Shown: positions 1 to 64,000 of the stretch, piece by piece | How positions within the stretch are numbered: the first letter of the stretch is position 1 | Layout: every line of letters begins with the position of its first letter | Assembly: GCA_004376055.2 (NCBI GenBank) | Contig: CP049016.1 | Coordinates: 2,418,001-2,482,000, forward strand | Origin: Nitrospirales bacterium LBB_01 | Lineage (GTDB): Bacteria > Nitrospirota > Thermodesulfovibrionia > Thermodesulfovibrionales > Magnetobacteriaceae | Length of the DNA stretch: 64,000 nt | Direction of reading: 5' to 3' | The notes under the pieces: generated by a model | The model's database searches: none | Seen by the model: the letters and a program-made list of their open reading frames with translations, nothing else | Told to the model about the DNA's origin: nothing | Made by a program: the position numbers and the translations under genes

Positions 1-64
1 CTCGCGGCTGCTCAAAACCGTTCAGGCCGTTGTTTCTGTATTTGCTCTCACTCGTGTCTGCCAT
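1..64 (-). CDS. 5' end of an unidentified magnetosome-cluster gene (partial)
   Basis: Only the first 21 codons lie in the window, starting MADTSESKYRNNGLNG. The ATG at 62-64 lies 12 nt downstream of the mamI stop, with a GGAG-type ribosome binding site, so it is very likely the next gene of the magnetosome operon. The polar N-terminus is not diagnostic. MamE often lies near mamI in such clusters, but nothing visible proves that identity here. Confidence 0.55.
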   Translation of the reverse strand, partial: MADTSESKYRNNGLNGFEQPR

Positions 65-76
65 GGCCCTTATCTC

Positions 77-298
77 CTATCTGTCGTTTCTGCCAGCATC
101 ATTGTTATCGCCGTTTTTCTCCATCATCTTAGCCTTAAGTCCTGTGTTTCTGATGCCTGCCATCAGGGCTACAATTCCGCCCACTATTAAGAGTACCGGC
201 ATAACCGCTAAAAACACATCCAACACATACCACTTGTACTTCACCACTCCCCACAGCCCTAAACAAATTGCTATCAATCCCATCACTATACTAGTCAT
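77..298 (-). CDS. mamI: Magnetosome membrane protein MamI
   Basis: This 73-residue protein has two hydrophobic segments (about residues 1-20 and 25-48) and a charged C-terminal tail rich in Lys, Asp and Asn. Length, topology and sequence style (GLIAICLGLWGVVKYKW, then a Gly-rich second helix GGIVALMAG) match MamI. MamI is needed for invagination of the inner membrane into magnetosome vesicles in Magnetospirillum. The start at 298 has a clear AAAGGAG ribosome binding site. It lies 169 nt downstream of mamA, a gap that holds a short hairpin repeat, and just upstream of the partial gene at the window edge. The identity is by recognised similarity to a small family, so some uncertainty remains. 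Confidence 0.8.
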   Translation of the reverse strand: MTSIVMGLIAICLGLWGVVKYKWYVLDVFLAVMPVLLIVGGIVALMAGIRNTGLKAKMMEKNGDNNDAGRNDR

Positions 299-375
299 AA
301 CTGTCCGCTCCTTTTATACGAGTTCGCATTCAATCGCCTAACTTCGTTAGCTTCGTCAAAAGCTCCTCAACGTAC

Positions 376-400
376 TCTCCCCCAAAAGGGAATCCCCTGT
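376..400. repeat. Short palindromic repeat in the mamA-mamI gap
   Basis: The segment CTCCCCCAAAAGGGAATCCC and its flank resemble the CTCCCCTAAAGGGGATTCCC core inside the dispersed repeats at 32471-32492 and 56041-56062, and an in-frame copy at 48730-48751. It is self-complementary and could form a stem in the mamA-mamI transcript. The surrounding gap (299-467) shows no gene. Confidence 0.55.
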
Positions 401-467
401 AAGGGAGGTCGCTTTCTCCTTGCCGCCTCGTTATACTTCTGACTGCAACCTCATATTATTTTTAATA

Positions 468-1136
468 TTATTTAAACCCTTTTCCTTCTAACTCAAGTGC
501 CTTTTTGAAATACTTCAGTGCCTCTTCCCTCTGCCCCCTGCCCTCATAAGCAAGCCCAATGCTCTGGTATGCTTTTATGAAGTTAGGATTTAGAGAAATC
601 GCATGTTGGTACGCCTCTATTGATTTATCAAACTCAGACAAGCTGTCATGCACAAGCCCTAGTTTGTAATATGCCTCTGCAAAAGAGGGGTCTAATTTTA
701 TTGACTCATTAAAGGATGTTACAGCCTTTGCGTACTCATCAATCATGTAGTAGGATGAGCCAAGGTGATAGAAACACTGGGCGTCTGAGCGGTTTAGCAC
801 AGCAGCACGGCTAAGCATCTCTATTGCCTCATTAGGAAGCCCCACACTCACATACGCCTTTCCAAGTTTCATGAGAGTTTCCAAATGCGTGCTGTCAACC
901 TCCAACACCTTTTTATATGACCTTATAGCGCCCTCATAGTCGCCGTTTTGTCTCATCTTGTCGCCAGCTGCTATGTAAATATCAATAGCATCGGCTGGGT
1001 TTAGCTGTGTCACATTATTATAGGCGTCTATCATACCGTCCAACAGACGCTTACCGTTTGTAAACACTGTTTTTGCAACTATTTTAAACCCGCTCAAATC
1101 CACGTTTAATTTCATTTTCTTTATCGTATCCTTCAT
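468..1136 (-). CDS. mamA: Magnetosome TPR scaffold protein MamA
   Basis: This 222-residue protein is built of consecutive tetratricopeptide repeats from about residue 45 to the end, with typical motifs such as AYYKLGLVHDSLSEFDKSIEAYQHA. MamA is a peripheral protein that self-assembles around the magnetosome vesicle and acts as a docking layer for other proteins. The length is that of known MamA proteins, and the first 40 residues lack TPR character. The start at 1136 has a GAGAGGA ribosome binding site. It sits 13 nt downstream of a 4-TM protein gene in the mamB operon. TPR proteins are common, so the specific name rests on the position among mamI, mamB and mamQ. Confidence 0.85.
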   Translation of the reverse strand: MKDTIKKMKLNVDLSGFKIVAKTVFTNGKRLLDGMIDAYNNVTQLNPADAIDIYIAAGDKMRQNGDYEGAIRSYKKVLEVDSTHLETLMKLGKAYVSVGLPNEAIEMLSRAAVLNRSDAQCFYHLGSSYYMIDEYAKAVTSFNESIKLDPSFAEAYYKLGLVHDSLSEFDKSIEAYQHAISLNPNFIKAYQSIGLAYEGRGQREEALKYFKKALELEGKGFK

Positions 1137-1149
1137 TTATCCTCTCGTT

Positions 1150-1551
1150 CTATAATATAGAATGTCCGATTATTATTAAAAGAGCCCACACTATAAACAT
1201 AAACTGCTGGGTATGAACCAACTTCATTTTATTGTATATCTTGGTCTGTTTTCCCCATTGCATGATGCCCCCCACCACACACAACCAAACGGTAACCAGC
1301 ATTGATGCCTGTAGTATAAAGTTCCGCTCATCGGCATTATGACCATGAATAAAGGTCAGCAAAAGCCCGACAAGATTTAGCGTTATATGCAAATCAAGGT
1401 AAGTGCGAAAGAACCTGGCAATCTCCGGCGACTGCCCTATAAGGTTTTTCGTAAGTACCTTAGCAGGATAATAGGCATTTGCCACTATAAAAATCACGGC
1501 AGCCAACACACCTAAAAAGTCGTTACTTATTCTCATCCAAGCCTCCACCAT
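1150..1551 (-). CDS. Small four-TM, histidine-rich membrane protein in the magnetosome cluster
   Basis: This 133-residue protein has four predicted membrane helices (about residues 12-30, 52-70, 80-98 and 112-131). Histidines sit in the second helix region (H55, H69, H71) and the fourth (H113, H130). H55/H69 are 14 residues apart and H113/H130 are 17 apart, an arrangement seen in small b-type cytochromes and ferric-reductase-like membrane domains. A role as a haem-carrying electron conduit for iron redox chemistry is therefore possible, but this is inference from the histidine pattern. It overlaps the 3' end of mamB by 19 nt and precedes mamA by 13 nt, so it is translated in the same operon. 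I do not recognise a specific mam/mad/man name. Confidence 0.75.
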   Translation of the reverse strand: MVEAWMRISNDFLGVLAAVIFIVANAYYPAKVLTKNLIGQSPEIARFFRTYLDLHITLNLVGLLLTFIHGHNADERNFILQASMLVTVWLCVVGGIMQWGKQTKIYNKMKLVHTQQFMFIVWALLIIIGHSIL

Positions 1552-2423
1552 CTGTTAACAGGCACTGTTTTTACAAACACCTCATCGATGCCCTCTACCT
1601 TATGTAATACCAGATTTCTGACATATCCGACAAGCTCCTGCGTTTCAAGCACTGTTTTTGAGCTTAACACCTCTATCTCAAGTTCAACAGAACACTTCTG
1701 ACCCATACACCTTGACCGTATCTTTTTCACTCCTTCAATGCCCTTTATTGACATACAGGTATTGGAAATATCCTGTAGTATGTCTTTATCGACGGCCACA
1801 TCAATAAGCCCGTTTACTCCTTTCATAAACATCTCAACACTGATGTGAAACACAAACACCGCTACAACGAGGGCTGCTATCGTGTCAGCATACACATAGC
1901 CAAGCTTAGAGCCGATAAGCCCCGCTAACACTGCAATTGAGGCGAGGCTGTCGGCCTTACTTTCGGCGGCGTCAGCCAACAGAGCCGGTGAGTTTAACTG
2001 CGTAGCAGCACACGTATTAGATGTGTACATTAACCATCCATACAACAAAGACAGCAGTGTTGCAGCTATTGCGGCATTTTCAGGTATCGGCCTTGTCCCT
2101 GTCTTAAAACTATGCAGAGCGTCTATTAATATAAACACGGCACAGATAAATATAAACACACTTGCCGACATCGTGCTTAAATACTCAACTTTCCCATGCC
2201 CAAACGGGTGTCCCTCATCTTTTGGCTTACCGGCTATCTTTAACGCTATCAACACAAACAACGACGATATCGTATCCGCTATTGAGTGCACACCGTCAGC
2301 CATAAGCCCTTGACTGTTTGTTGTCAACCCTACCATGAACTTAAAAATGGACATCGTAAAATTGCCGATAACGCTCAGCCGCGGCGACCACTTACCGCAA
2401 TATTCACACTCTGGATATTTCAT
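1533..2423 (-). CDS. mamB: Magnetosome cation diffusion facilitator MamB
   Basis: This 296-residue CDF transporter has an N-terminal CxxC (C6, C9), about six membrane helices and a C-terminal cytoplasmic regulatory domain. The metal site of helix 2 is intact (D43, H46, D50 in MADGVHSIAD), followed by the HPFGHGKVEY loop. MamB imports iron into the magnetosome vesicle and also helps start vesicle formation; in Magnetospirillum it pairs with MamM. Its gene follows mamQ by 21 nt and overlaps the next gene. It is distinguished from the other CDF (3721-4623) by the intact helix-2 histidine and by its place next to mamQ. Confidence 0.88.
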   Translation of the reverse strand: MKYPECEYCGKWSPRLSVIGNFTMSIFKFMVGLTTNSQGLMADGVHSIADTISSLFVLIALKIAGKPKDEGHPFGHGKVEYLSTMSASVFIFICAVFILIDALHSFKTGTRPIPENAAIAATLLSLLYGWLMYTSNTCAATQLNSPALLADAAESKADSLASIAVLAGLIGSKLGYVYADTIAALVVAVFVFHISVEMFMKGVNGLIDVAVDKDILQDISNTCMSIKGIEGVKKIRSRCMGQKCSVELEIEVLSSKTVLETQELVGYVRNLVLHKVEGIDEVFVKTVPVNRWWRLG

Positions 2424-2444
2424 ACTGCCAAACTCCTTCGGTTC

Positions 2445-3032
2445 CTAATCAACCACTGGGACATGCTCTGCTCCCTCCTCAGCTTTATAAAACTGTTTCT
2501 CATGAAAACCAAGCCCTCTGGCAAAGATGTTAAATGGAAACAGGTATATATAATCATTGTACTCATAGACAGCCACGTTATAAAGTCTTCTTGCGTTAGC
2601 AATACGTGCCTCAGTTTTTGTCATTATATCCATCAAATATAAAAAAGGCCCTTTTGCCATAAGCTCAGGGGATCTCTCTCTCAAGTATGACAGCTCGCTT
2701 AAAAGACGCACTACCTCGCTTTTTGCGTGCTCTTGTGCGGCATAGTTCGTACCGCTTCTGATTAGTCCGTTTAACTCTATCATAATGTTAAACAGCTTGT
2801 TTTCTGTCTCCATGTAAGTGTTTGCAGCATTGCCTGCGCTTTCAAGCACGCGAATCCGTCTCTCCTCCTCAACCCGGAGGTTATTTGCAGATATATCATA
2901 AATGTGTTCCTCATCCACAAGCTGATTGTAGATAAACGCATGAACCAGCGATTTATAAAGCAAAATAATGCCTGCCAAAGCTAAAATGTACTTTGCGGTT
3001 AAATATTTCGTTTTGATTTTTTTAGTTATCAT
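2445..3032 (-). CDS. mamQ: Magnetosome LemA-family protein MamQ
   Basis: This 195-residue protein has one N-terminal membrane helix (about residues 14-32) and a helical LemA-like domain, ending in the family-typical segment ARRLYNVAVYEYNDYIYLFP. MamQ is required for magnetosome membrane formation. The start at 3032 overlaps the preceding EcsC-type gene by 11 nt, and mamB follows 21 nt later, the mamQ-mamB adjacency seen across magnetotactic bacteria. LemA proteins occur outside magnetosomes too, but the context makes MamQ the best name. Confidence 0.88.
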   Translation of the reverse strand: MITKKIKTKYLTAKYILALAGIILLYKSLVHAFIYNQLVDEEHIYDISANNLRVEEERRIRVLESAGNAANTYMETENKLFNIMIELNGLIRSGTNYAAQEHAKSEVVRLLSELSYLRERSPELMAKGPFLYLMDIMTKTEARIANARRLYNVAVYEYNDYIYLFPFNIFARGLGFHEKQFYKAEEGAEHVPVVD

Positions 3033-3714
3033 TTTTCCAGCTTACTTTTAAATTATCGTCATCCCACACACTAAAATATTTCCGTGCATGGTTTCCGACT
3101 GTCATAGTTGAGGCAAGATTAAAGGCGGCCCCCAGAGGCACCCCTATATATGGTATATATCTGTAGTATTTCTTTAACAGTCGTGGAATAAGCCTCTCTG
3201 CAAACTCAACAGTAGCTACCTCAACCCCTCTGTTGATGTAGCCTTGTGCAATCTCATCTACTGCGCTTCTAAGCACAGTGGCGGCAGTGGCTTTAAACGC
3301 CTGACTTGAACCGGAAAACCCCAGGAGTGCCAGCGTTATTGCCTTTAGCTCATCCTCGTCAAGTTCTACTCCGTACGCAGCAGAAATGGCAAAACAAAGC
3401 TCTATCTGAAGTCTTAACACCAATGCTAAGTCAACAAGCGAACCGGCAAGCACTGTTCCAATAGCTCCAATCACAGGAATAGTCATAGGAAGGGTCGTAA
3501 GGCCTCCAATTCCAGCCGCCTTAAACGCTGCCTTTTTCATAAGCTTACTGGAGACGGCATAAGATATATACTTTTGCGGCGTATTCGGGCCCATTTTTAA
3601 ATCAAACTCCTCCATAAGATCATTAACGTCTGCCTTAATACTCGGAAGATTCGTGCCGCATACAGTCAGCACCTTATCAAACCATTCGTATTTCTCAGCC
3701 ATGCTCTTTACCAA
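3022..3714 (-). CDS. EcsC-family membrane-associated protein between mamM and mamQ
   Basis: This 230-residue protein has a Gly/Ala-rich hydrophobic core (GIGGLTTLPMTIPVIGAIG at about residues 69-87) and a second hydrophobic region near residues 185-210, a pattern of the poorly understood EcsC family. No catalytic motif is visible. It sits directly between mamM (6 nt away) and mamQ (11-nt overlap), so it is co-expressed with the magnetosome transport and membrane genes. A role in membrane shaping or protein sorting is speculative. It may correspond to one of the Nitrospirota-specific magnetosome genes, but I cannot assign a number. Confidence 0.72.
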   Translation of the reverse strand: MVKSMAEKYEWFDKVLTVCGTNLPSIKADVNDLMEEFDLKMGPNTPQKYISYAVSSKLMKKAAFKAAGIGGLTTLPMTIPVIGAIGTVLAGSLVDLALVLRLQIELCFAISAAYGVELDEDELKAITLALLGFSGSSQAFKATAATVLRSAVDEIAQGYINRGVEVATVEFAERLIPRLLKKYYRYIPYIGVPLGAAFNLASTMTVGNHARKYFSVWDDDNLKVSWKNDN

Positions 3715-3720
3715 AACTCC

Positions 3721-4623
3721 CTAAAAAGCCTCTATGCCCATATTGATACCGCTTATATTGCCTATTCTGGCTTTCAACGTGTTTTCCACCTGCGCTCCTA
3801 TCAGATAACCCTTATCAAGTGTATGACCCTGATCTACTTTGATAATCATATCCACCCATATACCGTGCCCAACCTTTCTGGCATTTAAGCGTGCCACACG
3901 TCTAACGCCCGGCACAAGCATAGCTGTCATTTCCATCTCTTTAAGCACCTGTTTGGGCAGTGAGGAATCCATTATCCCTTTAAACGAATCATTCAGCATC
4001 CCTGCACTTAGCCTTATTAAATCCAACGTCTCTATCACCGCAACAAGCGGGTCAACAAAATAAAACCCATACCTTGAAAGCAGCACCGCTCCGGCTACAA
4101 ACGCTGACGACACAGCGTCTGAGTGGTTATGCTTTGCGTTGGCTACAATTGCAGGACTTTTTAACTTTTCCCCAACACAATATAGGTATTGCGAAAGTTT
4201 ATAATTTGCTATCATTGAGATAATCGCAGCAAACAGAGCTATCAGCTTCGGTCTGTAAACCTGCCCAAGATACGCATGGTAAATATCCTTTACCGAATGA
4301 ATCAACAGAAACAGCGTGCCTATTATTATAAGTATGCTTATCAGAAAAATTGAAACATACTCAATCTTGCCATGCCCATAAGGATGTCCCTCATCTGCCG
4401 GTTTACCCGATACCTGAACGCCGATAAAGACGACAAGCGAGGTCAAAAAGTCTTTAAAGGAATACAACGAATCCGCAAGGACTGCCTTACTTCCGCTTAT
4501 TAAGCCAACAATTGCCTTAAACACGGCAAGAAACAAATTGCCGCCTACGGCAGTCCACCCAGCCGTCTTAGAGCAGTTGTAACACTCCTGATAGACTATA
4601 TTATTTTGTGGCAGTTCGTGCAT
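3721..4623 (-). CDS. mamM: Magnetosome cation diffusion facilitator MamM
   Basis: This 300-residue CDF protein has an N-terminal CxxC (C14, C17), six membrane helices and a C-terminal regulatory domain ending in NISGINMGIEAF. The helix-2 site reads LADSLYSFKDFL, with Tyr (Y54) where MamB has His and Asp at 51 and 58; this Tyr-Asp signature marks MamM, which reads LADAMYSLKDML in Magnetospirillum. MamM imports iron into the vesicle and stabilises MamB. It overlaps the 3' end of mamP by 28 nt and is followed 6 nt later by the EcsC-type gene, indicating one transcript. Confidence 0.9.
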   Translation of the reverse strand: MHELPQNNIVYQECYNCSKTAGWTAVGGNLFLAVFKAIVGLISGSKAVLADSLYSFKDFLTSLVVFIGVQVSGKPADEGHPYGHGKIEYVSIFLISILIIIGTLFLLIHSVKDIYHAYLGQVYRPKLIALFAAIISMIANYKLSQYLYCVGEKLKSPAIVANAKHNHSDAVSSAFVAGAVLLSRYGFYFVDPLVAVIETLDLIRLSAGMLNDSFKGIMDSSLPKQVLKEMEMTAMLVPGVRRVARLNARKVGHGIWVDMIIKVDQGHTLDKGYLIGAQVENTLKARIGNISGINMGIEAF

Positions 4624-5540
4624 AATCCTCTATTCCTATGCGGACACGGTGTGCCCCATTTTATTGACGGCGGTGGTATGGGGAGAGCATCCCCAGCGTC
4701 CATTCCAAGCGTGCTATTGTTTTTTGCTGACTTTGATATGGAGTGGCATTTGTCACACGGGCCGTAATAGCCGTGCGGACTTCTTGACGTTGAAAATATC
4801 ATCGGAGCCGCCTCCATCTGAGCCACGCCAAGCACCTCAGATGACTTTACCGGTATTTTAATATTTGCATTCTTTCTATATACTGTAACCACTGCCTCGT
4901 TTTTCATTGCTGTTGCCGCAGTTGCTGTCCTGAACGAGTGTAGATCATTAACAGGCATGTCGTTAACCGCAAGTATTACATCCCCTGCGTATATGCCGGA
5001 TGCTGCGGCAAGGAGCGTGACCTCATCTATCAGCACTCCAGTGACATTTTGCGGAATGCCGTTAGCCTGCGCTAATTGCGGCGTAAGCGGCACTGCCTCA
5101 AGCCCTATCCAATGCCCCTCTTGCAGAATCTTTTCAAGCAAGGCGGTGTTTGTCGCTGAGGGCGTAGTCTGTGCTGCTGTTGAGTTATCGGGATTAGCCG
5201 TCCAAAACATATCATTTGGGTCAACCTGCCAGCCAAGCGCTGCATTAGCAGGGTCTGTGCTCTGATTTCCTTGTGGAGCGGACTGGTTATTATATGCAGG
5301 CCCATAGTTGTTAGCGCCGGGAACAGCATTTGGGTCCATTAAATCTCCCTGACGATTTACAGGACGATTAAAAGCCGCAAGCGCCGGACTTGAGGCATTC
5401 TGCCTTACGCTTTTTATTAGTTCCTCCTCGTTGCGCTCTTTGCTCATAAATTTCTCCGGGCTAAATATCATAAGATAGCCGGCTGTCAGCAGTATCAGTA
5501 TCACGAGGATAAAGTTTATTGATTTCCAAACGTTTTTCAC
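4596..5540 (-). CDS. mamP: Magnetochrome PDZ protein MamP
   Basis: This 314-residue protein has an N-terminal membrane anchor (residues 8-26), a long Asn/Gln/Pro-rich linker, a PDZ domain (about 145-235) and two c-type haem motifs, CDKCH (262-266) and CTNCH (307-311), which form a magnetochrome unit. The approach SPHGYYGPCDKCH is typical of MamP. MamP is an iron oxidase that tunes the Fe(II)/Fe(III) ratio for magnetite. The GTG start at 5540 is chosen because it directly follows the membrane-anchor coding region and has a GGAG site in the end of the preceding small gene. The linker is longer than in Magnetospirillum MamP (about 270 residues). Confidence 0.93.
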   Translation of the reverse strand: MKNVWKSINFILVILILLTAGYLMIFSPEKFMSKERNEEELIKSVRQNASSPALAAFNRPVNRQGDLMDPNAVPGANNYGPAYNNQSAPQGNQSTDPANAALGWQVDPNDMFWTANPDNSTAAQTTPSATNTALLEKILQEGHWIGLEAVPLTPQLAQANGIPQNVTGVLIDEVTLLAAASGIYAGDVILAVNDMPVNDLHSFRTATAATAMKNEAVVTVYRKNANIKIPVKSSEVLGVAQMEAAPMIFSTSRSPHGYYGPCDKCHSISKSAKNNSTLGMDAGDALPIPPPSIKWGTPCPHRNRGLCTNCHKII

Positions 5541-5543
5541 TTT

Positions 5544-5702
5544 CTATATCTCCGCAGCCTTTGGCTCAAGCATTGCGTCAAATTTCTCTCTTACCTTATT
5601 CTTTAACTTTTCAAGAAAAACCGGATTATTACGCTTTATCACCTCAAGCGCTATCGCTCCGGTAAACACGCCAAGAAATATTCCTATCATAATCTTAGAC
5701 AT
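5544..5702 (-). CDS. 52-residue single-TM protein upstream of mamP
   Basis: A short frame encodes MSKIMIGIFLGVFTGAIALE followed by a basic amphipathic tail of about 30 residues. The ATG at 5700-5702 has a strong AGGAGGT ribosome binding site, and the stop at 5544 lies 3 nt before the GTG of mamP, so the two are translationally coupled. The single N-terminal helix with a charged cytoplasmic helix suggests a small magnetosome membrane protein, but no family is recognised. Too short for many gene finders. Confidence 0.72.
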   Translation of the reverse strand: MSKIMIGIFLGVFTGAIALEVIKRNNPVFLEKLKNKVREKFDAMLEPKAAEI

Positions 5703-5728
5703 TATTAATCCACCTCCTGCCGTGCATT

Positions 5729-7069
5729 TTACCAGCTTTCCTCAGGTTTTATATCTGAATCGGGCTTAATTTCAGAGTCGGGTTCAGTTTTTTCGGTTTC
5801 ACTGCTTTCTACAGGCGCCGTCTCTGTACTTTCCTCAGAGGTGTCAACTACCGGCGCTTGTTCCTCTACTGCCACACTACTGGTAGTCTCCTCATAAACC
5901 GGCTCTTCTGCAGGAACACTCTCTGGTTCCTGAGCGTATTCTGAAACTGTTTCAACGACCTCTACAACCGGCTCAGTCACCTCTGGCACTGACTCCTCTG
6001 CCGGCTTACAGCACGTTGGATAGAGCCGCTCCTGCCTTTCCTTTATCAACTCACTCAGTTTCTCATCATTTTCTTTTAATTGCCGCAGATACCCTGAGGC
6101 CTCATCATCATTTAGCAAATCGGAGAGTATCTGACCCTCGTAAATCCGCTTACCAAGCAGGAGGATTAGTTTTTCGTTTTCCTTTTTTAAACGGCGTATG
6201 TCATAGGAGATGATAACCCCTCTTGCGGAACCCTTACCGGCATCTGCCGATGTTTTCGTTGCAAACCCTGCCGCTTTTGCAATTGAATTTCCAGCTACTT
6301 TTGTCCCCTCGGCAATGGTCGTGCCCATTGAAGAGAAGAAACCACCGATTTTAGATAGTGTCTCAGGATTAGTTGAAGCATCCACTGTAGCTGTTGCCGC
6401 CTTTGCAATTGCTTTACCGGAAATCACGGTACCCTCGGCTATCGCTTTACCGGCTTTGGACAGCATGTCGCCGACTCCAATGGACTCAGCTGCGTCAACC
6501 GTAGCTTTTGCTGTAACAGTAGTTGCCTTAGCGATTGCCTTACCTGAAATCACAGCCCCCTCTGCCACAGTTTTACCCATTGCGGCAAAGAAGTCTCCCA
6601 TTCCCTCAGTCATGCTTACAGCATAGTCGCCGAGGTGTTCCATCACATATCTGAAATCTCTATTTTCAACACCGTCGTCAAATCTCTTCTTCTTTGCAGG
6701 CTTTTCCTCAGCTTGAGTCTGCTGCTCTTGTGCTGTCTCAGCCTCAGACGTTACAGTTTCCTCCGCTGCTGCCGGCTCTGCCTCTGCGGTTATCTGTTCC
6801 TCTTTTATTTCTTCTGTTGGTGCTGGATCCTCAGTTGTTTGTTCTGAAGCTGCAGGCTCCTCTACACTCTCTTCAGAGACTGCCGTTTCCTCAGATATTG
6901 CGGTTGTTTCCTCAGCGCTCACATCTTGCGGTTCAACCATAGTTTCATCTTCAATAGGGGTTTCGTCTGTGTTTGCATTTTCCTCTGTGTTGACGTTGTC
7001 ATCCATATGCTCATCGGTCATAGCTGCCTCCACACCACTTTTTTTGTCACTTTTTCTTTTTCTTGCCAT
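5729..7069 (-). CDS. Acidic, internally repeated protein next to mamK (possible MamJ-like linker)
   Basis: This 446-residue protein has a Glu/Thr-rich acidic N-terminal region (about 17-125), a central part with three copies of a motif like AEGTVISGKAIAKA starting at about residues 164, 206 and 248 (exact 42-residue period), a coiled-coil-like Lys/Glu/Leu segment (about 290-350), a CC pair (353-354) and an acidic C-terminus rich in Glu, Val and Pro. No enzyme motif is seen. In Magnetospirillum the acidic repeat protein MamJ, encoded next to mamK, links vesicles to the MamK filament; this gene has the same general build and sits two genes after mamK, but no sequence homology can be claimed. 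Translation probably starts at the ATG at 7069, 2 nt after the LapA-like gene. Confidence 0.8.
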   Translation of the reverse strand: MARKRKSDKKSGVEAAMTDEHMDDNVNTEENANTDETPIEDETMVEPQDVSAEETTAISEETAVSEESVEEPAASEQTTEDPAPTEEIKEEQITAEAEPAAAEETVTSEAETAQEQQTQAEEKPAKKKRFDDGVENRDFRYVMEHLGDYAVSMTEGMGDFFAAMGKTVAEGAVISGKAIAKATTVTAKATVDAAESIGVGDMLSKAGKAIAEGTVISGKAIAKAATATVDASTNPETLSKIGGFFSSMGTTIAEGTKVAGNSIAKAAGFATKTSADAGKGSARGVIISYDIRRLKKENEKLILLLGKRIYEGQILSDLLNDDEASGYLRQLKENDEKLSELIKERQERLYPTCCKPAEESVPEVTEPVVEVVETVSEYAQEPESVPAEEPVYEETTSSVAVEEQAPVVDTSEESTETAPVESSETEKTEPDSEIKPDSDIKPEESW

Positions 7070-7071
7070 TT

Positions 7072-7317
7072 TTATATCTCCGTTTCTTTGCGTTTTTTTA
7101 GCTTATCCTGCATCCTTTTAATCATCCAAAAAGACAGTATTGTTATGGCAGCTCCAAGCGCTGCACTAAAAATTATAATCAAAGTTAAATTAAAGTGGAA
7201 CGGATTTCCAAAGAAAACCTTAACCGGTACCTCCCTTTGGTTCTGGTCAAGGAACACTACCAGTAGAAATACAGAAATTGAAATCGGTAAAAATTTTAAT
7301 AATAAAAAATCTCTCAT
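7072..7317 (-). CDS. Small LapA/DUF1049-like two-TM protein (MamL-like)
   Basis: This 81-residue protein has two membrane helices (about residues 5-21 and 45-66) and a basic tail (KRMQDKLKKRKE). The layout and the short linker with a VKVFFGNPFHF segment fit the LapA (DUF1049) family. MamL, a small magnetosome protein needed for vesicle formation, has the same size and topology with a basic tail, so a MamL-like role is plausible. The start has only a weak ribosome binding site. It lies 153 nt downstream of mamK, a gap containing a tetranucleotide repeat, and abuts the acidic repeat gene. Confidence 0.7.
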   Translation of the reverse strand: MRDFLLLKFLPISISVFLLVVFLDQNQREVPVKVFFGNPFHFNLTLIIIFSAALGAAITILSFWMIKRMQDKLKKRKETEI

Positions 7318-7377
7318 AGTGGCTCAGGCCGACACGTGCATCAATGTTTGGAGTGCATACAAGCTCTTAGACACAGC

Positions 7378-7400
7378 ATGTATGTATGTATGTATGTATA
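7378..7400. repeat. Tetranucleotide microsatellite (ATGT)5 downstream of mamK
   Basis: Five ATGT units occur in the mamK-LapA-like intergenic gap. They are followed on the plus strand by cGTTCTGGCA (GTTCTGGCA at 7402-7410), which also follows the unrelated tetranucleotide repeat at 26131-26150. On the minus (transcribed) strand, TGCCAGAAC precedes the repeat in both places. Copy number could vary by slippage. Confidence 0.85.
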
Positions 7401-7470
7401 CGTTCTGGCATCCCCTCACAACACATGTCCTAACCAAACCTCCTCACGGCTATTTTTACTATCTTAAAAT

Positions 7471-8541
7471 CTATTTCTTTTTACTGCCTATCTCGTTCCA
7501 ATACTCCTCTGGCATATCCTTACAGAGCATCAGTGCGCCGTTAGCGCCCGCAAAAAGAGTTTCCTCAATGCGTGTAACTTTGCCGTAACCGAGATGTTTT
7601 TTCATATAATCCTCGATTTCCTTTTTAAGCCCCGCTATTTGACTGCCGCCCCCGGCCAAATAGACGTTTTCCTTCAAAACTGCCTGAAACTCCGGATCAA
7701 ACGTTGCAATAAGTTTTCTTATTCCTTCTACTATCTCCGGCACAACCTCTCTGCAAGCCATCTTAAGCTCATTTGTGACGTCGTGCCTTTCCGGTTTCCC
7801 TTTCACCGGAATCTCTATAAAAATACTGTCCCCGTGTTCGGATATATTAGCATTTTCCTCTTTAAATCTCTTTACCATATTTACGGTGAAATTAGCGTCG
7901 CCGTGTTTTTTCATAATTAGGTCGTAAAACACCGAATCAACGAAATCTCCAGCCTTAGTCGTAGTAATCTGGTCCTCATCGGAGGGCATAGTGCCGTGCA
8001 TCCTGCATAAATCAACAGTCCCCGCTCCAATGTCAACAATCAGAACGTTGTTAAGGAGATTAAGCCCGTAAGCGACTGCAAACGGCTCAGAAACTATCAT
8101 CACATCGTCAAGAATACCTGAGGCAATTTCAAGCAGCACCTTTTTGTTTTTTCTGCTTGCCATAGCAGGCGCTCCCAGCACCCCTCTAACGATGAATTCA
8201 CCCTCAACATCGGTGCTGCCCTCTTTGGCTATATCTATCAGATGCCGCAACAGCTCCTTTGCCGCATCTATGGACTTCTGATACCCTGCGTCCTTTTCCG
8301 TCAGCTCATCTGTGTATTTAAGCATTCCCTTGTCAAATGGCCTAAAAAGCGTCACTGCCATCTTATTTCTTAAAGCATCGTCTCCAAAGGCAATATCTTT
8401 GCCAAGCAGCTTTTTAGATATTGCATCTTTGGGGAATCCCACATAACTTGACACAAAAGTTCTTATACCGTTATCGCAGGCGATAACGCTTCTGGATGTT
8501 CCCAAATCTATGCCGACGTTTAACACATGCTTGTCAGACAT
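7471..8541 (-). CDS. mamK: Magnetosome actin-like filament protein MamK
   Basis: This 356-residue actin-fold ATPase has the phosphate-1 motif VGIDLGTS (9-16), the connect-1 Glu in VSEPFAVAYGL (E152), phosphate-2 IVDIGAGTVDL (D170) and adenosine motif YLAGGGSQIAGL (about 294-305). Segments such as VGFPKDAISKKLLGK and the C-terminal PEEYWNEIGS match MamK (YWRQLG in Magnetospirillum). MamK polymerises into the filament that aligns magnetosomes into a chain. It follows the coiled-coil gene by 48 nt and is probably driven by the promoter at 9169-9197. Confidence 0.93.
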   Translation of the reverse strand: MSDKHVLNVGIDLGTSRSVIACDNGIRTFVSSYVGFPKDAISKKLLGKDIAFGDDALRNKMAVTLFRPFDKGMLKYTDELTEKDAGYQKSIDAAKELLRHLIDIAKEGSTDVEGEFIVRGVLGAPAMASRKNKKVLLEIASGILDDVMIVSEPFAVAYGLNLLNNVLIVDIGAGTVDLCRMHGTMPSDEDQITTTKAGDFVDSVFYDLIMKKHGDANFTVNMVKRFKEENANISEHGDSIFIEIPVKGKPERHDVTNELKMACREVVPEIVEGIRKLIATFDPEFQAVLKENVYLAGGGSQIAGLKKEIEDYMKKHLGYGKVTRIEETLFAGANGALMLCKDMPEEYWNEIGSKKK

Positions 8542-8589
8542 TCCATTCTCCTATATATTTTTTCTGAAACTTTTTTTCTGATTTATACA

Positions 8590-9105
8590 TCATTTCATCT
8601 CAGACCGCAGCTCTACATTTTCCATAACGATACTTTTCAAAAATGATTTCTTTGAATCCGCAATTCTCTTTTTAGGCTCAGCCGACTTGCCGCTCTTAGC
8701 GAGAGTTATGCCGTGTTTTTCAATGTAGGCGAGGCGTTTTTCAATTGCCTCAAGACGCTGTTCAATGCTTGAGAGGCGCTCAGAGCGTCTCTTTATCAGT
8801 TTCTCTATGTAGAGCAGGATTTCCTTGATTTCTTTAGATGCCTTACCGGTTAAGTCCTTAACAGGCCGTATGATGCTACTAACAGGGCCGGCTATGCCTT
8901 TAATTGGCACAACGATTTTAGCTATCGGCTCTCCTACCGCTTTACCGCCTCTTACAACATAGCTATACACAACCAGCACTGAGTACTCCATTGAAGCGTA
9001 AGTATAAAGCCAGGATTCGTTTAGTATCTCAACGCTGCCGGAGACTGATGAGTCTAACAGTTTTTTTAGATCTTTATAATCCACTTTCATATTAGGCACT
9101 TTCAT
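8590..9105 (-). CDS. Coiled-coil protein upstream of mamK
   Basis: This 171-residue protein has a central stretch of Val, Ile, Gly and Pro (about 60-90) that may touch membrane, then a long coiled-coil segment with heptads (LSSIEQRLEAIEKRLAYIEK at about 115-135) and a basic Ser/Lys tail. No enzymatic motif is seen. The first ATG at 9105 has a near-perfect AAGGAGG ribosome binding site. It is the first gene after a good sigma70-type promoter (9169-9197) and precedes mamK by 48 nt, so it may help position or regulate the MamK filament. Coiled-coil Mad proteins are known in similar clusters, but I cannot name which one. Confidence 0.78.
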   Translation of the reverse strand: MKVPNMKVDYKDLKKLLDSSVSGSVEILNESWLYTYASMEYSVLVVYSYVVRGGKAVGEPIAKIVVPIKGIAGPVSSIIRPVKDLTGKASKEIKEILLYIEKLIKRRSERLSSIEQRLEAIEKRLAYIEKHGITLAKSGKSAEPKKRIADSKKSFLKSIVMENVELRSEMK

Positions 9106-9168
9106 ACATCCTCCTTAATAAGATGTCTTTTATAATCTTCAAACACATCAACAAAGACCACCGCAGCA

Positions 9169-9197
9169 ATTCTACAAAAAACAAACAATAAAGTCAA
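9169..9197 (-). promoter_or_regulatory. Sigma70-type promoter before the coiled-coil gene and mamK
   Basis: On the minus strand a TTGACT -35 (9192-9197) and TAGAAT -10 (9169-9174) are separated by 17 nt. The transcript would start near 9162 and carry a leader of about 57 nt before the AAGGAGG site of the coiled-coil gene. This would split the magnetosome cluster into two transcription units. Confidence 0.7.
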
Positions 9198-9289
9198 GTA
9201 ATTTTTACTTAATTTATAATTATAATTTATATATACAGTATCTGCTTAATCACGGATTAGAACATACGCCGACGGATGATGTCAAGCAT

Positions 9290-10180
9290 TTATTTTGCGT
9301 AGCTCAGCACATTGGCTATAATGTCGGCAAATGAGGTAAGGACCTCCTCATCGGCAGTATCTCTCTTATGTCCCTCGCATACATAGACACAGATTACGCC
9401 AAATAGTTTGTTAGCCGCAACTATGGGCACACAGTAATGGCCATGGGGTGGTGCGTCTTTATTCAATTCGTGACGCTTATCAATATTGTCGGCAAACACT
9501 ATCTCCTTAGAGCCAGCGGCTATTCCGCAAAGGCACTTACCAAGTGTTACAGTGGTGCACTCCGGAGTTCCAATTGATGCGGCTATAACAAGCTCATCAG
9601 AGTCATCCAGAGCTAAAAAGATGACGCCCATTGTTTGAAGGAAAAGCCTTGGGATTGACGTTACAAGCCTAAGGGACTGCTCTAATTTTGCCTCAAAAGT
9701 TATCGGCTTTAAAAACACCTTTAATATCGTGTTTATTACCTTAACTCTTGCCTCCATTCTGTGTCTGTAAAGAGCCATGCTGACAGCCACAAGCAGGTCT
9801 CTGACAGCAAATGGTTTAACGATATAGCCATAAGGCTCTGTAATTCTTGCCCGCCCCAGAGTTTCAATATCTGTGTGAGCAGTTAGATATACGATTGGAA
9901 TGTTATATAGCTCCTCAATTTTAGCAGCACCCTCAATCCCATCCATTTTGCCTTCAAGTGTTATATCCATAAGCATAAGGTCAGGCGATAACTCTCCTGC
10001 TTTTTGTATTGCCTCTTCAGCGGTTGTGACAATATCAAGGACGTTATATCCGATTTTTTTTAACTTCATCTCTATATCGCGGGCAACAATTATCTCATCC
10101 TCAACAATGATGACCCTTATTGCAGTCTTGTTGTTGGATATTTCTGTTTCGTGTTCCAAAGGTTTACTACCGCTCCTCAC
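9290..10180 (-). CDS. Response regulator with C-terminal GAF domain in the magnetosome cluster
   Basis: Residues about 20-140 form a receiver domain with acidic pair (VEDE), phosphoacceptor Asp in LMLMDITLEG and Lys in YIVKPF. A linker helix follows, then a GAF domain (about 165-295) with CLCG and HGHYCVPI motifs. There is no DNA-binding output domain, so the protein probably signals by interaction or sensing. The start overlaps the 3' end of the actin-like gene by 14 nt, so the two are coupled. A closely similar GAF motif set occurs in the hybrid kinase near 23.2 kb, which raises the possibility of a shared ligand; that link is inference. Confidence 0.82.
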   Translation of the reverse strand: MRSGSKPLEHETEISNNKTAIRVIIVEDEIIVARDIEMKLKKIGYNVLDIVTTAEEAIQKAGELSPDLMLMDITLEGKMDGIEGAAKIEELYNIPIVYLTAHTDIETLGRARITEPYGYIVKPFAVRDLLVAVSMALYRHRMEARVKVINTILKVFLKPITFEAKLEQSLRLVTSIPRLFLQTMGVIFLALDDSDELVIAASIGTPECTTVTLGKCLCGIAAGSKEIVFADNIDKRHELNKDAPPHGHYCVPIVAANKLFGVICVYVCEGHKRDTADEEVLTSFADIIANVLSYAK

Positions 10181-11387
10181 TCATTGCCATGACAAGGGCG
10201 CCCTTAGAGGTGGCATTTAACGGATCCTTTGCCATTCTTATTTCTGAGATTTCAACAGGCATCCGCATGGCACTCAGCGCCTTTTCCAGTCTCTCCCTTA
10301 ACCCCTTAGGCATACTCGTTCCGCCGCTAAGCACTATCGGTATTGGGGCGGTAATTTTAGGCACCTTATCGGAGGACGATATCACCTGCTGAAGGCTCTG
10401 TACCAACGAATTAATTAAATCCATATAGTATATGTGAAGGGACATTTCTACCTTGTTTACTGGAAGGACTGACAGATCAAGCGCCTCCTCTTTGATTACT
10501 TTTATCTTGGTTGCCGATTCTTTTACATCTCTGCTTACCATCTCATCTATGTAATCGCCACCCTTTTGAATGCTGTATGTAATTACAGGCACGGATAAGT
10601 ATGACAAACAAACATTACACATGCCCCCGCCCATGCTTATGCCAATTCCAGTAAAGTTACTGTCGGCAAGCTCTGACATCACCACTGCCAAACCCTCGTT
10701 TATCGGCACCGGAGTAAACCCAAGACTTTCAAAAAACATCTTTAATATTGACTGATGCCCTATTGACATCACCGTAGCCCCCACTGGGTCGCCTGGTACG
10801 CTGTAACAGAGAATCTCGCCAAACTTCTTTGGTTTTTGCACAACGGTTTTAATTATTGACTGCATGAGGATTATGCCCTCGTTTTCTTTGGAGCTAAGAA
10901 ATCCTCTTTCCATCGGCCTTCGTGTATTGTTGTTAAACATGTTTGCGAAATTTTCCGCCGAGTAGCCGATTATATAGTATTGCTTATCAAATTCAATGAA
11001 AGTAACCTCATTTTTATTGAGAATTGATTTTGTAAATCTTGACTGAGGGATTGTAAAGAAAGCATTAACCTGTTTAACGATGTGGATACTGTTTCCCTTA
11101 TTTTGTGCCAAAACGATGTTGCTTGTGCCGATGTCCATTCCAATAGGGCCAAATGGGCTTTCAGGAGCGGCGCCCGGCTCTTTGTCTGAGGTAACCGTGG
11201 TTTTTTCGGTTGTCCTGTAAGCCGACTCAATCCGCACATCCGACACCGGTCTGTCGTATGCCGGCGGCGGTGGCGGTGCACTGAATGAGGGCGCAGGGGG
11301 GTGAGCCTGCGCATCCTGTGATTCCATATCACCCAGCCTTGATTTTAATCGTTCTATCTCATATTGCAGATCGTTTTCCTCTGACAT
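10167..11387 (-). CDS. mad28: Second actin-like protein of the magnetosome cluster (Mad28-like)
   Basis: The 406-residue protein starts with a short charged helix and a Pro-rich linker (about 25-55), then an actin-like domain with phosphate-1 GMDIGTSNIVLAQ, connect Glu in PINEGLAV and adenosine motif IVLSGGTSMPKGL. The phosphate-2 motif reads ISMGGGMCNV, with Ser where MamK has the conserved Asp, so nucleotide hydrolysis may be altered. Mad28 is the actin-like protein of Desulfobacterota and Nitrospirota clusters and the best match. The ATG at 11387 is preferred over the upstream GTG (11414) because a GGGAGG site lies 7 nt ahead and a promoter maps just upstream. First gene of the cluster. 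Confidence 0.8.
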   Translation of the reverse strand: MSEENDLQYEIERLKSRLGDMESQDAQAHPPAPSFSAPPPPPAYDRPVSDVRIESAYRTTEKTTVTSDKEPGAAPESPFGPIGMDIGTSNIVLAQNKGNSIHIVKQVNAFFTIPQSRFTKSILNKNEVTFIEFDKQYYIIGYSAENFANMFNNNTRRPMERGFLSSKENEGIILMQSIIKTVVQKPKKFGEILCYSVPGDPVGATVMSIGHQSILKMFFESLGFTPVPINEGLAVVMSELADSNFTGIGISMGGGMCNVCLSYLSVPVITYSIQKGGDYIDEMVSRDVKESATKIKVIKEEALDLSVLPVNKVEMSLHIYYMDLINSLVQSLQQVISSSDKVPKITAPIPIVLSGGTSMPKGLRERLEKALSAMRMPVEISEIRMAKDPLNATSKGALVMAMSEER

Positions 11388-11416
11388 GACAATGCCTCCC
11401 TTTTTTAATATCACCT

Positions 11417-11444
11417 AATATATGGGGGGGGGCTGGCGAGTCAA
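11417..11444 (-). promoter_or_regulatory. Candidate promoter of the magnetosome cluster with C9 tract in the spacer
   Basis: On the minus strand TTGACT (11439-11444) and TATATT (11417-11422) are 16 nt apart, and the spacer contains nine consecutive C (11424-11432 as G on the plus strand). The predicted start near 11410 leaves a leader of about 23 nt with the GGGAGG site of the actin-like gene. Changes in tract length would move the spacer away from or towards 17 nt. Confidence 0.6.
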
Positions 11445-11529
11445 TGACAAAAGTCACAATTTTGCAAAAAATATTTTTTTAATACTTTAACTCAAAAAAA
11501 GTATCATCCACACAGAAAAAAATAACTGC

Positions 11530-11786
11530 TTATTGAGTTAGCTCCAGCAGAGGGGTTTTGTCAGCAAATAATATATTTAAAAGGACTGGATTCCCGCTCG
11601 GAGGCGGGAATGACAAAGGGAAGAGGCGGGAATGACAAAGGTGGAGATGCTTTTTTCTTTCTGTTATTCCTTTCTTTTTGTTATTCCTTTCTTTTTGTTA
11701 TTCCTTTCTTTTTGTCATTCCTTTCTTTTTGTCATTCCTTTCTTTTCTTGTCATTCCTGCGAAGGCAGGAATCCAGTTTTTTGTTA
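11530..11786. repeat. Composite intergenic hairpin repeat, copy A
   Basis: Copy A starts with TTATTGAGTTA, has the conserved arm TCAGCAAATAATATATTTAA and ACTGGATTCCCGCTCGGAGG, and ends with a facing hairpin arm CTGCGAAGGCAGGAATCCAG. Between the arms are five or so tandem 17-bp units ATTCCTTTCTTTTTGTY (about 11667-11750). Copies B, C and D lie at 32385, 56011 and 63413. It holds no credible gene. Confidence 0.85.
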
Positions 11787-11823
11787 CTAAAGTTCACTAT
11801 AAAGATTTTGCAACGCTCTCTAT

Positions 11824-11852
11824 TTGACAATAATCCTTATTTGTACTACCAT
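11824..11852 (+). promoter_or_regulatory. Possible promoter for the membrane protein-FHA pair
   Basis: TTGACA (11824-11829) and TACCAT (11847-11852) lie 17 nt apart, 20 nt before the start of the 4-TM protein gene. The -10 box is only moderately good. Confidence 0.4.
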
Positions 11853-11866
11853 AAGGTGCATGAAGT

Positions 11867-12307
11867 GTGTCAATGAAAAATAGGGTAATCGTTATAGCTT
11901 CTCAGGCACTAATGATGGTAGGCGACTATATTGCCGTTACGCTTATATTTGCTCATTATGCGTTTCGTGCCAAACAACCAAACATACTCGTGCATGGCCC
12001 TATCAGCAGGTGGTTTGCAGTGGCGGCTCTCATATCACTCTTTGCAATATTCTATTTTATCGTACTAATAAAGAAAATAAAGAAACAATATTCTGTTATA
12101 ACGTGCTTTCTACTTTCTTTTTACTGTCCTTTGATGCTTTTTCTTATGTCTCTAACCAGCAAGCAAGATAAGGCAGCAACCGATTACATCGGTTTGATAT
12201 TTTCCCCGGCAGCTCTTCCATCGGCTTTTTTTGTGATAGCCGGACTGCTTCTTTATCTGGTTCCGGCTGAACAGTTTGGGACTACATCATGTAAAGATGT
12301 GCCGTAA
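11867..12307 (+). CDS. Four-TM membrane protein of unknown function
   Basis: The protein (146 residues from GTG at 11867, or 144 from ATG at 11873) has four hydrophobic helices (about 8-30, 46-70, 80-98 and 112-132) joined by short loops; a basic KKIKKQ loop after the second suggests a cytoplasmic turn. No motif identifies a function. The FHA-domain gene starts 10 nt after it and is probably co-transcribed. The pair lies divergent from the magnetosome cluster. Confidence 0.65.
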   Translation: MSMKNRVIVIASQALMMVGDYIAVTLIFAHYAFRAKQPNILVHGPISRWFAVAALISLFAIFYFIVLIKKIKKQYSVITCFLLSFYCPLMLFLMSLTSKQDKAATDYIGLIFSPAALPSAFFVIAGLLLYLVPAEQFGTTSCKDVP

Positions 12308-12317
12308 AGGAGACGTT

Positions 12318-12755
12318 ATGTCAGGTGAAAGTGACGATAACCCTTTCTTGACAACCCAAAAGGCGGATGTCAGACGCTACTTAGAAGGGGGTACCGCACC
12401 TAAGTCATCGCAGGCAGAGGGTACTACGCGTCCTCTATATGGTTGGATTGTGGGACTGATAGGTGCAAATAGCGACCATGATTATCGGCTGTTTGAGGGC
12501 AAAAACACGATAGGCAGAATTCAGGGAAATTCAATTGTCATTAAAGATTCAACCGTATCAAAGGAGCATTGCACAATACTGTGCCACAAAGGGGAAATGC
12601 TCATAACAGATAATAATTCAACAAACGGGGTGATTGTAAACAACAAAAGAGTAAACGGCTCAACCCTGCTGAAAAACGGCGACCTGTTGTTTCTTGGTGA
12701 TACAGCGTTTCAGGTGGTTTTTTACAAAAGACTCTACAGTAGAGGCACGCTTTAG
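12318..12755 (+). CDS. FHA-domain protein
   Basis: The 145-residue protein has a charged N-terminal region (about 1-40) and a forkhead-associated domain (about 50-138) with the conserved phosphothreonine-binding signature: IGRIQGNSIV, SKEHC and NSTNGVIVNNKRV. FHA domains bind phosphothreonine peptides, so it should act with a Ser/Thr kinase; a kinase-like gene occurs at 36.3 kb. Translation from the ATG at 12318 is supported by an AAGGAG site. The upstream in-frame ATG at 12276 would overlap the membrane gene and lacks such a site. Confidence 0.85.
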   Translation: MSGESDDNPFLTTQKADVRRYLEGGTAPKSSQAEGTTRPLYGWIVGLIGANSDHDYRLFEGKNTIGRIQGNSIVIKDSTVSKEHCTILCHKGEMLITDNNSTNGVIVNNKRVNGSTLLKNGDLLFLGDTAFQVVFYKRLYSRGTL

Positions 12756-12768
12756 AAGTTATATTGAT

Positions 12769-13035
12769 TTAGTATATCTCGTCGTGGGAACCAATGTTAA
12801 GTAGATGAATGGAATCTTCTGTTAATGTAAACACTATGCGGATATCGTGGGTAACTGAGCAGGCGTATTTGCCGCTAAAGTTACAGGAGAGGGCATGGGT
12901 GTGTAAAGATGGGGTAAAAGGATTCTCACGTAACATCTTTAATACTTTTGATAGCTTAGCGTCCATAACTGGTGAGTTTTTGGTAACTTTAGAGGCCTGC
13001 CGCATAAATTGTTTCTCATATTGTAACTTTGGCAA
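12769..13035 (-). CDS. RelE/YafQ-type toxin 1 of a triplicated cassette
   Basis: The 88-residue protein is a type II toxin of the RelE superfamily, YafQ-like by its C-terminal block KYACSVTHDIRIVFTLTEDS and GSHDEIY. Such toxins cut mRNA on the ribosome. The gene abuts its antitoxin gene (13036). The C-terminal half is nearly identical to toxins 2 and 3, while the first 36 residues are unlike them. It is the only one of the three where toxin and antitoxin do not overlap. Confidence 0.82.
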   Translation of the reverse strand: MPKLQYEKQFMRQASKVTKNSPVMDAKLSKVLKMLRENPFTPSLHTHALSCNFSGKYACSVTHDIRIVFTLTEDSIHLLNIGSHDEIY

Positions 13036-13272
13036 CTAATCTTTCCAGTTTCTTATCGCATCCATCGCTTCTTCAACGGTTTCAAAGGTATAATATTCGC
13101 CTCTTTGCTCAGCTGCCAGCGTTTCCTCAACAAAAGCCTGATGCTTACGCTCTTTTTCAACAAGGAACGCTATGAAATCGGATGCCTCTTTAATACGCTC
13201 CACAGAAAGCGCAGCTAGCATCTCATGAATTCGCTCAACATCAGGGTTTACATCTATTGCAGTTTCTATCAT
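13036..13272 (-). CDS. Antitoxin 1 of a triplicated cassette
   Basis: The 78-residue antitoxin has a conserved N-terminal part (about residues 1-52, IDVNPDVERIHEMLAALS, DFIAFLVEKERKHQAF) shared with the other two cassettes and a unique acidic C-terminus (FETVEEAMDAIRNWKD). By analogy with other pairs, the variable C-terminus should wrap the toxin. The N-terminus resembles small DUF2281-like antitoxins, not a classic ribbon-helix-helix. Promoter-like AT-rich DNA lies upstream. Confidence 0.8.
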   Translation of the reverse strand: MIETAIDVNPDVERIHEMLAALSVERIKEASDFIAFLVEKERKHQAFVEETLAAEQRGEYYTFETVEEAMDAIRNWKD

Positions 13273-13323
13273 GGCTATAGTTTAAAATATTTTCACTCTT
13301 TTTCTCAACTATTGCTCCCCCTT

Positions 13324-13605
13324 TTAATAAATCTCGTCGTGAGAGCCAATGTTAAGCAGATGAATGGTATCTTCTGTCAACGTAAACACTATGCGGATAT
13401 CGTGGGTAACGGAGCAGGCGTATCTACCGCTAAAGTTACCTGATAAAGCATGGGTTTTAAGTGAAGGGTCAAAAGGGTTTTCCTCAAGTTTTAAAAAGAT
13501 TTTCTTGATGGGCTCTTTAAGGTTTGGATTTTTTCCGGTAATTTTTAAAACTTTTCTTGAAAACGCAGGCGGGTATTGCAGCTCACGCTTCGTCAAATAT
13601 TGCAT
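13324..13605 (-). CDS. RelE/YafQ-type toxin 2 of a triplicated cassette
   Basis: The 93-residue toxin shares the C-terminal block from ENPFDPSLKTHALS to GSHDEIY with toxins 1 and 3. Its first 39 residues (RELQYPPAFSRKVLKITG) are unrelated. The gene overlaps antitoxin 2 by 23 nt, giving translational coupling. See toxin 1 for the activity. Confidence 0.8.
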   Translation of the reverse strand: MQYLTKRELQYPPAFSRKVLKITGKNPNLKEPIKKIFLKLEENPFDPSLKTHALSGNFSGRYACSVTHDIRIVFTLTEDTIHLLNIGSHDEIY

Positions 13606-13813
13606 TAAAAGCCTCTTCGGCGGTTTTAAATCTTATTGCAGGTTCCTTTTCGTTTGCCAGCGTTTCCTCAACAAAAGCCTGATGCTTACGCTCTTTCTCA
13701 GCAAGGAATGCTATAAAATCAGACGCCTCTTTGATACGCTCCACAGAAAGCGCAGCGAGCATCTCTGAAATTCGCTCAACATCAGGGTTTACATCTATAA
13801 CAGTCTCTATCAT
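13583..13813 (-). CDS. Antitoxin 2 of a triplicated cassette
   Basis: The 76-residue antitoxin has the same first 52 residues (one or two substitutions) as antitoxins 1 and 3 and a different C-terminus (EPAIRFKTAEEAFNAIFDEA). The upstream DNA between cassettes (13814-13864) is a near-copy of 13273-13323, so each cassette carries its own leader. Confidence 0.8.
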   Translation of the reverse strand: MIETVIDVNPDVERISEMLAALSVERIKEASDFIAFLAEKERKHQAFVEETLANEKEPAIRFKTAEEAFNAIFDEA

Positions 13814-13864
13814 GGCTATAGTTTAAAATATTTTCACTCTTTTTCTCAACTATTGCTCCCCCTT

Positions 13865-14134
13865 TTAATAAATCTCGTCGTGGGAGCCAATGTTAAGTAG
13901 ATGAATGGTATCTTCTGTCAACGTAAACACTATCCGGATATCGTGGGTAACAGAGCAGGCGTATCTACCGCTAAAGTTACTTGATAAAGCATGGGTTTTA
14001 AGCGAAGGATCGAAAGGGTCTAATGCTATTTTCCTTGCAAAGTTTATATATGAAGTCTTAAGATTTGGGTTTTTCTTTAAAAGTTTTTTAGCTCTTTTAA
14101 GGAAAGACTTTTTAGCCTCAATCGTCATCTGCAT
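13865..14134 (-). CDS. RelE/YafQ-type toxin 3 of a triplicated cassette
   Basis: An 89-residue toxin is expected from the ATG at 14134 (or 14128), which overlaps antitoxin 3 by about 17 nt as in cassette 2. The open frame extends further upstream to 14248 but that part is only the antitoxin gene read in another frame. The N-terminus (TIEAKKSFLKRAKKLLKK) is specific to this cassette; the C-terminus is shared. Confidence 0.78.
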   Translation of the reverse strand: MQMTIEAKKSFLKRAKKLLKKNPNLKTSYINFARKIALDPFDPSLKTHALSSNFSGRYACSVTHDIRIVFTLTEDTIHLLNIGSHDEIY

Positions 14135-14357
14135 TAAAAATAGCTTCCATAAGTTCCTCTGCCGAATTACAAATAACGTAATCAGGCTCGGCTTCAGCTG
14201 CCAGCGTTTCCTCAACAAAAGCCTGATGTTTACGCTCTTTTTCAGCAAGAAACGCTATGAAATCGGACGCCTCTTTGATACGCTCCACAGAAAGCGCAGC
14301 GAGCATCTCATGAATTCGCTCAACATCAGGGTTTACATCTATTGCAGTGTCTATCAT
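14118..14357 (-). CDS. Antitoxin 3 of a triplicated cassette
   Basis: The 79-residue antitoxin shares its first 52 residues with antitoxins 1 and 2 and ends in a unique, very acidic tail (NSAEELMEAIFNADDD). Upstream DNA keeps the shared AT-rich leader for only about 30 nt and then diverges (14388 onwards), marking the outer boundary of the tandem array. Confidence 0.8.
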   Translation of the reverse strand: MIDTAIDVNPDVERIHEMLAALSVERIKEASDFIAFLAEKERKHQAFVEETLAAEAEPDYVICNSAEELMEAIFNADDD

Positions 14358-14495
14358 GGTTATAGTTTAAAATATTTTCACGTAAAAGATAAAGCAAAGA
14401 ATTTCCTTATCCTCTTATGCTACAATACTCTGAAGCTGAAATGATCCGGAACATACTCTAAAATAAATATAGTTTATAATGAAGGGGTAACTTTG

Positions 14496-16745
14496 GTGAA
14501 ACGACCGCAAATGACAGAGCCTCAGATAACCGACAGGTTAATTAAAGAGCACGGTCTTAAGCCCGATGAGTACGAAACAATTCTAAAAATACTTGGTCGC
14601 ACGCCGACTTTTACCGAGCTTGGCATCTTTTCTGTCATGTGGTCGGAGCACTGCTCATACAAAAGCTCACGGATACACCTTAAAAACTTCCCAACTGAAG
14701 CGCCGTGGGTTATTCAGGGCCCGGGTGAAAACGCAGGAGTAATTGACATTGGAGATAATCAAGCAGCTGTCTTTAAGATGGAATCACATAACCATCCATC
14801 CTTTATAGAGCCGTATCAGGGAGCGGCAACAGGAGTTGGCGGCATACTGAGAGATATTTTTACTATGGGAGCAAGACCCGTAGCAAGTCTTAATTCCCTT
14901 CGCTTTGGCCCTCTTTCCGACCCCTACCAAAAACACCTCTTTAGCGGCGTAGTATCAGGCATCGCTGGCTATGGTAACTGTATAGGGGTGCCCACTGTGG
15001 GTGGTGAAATCTACGTTCACCCCTGTTATGCAGGAAATATCCTTGTTAATGCTTTTAATTTGGGAATAGCCGACATTGACCGCATTTTCTATGGCAAGGC
15101 TACTGGGATTGGTAACTTAATCGTCTATGTCGGTTCAAAAACCGGTAAAGACGGCATCCACGGTGTTACGATGGCATCTGAGGAGTTCACCGACGATGCT
15201 CAACAAAAGAAACCAAATGTGCAGGTGGGTGACCCGTTTACCGAAAAACTCCTGCTTGAAGCGTGTCTTGAAGCAATGAAGGAAAATCTCATCGTGGGCA
15301 TACAGGATATGGGAGGGGCTGGGCTTACCTCATCGTCTTCTGAGATGGCCGCACGGGCAAATATGGGCATAGAGCTTGAGCTTAGCCGTGTGCCGTTACG
15401 TGAGGCCAACATGATTCCCTATGAGATTATGCTATCGGAAAGTCAGGAGCGGATGCTTATCGTAGCAGAGGAGAAAAACCTTGAGCCGCTTCTTTCTATA
15501 TTTAAGAAGTGGGATATTGAAGCCGCTGCCATTGGACACGTTAGCGGTGACGGCTTTCTTCGGATAAAATGGCATGATGAGACTGTGGCAGAAATTCCGG
15601 CCTCCCGTATTTCAACCGATGCGCCGATGTATGACAGACCTCAGGCACGCCCCGATTATCAGGATGAACTAAACACCCTTGATGAGTCTAAAATAGAGAT
15701 ACTTACCGACAATAACGATATATTGCTAAAACTGCTGTCATCACCTAATATTGCGTCAAAAGAGCTGGTGTGGCAGGAATATGACCATATGGTCAGAACC
15801 TCAACCGTAGTGCTTCCGGGGATGGGCGATGCCGCAGTGATACGAGTGCATGGCAGCAAAAAAGGACTTGCGATGTCGGTTGATTGTAACAGCCGGTACT
15901 GCTATCTTGATCCATACATGGGAGGCGTGCATACACTTACAGAATCGGCAAGAAACGTCGCCTCAACTGGCGCTAAACCGCTTGCCGTGACCGATTGCCT
16001 TAACTTTGGGAATCCGGAAAAGCCGGAGGTCATGTGGCAGTTTGCTGAGGCGGTTCGTGGGATAAGCGATGCCTGCCTTGCTCTTGAAATCCCTGTCATA
16101 AGCGGTAACGTTAGTTTCTACAATGAGACAAAAGGCACTGCCATATACCCTACCCCAACTGTAGGCGTTGTTGGTCTCATTGAGGATGTATCAAAGGCGC
16201 TCACTATGGGGTTTAAAAATACTGGCGATGTAGTTGTATTGCTTGGGCCTTCAACAGGCTCATTGGGCGGCAGCGAGTACTTGAGTCTTTTACATGGAAT
16301 AGAAAAAGGACTGCCGCATCCTGTTGATTTAAAAATGGAAAAGTCGTTGATAGAACTAATGGTGCAATTATGCAAACAGGGACTGCTCGTTAGTGCACAT
16401 GACTTATCGGAAGGAGGGCTCGCCGTCACTTTGGCTGAATCCTCAATAGTTGGTAACATCGGCTTGGAGGCAGAGCTAATAACGATAGCCGTGCGCACCG
16501 ACACTCTGCTCTATGGAGAGTCGGCAAGCCGCATAGTAATAAGCGCAAAACCGGAAGCTCTCAACGAAATAGAGTCTATAGCAAAGGAGGCGTCAGTGCC
16601 GTTTAATATAATAGGTAAGACAATGCAAAACCCAGTGTTTAAAATAACTCTTAACGGTAACACCATAATGGAGCTGCCGCTAACGGCAATTTCATCGGCC
16701 TATAAAGAGTCACTTCAAAGAGGAATAACCAATGCTCGGGTTTAA
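14496..16745 (+). CDS. purL: Phosphoribosylformylglycinamidine synthase, large type II (PurL)
   Basis: This protein of about 749 residues converts FGAR, ATP and glutamine-derived ammonia to FGAM in purine synthesis. It shows the PurL hallmarks [11 protein letters not shown] near residue 50, [19 protein letters not shown] near 95 and the second-half repeat with [16 protein letters not shown]. The length is that of the small PurL that needs PurS and PurQ, neither of which is in the window. GTG at 14496 is chosen over TTG at 14493 because it lies a better distance from the GAAGGGG site. It overlaps purF by 14 nt. Confidence 0.95.
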
Positions 16746-18147
16746 TGACATACACGAGGAGTGCGGAATATTTGGCGTATTTGGGCATCCTGAGGCATCT
16801 AATCTAACATATTTGGGGTTATATGCCCTTCAGCACAGAGGGCAGGAGGGGGCAGGGATTTGCTCATCGGACGGTAAGACACTCTACATAGAAAAGGGCA
16901 TTGGTCATGTGTCAGAGGTGTTTTATGAAAAGCGCATAAAGCGGCTCCCCGGCGATATAGCGATAGGGCACAACAGATACTCAACCGCAGGGGGCAGCGC
17001 TCTTAAAAATGTTCAGCCTATAATGGTAAACTTTGCGCTTGGTGCGCTTGCCATAGCTCATAACGGAAATCTTACCAACGCTAATGCACTCAGACGGCGG
17101 TTAGAAAGTGACGGAGCAATCTTTCAGTCAAGCTCCGATAGTGAAGTGATAATACATCTGATAGCTCGTCTTAGGGCATCCTCGGCTGAGGAAAAAATTA
17201 TCCGAGCTGTTAATGAAATCCGAGGTGCTTTCAGTTTGCTGATAATGCGGGAAAATGAGTTGATAGCCGTGCGGGATTCTTACGGTGTGCGTCCAATGTG
17301 TCTGGGCAGTTACAACGACGCTTATGTTATAGCCTCTGAGACCTGTGCATTTGATCTCATAGGGGCAACGTATATTAGAGACATAGAACCCGGCGAGATG
17401 TTAACGATAGACCGTAATGGTCTGCATTCCTTTAAAGCGATAAAAAGCACACGGCGCGCCCACTGTGTGTTTGAATTTATTTACTTTGCAAGACCGGACA
17501 GCAATATCTTTGACGGCATAAACGTGCACGACATAAGAAAGGAGCTTGGCAAACAGCTTGCAAGGGAATCCAACACTGAGGCTGATGTGGTAATCCCAGT
17601 GCCTGATTCCGGAGTTATGGCAACAATTGGGTATGCTAACGAAAGCGGCATTCCGTTTGACTTTGGTCTTGTAAGAAACCACTACGTAGGGCGCACCTTT
17701 CTTGAGCCAAAGCAGAACATTCGGCATTTTGGAGTTAAGATAAAGCTAAATCCCATAAAATCCCTGATAATGGGAAAACGTGTAATAGTTATGGATGATT
17801 CCATAGTAAGGGGCACTACAAGTAAGAAAATTGTAAAGATGCTCAGGGAAACCGCTATGGCAAAAGAGGTCCACATGAAAATAAGCGCCCCCTGTACGAT
17901 AAGCCCATGCTTTTACGGCATTGACACGCCAACCAGAACTGAGTTGATTGCCTCAACGCATGTGGTAGAGGAAATCAGAAAATACATCACCGCCGACTCG
18001 CTTTCGTATCTTTCGCTTGAGGGCCTTAAACTTGCCGTCCCTAACCCAGAGGATTACTGTTACGCATGCTTTAACAATAAATACCCGATTGCTCTGCAAG
18101 ATATGGAGGATGTTGACTATGCGCAGATGGAGTTGTTTTTTGCGTGA
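16732..18147 (+). CDS. purF: Amidophosphoribosyltransferase (PurF)
   Basis: The 471-residue enzyme makes 5-phosphoribosylamine, the first committed step of purine synthesis. A 10-residue propeptide precedes the catalytic Cys11 ([10 protein letters not shown]), giving an N-terminal nucleophile glutaminase, followed by a phosphoribosyltransferase domain with [18 protein letters not shown] near residues 346-363. The C-terminus has a Cys cluster (C441, C444) typical of Fe-S PurF types. It overlaps purL, forming an operon. Confidence 0.96.
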
Positions 18148-18175
18148 TTAATGAGTTAGGATAGGAGTCAAGTTT

Positions 18176-19756
18176 ATGGAAAAAGCTGATAATCTGAGTG
18201 CATTACTAAGAGTAGCACAGCCATTCCCCCTTGAGGGCGAAACCTATGACCTTTTTTTACAAATATCTACGAAGCACGCGGGCAGAATTCAGCCCAAAAC
18301 CTGACTAATTACCTCCTTGCAAACTATAAAAACCCACAAAAGATTTTATTTATGGGACATCGCGGCTGCGGCAAAATCGGCATACAATGAACTAAAGAGC
18401 ACTTTGGAAAGGAGCATAGACGAGGAGCACGTTCCTTCCTTAATGGAAATTCATAAAAGTTCAGATAAAAAACCTCTTAGAACTCCTCATATATCTTCAG
18501 AATGTTGACGTATCCTTTGTAATCGTTGAAGTTAACGAACCCGCAAAACAAGAGGTAATCGTAGGCGGTCTTATTTCCGATCTATCCGGTAAAAATATAA
18601 CGACAGTTAATCTGCAAGACACTGATGTCTCTTCTGGATATTTACATGAAATAAGAAAATATATTGATGAAAATCCTTCTGTGGAAATTCTGCTTATTCT
18701 AAATATTCACAAAGCGAAAATGGAAAGCGCTGACGATGCGACTGCTTTACTTACCAATATGAACTTAAGCAGGGAGCTTTACTTAAAATTAAATAAGGTG
18801 TTGGTTTTTTCCCTTCCCACCTACTTTGTTGATCTTGTGATAAAAACCGCCAAAGACTTTTTCTCTTATGTCTCCATAACTTTTAAATTCCTTGATGTTG
18901 ATAAACAACCATTAATGGAATTATCGTCTCAGGGAGAATCTTTTAACGAACAGGAAGTTAAAAACAGAATATCGTTTTTAGAAAATACGTTAAAGACATA
19001 TTCGCTTACCGAAAGAGAACGTGGTAAGATTTTTTTTGATTTGGGTGAAAATTATAGAAAAGTATATAAATACGACAAGGCTCTTGAGAATTATCAGGAA
19101 AGTTTAAAAATATCTAAGAAAATTGACGATAGTAAACAAGAAATGTTTATTTTAAATAATATTGGCTTAATATACAATGTACATAGTGATTATGACTCAG
19201 CACATAAATGTCTATATAAAAGTTTAGAAATAGCTCAGAAGATTGATGACAATAAGTGGGAAGGCGTTGCTTTAAATAATATCAGTCAGATATATCATGC
19301 AATGTCTGATTATGACTCAGCCCTTAAGTATATACTCGAAAGTTTAAAAATAACCAGGGAGATTGGTGATAAAAAGCAAGAGGGGGTTGCTTTAAATAAT
19401 ATCGCTCAGATATATTACGCAAAAGGTGATTATGATTCAGCACTTAAGTATTACTATGAAAGTTTGAACATCACTGAGGATGTTGGCAATAAAAAACTGG
19501 AAGGGGTTACTCTAAGTAATATTGGCAATATTTTTAGGGCCAAAGGAAATTATGCCTCAGCACTTAACTATCTACATGAGAGTTTAAAAATCAGTAAGGA
19601 GATTAGAGATAAAAGAGTAGAGTCAAATACACTTTTTAACCTTTCGATGTTATACAAAGAAATAGGCAAACTTGACGAATCTGAACAGTGCCTGAAAGAA
19701 GTGACAGAAATCAATAAGACGTTAAAGAGTTACGAAATTTCACTGGCAAAAATGAA
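18176..19756 (+). pseudogene. Degraded P-loop ATPase / TPR gene
   Basis: Translation from the ATG at 18176 (GGAG site) gives MEKADNLSALLRVAQPFPLE and stops near 18303. In other frames come a Walker A segment (ILFMGHRGCGK near 18340-18375) and, after another break near 18500, a long frame with ATPase C-terminal residues (VDVSFVIVEVNEP) leading into six or more TPRs of about 40 residues (18960-19740). The 3' end is cut by an IS200-type element; the open frame running on to 19895 is only read-through into the element. Several frameshifts plus the insertion make it non-functional. The intact ancestor was probably a STAND-like ATPase with TPR sensors. Confidence 0.75.
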
Positions 19757-20275
19757 GTTCCCCGCCGCAAGCAGCGGGGTATCTGTTAGAAGAGAGCCAA
19801 CTGGCGATCTTCATAAATTTTACGATATTCCTTTCCTTGCTTTTTCACATAACTCAAAACTGTATCCTCATTACCGTGTTTTCCCACCGTGCTAGCAAAA
19901 TACCCATCCGTCCAAAACTCTCCACCCCTTAGTTGACGTTTCACTTGTGGACAACGCTTCAATATCTCCCTCGCTGTCAAACTTTTTATTACAGTTACTA
20001 CTTTAGTCACGCTATACGCTGGAACTGATTGCACTAAGAAATGTACATGGTCATTGTCTGTACCTATCTCTAAAAACTTAACCTGATATCGCTTCTCGAT
20101 TTCCAAACATACTTCTCTCAAAACATCATCCACTTGTTCATCAAATACTGCACGTCTATACTTTGCCGGAAAAACTAGATGATATAGCAGTACTGTTACA
20201 TTATGACTCTTGTGGACATATTCGCTCACTCACATATTGTACGCCGCAAGCGGCAGGGAATAAATCCCCAAGTGA
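19757..20275 (-). mobile_element. IS200/IS605-type element
   Basis: The unit comprises a tnpA gene flanked by short hairpins: CCCCGC..GCGGGG at 19760-19779 and GCCGCAAGCGGC at 20243-20254. It lacks tnpB, as in IS200. It lies at the 3' end of the TPR pseudogene and has no inverted repeats, as expected. The exact ends are uncertain. Confidence 0.8.
19786..20229 (-). CDS. tnpA: IS200-type transposase TnpA
   Basis: The 147-residue single-strand transposase of the Y1 family has the HUH motif HVHFLVQ (residues about 61-67) and the catalytic Tyr in YVKKQGKEYR near residue 127. It moves DNA as single strands between hairpin-marked ends. Full family length (about 145) suggests it may be active. Confidence 0.92.
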   Translation of the reverse strand: MSEYVHKSHNVTVLLYHLVFPAKYRRAVFDEQVDDVLREVCLEIEKRYQVKFLEIGTDNDHVHFLVQSVPAYSVTKVVTVIKSLTAREILKRCPQVKRQLRGGEFWTDGYFASTVGKHGNEDTVLSYVKKQGKEYRKIYEDRQLALF

Positions 20276-20311
20276 TTCAAAGCTCATGACACAGTTTGCT
20301 GAACACTCTCA

Positions 20312-20350
20312 CGCAGATTGTTTATCTTTCATCTGCGGATTAATCTTTTT
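20312..20350 (+). terminator. Possible intrinsic terminator
   Basis: CGCAGAT (20312-20318) and ATCTGCG (20331-20337) can pair and are followed by a CTTTTT run near 20344. It lies between the IS200 element and the stop of the convergent kinase gene, so it may have ended the old TPR transcript. Stem is short. Confidence 0.35.
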
Positions 20351-23300
20351 AAAAGTTTCACTACATTTTCTCTCCTCTCTATCGAATTGTTCCCACAGGT
20401 TGTGAGAGGCAGTCGGTCATATCCTTTAAAGCCTTCTCTGTTTCAAATTGCATATTTTCTACAAAGCTGCGTATCAGCTCCTCATCTTCAAAGTGACCAT
20501 TTAGTTTACTAAGCGCTACCTCCATTCTTAAAGATTCGCTTTTAAGCGCTGTGGCTCCAACATTGGCAGACATCCCCTTAATCAAATGGATTTGCTTTTT
20601 TAAACCGGCTACATCCTTTGCACCAAACAGGGTTTTAAGATATGCTATCTGATTTGGAGCATCATCTATGAAAGCCTCCCACATATCTCTTAGGATTCTC
20701 TCATCATTCTTGATTCTTTTTAGTGTTTTCTCTATGTTTAACGACATCCCTGAGGTTCGTTGTGCAGGCACTTTCGGCTGTGATGCAGAGGAAATGTCAT
20801 CTAAAATGGGTTCTTTATCACTAAACGATGTTTCAAACTTTGTCAAACTTAAAGAGGTACATTTTTCAATCAGTGCATATAAATCATCAGCCTCAATTGG
20901 CTTAGAAATATAATCATTCATACCGGCTTCAATACACCGCTCCTTGTCTCCAGCAAGAGCATTAGCGGTCATGGCTATTATCGGCACATCTTTGTTTATC
21001 TTACAGCCCTCTGATGTTCTTATAAGCTTTGTAGCTTCAAACCCATCCATCTCCGGCATCTGCACATCCATAAGAATAATATCAAAGTGGGTTTTAGCTG
21101 CCACATCCACTGCTTTGCGTCCATTTTCTGCAACAATCGGTACAATCCCCCGTAATTCCAGAAGCTTTACCGCAAGTTTTTGGTTTACTATATTATCCTC
21201 GACTAACAAAACATTCAGAAAGTCATCTGATTTAACAACCGTATGACGAGTAAGGAGTTGACGAGAGTTATCCCAATTCTCTATTATCTGATAAAGTATC
21301 GCAATTAAGTCGGATTTATAAATTGGTTTAACCAAATAGCCTGATATGCCAAGGGATTGGCACTTTGCGTCGTCTCCTTTTAATCCTGCCGATAAAGCCA
21401 TGACTATTTTAACCTTTGACAGTTTTTCTATATTTCTCAGGTTTTTAGAAAATTCAAAACCATCCATGTCTGATAATTGAAAATCTAAAAATATGACGTC
21501 ATATTGAGCAGCTGAAAAGTTAAGCATACCGAATGCCTCAAAACCGCCTGAGGCTGTGTCAACAAGAAATCCCTCACTCCGTATCATTTCGGCTGTCTTT
21601 TTCGCCATTGATGTATTGCTGTCCACTACAAGTATGCGCTTTGAGGTGAATTCAATCTTTTCAACATGTGCGGCACATGTTGCTGGTTGTGATAACGCCG
21701 TGAATTTGGACGTGAAGTGAAATGTGCTGCCCTTGTTAAGTTCGCTCTCTACCCAAATATCGCCGCCAAGCATTGCCACAACCTTTTTCACGATTGCAAG
21801 CCCTAATCCTGTGCCTTCAATCTGTTTAGACGATAAATTGTCAGCCCTGCTAAAACTGTCAAAAACTCCGTCTAAATTCTCTTTTGGTATTCCTATACCG
21901 GTATCAGAGACTGAAAAATATAACATCTGTTCCGATTCATTAGCAGGCGGGTCTGTTTTTAAAACGTTGTGAGCCAAATCCACTTTCAAACTGATTTTGC
22001 CATATTCAGTAAACTTTATAGAATTGCCGATAAGATTAACCAACACCTGCCGCAGCCTCCCGGCGTCTCCTTTTAATGCTGTAGGTACGTCTGATGAAAT
22101 CTCAATTGTAAGGCCTATTCCTTTGTTTCTTGCTAAAACAACTAATGGTTCTACTGTGGTTTTTAAAGTTGCAGTCAAATCAAAATCTGCTTCTTGCAGC
22201 TCCATTTTACCGGCCTCAATTTTTGAGAAATCCAGCACGTCATTTATTAGACTAAGCAGATGTTTGGATGAGCTTTTAACTATGGTGAGGTATTCTCTCT
22301 GTTCACAGTCAAGGGCTGTGTCCAGCACAAGGTTCGTCATTCCGATTATGCCGTTCATAGGAGTGCGAAACTCATGGCTCATGTTGGCTAAAAATGTGCT
22401 TTTTGCCTTGTTTGCCGCCTCTGCTAATTCTTTTGCTTTGAGTAACTCCTCTTCAATTTGTTTGCGGCTTGTAATATCCATAACAACGCTAACAAGTCCT
22501 ACAGGACATCCTTGTTCATTCATAATTGGAACTATTGAAGCAAGTACATAAATCTTAGTGCCATCTTTACGTATTAATGAAGTTCCTATTTTTTGGAATA
22601 TACCTGCATGTAAGTGTTTTACAACATCTATCATTTTTTCTTTTTCCTGTTCATCTATAAAATGAAACAGTGACTTTTCTGCTATCTCATCAATCGTATA
22701 TCCAAGCATATCCAACATTGCCTGATTAACAAATTGGGTAGAGCTTTTTTCATTAATACCCCATGAGCATATACCCTCGTGAGAGAATTCCACGAGCTGA
22801 CGATATTTCTTCTCACTCTCTTTTAGTGAATATTCAAGATAGACCATTTGTTCCACCCTGTGGTGAATTTCCGTTAATAACACATCTTTTTCGTTTAATA
22901 ACAGATATTTTTCTACAAGAAATTCTTTCAGAGTTTCCTCAAGTTTCTTACGCTGCTCTATCTCAGACAATAACACATCATTAGCGGCACTGAGATTCTT
23001 AGTTCTATCTTCAACAATAAGTTCTAATTCTTGGTTTTTATTTCGTATTTCTTTTTCTTGCAGAAGTACTTTATGCATTGAAGCTGCTAACTGCTCTTCT
23101 GTGATTTTACGCTCGATTATCCCAGCCAATACAGTTGTTATTGAAGTTAGACATGTCTCTTCTAAATCATTTCGTCGATATCCTTTGCTAACATATAGAT
23201 TTAAGACGCCTAACACACGCCCTCTGCTTACTATTGGGAGACAGTAGTGTCCGTGATTTTCCATATCCTCATATCCAATTTCATGATCGTCATCTACCGA

Positions 23301-24278
23301 GCTTTTAAATATTGTTTTACCTGTTTTGGCTGCTTGCCCACACAAACATTTTCCTAATGGCAAGTAACAACATGTATCAACTTGCGCAGGGGAAAGTCCT
23401 TTATGAGCTTTCATTATAAGTGTGTCTGGATTATTTTCTATTGTAAATATACAACCGGCTGTTTTTCTTGAAAGCCATGGGATTTCGGTGACGATTTCAA
23501 GTATCTTCTGTAATAGTTCTAATGAATGAATTGGTTCAAGCGATACTAATAGCACGTGATTTAGCACGGCTTGAATTAATGCATTATCCTCAAGTTCTTT
23601 ATTAGCCTCTTCAAGAAGCATGTTTTGTATGTTCAGTTTTTTAATGTTATCATCTAATTTTGAATATACATCTCGCAGGTGGTCTGTCATCTTATTAAAA
23701 TGTTTACCTAAAAGACCTATTTCATCTGAAGAATATCCATCATATTTTCTAAAACTAACTCCTTCTGAAGGCTGTGCTATAATATTAGTAATCTCACTTA
23801 GAGGTTTAATGATACGCCTCAGAAGAAATACTAAAGCAGCGATGGTTAAAATTAATAAGACAGCATCACTTATAATCGTCAGTGTTCTCATTTTTAATAT
23901 TGGCTCTAAAAATTCTGACTTATTCACCTTTACGACAAGTCCCAAATCCATTTTATCAAGATACTGGGTTGCCCCAAATACCTGTGCATCGCTATAGTCA
24001 TAATATTCATGATACAAATTAGACTTTTGTAGTGCGAGAGTTATTAGTATTTTATTATCGCTGGAGGGTACCCGCCGTTTAAAAGCAGCGTCTTTATCGT
24101 GCCTTAGAGGTACTATAAACAGAGCGTCTCCGTTTTTGTCTCGTTTGGCCAGCACAGTCTCTCCTGTATTTATAGTGGACCCCATTGTCAAGACCACTTT
24201 TTAGTGGACTTAAGGTATAGCCCTCTAAGAGGGTATTTAGTCTGTTAGTATAAGGGTAAGGGATAGGGTAATGCATCC

Positions 24279-25106
24279 TTACGCCGCCATCGCAAAATCA
24301 GAGCTTTTATAAACCTCGGCAGGTGTTTTGCCTCTAAGCGTAGAATGCGGACGCTCATTGTTATAAAAATCAAAATAGCTCCTTAGCGCTTTAATCAACT
24401 CATCAACAGTTTCATAATCTTTTATATAAACCTCCTCATACTTGACACTGCGCCACAGCCGCTCAATCATGATATTATCCATAGCCCGTCCTCTGCCATC
24501 CATACTTATCCGAATCCCATTGCTCTGAAGCACATTGATAAACGCTGCCCCTGTATACTGGCTGCCTTGATCTGTGTTGAATATCTCAGGACTGCCATAG
24601 AGCCTAAGGGCTCGCTCAAGGCTACTTACGCAAAAACCATCATCCATTGTCACTGACACCTCCCATGACAGCACATAGCGGCTATACCAGTCCATTACTG
24701 CTGTCAGATACACAAAGCCATGTCTCATTCGAATATACGTTATATCACTGCACCAGACTTGGTTGATGATAGTAATATCTAATAATCGCAGTAGATAAGG
24801 GTAAACTTTATGTTGCTTATTCCGTACTGTCGTTCTTTTTCTGGGTGCTATAGATACAAGACCCATCAACATCATCAAACGCTTTACTCGCTTGCGATTT
24901 ACTTTATATCCTGCTCGGAAAAGAATGTAAACCATTGTGCGGCTTCCATACCATGGATGCATTGTGTACTGCTCATCTATTGCCCTCATCACCTTCAAAT
25001 TCTCCTCGCTCTCCGGTACTGCCTGACGATAATAACTGGAGCGTGGAAGGCTTAGCAGGTTACACTGCTGACGAATACTCAATTCCTTATTTGCTGGCTC
25101 TATCAT
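24279..25106 (-). CDS. IS3-family transposase OrfB (integrase domain)
   Basis: The 275-residue protein has an HTH-like N-terminus (SIRQQCNLLSLPRSSYYR) and an rve DDE core: Asp in WCSDITYIR, Asp in FNTDQGSQYT and Glu in MIERLWRSVKYEEVYIK. It is normally made as an OrfAB fusion by -1 frameshift at the A9G run (25146-25155), where reading shifts from LKKKS to LKKKEPVT and runs into the OrfB frame. Confidence 0.93.
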   Translation of the reverse strand: MIEPANKELSIRQQCNLLSLPRSSYYRQAVPESEENLKVMRAIDEQYTMHPWYGSRTMVYILFRAGYKVNRKRVKRLMMLMGLVSIAPRKRTTVRNKQHKVYPYLLRLLDITIINQVWCSDITYIRMRHGFVYLTAVMDWYSRYVLSWEVSVTMDDGFCVSSLERALRLYGSPEIFNTDQGSQYTGAAFINVLQSNGIRISMDGRGRAMDNIMIERLWRSVKYEEVYIKDYETVDELIKALRSYFDFYNNERPHSTLRGKTPAEVYKSSDFAMAA

Positions 25107-25120
25107 CGCTCGTTTCTCAC

Positions 25121-25414
25121 TTACCGTTGCGCAAGTAACAGGCTCTTTTTTTTTAGCCAGTCCACTTCTACTTGCAACTTCCCTATTTGACTATATAACC
25201 GCTCTCGCTCTGATTCATATGCCGCCTGAGAATTTTCTTGCACTCCATTAAATAACGTTGACGCCCCTTCTACTAAATGCTTTTTCCATTCATTCACCTG
25301 GTTCACATGAATATCAAATTCCTGCGCTATCTCATTGGCTGTCCTCTGACCTTTGAGCGCTTCTATTGCTACTTTTGCTTTGTACTCTTTGCCAAACTTC
25401 CGTCTGTTTTTCAT
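25121..25414 (-). CDS. IS3-family OrfA (helix-turn-helix)
   Basis: The 97-residue protein has the transposase HTH motif (KVAIEALKGQRTANEIAQEF, then NQVNEWKKHL) and a C-terminal leucine zipper-like helix. It binds the element ends and regulates transposition. Its last codons span the A9 slippery run. Confidence 0.92.
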   Translation of the reverse strand: MKNRRKFGKEYKAKVAIEALKGQRTANEIAQEFDIHVNQVNEWKKHLVEGASTLFNGVQENSQAAYESERERLYSQIGKLQVEVDWLKKKSLLLAQR

Positions 25415-26130
25415 TTTATCCTCCCATTCATTACAACCAGCTCTATCTTAACTGATTGTCTCATATTTGGGATCCACTATAATTGCCAAGAGCTGTGTAG
25501 TCACTTGTGATTTCAAGTACGTAATGTCCATCTATGACCGCACTAACAATCCCTAATGTTTTACCATTTAAAGTCAGTGGACATGAAAAATGAAAATCAG
25601 GCTCACCATCTTTACCTTGAAAAATATCAATAAGACTGCAGTCTTTTAAATCTTTTACGAAAGAGGCATCGTTGCTGTCTATTTCCGTTTTATCTGTTGA
25701 AGCCACAACTTTACCGGAGAGGTCAAACACCGATATTTTGTGAAATATTGAATTAGTCTCTTTTACTTCATGAAGTGTCTCACCAATTTTCGCTATTAAA
25801 TCATAGTCTTTAGTCTCAAGATATAGAGCCAGACGCTTTTTTGTAGTGGTTCTATTTTTAAGCATTATCATGTTGTCCATATACCTGTCATACATTAAAT
25901 TAATCCTGGATGCTTGTATTTTTGATATCGCTATTAAGTCCTCTTCTCTCTCCTTTAGTGCCTCGTGCAGCAGCTCTCTATTAATAATAAAACTACTTAT
26001 TAAAATTAGCGGTACTGAGACAGTTATCACCACAGCAATAATTTTATTTCGTATTTTCATAAATATTCCTGTAAATTTACTACGCTATTATTTTTCGTCT
26101 CTTTACAAAGACTTGCGACAAGGAGGGAAC

Positions 26131-26150
26131 TATAGATAGATAGATAGATG
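26131..26150. repeat. Tetranucleotide microsatellite (TAGA)4 in the kinase leader
   Basis: Four to five TAGA units lie about 70-90 nt upstream of the kinase start, inside its predicted 5' leader. The plus-strand sequence after it (GTTCTGGCA, 26150-26158) is the same nonamer that follows the ATGT repeat at 7378-7400. Confidence 0.85.
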
Positions 26151-26266
26151 TTCTGGCACTTTAATTACAACTTTTGTGTCACACGAAAATAACATAAATA
26201 CAACTGCCCCCCCAAAGTTTACAAGCTAAGCATCTCCGCATTGTGATTAGAACCACAACGCAGCGT

Positions 26267-26295
26267 ATTCTACCACATATATATCAGTTTGTCAA
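26267..26295 (-). promoter_or_regulatory. Sigma70-type promoter of the hybrid kinase
   Basis: On the minus strand TTGACA (26290-26295) and TAGAAT (26267-26272) are exactly 17 nt apart. The transcript would begin near 26260, giving a leader of about 200 nt with a G7 run, a tetranucleotide repeat and a short hairpin. The 26061-26419 gap holds no gene besides this. Confidence 0.75.
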
Positions 26296-26419
26296 GTATT
26301 GTTTTGCAAAAAAGGAAGTCTGTGAAGCTTTATTCACATAAATACCTTCACATAATGTGCTATGCTGTATTAGGCGGGGTGTGAGCGTGGGATTGCCGTG
26401 TTGAAAGGAGGGCTTAGTT

Positions 26420-26626
26420 ATGAAGACGTATGATATTACGGCGGTAGTATGGAAAGAGGAGTCAGGGTATGTATCTAAGTGTCCGGAGCTTGGGGTGGCA
26501 AGCTGCGGTGATTCAATTTCTGAGGCCACTGACAATCTAAGGGGAGCGATTGAGTTGTACATGGAAAATGCAACAGCACTTGGAGTTGTTGATGATATAG
26601 AGGGAGGTCTCTATTGTTTAATATAG
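26420..26626 (+). CDS. HicB-like antitoxin
   Basis: The 68-residue protein has the HicB/UPF0150 fold signature (VWKEESGYVSKCPELGVASC, then GDSISEATDNLRGAIELYME). A strong GAAAGGAGG site supports the start. No hicA toxin gene is adjacent; its last 16 nt overlap the end of the convergent RelE-type toxin gene, so it is an orphan or a regulator on its own. It may bind a HicA elsewhere. Confidence 0.82.
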   Translation: MKTYDITAVVWKEESGYVSKCPELGVASCGDSISEATDNLRGAIELYMENATALGVVDDIEGGLYCLI

Positions 26627-26889
26627 TTATAAACTTTCCTTCTATGCTCTATGAAATAAATTGAAATACGCTCCTCTTCATGATATATCCAGTACAATAT
26701 ACGATGATTGCCAACCCGTATCCTGCATAAGCCTTTTAAGTCCTCGGGTAGTGAAACCAGCGGATGGTGTATAATCTTCTCTGCATTTTCAGCAAGCCAG
26801 TCTAATTTTTCAGCAATCTTAAGCTGTACAGAACGATCTAATTTTCTGAAATTTTTTTCTGCATCGGGCAGAAAAGTTACTCTATACAT
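26611..26889 (-). CDS. RelE/ParE-family toxin
   Basis: The 92-residue protein matches RelE: LPDAEKNFRKLDRSVQLKIA, then GLCRIRVGNHRILYWIYHEE and FIEHRRKVYNYIK. It overlaps the antitoxin gene by 13 nt. It is not closely similar to the triplicated toxins at 12.8-14.1 kb. Confidence 0.88.
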   Translation of the reverse strand: MYRVTFLPDAEKNFRKLDRSVQLKIAEKLDWLAENAEKIIHHPLVSLPEDLKGLCRIRVGNHRILYWIYHEEERISIYFIEHRRKVYNYIKQ

Positions 26890-27077
26890 AGATCTTTTTT
26901 AATAGAATTCCAGTCAGAACCTTTTCCCTGTATGTCATCATGGCGGGCTTTGCGCAGCCTATTAATTAATTCATGGTCTTGCGATAAAAGCCAGTCTTCA
27001 AGCTCCTCCTTCGTCTCAGCCGTTTCAAAAACGCTTAGCGGAAAGGACACGCTCCCCGTATCTTCCTTCACATTCAT
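26877..27077 (-). CDS. Antitoxin of the RelE/ParE pair
   Basis: This 66-residue acidic protein (ETAETKEELEDWLLSQDHEL) lies directly upstream of and overlaps the toxin gene, the usual antitoxin-first order. The C-terminus with SDWNSIKKDL is typical of short antitoxins that accompany RelE toxins. Start supported by AAGGGGTG upstream. Confidence 0.8.
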   Translation of the reverse strand: MNVKEDTGSVSFPLSVFETAETKEELEDWLLSQDHELINRLRKARHDDIQGKGSDWNSIKKDLCIE

Positions 27078-27225
27078 AAGATAACACCCCTTTAATTATT
27101 CTTAAGTCCTGAACTCTGCAACACCACGCACAATATTATAGCAATATCTTAATCTAAAATTGTAATTTTTATATGTTAAACATATACTTTTAATTATTAT
27201 GATAAAATAACCGATATTAGCGTTA

Positions 27226-27255
27226 TTGACAGAACCGCACGCATGTTCATATACT
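27226..27255 (+). promoter_or_regulatory. Promoter of the Uma2-family gene
   Basis: TTGACA (27226-27231) and TATACT (27250-27255) are 18 nt apart. The predicted transcript start (about 27262) coincides with the ATG of the next gene, which has no Shine-Dalgarno sequence, suggesting a leaderless mRNA. Confidence 0.6.
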
Positions 27256-27261
27256 TAATTT

Positions 27262-27774
27262 ATGCAGACTACCGTAAGAGATTTGGACTTAACGGAGATC
27301 ATTAACGGGGAGGAAATTTTGGGACCAAGTCCGTTTGGAAGACATCAAAACGTAGCAGCTAACTTATATGATATTGTGCGTCAGCACATCAAAAAACACG
27401 ATTTGGGCAAATTATATTTTTCGCCGCTTGACGTGATCTTTGAAGAAGAGATAGACAGACTTCAACCCGATATATTGTTTATACGGAAAGAGAATATGGC
27501 AATCTTTCAAGACTGGGTAAGAGGCGTGCCGGATATGGTTTGCGAAATAGTCTCTCCAGGTACGTACAAAAGAGACACTGCCGTTAAGAGAGCGATATAT
27601 GAAAAATACAAGGTGCCTGAGTACTGGATAGTCTTGCCTGAGTTTAACGCCATAGAGGTTCTAATCATTGAAAATGATAACTATAAGACACATTCGTATG
27701 CAGAAATTGAAGGCGAGGTAACGTCTAATGTAATAGAGGGACTTACCTTAAACATCAAAGATGTATTTGAGTAA
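27262..27774 (+). CDS. Uma2-family (DUF820) PD-(D/E)XK endonuclease-like protein
   Basis: The 170-residue protein has the Uma2 core: LQPDILFIR (Asp) near residue 74, EIVSPGTYKRD near 95-105 with the E-x-K type residues, and YEKYKVPEYWIV. Uma2 proteins have a restriction-endonuclease fold; their cellular role is unclear and many copies occur in some genomes. No partner gene is adjacent. Confidence 0.85.
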   Translation: MQTTVRDLDLTEIINGEEILGPSPFGRHQNVAANLYDIVRQHIKKHDLGKLYFSPLDVIFEEEIDRLQPDILFIRKENMAIFQDWVRGVPDMVCEIVSPGTYKRDTAVKRAIYEKYKVPEYWIVLPEFNAIEVLIIENDNYKTHSYAEIEGEVTSNVIEGLTLNIKDVFE

Positions 27775-27879
27775 CAATCTGTGAGAATTATTCACATCTG
27801 CTTCAACCAGAAAGATATAATTAAGAAAGAAGAAACCATCAGGTTATTGCTGCAATGATTTACTTATTGAGGAACGATT

Positions 27880-28413
27880 ATGGACAAGACTGAAACGGCA
27901 TCTAAAAGCGACTCACTGCTTGCAGAGGTAAAAAGCCTCAGAGGGCGCAGGCAGATTGTGGATGTTGAGGAAAAAACAGTCAAACTTGTCATTTTCTCTC
28001 TGGATGATAATATGTTTGCTTTCTATGGGGATTTTATAAAAGAGATACTTCAGTCTTTAAAAGTGTTTTTTGTGCCGGGCTGCCCGGACTTTATCGTTGG
28101 CGTGATAAACATAAGGGGGGATATTGAATCCGTGCTGGATATCAGAGGGTTTTTGGGCTGTGCTCCTAAAAATTATGGCACTGACATAACGCTTCAAAAA
28201 AACAATCGCATAGTTATCGGGCAAACTGATGATTTTAAAAGCGGCATTGTTGTAGATAGCGTTGTTGATGTTCTTGATGTTTCTGTACATTCGATAAAAG
28301 CCTCAACAGCAGCGATTTCTGGTGCTCTTAAGGATTTTGCCATAGGAGAATTTCTCTATAGTGATAAAAACGTAATCATTCTGGATTTTAATAAGATACC
28401 GGATAAGCTCTGA
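27880..28413 (+). CDS. cheW: CheW-like chemotaxis adaptor 1
   Basis: The 177-residue protein contains a CheW domain (about 30-175) with the pattern LDDNMFAFYG, ILQSLKVFFVPGCPDFIVGV and NIRGDIESVLDIRGFLG. CheW couples receptors to the CheA kinase. It starts a tight cluster with a second CheW, an MCP and CheB, but no CheA or CheR is present. Confidence 0.88.
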   Translation: MDKTETASKSDSLLAEVKSLRGRRQIVDVEEKTVKLVIFSLDDNMFAFYGDFIKEILQSLKVFFVPGCPDFIVGVINIRGDIESVLDIRGFLGCAPKNYGTDITLQKNNRIVIGQTDDFKSGIVVDSVVDVLDVSVHSIKASTAAISGALKDFAIGEFLYSDKNVIILDFNKIPDKL

Positions 28414-28414
28414 A

Positions 28415-28849
28415 ATGATGACAGCCGGTTTAAATAACGTATCAGAGTCAAAAGTATGTGATTTTGTAATATTTACGTCTGGCTCTGGCAGTACGTTTGC
28501 CGTTCCGTCAGAGGACGTATTTGAAATGCTTTCAATTGATGAGGCTCTTAGAGCTGATGAGCGGATACTCTACTTAGATAAAATACTGGGGTTTACGAAA
28601 ACACAAGGCGCCTCAAGGGTATGTTTTGCCGTTAAAAGTACCAACACTTTATTAGCCGTTGGGGATTTGCTTGATGTTGAAAGTATAAGGCTTGATTCAA
28701 TAAGCCCTCTACCGGCTGTAATAGTAAAGCACATGAAAATGAAATCAATATGGGCAGCGGTCTTAAGAGCAGAGAAGCTGCTGCTTCTGATAGATTTTAA
28801 AAAGCTCACTTCAGAGACTAAGGAGGATGATAACTCAGATGACAATTAA
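28415..28849 (+). CDS. CheW-like chemotaxis adaptor 2
   Basis: This 144-residue CheW-type protein (SGSGSTFAVPSEDVFEMLSI, later CFAVKSTNTLLAVGDLLDVE) is more divergent than CheW 1 and lacks the standard NxRG loop. It starts 1 nt after the previous stop. A role as a specialised adaptor is likely. Confidence 0.75.
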   Translation: MMTAGLNNVSESKVCDFVIFTSGSGSTFAVPSEDVFEMLSIDEALRADERILYLDKILGFTKTQGASRVCFAVKSTNTLLAVGDLLDVESIRLDSISPLPAVIVKHMKMKSIWAAVLRAEKLLLLIDFKKLTSETKEDDNSDDN

Positions 28850-30440
28850 AAAGAACTTGTATCTTCTTGCTGCCTTAAATGTGGTCGTGTTTATAGTGAT
28901 AACAGTTTTGTTTTTTACTCATAGTGCCGATACAAGAGACAGAATTTTAAAGTTAATAAACAAAGATCAGGCTCTGCTATTACTCTTTAATGATATGTAT
29001 GCTAATGGACTCCAAACAGAGCAGGCAACAAGAAACATGATTTTAAACACAGCAGATGATAAGGCACGGAGCAACTACAAAAAAGCTGTGGAGATTTTTG
29101 CTGAGGCCTATAAAGAGGCGATGACGCTGTCAAGCGGGCAGATGAAAAAAACCCTTACAGAAATCAAACCTTTGTGGGATGACAACGAACATATCCGGCA
29201 GGAGTGTATAACGTTGTCAGCTCTAAAAAATCTTGCCGCCGCTACAGAATGTATTGTGACCAAAGAAACCCCAAAGTGGCGTGAGGTCAGACAAAAGCTT
29301 CTTGACTTAATTGCTGAACAAAGAAATAAATTTTCAAAGATAACTGACGATACCGAAGTATTCATGTCCAGTACAAGAAAAAATCTCCTGACAATCATGT
29401 TTCTTTCGCTGTTAATAACATCTGGGTTTATGTATTACACAGGACGCAGTATAAACCGGCCGCTGCAAAGCATAATGAAGACGCTTAAAGGCTCAGAAAG
29501 CAACCTTACCGTAAAAATTCCAATCGATGGCAGTAACGAAATATACGAGCTTGCCGGAATTATCAACACTAACATTGATAACCTCCACCACATCATAAGC
29601 GCACTTTCTACCGCCGTAAAAAATGTCTCCACATCGGCAAATGAAATCTATGAGGCGGTTGAAAAACAGGCCGCTATAACCACAGAGCAGACAGCCTCAA
29701 TATCTGAGATAACCTCTACGATGGAGGAGCTTTCGGCCTCCAGCACTCAGATAGCGGAGCATTCGCAATCGGTAGCAGAAATTGCCGCACACACCCTCAC
29801 CGATTCTCAAGCAGGGGCGGACGTCACTGAGAAAACCTCAAAAAACATGGAGGAAATCAGCACTGACAACAGACGCGGCTTAAATGAGGTTCTTGAGCTA
29901 GGGAAAAAATCAAAAGACATAACCAGAGTCATGGAAATAATAAACACCATAGCGGACAATACCAAACTGATAGCCTTTAACGCTGCGCTTGAAGCCTCAG
30001 GGGCTGGTGAGGCTGGGAAACGGTTTGGAGTAGTGGCTGTTGAAATACGCAGGCTTGCCGACAATGTTATGGATTCCACCGCTGATATTGAATCAAAGAT
30101 AACAGAAATTCAGGACTCTGTAAACCGTCTTGTAGTGGCTTCTGAAAAGAGCTCACGAGCTATTGCCGAGGGGCTTAGCACATCGACGGAAACCACCGGA
30201 ACCCTTGCTGAGATTTTAGAAGGAGCACATGCCGCAAGTGATGCGGCAAGAGAAATCTCCCTTTCTACAATGCAGCAGCGCACGGCAGTAGAGCAGGTTG
30301 TTATAGCGCTTAGGGAAATTGAGGAGGGCGCTAAGCTTTCAGCAGGAGCAATTAACCATGTCCACGGTATAGCTAAAAATCTGTCCGCACTGTCCGGTAA
30401 TTTACAGGATATTGTGAAAAAATTTGTCCTGAAAGTTTAG
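28839..30440 (+). CDS. Methyl-accepting chemotaxis protein
   Basis: The 533-residue receptor has TM1 (about 8-26), a helical periplasmic domain (about 30-180), TM2 (about 188-206), a HAMP domain and a signalling domain whose tip reads NAALEASGAGEAGKRFGVVA. The ATG at 28839 is used because an AGGAGG site at 28821-28826 lies 12 nt ahead; the ATG at 28827 directly abuts that site. It overlaps the CheW 2 gene by 11 nt. The four-helix-like sensor gives no hint of its ligand. Confidence 0.9.
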   Translation: MTIKKNLYLLAALNVVVFIVITVLFFTHSADTRDRILKLINKDQALLLLFNDMYANGLQTEQATRNMILNTADDKARSNYKKAVEIFAEAYKEAMTLSSGQMKKTLTEIKPLWDDNEHIRQECITLSALKNLAAATECIVTKETPKWREVRQKLLDLIAEQRNKFSKITDDTEVFMSSTRKNLLTIMFLSLLITSGFMYYTGRSINRPLQSIMKTLKGSESNLTVKIPIDGSNEIYELAGIINTNIDNLHHIISALSTAVKNVSTSANEIYEAVEKQAAITTEQTASISEITSTMEELSASSTQIAEHSQSVAEIAAHTLTDSQAGADVTEKTSKNMEEISTDNRRGLNEVLELGKKSKDITRVMEIINTIADNTKLIAFNAALEASGAGEAGKRFGVVAVEIRRLADNVMDSTADIESKITEIQDSVNRLVVASEKSSRAIAEGLSTSTETTGTLAEILEGAHAASDAAREISLSTMQQRTAVEQVVIALREIEEGAKLSAGAINHVHGIAKNLSALSGNLQDIVKKFVLKV

Positions 30441-30443
30441 GGC

Positions 30444-31457
30444 ATGTCAAAAGACAATAAAATAAGGGTTCTTGTTGTTGATGACAGCCCCTCTGTCAGA
30501 GCACGTATCAGGCGCATCCTTAGTAAAGACAGTGAGATAGAGGTAGCAGGTGAGGCCTTAGACGGCAAAATGGCGGTTGAACTTTCTAAAGCCTTAACCC
30601 CTGACATTATAATAATGGACGTGGAGATGCCGGTCATGGACGGTTTTCAGAGCATAACTCAAATAATGGCTGAAAATCCTGTGCCAATTCTGGTTTTGAC
30701 GTCAGAGTCATCGGCTGATACCGCCTTTAAATGTATCTCAGCAGGTGCCCTTGAAGTAATCACCAAATCTAACATTGCAGCAGAGCCTAAAACTCTCATA
30801 AAAAAAATAAAACTGCTTTCAAAAGTTAAGGTCATAAGCCATATAAGGGGAACTTATAGCAGATCGGCAGCTCAGATGAGGCCAAATGCTTCCAATGGTA
30901 AAAAGATAATAGCCATTGCCTCATCAACTGGAGGCCCTAAGGCTTTATCAATCATAATTCCCGGATTACCGGATGATTTCCCCTGTCCAGTGGTTATCGC
31001 CCAACACATGTCTGATGGCTTTATAACCGGCCTTGTCTCATGGCTTGACGCCATTGTCCAGATGGATATGAAAATAGCTGAAAACAAGGAGGTTCTAAGA
31101 CCCTCTGTTGTTTACTTTGCTCCATCTGAGTACAATATGGAAATTAGTGATGGTGGAGTTGTTAATTTAACCAAACGACTGCCTAATGAAATTTATCATC
31201 CCTCCTGTGACAAACTCCTTATTTCTGCGGCCAGCACTTATGGAAATGGCGTCGTGGGTGTTATACTTTCAGGAATGGGAGACGACGGCGTAAAGGGAAT
31301 CAAGGCGATAAAAGAACGAGGAGGCTCTACGATAGCCCAGAACATGGAAACCTCTGTCGTTTTTGGCATGAATGCTGAGGCTGTAAAGTCAGGCTTTGTT
31401 GACAAGGTTCTCCCTGTTACAGAAATATGTAAAGAGATGATATTGTTTGCTCACTAA
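30444..31457 (+). CDS. cheB: Chemotaxis protein-glutamate methylesterase CheB
   Basis: The 337-residue protein has a receiver domain (VVDDSPSVRARIR; phospho-Asp in IIIMDVEMPVMDG) and a C-terminal methylesterase domain with catalytic Ser in ASSTGGPKAL, His in IAQHM and Asp in GMGDDGVKG. It removes methyl groups from the receptor to reset adaptation. It begins 4 nt after the MCP gene. The partner CheR is not in the window. Confidence 0.95.
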   Translation: MSKDNKIRVLVVDDSPSVRARIRRILSKDSEIEVAGEALDGKMAVELSKALTPDIIIMDVEMPVMDGFQSITQIMAENPVPILVLTSESSADTAFKCISAGALEVITKSNIAAEPKTLIKKIKLLSKVKVISHIRGTYSRSAAQMRPNASNGKKIIAIASSTGGPKALSIIIPGLPDDFPCPVVIAQHMSDGFITGLVSWLDAIVQMDMKIAENKEVLRPSVVYFAPSEYNMEISDGGVVNLTKRLPNEIYHPSCDKLLISAASTYGNGVVGVILSGMGDDGVKGIKAIKERGGSTIAQNMETSVVFGMNAEAVKSGFVDKVLPVTEICKEMILFAH

Positions 31458-31481
31458 AACGTACCTTACCCACAAAAATTC

Positions 31482-31510
31482 TTGACTATACAGGTTTTGC
31501 TTGTTATAAT
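31482..31510 (+). promoter_or_regulatory. Promoter of the tungstate transporter operon
   Basis: TTGACT (31482-31487) and TATAAT (31505-31510) are 17 nt apart. The predicted start at about 31517 lies after an in-frame ATG at 31514, which supports GTG at 31553 as the tupA start. Confidence 0.75.
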
Positions 31511-31552
31511 GTAATGAGCTTAATTAACCACATATCTGAAGGGAGAGTTAAA

Positions 31553-32374
31553 GTGAAAACTAAATATTTAGCAATGGGTTTGCTTGCAATAGTGACTTTT
31601 GCCTTATCTGCAGGTACTCTGAACGCAGAGACGTCAATCAAGTGCGCTACTACGACAAGCTTACAGAACTCAGGGCTTCTTGACTATATTCTCCCATTGT
31701 ATAAGAAAAAAACCGGCATACGCGTAGATGCTGTAGCTGTTGGAACCGGCGCTGCAATAGAAATAGGCAAGCGCGGAGATGCCGATTTCGTGTTTGTCCA
31801 CGCTAAAGAACTTGAACTTAAAGCGGTACAAGATGGCTATTTTATAAACAGAATGGAATTTATGTACAATGACTTTATAATAGTCGGGCCCGCAAATGAT
31901 CCTGCCAAAATTAAAGGAATCAAAGCAGCCTCAGAGAGTTTCGAAAAGATTTCTAAATCCGGCAGCTTATTTATTTCACGCGGTGATAACTCCGGCACTC
32001 ACGTAAAAGAACTCAGCATATGGAAAGAGTCTGGGATTAATCCCAAAGAGCAGTCGTGGTATTTGGAGGCTGGTCAGGGAATGTCTAAGACTCTGCGTTT
32101 AGCCTTTGAAAAATATGCTTATACACTTACCGATAGATCGACGTGGCTTATGAGCAGAGAGAAACAGGAACTTCTGTTGCTTTTAGAAGGCGACCCAATA
32201 CTAATTAATCACTACAGCGTTATGGCAGTTAATCCAGAGAAAAACCCGACTGCTAAATACAAAGAAGCTATGGAGTTCATCAACTGGGTGACCTCTAAAG
32301 AGGGAACAGATGCTATCAGAGAATTTAAGGACAAGGCAGGGAACCAGCTTTTCTATATTATAGAAAAACATTAA
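31553..32374 (+). CDS. tupA: Tungstate ABC transporter substrate-binding protein TupA
   Basis: The 273-residue protein starts with a signal peptide (VKTKYLAMGLLAIVTFALSA, cleavage after a LNA motif) and has the oxyanion-binding features of TupA: CATTTSLQNSGLLDYILP, VGTGAAIEIGKRGDADFVF and RGDNSGTHVKE. It captures tungstate (or molybdate) in the periplasm. GTG at 31553 has a GAAGGGAG site and follows the mapped promoter. A dispersed repeat separates it from tupB. Confidence 0.93.
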   Translation: MKTKYLAMGLLAIVTFALSAGTLNAETSIKCATTTSLQNSGLLDYILPLYKKKTGIRVDAVAVGTGAAIEIGKRGDADFVFVHAKELELKAVQDGYFINRMEFMYNDFIIVGPANDPAKIKGIKAASESFEKISKSGSLFISRGDNSGTHVKELSIWKESGINPKEQSWYLEAGQGMSKTLRLAFEKYAYTLTDRSTWLMSREKQELLLLLEGDPILINHYSVMAVNPEKNPTAKYKEAMEFINWVTSKEGTDAIREFKDKAGNQLFYIIEKH

Positions 32375-32384
32375 GATAAAATGC

Positions 32385-32563
32385 TTATTGAGTTAACTAC
32401 GGCAGATGGGTTTTTGTCAGCAAATGATATATTTAAAAGGACTGGATTCCCGCTCGGAGGCGGGAATGACCTCCCCTAAAGGGGATTCCCCTATGACGCC
32501 CTCTCTCTGTCATTCCTTACTTTTTTGTCATTCCTGCGAAAGCAGGAATCCAGTTTTTTATTA
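32385..32563. repeat. Composite intergenic hairpin repeat, copy B
   Basis: Copy B shows both arms (TTATTGAGTTA with CAGCAAATGATATATTTAAA, and CTGCGAAAGCAGGAATCCAG) plus the CTCCCCTAAAGGGGATTCCC core (32471-32492). It sits inside the tup operon between tupA and tupB, where its hairpins could lower downstream expression. Confidence 0.88.
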
Positions 32564-32600
32564 ACGGCGTTAACTACAAAGGCAATTAAGGTAATTTAAT

Positions 32601-33329
32601 TTGGGAACAATATTTAATTCGCTAATCAAGGCTTTCTTTCTCATAATTTCGCTGGATAAGAGCTTTGCTCAGATTGTCGTGCTGTCATTTAAAGTATCAG
32701 GTGGAGCGCTGATTTTAGCTTCTTTGATTGGGCTTCCTCTTGGAGCGCTTATTGCTCTTAGAGAGTTTCCATTTAGAAACACACTGTTTGGGATAGTCAA
32801 TGCACTCCTTGGACTTCCTCCTGTGTTGGTCGGGTTATTGCTATATCTGATTCTTTCAAGGCGCGGCCCCCTCGGGTCACTTAGCATTTTATACACCCCG
32901 TATGCAATGGTTATAGCTCAGAGCATTCTTGCATTTCCTCATGTCTGTGCAATTAGCGCAACTGCCATAAGGGGGGTAAATCCTAACATAAAGCAGCTTT
33001 GTAAAACTCTTGGCGCAACTGAATTTCAAACAGCTCTTACGATAATCAGAGAGGCGCGCTTTGGGATTATCACGGCAGTGATGGCGGCCTTTGGCAGGGT
33101 AATATCGGAGGTTGGGGCGATTTTAATTGTCGGCGGCAACATTTTGGGCGTTACCCGTGTAATGACTACGGCTATAGTGCTTGAGACAGATAAAGGGGAC
33201 TTTGAATTGGCTCTTGCTCTTGGCATCGTGCTGCTTTCCGTTTCACTATTGATTAATGCGCTTGTAAGCAAAATTCAAAGCCGATACGTTCATTCCGCTC
33301 CTACTGAGAGGAGACTTTTCAGTGATTAG
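32601..33329 (+). CDS. tupB: Tungstate ABC transporter permease TupB
   Basis: The 242-residue permease has five to six membrane helices and the ABC contact loop EAAxxxG-like region (TLIREARFGIITAVMAAFGR near 150-168), with ISEVGAILIVGGNILG. It starts with TTG at 32601 and overlaps tupC by 8 nt. It forms the membrane channel for TupA-delivered tungstate. Confidence 0.92.
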   Translation: MGTIFNSLIKAFFLIISLDKSFAQIVVLSFKVSGGALILASLIGLPLGALIALREFPFRNTLFGIVNALLGLPPVLVGLLLYLILSRRGPLGSLSILYTPYAMVIAQSILAFPHVCAISATAIRGVNPNIKQLCKTLGATEFQTALTIIREARFGIITAVMAAFGRVISEVGAILIVGGNILGVTRVMTTAIVLETDKGDFELALALGIVLLSVSLLINALVSKIQSRYVHSAPTERRLFSD

Positions 33330-33996
33330 TGAGTCTTCTAAACTAAGCCTCAGTGTCACAGATATTCACAAAAGTTATGGCGGTACGGAGGTTTTGCGAG
33401 GGATTAGCTATAGGTTTGAGCCGTCACGCTGCTATGCTCTATGTGGGGCTAATGGCGCTGGAAAGTCAACGCTTCTGAGAATTTGTGCGCTCATTGAAAA
33501 ACCTGACGCCGGAGTAGTCACTTATAGTGCTGAGGAGAAAACACTACCGCATGACATTAACCTTAAAAGATGTATGACTCTCCTTTTGCCCAGTGTTGGG
33601 GTGTTTAACACAACGGTTTTTAAAAATGCCGCATATGGACTAAAAGTGCGGGGAAAAAGCAGAGCGGAAATTGACAGCAAAACCTACGAAACACTTGATA
33701 TGGTGGGACTTAAAGACAAAGCGTGTCAAAATGCGCTTACTCTTTCAACGGGAGAGACCGCCCGAATGGGTATAGCTCGGGCGCTTGCCATAACCCCCGG
33801 ATTTCTGTTTCTTGATGAGCCGACAAACGGAATTGATGCCAAAAATTATGAAATCATAAAAGACATTTTGCTGAAAATAAAACGTAATTTAAAAACAACA
33901 ATCCTGATAGCTACACATGACACAAAAATCAAAGAGCAAATCTGCGATAGAGTTTTAGTTCTTAGTGAGGGCAGAATTGCCGATGTGAAAGCTTAA
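33322..33996 (+). CDS. tupC: Tungstate ABC transporter ATP-binding protein TupC
   Basis: The 224-residue ATPase has Walker A GANGAGKSTLL, signature LSTGETARMGIARAL (a variant of LSGGQ), Walker B FLFLDEPTNGID and the switch His in ATHDTK. GTG start at 33322 overlaps tupB. It powers tungstate import for tungsten or molybdenum enzymes. Confidence 0.93.
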   Translation: MISESSKLSLSVTDIHKSYGGTEVLRGISYRFEPSRCYALCGANGAGKSTLLRICALIEKPDAGVVTYSAEEKTLPHDINLKRCMTLLLPSVGVFNTTVFKNAAYGLKVRGKSRAEIDSKTYETLDMVGLKDKACQNALTLSTGETARMGIARALAITPGFLFLDEPTNGIDAKNYEIIKDILLKIKRNLKTTILIATHDTKIKEQICDRVLVLSEGRIADVKA

Positions 33997-34039
33997 ACAG
34001 CCACATAATTGTTCAATGAGAAGTGAACTTAGCTCGTAG

Positions 34040-34480
34040 TTAATCTGAATTAAAATAAATAATTAAAATCCCAACAAAGGAAAGAACAGTCATCATTATA
34101 AGCGAGGGATTAACATGATCAGAGGTTCTTTTTACTCTAAACGCATTCAGAGCAAGACCTGCTAAAGATGCGACAAGGGTGGCATTGAGGGAGATGTACG
34201 CATTTAGTATCAGATCAGGATCCCAAAATAAGCGGGCTTGATGGCGAACACCTTGGGGATCAAATATTGTAGGCTGCTCAGGCATTGCTCTGCTTATATA
34301 TCCAAGGGTGAGCACAAACAAAATCCAGCATACCGCCGAGATAATTTTCATAGCACTCTTTATTAAGTCTCTGCGTTTTCTCTTGTCCTCATTTTTGGGT
34401 CCTGCGTATAAGGCCATAAGACTGCCCTCCAGTAGTATGGGTTTGACAATCACATCACCACCATCTAACCAATCAGCCAT
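34040..34480 (-). CDS. Three-TM hypothetical membrane protein
   Basis: The 146-residue protein has membrane helices near residues 43-62, 92-112 and 122-142 with a basic NEDKRKRRDLIKS segment before the first. No family is recognised. It stands alone between the tup operon and the HD-GYP gene, on the opposite strand. Confidence 0.65.
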   Translation of the reverse strand: MADWLDGGDVIVKPILLEGSLMALYAGPKNEDKRKRRDLIKSAMKIISAVCWILFVLTLGYISRAMPEQPTIFDPQGVRHQARLFWDPDLILNAYISLNATLVASLAGLALNAFRVKRTSDHVNPSLIMMTVLSFVGILIIYFNSD

Positions 34481-34588
34481 ACTTCACATTTATTCTAACA
34501 AACATCAAACAGAAAAGCAATAAGACAATGCAAAAATCAGTGTTATTTTCTCGTTTTATGTGTTAATATTTAGTGAGGGGGTGGGGAG

Positions 34589-35827
34589 ATGATAAAGAAG
34601 ATCCCCGTAGAAGAGCTCTGTGTTGGCATGTATGTTGATAGCATAGACGAGAAATGGATAAATACGCCTTTTTTGCAGCATCAGTTTACAGTTAAAACCT
34701 CAAAACAAGTAACACAAATTAAAGAACTCGGTCTTAAGTACGTTTATATTGATTCTGACAAATCACACACCCCCGATGAGATTTATGATGTTGTTGTTTC
34801 ACATGGCATAGAAGTTAAAATAGATGAGCCCGATAGCCAATCTGTACCATATACGCAACAAGAAATAGAAAAATACTATCATGACTTTAACCTTTTCACC
34901 CATATAGACAGGGATACTCTAATAAAGGGGGCTTTCGTTGACTTTTCACTGTATTTAAAAAAGGACATCAATATTACCATTTTGCAAAAATACGAGGCTA
35001 ATGATATAGAAATCACAGAGTCAATACTTTCAACAGAGGGAGATATTGTCATAGAAAAGGACTCACGCAGTAAATACAAAAACTATCTAAAGGATTTATT
35101 CATAACAAAATCGTTAAATGAGCCGGATAAGTTTAAGCATATCAGTAAGTCAATTATACGTGAGAACTCTAAGATATTAATGCAAGAGCTTTTGGACGAT
35201 CCGCGGTGTGGAGAAAAAATAAAAGAATGCCGTGGTTCAGTTGAGGAGATTGTAGATACGATAGAAAAAAACGGTGTATTAATAAAGGATTTGTTGACTA
35301 TTAATAAATACGACTACTATACATACACACATTCGGTAAATGTATGCGTACTTTCCATTGGGCTAGCTTTATCACTGGGGACATTTACAGAAAACGAAAT
35401 ATATTCTCTTGGCATGGGGGCACTTTTGCACGATATAGGGAAGAGCTCCATACCAATAGAGATTTTAAATAAGCCTTCAGTGTTAAATGAGAAAGAATTC
35501 TCCATTATGAAACAACACGTGCTGATGGCTAACAAGATACTATATGGACAGAAACTATTGTTAAAGGAAATTTATTACCCCGTCATGGAACACCACGAAA
35601 AACTGACAGGTAGGGGATATCCCAAAGGATTGGCAGATAATCAAATACACCCGTGGGGGAGATTGGTGTCCTTGATAGACGCCTACGATGCTTTGACAAC
35701 TGCCCGCCCTTACAAAAAAGCCTTTTCACCTTTTGAAGCGCTTTCTGTCATAAGACAACAAATAGATGATTTTGACCATACTTTTTTTGTTAATTTGGTT
35801 ACTATACTTGGTTCTATCAGCGATTAA
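34589..35827 (+). CDS. HD-GYP domain protein (probable c-di-GMP phosphodiesterase)
   Basis: The 412-residue protein has an N-terminal DUF3391-like domain (about 1-100, IPVEELCVGMYV), a helical linker and an HD-GYP domain (about 240-400) with HSVNVCVLS, LLHDIGKSSIP and HHEKLTGRGYPKGL. HD-GYP enzymes hydrolyse cyclic-di-GMP and thus favour motility. The GYP motif is intact. The start at 34589 has a GGTGGGGAG site. It probably acts alone; no diguanylate cyclase is adjacent. Confidence 0.93.
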   Translation: MIKKIPVEELCVGMYVDSIDEKWINTPFLQHQFTVKTSKQVTQIKELGLKYVYIDSDKSHTPDEIYDVVVSHGIEVKIDEPDSQSVPYTQQEIEKYYHDFNLFTHIDRDTLIKGAFVDFSLYLKKDINITILQKYEANDIEITESILSTEGDIVIEKDSRSKYKNYLKDLFITKSLNEPDKFKHISKSIIRENSKILMQELLDDPRCGEKIKECRGSVEEIVDTIEKNGVLIKDLLTINKYDYYTYTHSVNVCVLSIGLALSLGTFTENEIYSLGMGALLHDIGKSSIPIEILNKPSVLNEKEFSIMKQHVLMANKILYGQKLLLKEIYYPVMEHHEKLTGRGYPKGLADNQIHPWGRLVSLIDAYDALTTARPYKKAFSPFEALSVIRQQIDDFDHTFFVNLVTILGSISD

Positions 35828-35837
35828 CCTTAAAACC

Positions 35838-36329
35838 TTATCCCACCACCCACACTGAGCAATCTTTAGCAAGATGTATCAGCTTGCTTGAGGTGCTTCC
35901 GTAGAGAAACTCCTCACGTTTTGAAATCCCACGCCGTCCTACCACTATGGTTGAGGCTTGAGTTATTTTCTGCTCCCTTAGTATGCACTCAGCTACAGTT
36001 GGTTCATCCCTTAACACTACCTTTACGCTTATGTTGTCTTCATTTATACCATTCTGTGCTAAAAATGACTTATACCCTTCAACAATCTTTAATCTGCCCT
36101 CAACTACACCCCTTATGAACTCTGAAGTTTCTAAATCGCAAACAAAGTCATCGTCATCAAATAAATCAACAACATGGTACAATAAGAAAGTAAAGTCAGG
36201 AATTTCCTTAAACATTTCACAAATAAAAGACAGTGCTCTACGTGAACTTAAGTTGTTGTCAACAGCAACCAAAATCCGCCTCTGCCTGGCCAGATGTAAC
36301 AGACCTTCTATGTCGCCTATACATTCCAT
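35838..36329 (-). CDS. Universal stress protein (UspA family) A
   Basis: The 163-residue protein has an N-terminal ILVAVDNNLSSRRAL strand-loop and a C-terminal nucleotide-binding motif VVGRRGISKREEFLYGSTSS, the ATP-type G-2x-G-9x-G(S/T) pattern. USPs act in stress tolerance. It overlaps the kinase-like gene by 13 nt, so the two are coupled. Confidence 0.9.
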   Translation of the reverse strand: MECIGDIEGLLHLARQRRILVAVDNNLSSRRALSFICEMFKEIPDFTFLLYHVVDLFDDDDFVCDLETSEFIRGVVEGRLKIVEGYKSFLAQNGINEDNISVKVVLRDEPTVAECILREQKITQASTIVVGRRGISKREEFLYGSTSSKLIHLAKDCSVWVVG

Positions 36330-37297
36330 GCTTTATTATATAATTTTTCATTAACTTCATGTAGATCACTGAGAAATTCCCCTGTTGTTTCATAAAACAC
36401 CTCGGCACCCTGTGAAAAGTGCAAAAGTACGTAGTTAAGCTCATCCCCAATGTACGGGAAAACTTTCTTTAGATTAGCTACCCTATTTTGGATAACCACA
36501 CTGAGGTCATCATCGCTTAAGCACTCAAGTGCCTTATGCTGCCATTTACTTAATTGATGGTGTGTAATATCACCGCCGCCTGTTAAAAACATTAAAATGT
36601 TACCAAGACCAAATAAATCAAATCCAAATCTGTTTTCGCTATTGGTGAAGGTGTAATCAAAATCAATCCACCTGGCAATACCCGTTTCACTGTCAATTAT
36701 TACGTGATCCCGCCTTATATCACCATGTTTTTCACCACAATTGTGCAAAAACTCTATTGCTTTCACCAACTCTATAAACTCATCAAAAATCACTTTAAAC
36801 TTTGTAAAATAATACTGCTCATGGTTTTTACTTTGATTTAGCACATGATCCGTCAAGTTTATGCCTTTTATGTAGTCTATCACCCTGATTGTGTTACCAG
36901 CCTTGTCATGTATTCCAAACCCGTGCATAAATCGTTCATGGTGCTTTACCTTCTCTAACACTCTAGCCTCCTTTTTGGGACTCCTAATACATCTAAACAG
37001 AATCCCTCCGATATTGGCCATGTACTCCTCGGTGAAAATCATTTTTATTATCTTTGTCTTTCCATCTGTAAGGTCTATTGCATTTCTTACCCAAAACTTA
37101 GGCTCATCTTCAATCCCAAAACGTCCCTCCCGCTGGTTTCCTCTTATTAAATATGGCTTTTCGCCTAAAACCACTACATCATTGTATTGAACCGCAAAAA
37201 AATCTGTTAAATCTTCTATTATTTTCGGTGTTTTTACACTGTCTGCTGCACCGGTATGTACGCATATCAGCTCCTTTATTTTTTCCATTTGGAACAA
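36317..37297 (-). CDS. Protein kinase-like protein between two USP genes
   Basis: The 326-residue protein has a kinase fold: LLF-like N-lobe, catalytic loop HGDIRRDHVII (HxD) near residue 188, and a metal loop IDFDY in place of DFG. The N-lobe Lys is not obvious. Ser/Thr kinase-like proteins next to USPs occur in Desulfobacterota and relatives. Its substrate might be a USP or the FHA-binding target, which is inference. It overlaps the downstream USP gene and lies 59 nt after the upstream one. Confidence 0.78.
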   Translation of the reverse strand: MFQMEKIKELICVHTGAADSVKTPKIIEDLTDFFAVQYNDVVVLGEKPYLIRGNQREGRFGIEDEPKFWVRNAIDLTDGKTKIIKMIFTEEYMANIGGILFRCIRSPKKEARVLEKVKHHERFMHGFGIHDKAGNTIRVIDYIKGINLTDHVLNQSKNHEQYYFTKFKVIFDEFIELVKAIEFLHNCGEKHGDIRRDHVIIDSETGIARWIDFDYTFTNSENRFGFDLFGLGNILMFLTGGGDITHHQLSKWQHKALECLSDDDLSVVIQNRVANLKKVFPYIGDELNYVLLHFSQGAEVFYETTGEFLSDLHEVNEKLYNKAWNV

Positions 37298-37356
37298 AAA
37301 ATCCCCTTCCCATAGTTAGTTTCCATAACTTAAGCCAAACTTCCTATTTTACACTG

Positions 37357-37851
37357 TTAACCAGTGTTCGTAGTTGGAGCCAATTCGTTATGAACCATGA
37401 CTGTGCTATGTTCGTTTATCCTTGTCGTTAAAACCGGACACTTGGCATTTCTTACGACTTTCTCAGCAGTACCTCCAAAAATCAGCCTGTCAATGCCTTT
37501 TCTGCCGTGGGTTCCCATCACAATCAGGTCTATTCTGTTAGTGGAAGCGTAATTAAGAATCTCATCTGCAGGATTACCCCTTGCAATAAACCTATTCACT
37601 GAGCGCACGTCTTTTAACTGTTTTTCGTAAACGTGCTCAAGTTCCTTTAGTGCATTTTTCTCAATGTCTTTGTAGAACTCATCGTAAGACAACTGCGGCA
37701 TATACCATCCTACGGCGCTGGCTACATCATAAACCACATGAAGAATGTCTATTGAGGCGCCATAGTGTTTTGCCAGATCAGCGGTATAGTCGGCTGCCCC
37801 TGATGCACCCTCCATAAAATCCGTTGGTAATAGTATTTTCCTTATCTCCAT
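37357..37851 (-). CDS. Universal stress protein (UspA family) B
   Basis: The 164-residue protein begins MEIRKILLPTDF at the ATG at 37851, where a GGGAGGT site is in good register; the open frame upstream to 37935 has no such site. C-terminal motif VMGTHGRKGIDRLIFGGTAE gives the ATP-binding signature. It is more typical than USP A and carries DILHVVYD. Confidence 0.92.
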   Translation of the reverse strand: MEIRKILLPTDFMEGASGAADYTADLAKHYGASIDILHVVYDVASAVGWYMPQLSYDEFYKDIEKNALKELEHVYEKQLKDVRSVNRFIARGNPADEILNYASTNRIDLIVMGTHGRKGIDRLIFGGTAEKVVRNAKCPVLTTRINEHSTVMVHNELAPTTNTG

Positions 37852-37980
37852 TGCACACCTCCCTGTTTTATTAATGAGAGTTGTCAACCGCCGGCCTTTC
37901 CTAATATTATTATAACATAATTTTTGTGCTTTCACAGTATTACTGCTGACATGTTAAAATATCATATAGAGGTGGCAGCA

Positions 37981-38373
37981 ATGAGCATTTATACTTTAAT
38001 ACGTAACTTGACAGGCTCTCTACGGAAATCGTTAACCGAAACTTCGGAAATAGAGAGCGCCCTTAAGAGCTACTTATGCCCTATGCAGATGTTTTTAGAG
38101 TTATCGGAAAATGGCTGGAATGTTGGAGCTTTTAAGATTCTAAAGCATGACCTAAATGTTAAACGCATTTTTTTAACGAAACTTACAATCAAGTATTTTG
38201 CCAATATTAATAGAAGCCTACACATTAATAACAACTTGTCGGTTCAAGCTCATACTGTATCTGGACAAGAAATGACCAATGGAGAAAACCTGTTGTCCAT
38301 ACCGCTGTTTATAATGGGCGTTATGTATGCAATAGCGTTAAACATTAAGAATTTTGTCGGCGAAAAAACTTAA
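37981..38373 (+). CDS. Hypothetical protein
   Basis: A 130-residue protein is expected from the ATG at 37981 (GAGGTG site). It has few features: a polar N-terminus, a mixed core and a hydrophobic segment near the C-terminus (IPLFIMGVMYAIALNI) that may be a membrane helix. No family is recognised; it stands divergent from the USP B gene. Confidence 0.5.
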   Translation: MSIYTLIRNLTGSLRKSLTETSEIESALKSYLCPMQMFLELSENGWNVGAFKILKHDLNVKRIFLTKLTIKYFANINRSLHINNNLSVQAHTVSGQEMTNGENLLSIPLFIMGVMYAIALNIKNFVGEKT

Positions 38374-38437
38374 CTATAAATGTTATCCTTAATCCGAAGG
38401 TTTTTAAAACTTTGAACTAAACAAACGGAGGTGTAAT

Positions 38438-38671
38438 ATGGAAGATGCAGATGATGTGATGGTATCGGAGAAGAATCGGTTGGCGGCAGCGCTGTTATGT
38501 TTTTTTCTGGGAACTTTTGGTGCTCATCGCTTTTATGTCGGAAAAATCGGAACAGGTATAGCTATGCTTGTTACCCTCGGCGGTCTTGGAATTTGGACAC
38601 TGGTTGATTTAATCATAATAGCAACCGGCGGGTTCAAAGATAAAACTAACCTTCCTCTGACAAAGTGGTAA
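38438..38671 (+). CDS. TM2-domain protein
   Basis: The 77-residue protein contains a TM2 domain: LLCFFLGTFGAHRFYVGKIG, then a Gly-rich turn and LWTLVDLIIIATGGF-like second helix. The function of bacterial TM2 proteins is unknown. GGAGGTG precedes the ATG at 38438; mltA begins 27 nt after its stop. Confidence 0.85.
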   Translation: MEDADDVMVSEKNRLAAALLCFFLGTFGAHRFYVGKIGTGIAMLVTLGGLGIWTLVDLIIIATGGFKDKTNLPLTKW

Positions 38672-38697
38672 TCTGAGAATTACAGGTAATTGTCTCT

Positions 38698-39930
38698 GTG
38701 AAGCTGCGTAAGTACGGATATCTGACTGTTGTTTCAATCTGTCTATTGTTAGCGGCAGGTTGTGCAGTGCGTTTTGAGACCACCGGCAGAACTGCCCCAT
38801 ATCAGCCGTCCGAGGGGGATGCTATGGTGCGGATTGGCCCTGAGTATTTTCCTGAATTTTCAGACGACTACTCTATAAGCTCTCTTAAAGAGGCTATAAA
38901 CCAGTCTGTGAAGTATCTCGCTAAGTTGAAAGAAAGCGCCACGGTCAGATATGCAAAAGACGTCTATACAGTTAGGGAATTGAAAGAATCGTTGTCGTTT
39001 TTTCTTACCGTAATAAATGAAACCAATGGTGATTTCGCTGCTTTAAATCAGCAAATAAGAGACCACTTTGCAGTGTATGTGGCTGCAGGGTCAGACGGCA
39101 GAGGGAGCATGTTTTTTACAGGCTACTACATGCCGGCGCTTAAGGGCAGCAGGGTAAAGACCGACCGTTTCCGATATCCCCTCTACTCAGTGCCGCCAGA
39201 TAAGATAACGGCGGAGCTTGGCTCATTTAAGGAGCCGTTAAAGGGCGAGACTATCGTAGGCCGTCTTATCGGCACAAAACTTGTGCCCTACTACACCAGC
39301 TCTGAAATAATGGGTGGCGTTCTGGATGGCAGAGGGTTAGAGCTATTTTGGGTGGATGACAAGGTTGGCTTGTTTTTTCTTCAGGTGCAAGGCTCAGGGG
39401 TGATAGAGCTTGCAGGCGGAGGCAGTGTATATGTCGGCTATGGCGGCGGTAACGGTCACACATACAAAAGCATAGGGAAACTCCTTGCAGATGAGGGGAA
39501 AATTCCACTAAGCGATGTAACTCTTCAAACCATAAAGAAGTATCTCAGAGAACACCCCGAGGACACTGACCGCATACTTTCCTATAACCAGAGTTATGTG
39601 TTTTTTAGAGAAACCAAAGAAGCGGCAGTTGGCGCTGCCGGTATGCCTCTTTCAGCCGGGAGAAACATTGCAATAGATAAATCTGTGTTTCCGCTTGGTT
39701 CGCTTGTCTTTGTATCGTCAAACAGGGCTGAGTTCGCTTCCAATGGCGGGGTGAAAGAAACTGTACCTCTAACGCGTTTTGCTCTTTGTATGGACACAGG
39801 CGGCGCTATCAAGGGCCCGGGCAGAGCTGACTTTTTCTGGGGCAGCGGCAAAGAAGCCGAATCACAAGCAGGCGTTATGAAAAGCCACGGCAGAATGTTT
39901 TTCATTGTTAAGAAAAAAACCGCTCCCTAA
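38698..39930 (+). CDS. mltA: Membrane-bound lytic murein transglycosylase A (MltA)
   Basis: The 410-residue lipoprotein has a signal with lipobox LAAGC (Cys22), then the MltA domain (FTGYYMPALKGS near 140, QVQGSGVIEL near 235) and the 3D domain with catalytic Asp (CMDTGGAIKGPGRADFFWG). It cuts peptidoglycan glycan strands at the outer membrane. GTG start at 38698. Confidence 0.94.
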   Translation: MKLRKYGYLTVVSICLLLAAGCAVRFETTGRTAPYQPSEGDAMVRIGPEYFPEFSDDYSISSLKEAINQSVKYLAKLKESATVRYAKDVYTVRELKESLSFFLTVINETNGDFAALNQQIRDHFAVYVAAGSDGRGSMFFTGYYMPALKGSRVKTDRFRYPLYSVPPDKITAELGSFKEPLKGETIVGRLIGTKLVPYYTSSEIMGGVLDGRGLELFWVDDKVGLFFLQVQGSGVIELAGGGSVYVGYGGGNGHTYKSIGKLLADEGKIPLSDVTLQTIKKYLREHPEDTDRILSYNQSYVFFRETKEAAVGAAGMPLSAGRNIAIDKSVFPLGSLVFVSSNRAEFASNGGVKETVPLTRFALCMDTGGAIKGPGRADFFWGSGKEAESQAGVMKSHGRMFFIVKKKTAP

Positions 39931-39937
39931 CTCTCCG

Positions 39938-41581
39938 TTATTCTATTGCAGCCAAAGCAAATTGATTGGCATAGTTTCGCCAAAACTCTGATTTATTTAT
40001 TATCTCCAGATACTTTGCTTTATACGAAGTGTATTTTTCGTCTAAATTCAACATCTTTGCGGCTTTCGCTGCGAAATAGTATGCAAATGCGTGGTCAGCC
40101 TTAACTCTTATCGTGTTTTCAAATCCCTTTAATGCCACATCGTAATTGCCCAGCCTTAAGTCGCTGTTCCATACAAAGTTAAGTTCCAGATTCAGGGAAT
40201 ATGCCTTATCTCTTATATACTCTGCTGTAAAGTCCTCTGTGGTTATAACAGCCTTTTTTAAATTACAACTCAGATAATTATCGCTCAGGTAATTATTTTC
40301 AACACATATATTGTACATTTCACTTCCCACAAGCGGTGTTGCCACATAGAACCTGAACCATGTTGCGTCAAGGGTTTTTAGGAATGCCAGTGAAACCTCA
40401 ATATCATGGCGTGTCTCGCCAGGGAGTCCTATGAGAATATTGACGTCTGTATCTATCCCTAATTGGCGGCAGTCGGCAATTACCCGCTTCACTATTGATA
40501 GGTTAAGAGGTTTGTGCATAATCTCCTTTAATACCCGGTTGCTGCCCGATTCCACAGACAAAATAATGTGGTTAAGCCCAATGCTTTTCAAAGCCTCAAG
40601 CACTTTTCTGTCAAGAGCGTAAAGGGTCAATGAGTATGGGAAAAAAGGAGTCAATTGTAAATCAGTCATAATGTCAATAATTGCATACACTCTTTGTTTG
40701 TCCGCCATAAAATGGTCATCCAAAAAAACCACTGTTTTTATTCCATATTGCTCCGAGAGGCGTTTGAAATCGGCTCTTAACCTATCAAGGCTATGATAAC
40801 GCATTGCACGTCCGTGAACCGTGTGCGATGCGCAAAAACAACAACGATGCGGACAGCCTCTTGATGACATGTATGGCATACTTTTGGTCTCTCGTCTTGC
40901 AAGCGGGAAAGCCGATAAAAGAGGGTTCAGTTGATAGTCCTCTGTACCTAAAATGTCATAATCAAAAAAAGGTATATCATCAAGATTTTCTATGTGGTCA
41001 AACACAAAAAACTTGTTTTTATCATCTTTTGTTATCCATGATGGATTATTCTTTAAAAATTCAACTTTATCTGCAGCCTCAACCAGCCCTAACAACGGTC
41101 TTTCTCCCTCGCCGTAGCAAAGAGCGTCAAAACAAGCGCTGTCTTCAAATATTTTTTTGTACATATTGGTGGGTATGCCGCCGCCGGCTATGATTAATGA
41201 AGCCGGAAATATAGAGCGGGCTGCCTCTGCAATATCCAACATGCTGTAGTATGACGGAGTAAATAGCGTTGATATTCCTACTATGGTGGGTGAATAATCA
41301 AGCCACTCTTTTGCTGAGAGCACGTCATGGAAAAAGTCCTTGTATGAATTGTAACCGAAGTCGTCCATCTTTGTCAGAATTACATTGAAATTAATGAGCT
41401 TTACCTCTACTGTCATATTTTTTTTCAGATAAGCGCTCATTGAAATTAACCCCATCGGCATATCTGTAAGCACACTTCCAAACTTGCCTGATTTCCCGCT
41501 CACCTCACATTCATTAAAGGCAGGGTTTATAAAGCTCTCGAAATCCAAATTCGGCGGTACTATAAATAAAATTCTATCCAC
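39938..41581 (-). CDS. B12-binding radical SAM protein
   Basis: The 547-residue enzyme has an N-terminal cobalamin-binding Rossmann domain (about 1-170) and a radical SAM domain with the CxxxCxxC site in SSRGCPHRCCFCASHT near residue 238. The C-terminus holds one or two TPR-like repeats (VALKGFENTIRVKADHAFAY). Enzymes of this class methylate carbon or phosphorus atoms in lipids or sugars. Its product is unknown. It lies next to a cluster of glycan genes and ends 8 nt from the convergent mltA. Confidence 0.9.
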   Translation of the reverse strand: MDRILFIVPPNLDFESFINPAFNECEVSGKSGKFGSVLTDMPMGLISMSAYLKKNMTVEVKLINFNVILTKMDDFGYNSYKDFFHDVLSAKEWLDYSPTIVGISTLFTPSYYSMLDIAEAARSIFPASLIIAGGGIPTNMYKKIFEDSACFDALCYGEGERPLLGLVEAADKVEFLKNNPSWITKDDKNKFFVFDHIENLDDIPFFDYDILGTEDYQLNPLLSAFPLARRETKSMPYMSSRGCPHRCCFCASHTVHGRAMRYHSLDRLRADFKRLSEQYGIKTVVFLDDHFMADKQRVYAIIDIMTDLQLTPFFPYSLTLYALDRKVLEALKSIGLNHIILSVESGSNRVLKEIMHKPLNLSIVKRVIADCRQLGIDTDVNILIGLPGETRHDIEVSLAFLKTLDATWFRFYVATPLVGSEMYNICVENNYLSDNYLSCNLKKAVITTEDFTAEYIRDKAYSLNLELNFVWNSDLRLGNYDVALKGFENTIRVKADHAFAYYFAAKAAKMLNLDEKYTSYKAKYLEIINKSEFWRNYANQFALAAIE

Positions 41582-41609
41582 TCAGCGCTCCCTTTTTGCA
41601 TGTATCAGC

Positions 41610-42485
41610 TTATTTATCAACAAGCAGTTTTTCTTTTTCAATGTATTTTGCTTGCCCGCTATACCAGACATATAACTGTGCAATGCTTTCTTTCATGCTG
41701 TAAAATTCGTAGCCCCTTAGTTCACGCAGCAGCTTTGAATTATCACCGCTTAATTCTGTTCCAAGCCCATCTTTAGCTATAACGATATCCAATTCCTTAT
41801 CGGCTGCAGCAAGAACCATTTTAGCCAGTGTTACAAGCTCGTATGCCTCTCCTCTGCAGACATTATAACACCTGTGCGCTGCATCATGCTCTATAAACCA
41901 TTGCGTAATATTTAAAAGATCCTCTATATAAATGTAATCAAAAAGTACGTTTTGTTTTATTGTAATTGGTAAATCAAATAAAGCCTTACAGCAGGCATTA
42001 GAGATAAATCTGATTTCCCAGTCCTCATATTTACCAAAAATTCCAAATAACCGCAGATTATAGATGTTGTCCGCGGTGTATTTGGTCATTATATATTTTG
42101 AAAACCCATAATCGTCAGCCGGCATATGGGTATCAAAATAATCCTCACTCATTTTGGGAATCCAATGTTTTCTGTCAAACTCAGTCCCCGAACCATAGTA
42201 GATCATTTTACCGTAAGCATCAGAACATCTTACAAGATTAAAAAACATTTTCAGATTATTATGTAACACCAGCGATAAGTCCTTTGACGAGGTCTTTGTG
42301 GCATTCCACGTAGCAGTGTGTATAACAACATCAAAGTTGTGTTTTCTGATATACTCAGACACGGTTTTTTCACACAGCAGATTTAGTTCTGAGCTTGTGG
42401 GAGCATGTGTTTCATATATTTTACTGAACCGCTCCTTTAAGTTACGCCCGATAAATCCGGTGCCGCCTGTTATAAGAATTTTCAT
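41610..42485 (-). CDS. NAD-dependent epimerase/dehydratase
   Basis: The 291-residue short-chain dehydrogenase has the Rossmann motif ITGGTGFIGRNL at the start, an active site region with YGFSKYIMTKY (YxxxK) near 137 and substrate residues later. Such enzymes make nucleotide-activated sugars for surface glycans. It overlaps the FkbM-type gene by 4 nt. Confidence 0.9.
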   Translation of the reverse strand: MKILITGGTGFIGRNLKERFSKIYETHAPTSSELNLLCEKTVSEYIRKHNFDVVIHTATWNATKTSSKDLSLVLHNNLKMFFNLVRCSDAYGKMIYYGSGTEFDRKHWIPKMSEDYFDTHMPADDYGFSKYIMTKYTADNIYNLRLFGIFGKYEDWEIRFISNACCKALFDLPITIKQNVLFDYIYIEDLLNITQWFIEHDAAHRCYNVCRGEAYELVTLAKMVLAAADKELDIVIAKDGLGTELSGDNSKLLRELRGYEFYSMKESIAQLYVWYSGQAKYIEKEKLLVDK

Positions 42486-43630
42486 ATTGTTGAATAGAGC
42501 ACGGTGTCCATGATAAATGAGGTATAGTTACGCAAAGAGAAATTATACCCCAACTTTAAACTGTCAACATAGAGAGGAATGTCCCATATGTGGTTTGGCA
42601 GGTGATAAACGCTTATGGCAAGGTCGGGTTTGCTTTCTCTTATGAGCGTCTCGGCACCCTTTAACGCTTCTAGCTCAGCGCCCTCTACGTCCATATTGAT
42701 AAGGGTCGGATTAAACCCGGGTACTACCGTATCCAATGCAGCACATTGAATGACTGATTCTCCCTCATCTGAGATTGCACAGTCGCTGCCGTAACCCCCC
42801 GCAAAACGAAACTGCGTGTTACGGCTAAAAACGCCGCATGGGAAAGCAGTGACACTCTGTGCCAGTAGATTGTGATTGCTGCTCAAATATTTTGTCAGAA
42901 CGTCAAAATTTTTCAAATCGGGTTCAAAGCAGACGATTGCCTCCGTTTTACCATACAGGGCGTTAAGCCGCCTAATTGTGTCGCCGTCATAGGCCCCGCA
43001 ATTTATAAGACGTGAAACTCCTTTGTTTAATTTAATGTCAGACGGAAAATACTGCAGCTCTGGAGCATCGGCCGGAATTTTAACCGGTTTTCTCTGCATA
43101 TGCGTTTGCATAAAACGGACATAGATTTCACGGCTCTGCTCATCCTTAAACAGATCAAAAGAGGCCAATATCTTTTCTTTGTTAGCGGTATAATAATCAA
43201 ACCCCAACTCTCCAATCCCTGCCTGTGCGTTATGGCACAGATGATACTCATATATATCAGTTGCTGTTATTATGTTTTTAAACCCTAACTGACGCAGGCT
43301 GTTAAATATCTCCTTATGATACTCCATCTTGCCTACGGTTACTACCACGACAGCGCTTTCCTTTTCATCGTTGGTCGGAGAAAAATCAAATGGTGAAAAC
43401 GCAGGCACTCCGCAAAGGGTATCACCGGCTTTAAATTTTATGTCCAACACAGCATGAACTTTAAGCTGATATTGTTTTAAAACAAAAACCGAGAATGTCG
43501 TAAAACCTCTGCCGCCGCCGTAAAGTATCACCTTTTTGCTGCCAAGTAAATTATGCACAGAGTTTGATGTATTGTTAAATAAAGACGGGTCGTCAAACAA
43601 TTGCAGAAGCGTTTCTCTATGGTTTTGCAT
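42482..43630 (-). CDS. FkbM-family methyltransferase
   Basis: The 382-residue protein has an N-terminal Rossmann-like part (SKKVILYGGGRGFTTFSVFV) and a C-terminal FkbM methyltransferase domain with NCGAYDGDTIRRL, INMDVEGAELEALKGAE and SVYHLPNHIWDIPLY. It probably methylates a sugar hydroxyl. It is translationally coupled to the epimerase gene. Confidence 0.88.
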   Translation of the reverse strand: MQNHRETLLQLFDDPSLFNNTSNSVHNLLGSKKVILYGGGRGFTTFSVFVLKQYQLKVHAVLDIKFKAGDTLCGVPAFSPFDFSPTNDEKESAVVVVTVGKMEYHKEIFNSLRQLGFKNIITATDIYEYHLCHNAQAGIGELGFDYYTANKEKILASFDLFKDEQSREIYVRFMQTHMQRKPVKIPADAPELQYFPSDIKLNKGVSRLINCGAYDGDTIRRLNALYGKTEAIVCFEPDLKNFDVLTKYLSSNHNLLAQSVTAFPCGVFSRNTQFRFAGGYGSDCAISDEGESVIQCAALDTVVPGFNPTLINMDVEGAELEALKGAETLIRESKPDLAISVYHLPNHIWDIPLYVDSLKLGYNFSLRNYTSFIMDTVLYSTI

Positions 43631-43657
43631 ATCTTTTCACCTGTTCAATGATAAACT

Positions 43658-44635
43658 CTATCCCCTTGTTTTGTCTATCTCTAAGGGGGCTGGGGTGCTC
43701 TTAAATATCTTTTCCTGAATAAATCTGTACGTATGTCTCATAACGATATACACAGGTCTTGGAATAAAGATCATCGGTAAACTTATCAGACGAAGTTTCC
43801 ACGAAAACCTCACAAATATTGTCATCATTTCCTTATAAAAAGTACCCTTATTAAATATTTTACCATGGCCTATAAACATCATAAGAAACCTGTAGCCGCC
43901 TTGTTGTTTGAAAGGCGAGGCCATAGTCAGCTCCCTCAGTTTGGAATCCTCTATAATTGAACAGCTATATACCCAATGCCTGTACCATGATAGAAGAGTG
44001 TTATGGGTTGCTCCCAAAAGATTTCTGATAACTATCAGTTGTGCCGATACATATACGTTGAAATTTTCTCTAACCGACTTGTCAATAATTGCAAAGTGGG
44101 GATAAGAATATGGCAGCAGTTTATAATTTCCTATTAGACACTGGGAATCATATTTTTCGGTTCTATAAATAAATCCTGGTATAAAAGACAGCACATAATG
44201 ATAATGTACGCCTTGTTTAATCAAATCCAGCGGAGTGCCGCTTAAGCCCCTTTGTGCATCAAAAAGCCCTGGAGAACCAACTATAATAATATCAAAAGAA
44301 CCGCCCATTATCGCATCAATGACGTCAGAGACATCCGTAAAATTAAACGTGTCGTCATCACATATTACCCATGTGTACTGCATGTCAGAGATTTCCACAG
44401 CACGTGAATAATTTGCACCGGCGCCTATATTGTGTCTATGGCGAACAGTTGCAATGTGATTGAAAAGACGGCTGTACTTTTCACATATAACAGGGGTGCC
44501 ATCAGGTGAGCAGTTGTCTAAGATTGTTATCTTACAGTCTTTAAAAGGACTGCTTAGGAGCTGGCGCAGGGTTTCATCTAAGTACGATGCCCTGTTGTAG
44601 GTAATTATAGTTATGCCAAGTTTCTCTTCTACCAC
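43658..44635 (-). CDS. Family 2 glycosyltransferase A
   Basis: The 325-residue GT-A enzyme has ITIITYNRASYLDETLRQLL at the start, DNCSPDGT, and the metal site CDDDTF near residue 94. It ends with an amphipathic, basic tail (RPVYIVMRHTYRFIQEKIFK). It is a clear paralogue of the GT at 45922-46929, with similar head and tail. The start at 44635 yields the common MVEEKLGITIITYN. Confidence 0.9.
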   Translation of the reverse strand: MVEEKLGITIITYNRASYLDETLRQLLSSPFKDCKITILDNCSPDGTPVICEKYSRLFNHIATVRHRHNIGAGANYSRAVEISDMQYTWVICDDDTFNFTDVSDVIDAIMGGSFDIIIVGSPGLFDAQRGLSGTPLDLIKQGVHYHYVLSFIPGFIYRTEKYDSQCLIGNYKLLPYSYPHFAIIDKSVRENFNVYVSAQLIVIRNLLGATHNTLLSWYRHWVYSCSIIEDSKLRELTMASPFKQQGGYRFLMMFIGHGKIFNKGTFYKEMMTIFVRFSWKLRLISLPMIFIPRPVYIVMRHTYRFIQEKIFKSTPAPLEIDKTRG

Positions 44636-44740
44636 TGTTTTGCAAAGTTAGCAGTAAGCAGGGTCATTTGTCAACAACAATGACGGATTTGTTTTTTTTC
44701 ACACGCTTAGGGTAATATGGTTTGAGGTGATTAGCTGCCA

Positions 44741-45925
44741 ATGGTAAAAAAGGCCAGGTGCTGTCCGATTTGTTCCACTACAGAGAAGGTTTGTCTTTAT
44801 AAGCAAAACTTCAATAATGACGTTATTTCTCTGATGGACAGTTATGATGTTGTCGTATGCAGCAATTGTGGATTTGCATATGCAGACAATATTCCCCGGC
44901 AGTCCATTTTTGATAATTATTACGAGGTAATGTCTAAGTACGAATTTAACTATAACGACGGCGTTGTTTCAGGAGATTATATTGATTATTATACTAAAAT
45001 CGCTGACTTTATAGCTCCATACATCGCTGATAAAAACGCTGCAATACTTGACATGGGGTGTTCGACAGGCTGTTTATTGTCCATATTTAAGTCTAGAGGT
45101 TACTCCAATCTTTTAGGGGTTGATCCCTCGCCATCCTGTGTAAAAACTGCAAAGCAATTGTATAATATTGAGGCCGTCACCGGTAATATTAATAGTTTAG
45201 TTGACAATGAGAAATTTGATTTAATTATTCTCTCTGCGGTTTTAGAACATTTGGTGGATTATGAAAGCTCAATGCAAGCTGTCCGCTCATTACTCAAAGA
45301 CAATGGCCTCTTGTTTATAGCAGTCCCTGACGCTGAAAGGTTTGGAAACTTTATATCTGCCCCTTTTCAACAATTCAGCACTGAGCATATAAGCTATTTT
45401 TCACAGTACTCTTTGAAAAACATGTTATCAGCCTTTTCTTTCACAATACTAAAAATATATCAGAGTGAAAGTAAGTTGAACATGACAACAGAGCCCGATA
45501 TTTTTGTGATAACACAAAAATCAAATGAAAAATCTTTCTCACATGTTAAAGACAATACAAGTGAATTAAAATTAAGAGATTACATCGCTAAATGTACAGA
45601 TATTGAAACTGAAATAAAAAAAATCATCAAAGATAAATTAGCAGCTACGGACAAAGTAATAGTGTGGGGAACAGGAACTCATACTCAGAGGCTTTTGAGT
45701 TGCGGGCTGGATATTTCAAAAATACAGTATTTTGTGGATTCAAACACAAGATATACAGGGAAAAAACTAAAAGGAACAGAGATTAAATTGCCTGCTGCTA
45801 TCACAGAGCCGGAATACCCAATTTTGATATCCACTTATACTTATCAAAAAGAGATTGCCCATCAGATTAGGAATATTTTGAAACTCAAAAATGAAATAAT
45901 AACGATATACAGCGAGGTGGGTTGA
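44741..45925 (+). CDS. Methyltransferase with N-terminal zinc-like domain
   Basis: The 394-residue protein has an N-terminal Cys set (CCPICS and VVCSNCGFAYAD, likely one zinc site), a SAM-binding domain (LDMGCSTGCLLSIFKSRG near 109-126) and a C-terminal Rossmann-like domain (VIVWGTGTHTQRLL). This three-part layout is typical of sugar C-methyltransferases. TTG/TGA overlap links it to the next GT gene. Confidence 0.9.
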   Translation: MVKKARCCPICSTTEKVCLYKQNFNNDVISLMDSYDVVVCSNCGFAYADNIPRQSIFDNYYEVMSKYEFNYNDGVVSGDYIDYYTKIADFIAPYIADKNAAILDMGCSTGCLLSIFKSRGYSNLLGVDPSPSCVKTAKQLYNIEAVTGNINSLVDNEKFDLIILSAVLEHLVDYESSMQAVRSLLKDNGLLFIAVPDAERFGNFISAPFQQFSTEHISYFSQYSLKNMLSAFSFTILKIYQSESKLNMTTEPDIFVITQKSNEKSFSHVKDNTSELKLRDYIAKCTDIETEIKKIIKDKLAATDKVIVWGTGTHTQRLLSCGLDISKIQYFVDSNTRYTGKKLKGTEIKLPAAITEPEYPILISTYTYQKEIAHQIRNILKLKNEIITIYSEVG

Positions 45926-46929
45926 CTTTGCTTGAAGATAAGCTCGGTATATCAATTATTACTTACAACAGGGATAAATATCTGGATAACACCTTGTCAA
46001 GTCTTTTAAACAGCATTTTTAAAAGATGCCAGATAACAGTCTATGACAACTGCTCTACAGATGATACGCAAACAATTTGTGAAAAGTACAGAAGTTTGTT
46101 TTCAAACTATGCGGTGATTCGGCATAGGATAAATATTGGAGGCGGAGCTAATTACCTCCGTGCCGTTGAAAACTCTGACACCGAATATACGTGGATACTG
46201 GCCGATGACGATGAGTACGACTTTGAGGATATTAACGATGTTGTTGAGGCAATAGAGGGCGGCCTCTATGATGTGATTAGTGTAGGAGATCCCAGCGGCG
46301 GCGGCGTCAATTGGAAATGGAATAACAGTGATGTTGGTAAAAGAGCAAAGGAATTAAGCCTGGAGGGTGTTAAGTACTTTTATCATTTTAACTTTATATC
46401 TTGCCTCATATTTAAAACAGTGCTTTTTGATGCAAATTGTTTAAGAATAAGTTACGAGTTTTTCACGCACAATATAGTCAATCTTGAGTTTATAAATAAA
46501 TCGATAAATGAAAACTTCAATATGTATATCAGCAAGAAATGTCTGGTAACGTTTACATGTCATCAACCGCCTCCATATACCCTTGTGAGACAGTGGCATG
46601 GTTTTATACATTGTTTTGCAAAATTTGACGACCCACACTTTCGGGAGTGTATATTAAGAGGCAGGGGAGCACTTAAATTATACAAGATAGGAAATATATT
46701 TCTTTTGGCAATTGAGAAAATATTTTTCAAAGACAGGTTTTATCCGATGATAGTGGATATGTTTCTAAATATTTCGTGGAAAAGCAGGGTTTATGTTTTG
46801 CCTCTTGTTCCATTTATCCTGATTCCAACCCCCGTGTATAAAGCGATGAGGTACGTGTATCGTTTTGTTCGGGAAAAAATATTGCGTTTGCCGCCTCAAA
46901 CACTATTTATTGATACTTCAAGGGATTAA
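45922..46929 (+). CDS. Family 2 glycosyltransferase B
   Basis: The 335-residue GT-A enzyme begins at TTG (45922), overlapping the methyltransferase stop. ISIITYNRDKYLDNTL, DNCSTDDTQTICEKY and ADDDEYDF form the donor site. It is paralogous to GT A over the full length, including the tail (PTPVYKAMRYVYRFVREKIL). The two may add related sugars to one chain. Confidence 0.9.
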   Translation: MTLLEDKLGISIITYNRDKYLDNTLSSLLNSIFKRCQITVYDNCSTDDTQTICEKYRSLFSNYAVIRHRINIGGGANYLRAVENSDTEYTWILADDDEYDFEDINDVVEAIEGGLYDVISVGDPSGGGVNWKWNNSDVGKRAKELSLEGVKYFYHFNFISCLIFKTVLFDANCLRISYEFFTHNIVNLEFINKSINENFNMYISKKCLVTFTCHQPPPYTLVRQWHGFIHCFAKFDDPHFRECILRGRGALKLYKIGNIFLLAIEKIFFKDRFYPMIVDMFLNISWKSRVYVLPLVPFILIPTPVYKAMRYVYRFVREKILRLPPQTLFIDTSRD

Positions 46930-46942
46930 AGTAGAATTAGGC

Positions 46943-47473
46943 TTAAGGCACCTCCTCTACATATATCAGCACTTCGTACCCAGCATCCTCCTCCGTATTG
47001 TAGTTGGAGGGCTGAGAGACGGTGATGTAGTGTGAGTCGTAGCTGCTTTCGTAGCGTAGCTCTGCCACTGCAACACCAGAGGACTCTGAGGTAATCTCCA
47101 TATCGGCACTTTTTTTAGTCTTGCCTAAACTTGTGCCATACCACGTCATTGAATTGATACTATTAATTGGATACGATGTGCTTGCAGTATCGGTGTTTTC
47201 AAATTTAATTGATTCTGTTACAGTGACAGACTTTCCTGTGCCGTTAGCTGTAACGGTACCATCTGATTTGGTGATTTTATAACCCGATATGCCGGAGGTA
47301 ATATACACCCGGAAATAATACTTGTCACCAAATGTAAACGAGGACTTACTGTTGCCGCTCATATCCACATTTAAGTCCTCATCCGCCTTTACTATGATGC
47401 TTTCACCAGTACTCTTACAACTGCTTTTAAATGTTACCGTTTTGGTCGCTTTTATATTTGATGCGCTGCTCAA
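46943..47473 (-). CDS. Phage-like protein, beta-rich
   Basis: The 176-residue protein is rich in Ser, Thr and Lys with no enzyme motif. Its second half (SYPINSINSMTWYGTSLGK to ELRYESSYDSHYITVSQ) is similar to a region in the larger neighbour (SVNSYTLYTCDGS to LEISYETKYDLWNVTSS), so both share a duplicated domain. The neighbour gene lies 24 nt upstream. A role in a tail-like structure is inference. Confidence 0.6.
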   Translation of the reverse strand: MSSASNIKATKTVTFKSSCKSTGESIIVKADEDLNVDMSGNSKSSFTFGDKYYFRVYITSGISGYKITKSDGTVTANGTGKSVTVTESIKFENTDTASTSYPINSINSMTWYGTSLGKTKKSADMEITSESSGVAVAELRYESSYDSHYITVSQPSNYNTEEDAGYEVLIYVEEVP

Positions 47474-47497
47474 TGCTCCTCCTTTATTGTAATGGTT

Positions 47498-50134
47498 TTA
47501 TAACAGACCGTCATTTTCATATCCATACACTACTATGGTTTCCTTAAACTTTGGCGATTTGTCTTTACCGCTTAAGGAGATTTCCACTGAAGCCTCTCTC
47601 ACTATTCCTTTGACATAAATGCCGCTGTTATCATCATCCACAGATGCCACGGTGCCATCCTGTGCGCCGCTATAGGGCACATCCAGTGTGAATTTTCTAC
47701 GCCTGTAGTAATGCTCATACAGATAGAGTTGTCCAACAGTCGTGGCCTGGTTTTCAGTCGTTATGAGGTCATTTGTTATGTCATTGGCACTATTTGAGCC
47801 GTTACCTTTTATAACTGTCATTGAGGATGCCGCACTGCTCTCTGTGACTACACATAACGCCACAGTCTCGCTGACGCTTGACGTCACATTCCACAAATCA
47901 TATTTTGTCTCATAGCTTATTTCTAATAACGAGCACGTGTCATCAGAAGGGGTTATGGTTTTAGAACCTGCCGAGTAATCCATTGTTTTATCTGACCCAT
48001 CACAAGTGTAGAGGGTGTAAGAGTTAACGCTGTAAATTGCCTTGCTGACAGAACCCGAGCCGTCAGTTAACGTGATTGTTTCATCCAGTGTCTCAGAGTA
48101 TGTGCCAACCTTTGAGGCTTTGGCATCTCCAGTAACTTTTAAATCATACTCGGCGTTTTCATTAGGGATATACACTCTCATCTGAAGGGTTTCACCGGGT
48201 TTTGCACATGTGCTATCCACTGCTTCAATGGAGTAATCCTCAGAGCTGCCGCCATTATTAATATTAACCGTGACAGAACTACACTCCGGCTGTTCCTCTG
48301 CATAATCCATAGCGATTATGCCGGTGCGGTCAAATGCGTATGAGACTGTTTCATTTACCAATTCATCAGGCTTAACCGGAAACCTGCTTCTTACAGTTAA
48401 TGAGCCGTCTGCTTTGGTTCTGACTATAGCGCCTATGGCCTCGGCTAATTTTATCAGAGCATCTATCGGGTAATCATTGGTGCTGAATTCGCTTATCCAG
48501 TAATCGTCACACTCCCAGGTGAGTAAGGGCGAATAATTATTCGCCCCTACAATTTCTGCTGCTATTTCAGAGGCGTAACGATTGTAGTAAGTGTCTGATA
48601 ATTTTGAGGCAAAGCCTTTTGCCAGTATTGCCGGTTTTTGACGTCCCCAGATGTTTATATTGGCACTGCCGTCCGGCGTTGCTGATTCTTTCTTTTCTCT
48701 GGTCTCAAGATAAAACTCATAATTGATAATAGGGGAATCTCCTTTAGGGGAAATGGTAAACTTAATCCGTAATTGTCCATAATTTGTCGCTGGATTGCAA
48801 ACATCCCATAGTTTTAAACCTGCAAGTTCTATTTCTATGTGGTCAATCGGCTCGGAATCTCGTTTAGTGAGATTTATTTTCTTTACATATTTCTTAATAG
48901 ACGTGCCGTCAAGCATTATATCCCAGGCTGGAGACACTCTGGTTGTAAGAGTCGGTCTTAGGGAGTTTCTGAGATAATATGGAATGTGAATATGTTCTTC
49001 AAGGGTATTTGCAAAAGCAGCTATATAATTAAACGGGTCAGTTATACCGTTTAATAGGGTCACACATTTGCGAAACCCCTCTGAAATCGTCTCAGGGAGG
49101 CTAACGTCTTTTGAATTGCCAATCCCCCCGCTTATTCCAAATATCGCCTCTATGCCTGAATCAACCACCTTATTGCCGATATATAAGCCTTTCCAATACC
49201 CAGTTGCCAAATCGTTTACAAAATGTAAAATCCGCTCTAAGAGAAGAGGTTGTTTGATAAAGAGCATCGTCAAATCACTGCCCAAAGTGTTATAAACTTG
49301 CGGGTAGTTAAGCCCAAGCCCTGAGACAAAGGTTAAAACGTTACTATCTGAAATAGGGCTGTTTATGTTATTTATATACATTTTAGAATCCCCAGTGTCC
49401 ATAAATTGGGAATCCCTAAGCTCTCCTATATCTGATTTTGAAGCGAAAAGACGAGTATATATAACAATTGTGCTGTCATAAGCTGATGTCGGCGGCGTAA
49501 AATCGTTAGCCCAACGTGCTTTATTTGAAACTCGGAACTCATCCATATACCCGATAAAGTTATAAGGGTATGGAGAAGCCCACTGACCAATACTCATAGC
49601 ACATGCGCTGCCATTTGAAGGGTAAACAGGGATGTAACCACCACTGCGAACTCCGTTTACATAATAATAGATATGGCTGTCGCCAAACCCACGCACAACC
49701 GCTATATGCGTCCAACCGTTAAGTGTCACGCCAACTGAACTGCTTACAGCATTAGCATCCCAAGCGCTCCCGTTGCCTTGATTAAAATGGAGATACCCGC
49801 TGGTTTGTAAAATATGAAATCTCCAGCCATGATAACTTGTGTCAGTTGCTTTGCTTGCCACAGTCTGATGATTGGCAAAACTTGTGCTACAAACCCAAGC
49901 GTCAATAGTGAAATCTCCCGTGCCAAAGTCAAAATCACTTGAGTTAGGTACTGTTAAATAATCACCAGTTCCGTCAAAATATCCGCTTTTGCCTCCGAAT
50001 TTAGACTGAGTTGCCGATTGCGTAGTATTGCCGTAAGCAGTAATAGTCCGAGCGCTTGCGGAGCTGTCCGTAAAAGACGCACCGCTACCGTCAAAATGGA
50101 TTAATAGCTTTGTATAAGCGTCATTGCCTGCCAT
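47498..50134 (-). CDS. Large phage-tail-like protein with N-terminal LamG domain
   Basis: The 878-residue protein starts with a LamG/concanavalin-like domain (about 8-215: LLIHFDGSG, FDGTGDYLTVPNSS, DAWVCS). The middle (about 400-640) resembles phage tail or baseplate hub proteins (DIMLDGTSIKKYVKKINL, later YPIDALIKLAEAIGAIVR) and the end is beta-rich. It may bind a cell-surface glycan. Two palindromic repeat pieces lie in frame (48527-48546 and 48730-48751). No other phage gene is visible, so it is a remnant or a domesticated protein. Confidence 0.65.
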   Translation of the reverse strand: MAGNDAYTKLLIHFDGSGASFTDSSASARTITAYGNTTQSATQSKFGGKSGYFDGTGDYLTVPNSSDFDFGTGDFTIDAWVCSTSFANHQTVASKATDTSYHGWRFHILQTSGYLHFNQGNGSAWDANAVSSSVGVTLNGWTHIAVVRGFGDSHIYYYVNGVRSGGYIPVYPSNGSACAMSIGQWASPYPYNFIGYMDEFRVSNKARWANDFTPPTSAYDSTIVIYTRLFASKSDIGELRDSQFMDTGDSKMYINNINSPISDSNVLTFVSGLGLNYPQVYNTLGSDLTMLFIKQPLLLERILHFVNDLATGYWKGLYIGNKVVDSGIEAIFGISGGIGNSKDVSLPETISEGFRKCVTLLNGITDPFNYIAAFANTLEEHIHIPYYLRNSLRPTLTTRVSPAWDIMLDGTSIKKYVKKINLTKRDSEPIDHIEIELAGLKLWDVCNPATNYGQLRIKFTISPKGDSPIINYEFYLETREKKESATPDGSANINIWGRQKPAILAKGFASKLSDTYYNRYASEIAAEIVGANNYSPLLTWECDDYWISEFSTNDYPIDALIKLAEAIGAIVRTKADGSLTVRSRFPVKPDELVNETVSYAFDRTGIIAMDYAEEQPECSSVTVNINNGGSSEDYSIEAVDSTCAKPGETLQMRVYIPNENAEYDLKVTGDAKASKVGTYSETLDETITLTDGSGSVSKAIYSVNSYTLYTCDGSDKTMDYSAGSKTITPSDDTCSLLEISYETKYDLWNVTSSVSETVALCVVTESSAASSMTVIKGNGSNSANDITNDLITTENQATTVGQLYLYEHYYRRRKFTLDVPYSGAQDGTVASVDDDNSGIYVKGIVREASVEISLSGKDKSPKFKETIVVYGYENDGLL
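48527..48546. repeat. In-frame palindrome inside the phage-tail-like gene
   Basis: The perfect palindrome GGGCGAATAATTATTCGCCC is extended on one side by CTAC. It is of a type that usually occurs in intergenic DNA. Here it encodes GANNYSP without breaking the frame. Confidence 0.8.
48730..48751. repeat. In-frame copy of the CTCCCC-type repeat core
   Basis: The minus strand reads TCCCCTAAAGGAGATTCCCC, nearly the same as the core in repeats B and C and the mamA-mamI gap. It encodes SPKGDSP within the phage-tail-like gene. Confidence 0.7.
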
Positions 50135-50331
50135 ATGTAACTTTCACTCCTTTTGTAAAAAAGTAAGCCACTGTTCTCCTCGTAACATCTGGTTTATTTG
50201 CATGTTAACTACATAATTATTTACTTTTTAAAAAGATATGTATGAAAAATCTGATAAAAGCGGGAATTTTTTTTTATGGACTTGTAGTAAAAATTACGGT
50301 AGAAATAGTAAAATCAGAGAGCTTTACTTTA

Positions 50332-50425
50332 GGAGAGGTGTCCGAGCGGCTGAAGGAGCACGACTGGAAATCGTGTGTGGGGCCTAAGAACTTCACCGAG
50401 GGTTCAAATCCCTCCCTCTCCGCCA
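50332..50425 (+). tRNA. tRNA-Ser (anticodon GGA)
   Basis: The tRNA starts GGAGAGG and ends with its complement CCTCTCC, discriminator G and encoded CCA. The anticodon GGA at 50366-50368 reads UCC/UCU. The long variable arm confirms Ser. The TPsiC arm GGTTCAAATCC is present. Confidence 0.97.
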
Positions 50426-50472
50426 TTTTGTTTTCTTGCCATAAAGGAAAGGAGTTAATTTGATACTGAATT

Positions 50473-51072
50473 ATGATATATGAGTTTGTAAAGAGACTGC
50501 TTGACGTCTCACTTGGTCTGTTTTTGGTTATCGTTTTGTCTCCGCTGATGCTGTCTATAGCGTTACTGATATGGATGGACGACTCCCGTGGTGGGTTGAT
50601 CTTTTACCAAAAGAGAATAGGCAAAGGGGGTAAAGAGTTTAATATGTATAAGTTTCGTACTATGGTGACAAATGCCGATGAGATAAAACCATCGTTGTCA
50701 AGTGAAGTGGACGGCCCGGTGTTTAAAGTTAAAAACGACCCAAGAGTGACAAAAGTGGGCAGGGTGCTCAGAAAGTGGAGCCTTGATGAGACGCCGCAGT
50801 TGTTTAATGTGCTCTTTGGGAACATGACGCTGGTAGGCCCACGTCCGCTTGAGGACAAAGAGATGACTGAAAACATGGAATGGAAAGAAACCAGGCTTAA
50901 AGTTAAGCCCGGCATGACCGGTCTTTGGCAGATAAAGGGCAGAGGCACTGGACAATTTGCCGACTGGGTAACGTATGACTGCCAATATGTGCGTGAGAGG
51001 TCAATACTTTTGGATTTAAAGATTCTTTTTCTTACCGCAGGAGCGGTGCTTAAACGCAGAGGGGCCTGTTAG
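50473..51072 (+). CDS. Bacterial sugar transferase (undecaprenyl-phosphate type)
   Basis: The 199-residue protein is a short polyprenol-phosphate glycose-1-phosphate transferase with a membrane helix (about 10-32), GLIFYQKRIGKGGKEFNMYK and RVLRKWSLDETPQLFNVL. It starts glycan synthesis on the lipid carrier. First gene of an exopolysaccharide set; the next starts directly after its stop. Confidence 0.93.
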   Translation: MIYEFVKRLLDVSLGLFLVIVLSPLMLSIALLIWMDDSRGGLIFYQKRIGKGGKEFNMYKFRTMVTNADEIKPSLSSEVDGPVFKVKNDPRVTKVGRVLRKWSLDETPQLFNVLFGNMTLVGPRPLEDKEMTENMEWKETRLKVKPGMTGLWQIKGRGTGQFADWVTYDCQYVRERSILLDLKILFLTAGAVLKRRGAC

Positions 51073-52587
51073 TTGTCAAATCAGGTAGTTACTCTCAATG
51101 CAGCTCTACGGCAGAATTGCCTCAAAAACCCAGGCAAAGTGTTCATCAGATATCGCCATACTGCAATGACCTATGAAGAGCTCGGATGGCTGGTACTTGG
51201 GTTTTCCGAGTTTTTGAAAGAGCTGCAAGTTAAGAAAAATGACAGGATTTGCCTTGTGCTTCCGAGGGTTCCCGAGCTATGTATAACCATGCTTGCTGCT
51301 TCAGATATTGGAGCGCTTTGCGTTCCAGTTAATTATACGACAGAAAAACCTGCAGTCACGGCATTTATAAAACACGTCCATCCTAAAGTGACCGTCGTGT
51401 ATGAAAAACTGTTACCCCTTGTGGATTTAAAACCATTTGCCGGGACAATTGTCGTTGTTGAAACAGACTCTAAAATTAAACACGGCCATATCCCGTGGAA
51501 AAGCGCTTGTTACAAAAAGAAAGGAACTGTAGAGGCAAAATCAAATCCCAATGATTTAGCATACTTAAACTACACAACCGGTTCAACCTCTGACCCAAAG
51601 GGGGCGCTGGCAACCCATGCAAACCTTTACTACAACACCATGTCTGCAATAGAGGCGTTTAACATAACAGCCGATGACACCCATCTGTGTATGTTTGCCT
51701 CATTTGCCCACCCTCATGAAATTTTTTGCAGAGCTCTATACACAGGCGGCACTTTATCATTGCTTGAAGAGATAAACCCTAAAACCATTGCAAACACCAT
51801 AAAAGATGACTCAGTGACTATGATGATGGGTATTGCCCCTTTGTACGATATGCTTTTTTCACATTGTTCAGGTTATAATATGTCCGCTTTGAGAATTGCT
51901 GAATCAGGAGGGATGTTTACAAGAGCAGAAATAACGGAGGGGTTTAAAAATTCCTTTGGAATTCCTGTGCTCTCTGTCTGGGGCAGCACAGAGACAAGCG
52001 GTATTGCGCTTGCCAACAGACCGGACGATTACCGGATGGACGGCTCTATGGGGAAACCCTGTCCGTACTATGATATAAAGGTTATTGATGACAATGGTAA
52101 GGAGGTTCATGACGGGGACACAGGAGAGATGCTTATACGCGGCTCGGCTGTTGTTTCAGGATATATAGACGACAATGCTGAGTTTTCATCTGATGCGGAT
52201 GGTTTCTACCGTTCCGGCGATCTGGTAAGGAAAGACAGTGATGGGTTTTACTACTTTATTGAAAGAAAAAGCGGACTTTTGAAAGTGGCAGGTCTAAAAG
52301 TATATCCACTGCAAATAGAGATAGTCATAAAGCAGCATCCCAGTGTTGATGAGGCCGCAGTAATAGGCATTGAAGACAGAAGCCGAGGAATGGTGCCGGC
52401 AGCTTTTGTAATAGTTAAAGATGGCTGTGACCTGACGGCAAGCGATTTATCGCAGTATATGAGAGCAAAGCTTGCAAATTACATGGTACCAAGAAAAGTG
52501 GAATTTGTTTCTGAACTCCCTAAGATAGGAAGCGGTAAGATAGATAAAAAGAGACTAAAGAAACTCTTTGAAGATGGCATGATATGA
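51073..52587 (+). CDS. AMP-dependent acyl/aryl-CoA-type ligase
   Basis: The 504-residue ANL-superfamily enzyme shows the A3 loop YTTGSTSDPKGALATHAN near 168-185, WGSTETSGIA and GFYRSGDLVRKD, with the catalytic Lys in GSGKIDKKRL near the end. It activates a carboxylate as adenylate. Its place in a polysaccharide operon suggests it activates an acyl or amino-acid decoration. TTG start. Confidence 0.9.
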   Translation: MSNQVVTLNAALRQNCLKNPGKVFIRYRHTAMTYEELGWLVLGFSEFLKELQVKKNDRICLVLPRVPELCITMLAASDIGALCVPVNYTTEKPAVTAFIKHVHPKVTVVYEKLLPLVDLKPFAGTIVVVETDSKIKHGHIPWKSACYKKKGTVEAKSNPNDLAYLNYTTGSTSDPKGALATHANLYYNTMSAIEAFNITADDTHLCMFASFAHPHEIFCRALYTGGTLSLLEEINPKTIANTIKDDSVTMMMGIAPLYDMLFSHCSGYNMSALRIAESGGMFTRAEITEGFKNSFGIPVLSVWGSTETSGIALANRPDDYRMDGSMGKPCPYYDIKVIDDNGKEVHDGDTGEMLIRGSAVVSGYIDDNAEFSSDADGFYRSGDLVRKDSDGFYYFIERKSGLLKVAGLKVYPLQIEIVIKQHPSVDEAAVIGIEDRSRGMVPAAFVIVKDGCDLTASDLSQYMRAKLANYMVPRKVEFVSELPKIGSGKIDKKRLKKLFEDGMI

Positions 52588-53753
52588 AAGCGCTTGTAGT
52601 TGAGGCACTGTGGGAGCCGCGTGAGGGATACCTGCCTGCTGAAAAAGAGACACTGCTCAGACGCGCCTCTATGGGCAGTCAGGTCTGGAAAAACCCTGTG
52701 TTTGAAATCAAGGACGTCTCGGTTCCTGACATAGGGGTCAATGAGGTGTTGGTCAGAGTGAAGCGATGCGGCATATGCGGCTCAGACACACACATATATG
52801 AAAACGACATGGACGGCTACATCTTGTTTTCAGGTCCTGCCAGGTTTCCGTGTATAATTGGGCATGAGTACTCAGGCGTGGTAGAAAAAGTTGGGAAAAA
52901 CGTCGACACCCTCCGCCACGGAGACATTGTTGCTGCAGAGAGTATTCACTGGTGCGGTAAGTGTACTCCTTGCCGAAGCGGCGCTTTTAATCAGTGCCAG
53001 AAGGTGGAACTTATCGGCATAACAAAAGACGGCGCACTGGCGGAGTTTATATGCGCTAAGGAACGGCACTGCTGGAAAATTGATTCGCTGAGGGAGCGGT
53101 TATCAGAGGACGATGTGTTTTCTCTGGGAGCGTTGATAGAGCCGATAGGGTGTGCTTATAACGGGATTTTCATAAGCGGAGGCGGATTTAAGCCCGGTAT
53201 AACTGTGGTTGTCTATGGCGTAGGACCTATTGGGCTTGCTGCCGTGGCACTTTCAAGGCTTGCTGGGGCAAGTTTGATTTTAGCCTTTGACACTATAGAT
53301 GAAAGGCTCTCCATAGCAAAGAGTATGGGAGCAGACCTTGTTTATAACATAAATGAACTGAAAAATACCGTCATACAGCCGCGGGATATTGTCATGGAGA
53401 GGACTAAAGGAGTTGGAGCAGAGCTTCAGGTAGAGTCCGCAGGGGCTGCGCCCTTTACTGTGCCTGAGATGGAAAATTCCCTTGCTGTTAACGGAAAAAT
53501 AATCTACCTTGGACGTGCCGCTGCAAGCGTCCCTCTGATGCTTGACACACTGGTCTCAGGTGCTAACAGCATTATAGGGGCAAGAGGACATGCCGGTTAC
53601 GGCATTTATAACAACATCATACGACTAATTGCCTCGGGCAGGTTAAATGTCAAAGAGATGATTACCTCCACGTATGAGTTTAAAGACGCAATTGGAGCAA
53701 TAAAAAATTCAACGACACGAACCGATGGGAAAAGCCTCGTGTTTGTTTCGTAA
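52584..53753 (+). CDS. Zinc-dependent alcohol dehydrogenase-like protein
   Basis: The 389-residue MDR enzyme has the catalytic zinc Cys in RCGICGSDTHIY and GHEYSG, the structural zinc CGKCTPCRSGAFNQC, and the NAD site VYGVGPIGLAAVAL. It resembles threonine/sorbitol dehydrogenases. An extra N-terminal stretch of about 40 residues precedes the usual core. It overlaps the ligase gene by 4 nt. Confidence 0.9.
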   Translation: MKALVVEALWEPREGYLPAEKETLLRRASMGSQVWKNPVFEIKDVSVPDIGVNEVLVRVKRCGICGSDTHIYENDMDGYILFSGPARFPCIIGHEYSGVVEKVGKNVDTLRHGDIVAAESIHWCGKCTPCRSGAFNQCQKVELIGITKDGALAEFICAKERHCWKIDSLRERLSEDDVFSLGALIEPIGCAYNGIFISGGGFKPGITVVVYGVGPIGLAAVALSRLAGASLILAFDTIDERLSIAKSMGADLVYNINELKNTVIQPRDIVMERTKGVGAELQVESAGAAPFTVPEMENSLAVNGKIIYLGRAAASVPLMLDTLVSGANSIIGARGHAGYGIYNNIIRLIASGRLNVKEMITSTYEFKDAIGAIKNSTTRTDGKSLVFVS

Positions 53754-53775
53754 TTCCAGTGATATGAGGTAAAAA

Positions 53776-55968
53776 ATGGACATAAGATACATTATTGAAT
53801 TGCTCTTTAGGCGCAGGCGGCTTATATTAAAGGTGTTTCTGGCTATTTTACTGCCAATAACAGTTGGCACTTTTTTTATTGCTCCAACTTATGAATCAAC
53901 TGCTAAAATAATGCTGAAAAAACCTGCGTCAATTAATTTTCTGAATTCGGCTATAGGGGTAACATCAAATGAGTCCTCATCATTTTCAACAACAGACAGG
54001 GCGGACTACCTTGCCCTGCTTACGCTTAGACCTACGGCTGAGCAAGTTGTCGATAAACTAGCCCTTAGGAAACTTCGCATAAGGCAACGGGTGGCAAGGT
54101 CAATGCCGTTTCTCAAACCACTACTTAAGGCACTTGGCGTTGATGTTAACGCTGAGGGTAAGCGCCTGACAGCGGAGCAGTTATTAAATTCAGGGATTAT
54201 GACTAAAATCTTTCCATCTCCAAACGTAAAGATGAGCCAGGTAGAAGATACCGATTTATTTAAAATATCTGCTAAAGCACAGGACCCTGAGACTGCCGCA
54301 AACATCGCCAACACTATGGCTGCTGCCCTTGTTGACCAGGAAATCAGAAGAGTCTATGATACGTACAGATATGCCGGTAAATTTATAGATGAGAAAATTG
54401 ACAACGTCAGGGATGCTACTCTTGCCAATTTAAAGAAGATACGAGATTTTCAGGAAAAAGACGATGCACTCGCTCTGGATACCCAAATATCTAACATCAT
54501 GACCGACCTTAACACTTACAAGAAGACTTTTGAAGCAAACAACGTTAACATAGCAAAAACCAAAGTCTTGATAGCTAAACTGGAAAGACAATTAAGAAAC
54601 GTACCTTCTTTTGCCAAAGACGGCAGCAGCATGGGAAACTCAGACATGCTCTCATACTATAAACAGAAACTGGCAACGCTTTATCAGACACTTGCTGAAT
54701 CAAGGACCAAATATACAGAAAAGCATCCGATTGTTATTGATTATGAAAACCAGATTAACATGGTAAAAGGACTTCTGCAAAGAGAATACGAAAAAGTCTT
54801 TGACTCTAAGTCCTACAACATGGACGACTTATATATGACTGCAAGAAAGAGCCTTATCACATATTACCTGGAGCTTGACGGAATATACGCCCAAAACAAG
54901 GTCTATCCTGAAATTATAAAAAAATATGAGCAAAAACTCGCCTCCATTCCAGAAAAACAACTTATAAGTTCAGTCCTCTCGCAGGAATCCACGGCCACTA
55001 ACACTGTTTACTCCAATCTGCTTACCTATAAGTACAGGGTCGGTCTCGTGGAATCTATAGAGATCTCAAATTTCAACATTGTGGAGCCTGCTATAGTTCA
55101 TGACAAAGCATCTCATAAGTCTCCATCACTGTTAATTAATATGATTATCGCATTATTTTTAGGCACTATTCTTAGTTTTATAAGCATCATCATTATGGAA
55201 ATCCTTGACAACACTGTTAAGGGTATCAGAGACATAAAGGGATTAAAAGATGTTGCACTACTTGGCGTCGTAAAAAAACTGACAGACGACAGTTTTGGAC
55301 TGAGAGCAAAAACACATGTCAGATCATTTAAAACCATATCAAACAGCCTTGCCATGTTTCACCGCGATAAGCCGATAAAAACCATACTTGTAACAAGCGC
55401 TCATGATGGCGAGGGAAAGAGTTTTTTGTCGTCTAATCTTGCCATATCTTTGGCCTCAGAGGGTAAAAAGGTACTTATGATTAACACTGACACTAAGGAA
55501 AACTCTCTCAGCACTATTTTTGGACTATCCAACACGCCGGGTCTTCCTGAGTTTTTAGCTGGAGCGGAAACTGTGATTACAAGCGTTAAGCCGACCTCTG
55601 TCTCAGGGCTTTTTCTTATACCTGCAGGGATAAATGATGGCGGCGGCATTAGGAATTTGACCTCTGACAGGTTTGTTTCCCTTGTAGATAATATGGAAAA
55701 AGATTATGACTTTATTATAATAGACACCCCGTCGTTGCTGTCCTCTGATGAGGCAATACTTATAGGCAGTCGTACGGGTAAAAACCTTGTCGTTGTCGTT
55801 GAAAACGAACGCACGCACATTGACGTACTTGCTGGAATCTTTTCTAACCTTAAGGCATCAGGAATTCTGCACTCAGGCATTGTACTTAATAAGGTTGAAG
55901 CTATAAGATTCGGCTCTGAGTACTATGACACATTAAGATATTTCCCAAAAGCTGAAATGAAAGATTAA
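53776..55968 (+). CDS. Wzz/Wzc-type chain-length and tyrosine-kinase-like protein
   Basis: The 730-residue protein has two membrane helices (about 17-36 and 452-472) around a large periplasmic coiled-coil Wzz domain, then a cytoplasmic ATPase with Walker A TSAHDGEGKSFLSSNL and Walker B IIIDTPSLL. It controls length and export of the polysaccharide. The C-terminus has only a few Tyr, so the autokinase tail seems reduced. Confidence 0.92.
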   Translation: MDIRYIIELLFRRRRLILKVFLAILLPITVGTFFIAPTYESTAKIMLKKPASINFLNSAIGVTSNESSSFSTTDRADYLALLTLRPTAEQVVDKLALRKLRIRQRVARSMPFLKPLLKALGVDVNAEGKRLTAEQLLNSGIMTKIFPSPNVKMSQVEDTDLFKISAKAQDPETAANIANTMAAALVDQEIRRVYDTYRYAGKFIDEKIDNVRDATLANLKKIRDFQEKDDALALDTQISNIMTDLNTYKKTFEANNVNIAKTKVLIAKLERQLRNVPSFAKDGSSMGNSDMLSYYKQKLATLYQTLAESRTKYTEKHPIVIDYENQINMVKGLLQREYEKVFDSKSYNMDDLYMTARKSLITYYLELDGIYAQNKVYPEIIKKYEQKLASIPEKQLISSVLSQESTATNTVYSNLLTYKYRVGLVESIEISNFNIVEPAIVHDKASHKSPSLLINMIIALFLGTILSFISIIIMEILDNTVKGIRDIKGLKDVALLGVVKKLTDDSFGLRAKTHVRSFKTISNSLAMFHRDKPIKTILVTSAHDGEGKSFLSSNLAISLASEGKKVLMINTDTKENSLSTIFGLSNTPGLPEFLAGAETVITSVKPTSVSGLFLIPAGINDGGGIRNLTSDRFVSLVDNMEKDYDFIIIDTPSLLSSDEAILIGSRTGKNLVVVVENERTHIDVLAGIFSNLKASGILHSGIVLNKVEAIRFGSEYYDTLRYFPKAEMKD

Positions 55969-56010
55969 GAAAAAGAGTTTATTGTCTTCATAGTTAACTA
56001 TAATAATATA

Positions 56011-56180
56011 AACTGGATTCCTGCTTTCGCAGGAATGACACTCCCCTAAAGGGGATTCCCCTGTTAAGGAATGCCATAGAGGGGAGTTACGCCCCTTTGT
56101 CACCGCCTTTCCTCCGTAGTTCACGCCTTTCCTTCTTTGTCATTCCCGCCTACGAGCGGGAATCCACTCCTTTTTTATAT
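56011..56180. repeat. Composite intergenic hairpin repeat, copy C
   Basis: Both arms face each other: AACTGGATTCCTGCTTTCGC at one end and TCATTCCCGCCTACGAGCGG at the other, with CTCCCCTAAAGGGGATTCCC (56041-56062) inside. It lacks the TTATTGAGTTA extension of copies A, B and D. Lies between the Wzc-like gene and the convergent lipoprotein gene. Confidence 0.88.
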
Positions 56181-56195
56181 CTTTAAGAATTTAAT

Positions 56196-56426
56196 CTATT
56201 TTCCGTTTTTTAACTGAGAGAGTTTATCCTGTGCTTTTTTAGCGTACTCCGAGTCCGGGTACTTACTCACTACCTCTTGATAGAGCGTTACGGCGTGTTC
56301 TTTGTTGTTTTGAACCACCTCAAGTTCAGCGGTGTCAAAAAGCTCCTTAGCTCCACTGCCTCCGCTGCATGACGGCAAAATAACTGCAAACATGACAATT
56401 AGTAATACCAAAAATAATCGTTTCAC
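56196..56426 (-). CDS. Small lipoprotein with TPR-like repeat
   Basis: The 76-residue protein has a signal with lipobox LPSC (Cys20) and one BamD-like TPR (HAVTLYQEVVSKYPDSEYAK). It may be an outer-membrane accessory protein. It overlaps tatC by 4 nt. Confidence 0.8.
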   Translation of the reverse strand: MKRLFLVLLIVMFAVILPSCSGGSGAKELFDTAELEVVQNNKEHAVTLYQEVVSKYPDSEYAKKAQDKLSQLKNGK

Positions 56427-57289
56427 TTTTCGCTGCCCCCTCCCTCACTTTTTGTCTCACTTTTGACGACATCTTTAGTTTCATTTTCCTCCGGCTTCTT
56501 TATAAAAAACTTAGACACGAAAATTCCTATCTCATACAGCACTATCATAGGTACTGCCATAAGGGTCTGATTAAAAGCATCAGGCGTAGGCGTAACAACA
56601 CCGGCAATTATAAAAGCCATTACAATGGCGTGTTTTCTGTACTTTTTAAGAAACACAGGCGTAACAATCCCCAGCCTCGTTAAAATTATTATAATAATGG
56701 GCATCTCAAATATTATGCCAAAGGCAAGAATGAACTTCATCGTGAAATCCACGTAGTGGCCCACTGAAATCATAGGCGTCAGGTGCTCGGTTTTATAGGT
56801 AAGCAAAAATCCAAGAGCAAATGGAAGCACTATGATAAAACAGAAAAATGCTCCGCACATAAAAAGAATTGTTGCAGAAAATATAAACGGCAGCACATAT
56901 TTCTTTTCCTTAGGCAATAGTCCAGGTGATATAAAAAGCCACAACTGAGAAAACAAAACCGGCAGTGCCAACACTATAGAGGCCAGCATGGACAGCTTTA
57001 AGTGCATCCAGAAGGCCTCGGCAGGCTCCAAAAAAACCAGCTTTACTGCTGACGTGGTTTTTGGCACAAAAGATATAAACGGCATCTGCATTTTGAAAAC
57101 CAGACTCTCCTCCATAGGCAGCACAAGGATTTTAAACAAATATTCCGAATAGTTAAAAACTGCAATGAAAATCACAAATATTGTTACAAATGAAACCAGT
57201 AGCCTGGTTCGTAATTCAGTAAGATGTTCAACAAAAGGCATTTTTTTGTGCTGCTCGGGCAGCGGTTCAGGCGGCTGTTGTTCTGTCAC
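56423..57289 (-). CDS. tatC: Twin-arginine translocase subunit TatC
   Basis: The 288-residue protein has six membrane helices and the TatC signature MPFVEHLTELRTRLLVS with conserved Glu, plus a cytoplasmic charged tail. TatC recognises twin-arginine signals and exports folded, cofactor-bearing proteins. It follows the tatB-type gene by 15 nt. Confidence 0.95.
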   Translation of the reverse strand: MTEQQPPEPLPEQHKKMPFVEHLTELRTRLLVSFVTIFVIFIAVFNYSEYLFKILVLPMEESLVFKMQMPFISFVPKTTSAVKLVFLEPAEAFWMHLKLSMLASIVLALPVLFSQLWLFISPGLLPKEKKYVLPFIFSATILFMCGAFFCFIIVLPFALGFLLTYKTEHLTPMISVGHYVDFTMKFILAFGIIFEMPIIIIILTRLGIVTPVFLKKYRKHAIVMAFIIAGVVTPTPDAFNQTLMAVPMIVLYEIGIFVSKFFIKKPEENETKDVVKSETKSEGGGSEK

Positions 57290-57304
57290 GTATATATGTG
57301 CTCC

Positions 57305-57724
57305 TTAATTGTGTGCGGTTTTTGTTTCAGTAAGTGCTTCCTTACCCTCATGTGCTTTAGCAGTAGTGTCAGCAGGTTTCGGCTCTTCTGTCTTAGGTGT
57401 ATCCGATTGGGATGATGTGGCGGCATCCTCTGGCTTTTTAACGCTATCAACCTCTGATGAATGCACAAAAGGTTTGTGCTCAGCATGGAACTCATTTACT
57501 GAATTTAAAAAGTCCTTGTTTATCTTGTCAAATTCCTCTTTAAAAGGCGCTGTATCATCACGCAGTTCATCATTTATCTGGCTTTTTAACTCATCGTATG
57601 TTTTCCTGAAATATCCAATGACTTTACCAATATTTTTAGCCACCTCAGGCATACTCTTAGGACCAAACAAAAGCAGCGATACTATAAAAATAACCAATAT
57701 TTCCTGTATGCCCAAATCAAACAT
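57305..57724 (-). CDS. tatB: TatA/TatB-type translocase subunit
   Basis: The 139-residue protein has an N-terminal membrane helix (residues 8-20), the FGPKSMPEVAKNIGKVIGYF motif and a long Glu/Lys-rich tail. The length and Pro in the helix-hinge suggest TatB rather than TatA, but the split is not certain. It overlaps the preceding gene by 1 nt. Confidence 0.85.
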   Translation of the reverse strand: MFDLGIQEILVIFIVSLLLFGPKSMPEVAKNIGKVIGYFRKTYDELKSQINDELRDDTAPFKEEFDKINKDFLNSVNEFHAEHKPFVHSSEVDSVKKPEDAATSSQSDTPKTEEPKPADTTAKAHEGKEALTETKTAHN

Positions 57725-58527
57725 TATTGCTCCTCTTCGTATATTCTATTATAGATTTGCTCTTTATGCGGATATACGACAGTGAAATTCAAAAAAACCC
57801 TGACATCCGGCGTATTTTTCATAAACTCATACCCTACCCCAAGCGTTGTGTACAAAAAATCCAGAGGTTTAAACCTATAACCTATTCGGCCTTCAAAATA
57901 ATCAAAACTGTTACCCAAATGGCTTTTCTTAAGATATAGCTCTGTGAGCATGCTCAGATTGTGGGCAATCGGATAATCAGAGCCAAGCAGGATATCTATC
58001 TCATTTCTGAGGTCTTCTTTAAACGGAACGTAATAGAGTGCGTTTATGTGCGTTCTGAATGGCCCCACCTTTTTAGATAAAATAAGTCCTCCGCCATATC
58101 TGCCGTTTGTGGTTATTTCTTTCTGACCTGATGGTGCTGAAATAACTCCCAGCGCAGCAATTGCCGGCCTCAACCCCGCCTCCTCAAACAGGAGTGTCTT
58201 TAAGCCAATGGATGCATCCTCAAAACCATACTCATTAGTCTTCATGCTAAATGGCACGGTGGCATCAAACTCAAGTGTATTTGCCAAAGAGTATGACAAT
58301 GAGCTGGTAATTCTGTAAAACGTGGGATCTACTGACTGTTCCAACTCAACCCCCAATGCGGCAGAACCCCGCTCACTGATTGATGCGGAAAATGTTGAAA
58401 ACACTCCGTTTGGCTGAACAGGCTGAAGCCCCTTAAAGTCAAAGCCGTGTGCACATCTGTTGTCGGCAATGAAAACTACCGACATTATGGCGGCAAAAAC
58501 AAAAAGCGCTCCTCTATGCCAAATCAT
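57724..58527 (-). CDS. Outer-membrane beta-barrel-like protein
   Basis: The 267-residue protein has a signal peptide (residues 1-28) and alternating hydrophobic/polar strands ending in an aromatic (VFLNFTVVYP), as in MetA-pathway-like outer-membrane proteins. Substrate unknown. First gene of the tat operon. Confidence 0.7.
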   Translation of the reverse strand: MIWHRGALFVFAAIMSVVFIADNRCAHGFDFKGLQPVQPNGVFSTFSASISERGSAALGVELEQSVDPTFYRITSSLSYSLANTLEFDATVPFSMKTNEYGFEDASIGLKTLLFEEAGLRPAIAALGVISAPSGQKEITTNGRYGGGLILSKKVGPFRTHINALYYVPFKEDLRNEIDILLGSDYPIAHNLSMLTELYLKKSHLGNSFDYFEGRIGYRFKPLDFLYTTLGVGYEFMKNTPDVRVFLNFTVVYPHKEQIYNRIYEEEQ

Positions 58528-58620
58528 CGCTAAAAGTAACAGAAAGCGATAGGTACTGTCAATGGCTTGTACACTTTAATGGTAATTTAATATAAAGTTA
58601 TCCCAGATTTAAAAAATCGT

Positions 58621-58650
58621 TTGACAAATGTTTGCGTTAATAAATATAAT
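58621..58650 (+). promoter_or_regulatory. Sigma70-type promoter of trxA
   Basis: TTGACA (58621-58626) and TATAAT (58645-58650), both perfect matches to consensus, are 18 nt apart. The ATG of the thioredoxin gene lies 69 nt after the -10 box, with a GAGGAGG site. Confidence 0.85.
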
Positions 58651-58718
58651 CAGAGCTGGACTTTGGTTTGACTATAGAACAATATGATAGATAACGAAAT
58701 CATAAAAGAGGAGGTTAT

Positions 58719-59048
58719 ATGGCAGAAGGAGTAATAGCCGCAACAACGGCCACGTGGGAATCTGAGGTGTTAAAGACGCAGGGACTAGTGCTTGTTGACT
58801 TTTGGGCAGTGTGGTGCGGCCCGTGCAGGATGGTAGCTCCTATTGTTGAGGAGTTAGCAAAGGAATTTGCAGGGAAATTAAAGGTTGTTAAACTGAACAC
58901 TGATGAGAATCCCGATGTAGCGAGTAAGTACAAAATAATGGGGATACCAACCCTGATGTTTTTCCGCAGCGGTGAAAAAATAGACCAACTTGTTGGGGCA
59001 GTACCCAAAGCACAGCTTAAGGAAAAGATTCAAACGCTTCTTGGTTAA
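58719..59048 (+). CDS. trxA: Thioredoxin
   Basis: The 109-residue protein has the active site WCGPCRM (residues 34-40) and the cis-Pro IPTLMFF. It reduces protein disulfides. Typical length, no signal peptide. Confidence 0.96.
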
Positions 59049-59166
59049 CTGTGTGCGGATGGACTCTCTCTATGTGCGTCCTGGTTGCAGGTTAGGGGAT
59101 TGTGCGGCTGTTGATGGGCATAAAATTTGATCTGGTACCGGATAATAACGGTAAAGGCGGGGCCGC

Positions 59167-60486
59167 TTGTTTGCTTCTTTAAATGAGAAATTAGAGGCTG
59201 TTTTTAAGAAGTTAAAAGGCAAAGGCTTTTTAACCTCCGGTGATATAGACGTAGCCATGAAAGAGATACGTTTGGCTCTTCTTGAGGCTGATGTTAACTT
59301 TAAAGTCGTTAAAGGCTTTGTAGAGAAGGTAAAAGTAAAGTCGCTTGGCGCACAGGTTTTGGAAAGTCTGACGCCGGGGCAGCAGGTTGTAAAAATAGTA
59401 AATGACGAGCTGTGTATCCTTCTGGGAAAAGATAACGAGAAAATCCGCCTGTCTCCTAATCCCCCTACTGTGGTATTGATGGCAGGGCTTCAAGGCTCAG
59501 GTAAAACAACCACTACTGCAAAAATAGCGCTTCATTTTAAAACTCAGGGCAGACGTCCTATGATGGTTGCCGCTGACCTTCAACGCCCGGCGGCAATTGA
59601 TCAGCTTATAGCTCTTGGAAAACAAATCGGTGTGCCTGTGTTTTTCTCAAAAGAAGAGAAAAATCCCGTTAAGGTTTGTCGGGATGCAATAGCAGAGGCT
59701 AAAAAAGAGGCGCGGGACATTGTGTTTGTTGACACGGCTGGACGGCTTCATATTGACGATGAGCTTATGGGACAGCTTAGAGACATAAAGGACGCCGTAC
59801 TACCCACAGAGACCCTCTTTGTGGCCGATGCAATGACAGGTCAGGATGCCGTAAATATAGCGCATACATTTAACGAAAGAATCGGCATAGACGGCATTGT
59901 CCTTACCAAGATGGATGGCGATGCCCGCGGAGGCGCTGCCATATCCATACGAGAAGTCACCGGCAGGCCGATTAAGTTTATCGGTACCGGTGAAAAAATA
60001 GATATGATAGAGCCGTTTTACCCGGAGCGTATTGCCTCAAGAATTCTTGGCATGGGAGATGTGCTCAGTTTCATAGAAAAAGCCCAGCAGACTTTTGACG
60101 AAAAAGACGCCGAGAAATTTAAAGATAAGCTTCTTACTGACAGCTTCACGCTTGATGACCTAAGAGACCAGTTAAGTAAAATACGCTCTATGGGCCCCAT
60201 TCAGAATCTTCTTAACATGATCCCCGGCTTTAACAAAATGAAAGGAGTTGAGGTCGACGAAAAACAGTTTGTAAGAATTGAGGCCATGATAAACTCAATG
60301 ACAAAAAAGGAAAAGAGAAACCCTGATATATTAAACGGCAGTAGAAAAATCCGGATATCAAAGGGCAGCGGCACCACAGTGGCCGATGTCAACCGCCTGT
60401 TGAAGCAGTATAAGGATATGAAAAAAATGATGAAAATGTTTAAGGGAAAGAAGGGCTTAAAGATGCCTGATTTTATGCCCTTTTAA
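59167..60486 (+). CDS. ffh: Signal recognition particle protein Ffh
   Basis: The 439-residue GTPase has N domain, G domain (GLQGSGKTTTTAK; DTAGRL; TKMDGDARGG) and a Met-rich M domain (MKKMMKMFKGKKGLKMPDFM). It targets membrane proteins with the SRP RNA. TTG start at 59167. First gene of a classical ribosomal/tRNA-modification order. Confidence 0.96.
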   Translation: MFASLNEKLEAVFKKLKGKGFLTSGDIDVAMKEIRLALLEADVNFKVVKGFVEKVKVKSLGAQVLESLTPGQQVVKIVNDELCILLGKDNEKIRLSPNPPTVVLMAGLQGSGKTTTTAKIALHFKTQGRRPMMVAADLQRPAAIDQLIALGKQIGVPVFFSKEEKNPVKVCRDAIAEAKKEARDIVFVDTAGRLHIDDELMGQLRDIKDAVLPTETLFVADAMTGQDAVNIAHTFNERIGIDGIVLTKMDGDARGGAAISIREVTGRPIKFIGTGEKIDMIEPFYPERIASRILGMGDVLSFIEKAQQTFDEKDAEKFKDKLLTDSFTLDDLRDQLSKIRSMGPIQNLLNMIPGFNKMKGVEVDEKQFVRIEAMINSMTKKEKRNPDILNGSRKIRISKGSGTTVADVNRLLKQYKDMKKMMKMFKGKKGLKMPDFMPF

Positions 60487-60560
60487 ATGTGTATAAAAAA
60501 GCCTTTACTTAACGTGAGAAATTATATTAGAATATGGAATCATAAAATGGAGGTACAGCA

Positions 60561-60812
60561 TTGGTAAAGATACGTTTGACAAGAATGGGAGCACATAAGA
60601 GGCCGTTTTACAGAATTGTGGTGACAGACAGCAGGACACGGCGGGATGGGCGGTTTTTAGAGATAGTGGGCAATTATGACCCTCTAAAGGAGCCCTCTTT
60701 AGTGAAGCTTGATGTAGAGAAAATTAAAAAGTGGCTTGGGAATGGCGCTCAGCCTACCGATATAGTTAAAAAGCTATTACAGAGGGCTGGAGTACAACTG
60801 CAAACAGCCTGA
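60561..60812 (+). CDS. rpsP: 30S ribosomal protein S16
   Basis: The 83-residue protein matches S16 ([26 protein letters not shown]). TTG start with a GGAGG site ahead. Confidence 0.97.
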
Positions 60813-60835
60813 TACATTTTGGAGGTGGACATAGT

Positions 60836-61069
60836 ATGATGAAAGAACTAGTTGAGGTTATGGCAAGAGCACTTGTGGATAAGCCTGAGGATGTCTCTGT
60901 TAAAGAGGTTGACGGTGAAAAGACAACGGTTTTTGAGTTAAGAGTGGCTGCAACCGACCTGGGTAAGGTAATTGGTAAGCAGGGAAAGACAGCCAGGGCA
61001 ATGAGGACAATTCTCTCAGCCTCCGGAACTAAAATAGGAAAACGTTCCGTACTGGAAATTCTCGAATAA
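60836..61069 (+). CDS. khpA: KH-domain RNA-binding protein KhpA
   Basis: The 77-residue protein has a KH domain with the GxxG-type loop [14 protein letters not shown]. It binds RNA and often sits between rpsP and rimM, as here. Confidence 0.93.
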
Positions 61070-61096
61070 TAAAACATCTTAATAAACATGTGTCTG

Positions 61097-61132
61097 ACGG
61101 GCAGCTCTAAATAGTGTTGTAGTGCTGCCCGT
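61097..61132 (+). terminator. Hairpin between khpA and rimM
   Basis: ACGGGCAGC (61097-61105) and GCTGCCCGT (61124-61132) form a 9-bp stem with an 18-nt loop, followed by TGATTTT. It could end or attenuate transcription, or protect mRNA ends. Confidence 0.55.
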
Positions 61133-61149
61133 TGATTTTAAGAGGGGTA

Positions 61150-61653
61150 ATGTCTGTGGCATACGTAGAGGTCGGGAGGCTTTTAAAACCTCATGGACTT
61201 AAAGGGGAAATTAAGGCTGTATTGGATATGGCATTTTCCGATATGGAGACATTTTTTATCGAAAGAGCCGGAACTGTTGAGCCTGTACGTGTGAACTCCA
61301 TAAGGGATGGCACAAACAGCCTTATAGTTCAGCTCTCTGGCATAGAAACGCCAGAGCGTGCGCAAGAATATGCAGGAGCTCTGATTAAAATTGATGAAAA
61401 TGACCTTCCGGTACTTTCAGAGGGGCACTATTATCATCACGAAATAATCGGTCTTGAGGTCATCACAACGACCGGAGAGCGAGTTGGCATTGTGACAGAC
61501 ATTTTAGACGTTAAATCTAATGATGTCTATGTCGTAGAGGGGGGGGATGGTAAGGAGCATTTAATCCCTGCAATAGCGGATGTAATTAAGGAGATAAATA
61601 TAAAAGAGGGGACAATTACAATAGAGGTCATGGAGGGTTTGCTTCAGGGATGA
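61150..61653 (+). CDS. rimM: Ribosome maturation factor RimM
   Basis: The protein (167 residues from ATG at 61150; GTG at 61156 also possible) has EVGRLLKPHGLKGEIKA and a PRC-barrel domain (VYVVEGGDGKEHLIPAI). It assists 30S assembly. The frame opens further upstream at TTG 61132, which lies in the hairpin and is unlikely. Overlaps trmD by 4 nt. Confidence 0.94.
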   Translation: MSVAYVEVGRLLKPHGLKGEIKAVLDMAFSDMETFFIERAGTVEPVRVNSIRDGTNSLIVQLSGIETPERAQEYAGALIKIDENDLPVLSEGHYYHHEIIGLEVITTTGERVGIVTDILDVKSNDVYVVEGGDGKEHLIPAIADVIKEINIKEGTITIEVMEGLLQG

Positions 61654-62405
61654 GATTCAATGTGCTGACAATTTTCCCCGGCCTCATTGACTATTACGCA
61701 GGGGAGAGTATAATAAAGCGCGCAATTGCCGCAAACAAGGCAGAGGTGAAAGCGGTCAACATACGGGACTTCACAACGGACAAGCACCTGTGTGTGGATG
61801 ATTATCCGTTTGGCGGAGGCCCAGGTATGGTGTTAAAGGTGCAGCCTATACATGATGCTCTGATGAGTCTCAAAGCAGAGGCGGCAACTGGTCATGTCGT
61901 GCTTTTGTCACCCGGCGGGCGGCTCTTTACGCAAGCCGTGGCAGAGGAGTTAGCCCATTCTGAAAAGAGCTTGACGTTGATATGCGGACGGTACGAGGGC
62001 GTGGATGAGAGGGTTGTAGAGTTTGCCCATGAGGAAATGTCCATTGGCGATTATGTACTGACTGGCGGAGAGTTAGCCGCTTTGGTTATAATAGACGCTG
62101 TGTGCAGACTTTTGCCGGGAGTGTTAGGGGATGAGCGCTCAAAGGAGGAGGAATCCTTTACAAGCGGGCTCCTGGACTATCCGCATTATACAAGACCTGC
62201 GGAGTTTATGGGAATGAAGGTGCCTGAGGTTTTAATCGGTGGCAATCACAGGCTTATTCAGAATTGGCGGCAAAGGGAGGCGTTAAGAAAGACCCTTTTA
62301 CATAAACCAAATATGGTAAATTATGCAGAGTTAACAGAAGCTGACAGAGAGATAATAGAACAACTTAAGGAGGAGATGACAGATGAATTTTTTATCGGCA
62401 CTTGA
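61650..62405 (+). CDS. trmD: tRNA (guanine-N1)-methyltransferase TrmD
   Basis: The 251-residue SPOUT methyltransferase has the knot region [20 protein letters not shown] and [12 protein letters not shown]. It methylates G37 of tRNAs. It overlaps rplS by 23 nt. Confidence 0.97.
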
Positions 62406-62745
62406 AGAGACGCACAAAAAAGGCGACATACCTGTTTTCAATATAGGAGACACGGTCAGAGTGCATGTGCGAGTGGTGGAGGGGGACAAGGAACGCGTTC
62501 AGCCCTATGAGGGGGTTGTGATAGCACGCCATGGGGGCGGAGTAAGAGAGACCTTCACGGTGCGTAAGGTATCGTTTGGAGTCGGTGTGGAGAGGATATT
62601 CCCACTGCATTCCCCGATAGTAAAGTTGATTGAGGTGATGCGACGCGGCGATGTGCGGCAGGCAAAACTATATTACCTGAGGTCAAAGAAAGGCAAAGAC
62701 GCAAAAATCAAGGAAAAGGGAAGGGAGCAGCATAAAGGGGGCTGA
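62383..62745 (+). CDS. rplS: 50S ribosomal protein L19
   Basis: The 120-residue protein has the L19 motif [19 protein letters not shown] and ERIFPLHSP. The ATG overlaps the trmD end; its stop overlaps the rnhB start. Confidence 0.97.
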
Positions 62746-63353
62746 TGTCAGCTCTGTTTGACTTTGACAGGGAATATATCACAAATGGGCACACCCTGAT
62801 AGGCGGGATAGATGAGGCCGGGCGGGGGCCGCTTGCTGGCCCTGTTGTGGCAGCCTGTGTGATATTACCTGCCGGTATTTATATTGAAGGTTTGAACGAT
62901 TCTAAAAAATTGACGGAAGCTGCCAGAAACCGGATATTTAAAGAGTTGCTTTACAACAAGGCTGTCCGAATTGGTTTAGGAATTGCTACAAATGCTGAGA
63001 TTGACAGTGTAAACATATTAAATGCCACGCGTATTGCCATGAAAAGGGCGGTTACGGATGTCCCCATAAGACCGAAATTGCTGTTAATAGATGCGGTAAA
63101 GCTTAAGGACATTGACATAGAGCAGGTATCAATCATAAAAGGGGACGAAAAGAGCGCTTCAATTGCCTCGGCCTCAGTTATAGCAAAGGTTGTGAGAGAT
63201 TCCATTATGAGCGGCTATCATAAGACATATCCTCAGTACGGCTTTATACGACACAAGGGCTATGGAACGCGTGAGCATGTTGCTAACATCAAAGAGCACG
63301 GCCCCTGCGAAATCCATCGCATGACTTTTGCACCTGTTAGTAAAATGATATAG
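62745..63353 (+). CDS. rnhB: Ribonuclease HII
   Basis: The 202-residue enzyme has DEAGRGPLAGPVVAA, KGDEKSASIASASVIAKV and the GYGTREH segment. It removes RNA from RNA-DNA hybrids. Start overlaps the L19 stop (TGATG). Confidence 0.96.
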   Translation: MSALFDFDREYITNGHTLIGGIDEAGRGPLAGPVVAACVILPAGIYIEGLNDSKKLTEAARNRIFKELLYNKAVRIGLGIATNAEIDSVNILNATRIAMKRAVTDVPIRPKLLLIDAVKLKDIDIEQVSIIKGDEKSASIASASVIAKVVRDSIMSGYHKTYPQYGFIRHKGYGTREHVANIKEHGPCEIHRMTFAPVSKMI

Positions 63354-63412
63354 AAAGTAACTTAGATGCCTTATTTAAAAAACATGATATTGCATATGCA
63401 GTCAGCTCTGCA

Positions 63413-63570
63413 AACAAAAAACTGGATTCCTGCCTTCGCAGGAATGACAAGAAAAAGAGGAATGACAGAAAGCGCACTCTCCTTTGTCATTCCAGCCTCC
63501 GAGCTGGAATCCAGTCCTTTAAATATATCATTTGCTGATATAAAACACTATTTCGGAATTAACTCAATAA
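63413..63570. repeat. Composite intergenic hairpin repeat, copy D
   Basis: Copy D is in reverse orientation relative to A and B: arm AACTGGATTCCTGCCTTCGC first, then GCCTCCGAGCTGGAATCCAG, ATATATCATTTGCTGATA and finally TTAACTCAATAA. It lies between rnhB and the RNase R gene. Confidence 0.88.
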
Positions 63571-63586
63571 TCATTAACATAATTTT

Positions 63587-64000
63587 ATGATGGACAAAGA
63601 GAAATTAAAGAAATACTTAAAAACGATGAAAAAGCCGCAGTCTTTTGGGGAGCTCTCTAAGCGGCTCTGTGGAACTTCAAAAGAGACCCGTTTGCTTAAA
63701 AAATATCTGAGGGAACAGGTGAGGCTTGGAGTTGTGGTACGTACCAAAAACGGTCACTATGGGCCTGCTGAGGGGATGGGTCTTGCCAGTGGCTATTTTG
63801 AAGCCCACAGGGGAGGCTATGGGTTTGTCATAGTAGATAAGCCCGGAGAAAGAGACATATTTATTCCCGGCAGAAAGACAAACGGAGCAATGGACAACGA
63901 CCGCGTTATCGTAAGAATGGAGGACACAAGACGTCGTGAGGGCTCCATAGTGCAGGTGGTTGAAAGGGTCTGCGATAAGGTCTTTGGACGGGTTGATTAT
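63587..64000 (+). CDS. rnr: Ribonuclease R, N-terminal part (partial)
   Basis: The first 138 residues include an HTH-like region (SFGELSKRLCGTSKETRLLK) and a cold-shock-type RNA-binding domain (YGFVIVDKPGERDIFIPGRK). These match the beginning of RNase R/VacB. The catalytic RNB domain lies beyond the window. Two adjacent ATGs are possible starts (63587, 63590). Confidence 0.88.
   Translation, partial: MMDKEKLKKYLKTMKKPQSFGELSKRLCGTSKETRLLKKYLREQVRLGVVVRTKNGHYGPAEGMGLASGYFEAHRGGYGFVIVDKPGERDIFIPGRKTNGAMDNDRVIVRMEDTRRREGSIVQVVERVCDKVFGRVDY

Follow-up and report, generated by a model that had tools for sequence, protein, structure and literature searches.

What kind of actin is encoded beside mamK in the magnetosome cluster of Nitrospirales bacterium LBB_01, and what is the meaning of the serine that it carries where MamK has an aspartate in the phosphate-2 loop? 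The stretch of DNA analysed (64,000 nucleotides of contig CP049016.1, hereafter the window) was recognised as a magnetosome cluster from MamM (3721-4623) and MamK (7471-8541, minus strand; 469 bits on NF040964, cut-off 400), which both scored above their NCBIfam cut-offs, and the models for MamA, MamB, MamP and MamQ also matched in the window, each below its own cut-off. The second actin gene, mad28 (10167-11387, minus strand), lies 1.6 kb from mamK, and between the two is a conserved small gene (8590-9105, minus strand) with homologues sharing a locus with MamK in L038, L055, L061, L066, L111 and L127. Reverse-complement translation gave a mad28 reading frame of 406 amino acids from an ATG at 11387 to a stop at 10167, with a ribosome-binding-site-like GGGAGG just 5' of the ATG. 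The first-pass annotation had called this second actin Mad28-like, and both its position next to MamK in a magnetosome cluster and the published Mad28 motif bear this out. Elsewhere in the window, an array of three consecutive, similar pairs of small genes (12769-14357, minus strand) was judged toxin-antitoxin-like from the ORF list by eye.

The protein begins with a helix in the AlphaFold model (residues 2-24; 11316-11384) followed by the proline-rich N-terminal extension that had been noticed at first reading, a linker with 13 prolines in the 58 residues from 25 to 82 (11142-11315) and with pLDDT below 50 over residues 25-47. The helix may or may not be an amphipathic membrane anchor, its hydrophobic moment being equalled by 11.5% of 2000 shuffles and thus not clearly above chance; an amphipathic helix in Mad28 has been described by modelling (Shimoshige 2025; PMC12713370). 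Behind the linker are the actin motifs, all on the minus strand, namely phosphate-1 (GMDIGTSN, 11118-11141) with Asp85 kept, connect-1 with Asn230-Glu231 where MamK has EP (10695-10700), phosphate-2 (GISMGGGMCN, residues 249-258, 10614-10643) with the Ser251 codon at 10635-10637, and an intact adenosine motif (SGGTSMPKG, 10302-10328).

The phosphate-2 loop is altered as first read, GISMGGGMCN without an Asp in Mad28 as against IVDIGAGTVDL in MamK. When 39 volactins were aligned profile to profile with 10 MamK-type actins, Ser251 fell on the phosphate-2 Asp of MamK, which we take to be D161. The change extends beyond this residue, since the triplet Ser251, Met256 and Asn258 of Mad28 stands against Asp, Thr and Asp in MamK, and Met256 and Asn258 were as constant across volactins as Ser251, with Thr and Asp at these positions in MamK-type actins. 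Glu231 was invariant in the cellular and viral volactins aligned, being present in 129/129 of the cellular set, and Asp85 was invariant wherever aligned, with one gap in each of two sets. The Asp-to-Ser change together with a connect-1 xExx motif has already been published for Mad28 (Awal 2023; PMC10653835), and both parts were found in the window protein as S251 and N230-E231-G232.

Mad28 was assigned to the Pfam family Volactin (PF25216) with 289.1 bits (E 6.9e-86) against a cut-off of 35, the match spanning positions 3-321 of the 321 in the profile. Membership in the MamK or MreB families was ruled out on curated cut-offs, as the protein scored 48.5 bits on NF040964 (cut-off 400) and 19.4 bits on TIGR00904 (cut-off 365.75). 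What Mad28 shares with MreB is the actin fold, the phosphate-2 position of MreB being an Asp, and with MamK it shares the fold and a neighbouring gene; the best VIA match was MamK 5ljv (Z 27.2, 293 residues aligned, rmsd 2.8), and a published comparison of three Mad28 proteins gave 15-17% identity to M. gryphiswaldense MamK. A tblastn search of plasmids returned haloarchaeal relatives in Haloarcula and Natrinema with 39-40% identity (E 6e-71 to 3e-71), which themselves score 447-466 bits on PF25216, and the same four records were recovered with the Haloarcula protein as query. Volactin is known from Haloferax (HVO_2015, PF25216), and the two haloarchaeal members examined share the S/M/N triplet with Mad28 and are without its N-terminal helix and Pro-rich linker. 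A link between Mad28 and volactin was not found in the literature searched, which included a text search of three Mad28 papers and the volactin paper. The wider family picture is the new part here; the Ser change itself was already in print.

A serine occupied the phosphate-2 position in 129/129 cellular volactins of at least 200 amino acids, two of them haloarchaeal. This set was reduced from 133 matches by the removal of four shorter than 200 amino acids, and some genes from metagenome-assembled genomes are counted in it through two collections; the number of distinct volactins is 103 when rows of at least 300 amino acids are taken once per distinct sequence of the last 330 residues, as was done for the tree. 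The Pfam model or tblastn supplied 47 of the 129 and a pattern scan of genome contigs, of which the best 80 of 414 confirmed relatives were kept, supplied 82. One scan pattern includes the Ser and biases that set, although Ser was also present in the 10 of these 82 that were found without the Ser-containing pattern. IMG/VR viral contigs gave at least 562 relatives, and the best 80 all carried Ser (80/80), including 43 that lack the pattern containing Ser. When 297 genomes of the Desulfurivibrio phylum were searched in addition with the Pfam model, 30 loci resulted and 11 of their proteins passed E 1e-10; nine were high-scoring volactins, each with Ser (9/9; three of their genomes are already among the 129), and two (L180 and L181) were MamK-like. 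The latter pair reached 37.9 and 36.9 bits on PF25216 yet have Asp at phosphate-2 and are 49% identical to the window MamK, and they were counted as MamK-like. The Ser rule is therefore valid for high-scoring volactins only and the 35-bit cut-off of PF25216 is loose. The signature S-x-G-[GAS]-G-M-x-N was defined in this work for Volactin and is present in Mad28.

The serine could in principle stem from faulty sequencing or assembly or from a local mutation, for which no observation spoke, and the first-pass annotation had named an Asp in nearly all orthologues as the outcome that would point that way. The alignment gave the opposite result, and the LBB_01 genome encodes three volactins, namely the one in the cluster, a long one with 96% identity to it over the last 330 residues and one of 358 aa, all three with the same phosphate-2 motif. 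An error or local mutation was ruled out by these three separate copies and by the 129/129 count, and we give it a negligible probability. The serine is not a local defect, because it is fixed in a wider actin family that includes salt-loving archaea and large phages. Judged from conservation, it is probably an old family signature within a re-set catalytic site and not a product of decay, and as a fixed family feature it is a more probable mark of an independent filament system than of a MamK cap.

The explanation that we consider likely is that Mad28 is a volactin with its own nucleotide-dependent, N-terminally tethered filament, which places the magnetosome chain beside MamK and works with a re-set ATP site. 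Mad28 would most likely polymerise into this filament by itself, the N-terminal helix and linker would act as its tether, and the filament may position the chain along the concave membrane next to the MamK filament. In the catalytic site Asp85 and Glu231 would be kept in function with Ser251, Met256 and Asn258 replacing the Asp, Thr and Asp of MamK, and ATP turnover is expected to be slow rather than absent.

Published work on other Mad28 proteins is consistent with this reading. Mad28 of BW-1 formed filaments in vitro with ATP-gamma-S and none without it in the assay described, and it formed filaments on its own in cells (PMC10653835). For RS-1, localisation of Mad28 was reported to depend on curvature and an N-terminal truncation led to the loss of filaments, and Mad28 was placed at magnetosomes or the concave membrane in RS-1 and FSS-1 (Shimoshige 2025; PMC12713370); in a delta-mad28 strain the magnetosome chains were reported to leave positive curvature (Russell 2025; PMC12748827). 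By analogy, the window Mad28 would be expected to resemble these proteins in its filaments, its curvature phenotype and the effect of truncation. The Mad28 proteins of RS-1, BW-1, HCHbin1 and Mbav (Awal 2023; Russell 2025; Shimoshige 2025) are likewise second actins accompanying MamK with a phosphate-2 Ser, and the window protein is 66% identical to one from Magnetominusculus xianensis HCH-1 (L088) and 50% identical to one from Desulfamplus magnetovallimortis (L158), although either of these may not be the copy that was tested.

The same experiments bear on a different possibility, that Mad28 binds ATP and is dead for hydrolysis, its filaments serving as static tracks and a permanent curvature scaffold beside a dynamic MamK. 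ATP-gamma-S was called non-hydrolysable and the in vitro filaments stable by the authors (Awal; PMC10653835), the D161A change was described as stabilising MamK filaments, and mutating such residues was reported to abolish the ATPase activity and dynamics of other actins (PMC5059902); by analogy, the stabilised MamK mutant and the stable Mad28 filaments may both count against a dynamic Mad28. Volactin filaments of Haloferax, however, grow and shrink in vivo in a manner resembling dynamically unstable polymers (PMC10869688), and the same Ser is present in the two haloarchaeal volactins examined, from which, as the Haloarcula and Natrinema relatives, the Ser of the filmed HVO_2015 is deduced. 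The invariance of Asp85 and Glu231 would also be odd in a dead enzyme. A hydrolysis-dead Mad28 is on balance unlikely, and Mad28 would probably hydrolyse ATP, the serine presumably acting within the re-set site. The 'non-hydrolysing cap' is accordingly not the best reading, given that ATP-gamma-S supports polymerisation of Mad28 and that the filaments of Haloferax volactin show dynamic instability in vivo.

Whether Mad28 works with MamK, as the first-pass annotation had supposed in proposing a cap, a regulator or a non-hydrolysing filament subunit, has a divided answer in the literature. BW-1 Mad28 and M. gryphiswaldense MamK interacted weakly in a single two-hybrid permutation, gave a faint band on pull-down and formed filaments that superimposed (PMC10653835), but the RS-1 protein was reported to interact, self-interaction apart, with Mad25 as sole partner in two-hybrid tests and the mad28 deletion phenotype to differ from that of mamK (Russell 2025; PMC12748827). 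Some co-operation with MamK is thus weakly indicated, and the part of the proposal that makes Mad28 a cap or regulator is disfavoured, since Mad28 forms its own filaments and its deletion does not resemble that of mamK; the evidence best supports a nucleotide-dependent volactin filament distinct from that of MamK. Genome content also bears on whether Mad28 caps or regulates MamK filaments or joins them as a co-subunit. In favour of such a role are the spacing of 1.6 kb between mad28 and mamK and a MamK over the cut-off in 12/12 window-family genomes searched. Against it, volactins occur in viral contigs, and among the 33 volactin genomes reached via 33 of the 80 chosen loci (the best of 414), 11 had no MamK-family match over the cut-off (genome completeness not given) as against 22/33 that had one. 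The 22 say little about magnetosomes, because four of the six MamK-family sites inspected (L163, L164, L166 and L168) were actin pairs without the other mam markers used, although a volactin is encoded in the same genomes; at the remaining two (L165 and L167) further genes resembling those of the window cluster are present. Taken together, a role of Mad28 as a component or regulator of MamK filaments is improbable. One window-family genome (G003, 93% complete) had a MamK over the cut-off and only a short volactin was found in it.

Volactins proved to be general in the family of the window, with at least one over the cut-off in 19/19 genomes examined, LBB_01 included. The LBB_01 genome differs from the published Mad28 set in having two Mad28-type copies, one within the cluster and the other at a separate site of the contig, besides the short volactin; several mad28 copies per genome are mentioned for other strains (PMC10653835), and mad28-30 have been described as scattered outside the clusters in Nitrospirota (PMC9840458). 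The cluster and chromosomal mad28 genes of LBB_01 (window 10167-11387 and L004:9908-11131) share 86% DNA identity, which is confined to the coding region, and the corresponding copies of a congener (L038 and L039) share a tract of 94-95% identity. At the informative sites between the two genomes, 74 grouped the copies within each genome, 22 grouped them by locus and 13 did neither. The pattern points to gene conversion or else to repeated duplication. The two within-genome mad28 pairs had tree support of 92 and 85, not starred, and in G010 and G014, which are genomes of the Magnetobacterium type, it is the two cluster copies that form a pair, with starred support of 96. A tandem of two divergent volactin genes was seen at L057:5649-8348 (G007).

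A receiver-like gene was located directly downstream of 44 of the 103 distinct volactins (examples are L004:11140-11562 and L005:10595-12814). In 16 of the 44 the receiver-like part sits in a long protein, mostly of about 740 amino acids, and the long version scanned from LBB_01 carries the Pfam Transglycosylase and Transpeptidase domains of PBP1A. The other 28 are followed by a MinD/ParA-like gene in 26 cases. A conserved L..DL..FL tail closes the stand-alone copies, and the protein of L136 is predicted to adopt a receiver fold to which a C-terminal helix is added. A genome-wide search of 30 relatives with the LBB_01 partner as query gave 22 matches in 16 genomes, all of the window family (16/18, as against 0/12 other genomes of the order), and all 22 adjoin a volactin by coordinates, 21 downstream and one upstream. 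The partner is not restricted to chromosomal copies: ten distinct volactins share their locus with MamK, and six of these have the partner while four, the window volactin included, lack it. The Desulfobulbales-type volactins (35 tree rows) are without it. A profile search of 148 Desulfurivibrio-phylum genomes gave weak matches (about 20-41 bits) in 48, a number of them in long frames, which were read as ordinary response regulators uninformative on pairing.

This tight partner is a different gene from the Receiver-GAF gene of the window (9290-10180, minus strand, a listed ORF with a GTG start; Response_reg E 2.6e-19, GAF_2 E 4.9e-10), which shares 14 bp with the end of mad28. The Receiver-GAF gene was ruled out as a conserved partner of cluster mad28 by its absence downstream of the cluster volactin copy in G001, and it is probably not a fixed part of the Mad28 system. 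Similar genes occur near some other volactins (L103, L079 and L153), receiver domains being common.

Volactins may on this wider evidence be an old actin family of their own, found in haloarchaea, bacteria and large phages, whose catalytic site functions in the absence of a phosphate-2 Asp. Their bacterial members would serve as a general positioning filament for the envelope and organelles (magnetosomes, gas vesicles and PBP1A cell-wall synthesis), often steered by a dedicated adjoining receiver-like partner, and Mad28 would be one such chromosomal filament that the magnetosome cluster took over, with cluster and chromosomal copies in this genus still exchanging sequence. We regard this broader picture as evenly balanced between being right and wrong. 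The fixed Ser across archaea, bacteria and viral contigs raises the general question of whether ATP can be cycled by an actin without the phosphate-2 Asp, and the volactin of Haloferax, a genetically tractable host, could answer it for Mad28 also; there the protein was reported to act in disk-shape development with filament tips bound to the membrane (PMC10869688). The receiver-like partner, fused to PBP1A in some cases, is a concrete candidate regulator.

At least one Nitrospirota volactin has a gas-vesicle cluster setting, as at L077 (3640-10208) the gene lies inside a cluster with Pfam Gas_vesicle and GvpL_GvpF matches. At L076 (3580-6981), also from Nitrospirota, a volactin stands beside homologues of the L077 GvpF/L proteins, and a gas-vesicle setting was judged by eye at L080. 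The 178-aa volactin neighbour at L035 gave no Pfam match, the gas-vesicle setting there depending on one shared neighbour. For the viral volactins, the one tested against PHROGs had no match, and at one viral locus the neighbour is of tail-completion type. Volactins 37 and 32% identical to the Haloarcula protein are encoded in two uncultured phage records, of 485 and 595 kb respectively. The viral volactin contigs (L199-L278) reach 436 kb, and a protein of about 370-400 amino acids was seen by eye to follow the volactin in several of these loci.

Follow-up and report, generated by a model that had tools for sequence, protein, structure and literature searches.

The run of nine C residues at positions 11424-11432 of the window, the 64,000-nucleotide stretch of the Ca. 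Magnetomonas plexicatena LBB01 chromosome analyzed here, lies in the spacer of what is probably a real sigma-70-type promoter on the minus strand (11417-11444). The reading that we favor, with a probability of roughly 60%, is that this promoter drives a short accessory unit composed of mad28-2 and a receiver/GAF gene and that the core magnetosome genes use promoters of their own, termed P1 and P2. LBB01 (CP049016) has been described as possessing a circular 3.27-Mb chromosome with 42.0% G+C (PMC9376291); the sequence searched was one contig of 3,273,455 bases with 42% G+C, assembled from MGI and Nanopore R9.4.1 reads of magnetically enriched, MDA-amplified environmental DNA. The features of the promoter region, in which the elements upstream of the genes were read from the sequence, and of the unit behind it are as follows:

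11445..11456, no strand assigned: perfect inverted repeat TGAC-TTTT-GTCA, immediately next to the -35 element
11439..11444, minus strand: -35 element TTGACT of the mad28-2 promoter, 5/6 consensus
11423..11438, minus strand: 16-nt spacer CGCCAGCCCCCCCCCA, with C9 at 11424-11432
11417..11422, minus strand: -10 element TATATT of the mad28-2 promoter, 5/6 consensus
11395..11400, minus strand: ribosome binding site GGGAGG, 7 nt ahead of the mad28-2 ATG
10167..11387, minus strand: mad28-2, encoding an actin-like protein of the Mad28/Volactin family (406 residues; PF25216, 289 bits)
9290..10180, minus strand: gene of a protein with receiver and GAF domains (PF00072, PF13185, PF01590), overlapping the end of mad28-2

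The initial annotation had described a TTGACT/TATATT pair with a 16-nt spacer containing nine C, a matching ribosome binding site and a gene about 30 nt away. This description was borne out: the coordinates are exact on the minus strand, GGGAGG is present, and the promoter TTGACT-16-TATATT ends 29 nt ahead of the mad28-2 ATG (11387-11385). Of the genes, 17% have a site matching the consensus at 10 or more of 12 positions within the 100 nt ahead of them, as opposed to 2.5% after shuffling, which corresponds to an enrichment of about sevenfold. In a post hoc test, a C9 inserted at a random intergenic position fell wholly inside the spacer of such a site in 0.32% of cases on the same strand and in 0.57% on either strand, and it is because chance so seldom (0.3-0.6%) puts a C9 inside the spacer of so good a promoter that the promoter is probably real. 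We infer that the promoter is active, where transcription would begin and how spacer length would act. The inverted repeat adjoining the -35 element is a possible, if speculative, regulator site.

Of the 50 promoters predicted in the LBB01 genome samples, that of mad28-2 carries the longest homopolymer in its spacer, and the G+C of this spacer (0.875; mean 0.31) exceeds that of all others. The census of spacer lengths in these promoters, which covered 16-18 nt only, yielded 18 nt in 31 promoters, 17 nt in 17 and 16 nt in 2. Slippage in the tract would change the distance between the -35 and -10 elements and thereby how much Mad28-2 and receiver/GAF protein is made. Given the preference of LBB01 promoters for spacers of 17-18 nt, C10 and C11 are predicted to be stronger than C9, such that C9 (16 nt) would be a weaker state and C8 and C12 would be nearly off. 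This prediction differs from the switching scheme of 15, 16 and 17 nt that had been proposed earlier.

The ORF at 10167-11387 is equated with mad28 through its Volactin-family match, as it encodes an actin-like protein, distinct from MamK (469 bits), in a MamK-bearing magnetotactic bacterium. Two mad28 genes have been reported for LBB01 (PMC9376291), and a near-identical copy with 95% identity to mad28-2 is located at genome positions 405907-407127. The dN/dS between the copies is about 0.04, with 33% of the third codon positions differing, so both look functional; mad28-2 is under purifying selection. The copy at 405907-407127 and the orthologs in the sister species G001 and G002 have a common upstream region (TTGATTTTACCGATAA...) that is unrelated to that of mad28-2. 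A dispersed repeat present at about 40 places in the genome closely precedes the promoter region of mad28-2 (window positions 11516-11690), and a similar repeat-end sequence occurs upstream of the other copy as well. A third gene of the Volactin type, at genome positions 2069586-2070581, is more distant (53% identical), and relatives occur throughout the family.

In Desulfovibrio (Solidesulfovibrio) magneticus RS-1, deletion of mad28 causes misplacement of the chains without a significant change in the number of magnetosomes per cell (PMC12748827), and Mad28 follows the curvature of the cell (PMC12713370); it positions the chains along that curvature (PMC12748827, PMC12713370). The LBB01 protein bears the same name and, as in RS-1, is encoded together with MamK; unlike RS-1, LBB01 has two near-identical copies of the gene, at separate loci and with unrelated upstream regions. 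By analogy, mad28-2, an accessory, duplicated gene, probably positions the magnetosome chain. The first gene behind the promoter, originally taken for a gene of the magnetosome cluster, is the second mad28 rather than a core formation gene. For the receiver/GAF protein encoded at 9290-10180, no output domain was matched.

The published main magnetosome cluster ends with mamK and man1 (PMC9376291), to which the following features belong:

9256..9285, minus strand: P1 of man1, TTGACA-18-TCTAAT, aligned and conserved in G001, G002 and G003
9169..9197, minus strand: P2 of man1, TTGACT-17-TAGAAT, aligned and conserved in G001, G002 and G003
8590..9105, minus strand: man1, adjoining mamK as in PMC9376291, with an ortholog in three sister species
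7471..8541, minus strand: mamK (NF040964, 469 bits, above the cut-off)

All four species of the genus keep P1 and P2 directly upstream of man1, including those that have lost mad28-2 or its neighbor. At the G001 locus the receiver/GAF gene is mostly lost and only a scrap is left; at the G002 locus mad28 is absent and the receiver/GAF gene is reduced to its C-terminal part; at the G003 locus mad28 is a start-less remnant of 30 codons. Judged from these remnants, the unit of mad28-2 and the receiver/GAF gene is decaying in the sister species. Since P1 and P2 are kept whether or not the upstream unit is intact, the core genes seem to keep promoters of their own, and P1 and P2 are probably those of the man1-mamK-mam genes. 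The C9 promoter is separated from man1 by mad28-2, the receiver/GAF gene and the conserved promoter-like sites P1 and P2. The interval from the receiver/GAF gene to man1 contains no clear terminator, and some read-through from the C9 promoter into man1 is therefore possible. According to the reading proposed here, the sigma-70-type promoter at 11417-11444, the C9 of which may well have arisen by chance, would transcribe mad28-2 and the overlapping receiver/GAF gene, and the man1-mamK-mam genes would be transcribed from P1 and P2 (9285-9169), to which upstream transcription would add no more than read-through.

In Magnetospirillum gryphiswaldense, removal of the first mamAB promoter silenced only the first gene (PMC8547445). 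Like the C9 promoter, it lies upstream of a run of magnetosome genes with further internal promoters; unlike the C9 promoter, it contains no homopolymer, has mamH as its first gene and belongs to a distant organism (PMC8547445). In view of this result, of the RS-1 mad28 deletion and of the promoters that the core genes appear to have, a switch in the C9 tract would affect chain placement at most, an effect that would in part be covered by the other mad28 copy, and would leave magnetosome formation unaffected. Magnetosome formation is thus probably not under the control of the tract, and the question moves to whether chain positioning is. The reading of an accessory unit is supported by the sevenfold enrichment of promoter sites upstream of genes and by the alignment of P1 and P2 despite the losses upstream of them. 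Against it, P1 and P2 are putative promoters recognized by sequence conservation, read-through from the C9 promoter could matter given the lack of a clear terminator, and the function of Mad28 is taken from RS-1, a distant species, and could matter more in the Nitrospirota. Of the interpretation offered by the initial annotation, the plausible sigma-70 promoter, the ribosome binding site and the poly-C spacer are supported; the promoter of the magnetosome cluster and the magnetosome switch are not, as the gene served is the accessory mad28-2, the core genes have genus-conserved P1 and P2, and loss of mad28 in RS-1 leaves the crystal number unchanged.

Whether the accessory unit is in addition phase-variable is a separate matter. 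It would require that C9 slips in nature, with lengths of C8-C11 in a population switching mad28-2 and the receiver/GAF gene such that sister cells place their chains differently, which we regard as rather unlikely. The architecture is that of porA, opc and fetA of Neisseria, in which a homopolymer lies between the -35 and -10 elements, as stated in a passage of PMC2791445 that cites Sarkari 1994 and van der Ende 1995. In both cases a G/C homopolymer is contained wholly in a sigma-70-type spacer upstream of a gene, and slippage by one base changes the spacing. The Neisseria genes encode surface antigens with measurable variation, in contrast to mad28-2, the product of which is cytoplasmic, which is duplicated and whose C9 tract has been seen in one assembled LBB01 genome and is absent from the sister species. 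A literature search combining magnetosomes with phase variation yielded nothing relevant. Were the tract to vary, slippage would act, unusually, on a gene of the bacterial cytoskeleton, and a gene for organelle positioning would be phase-variable in a lineage whose probable surface proteins also have poly-C promoters.

Those promoters were found in Ca. Magnetominusculus. Genomes G016 and G018 contain three homologous promoters of the form TTGACATTTA-C9 or C10-ATG-TATAAT/TACAAT:

G018:C121:18434-18461: poly-C promoter, C9, spacer 16 nt
G016:C35:2898-2926: poly-C promoter, C10, spacer 17 nt
G016:C188:18088-18115: poly-C promoter, C9, spacer 16 nt

The proteins encoded behind them share a signal-peptide-like N-terminus, and two of the three carry InlB-type repeats. 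By sequence, the three are strong candidates for phase-variable surface-protein promoters, the classical setting of phase variation in the Neisseria systems covered in that passage of PMC2791445. They belong to the same bacterial family as the mad28-2 promoter and resemble it in their poly-C tract (C9/C10) and in spacers of 16-17 nt. They differ from it in that TTGACA and TATAAT/TACAAT are closer to the consensus, in that several occur per genome and in that they serve large, repeat-rich proteins with starts that resemble signal peptides; nor are they homologous in sequence to the mad28-2 promoter. Their presence renders phase variation at mad28-2 more plausible, and the recurrence of the poly-C architecture in Ca. 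Magnetominusculus suggests that homopolymer tuning of promoters exists in magnetotactic Nitrospirota. A C8 promoter-like site was also observed in G016 (C61:23335-23363), ahead of a large protein with nine InlB-type repeats.

Besides the Ca. Magnetominusculus promoters, phase variation is favored by the location of a rare tract exactly inside a promoter spacer, by the purifying selection on mad28-2 and by the sister species G001, in which the mad28-2 promoter (TTGACT-18-GATAAT) carries T14 in its spacer, one of only two A/T runs of at least 12 bases in that genome; the mad28 remnant of G003 has T10. The weight of these T tracts is reduced by the sister genomes taken together. All four A/T runs of at least 12 bases in G001, G002 and G003 lie in spacers of TTGAC-type promoter-like sites, which makes an A/T tract in the spacer look like a feature that promoters of the genus have in general. 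One 12-base A/T run has the identical length in G002 and G003, and the LBB01 version of this promoter has a different sequence and a spacer of similar length (18 vs 17 nt). Poly-C itself is absent from the mad28 promoters of relatives: near the start of the other mad28 genes with a readable upstream region, no G/C run of at least 6 was found, except for a G6 located 362 nt away. Homopolymers upstream of mad28 are only weakly enriched across the family (p 0.0055, from small, hand-set counts), with p rising to 0.087 without one case that lies outside a spacer. Further points against phase variation are the near-identical second copy of the gene, the mismatch repair genes mutS1 and mutL, both present in the LBB01 genome, and a number of G/C tracts in the genome that is as expected by chance.

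This last number also bears on the alternative that the poly-C has arisen by chance and has no promoter role, mad28-2 being transcribed from elsewhere and the tract being a passive feature of a leader or intergenic region, an alternative that we consider improbable. The whole-genome search revealed only two G/C runs of at least 9 in the 3.27 Mb of LBB01, one a G9 at genome positions 959617-959625 that codes for Gly-Gly-Gly early in an mnmG-like gene and the other, the sole non-coding one, being the C9 at 11424-11432. Second- to fifth-order Markov models built on 464 kb of LBB01 genome samples predict 1.8-3.3 such runs per genome; as this range covers the two observed, long G/C runs are not enriched and give no sign of a genome of contingency loci. 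A tract without a role is also compatible with its lack of conservation and with the rarity of 16-nt spacers in LBB01 (2/50). It is difficult to reconcile with two good hexamers that flank the tract at promoter spacing and are followed by a ribosome binding site; the only other promoter candidate within 170 nt upstream is weak (8/12).

A role for the C-run in a leader RNA, through base pairing to the G-rich ribosome binding site, is very improbable. The minimum-energy fold of the tract-bearing leader fragment does pair CCC with the GGG of the binding site, but it is no better than the folds of shuffled sequences (z 0.0 and -1.1), on which ground the pairing was rejected, and transcription from further upstream would have to rely on the weak candidate. 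A switch of the whole cluster, by which magnetosome formation would become phase-variable as originally proposed, is hardly credible: the genes all run in one direction with no clear terminator between them, but the core genes possess genus-conserved promoters of their own, the sister species can do without the unit downstream of the C9 promoter, the cluster of M. gryphiswaldense is not silenced by loss of its first promoter, and the crystal number of RS-1 is not changed by loss of mad28.

A search of the family with the loose pattern TTGA-C7-TA gave 18 matches compared with 14 for the reversed control and hence no overall enrichment, so that only individual near-consensus matches are informative. 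Those in G001:C11 and G008:C68 were rejected, as they fall in a region coding for a dihydropteroate synthase-like protein. Full trust cannot be placed in long homopolymers of draft genomes, as exemplified by the G11 runs of G001 that break a flagellar-hook-like frame and probably an lgt-like frame, through either slippage or assembly error. In G002, a C8 run is located in the region encoding the proline-rich linker of mad28 (L142:4145-4152), where slippage would shift the frame.
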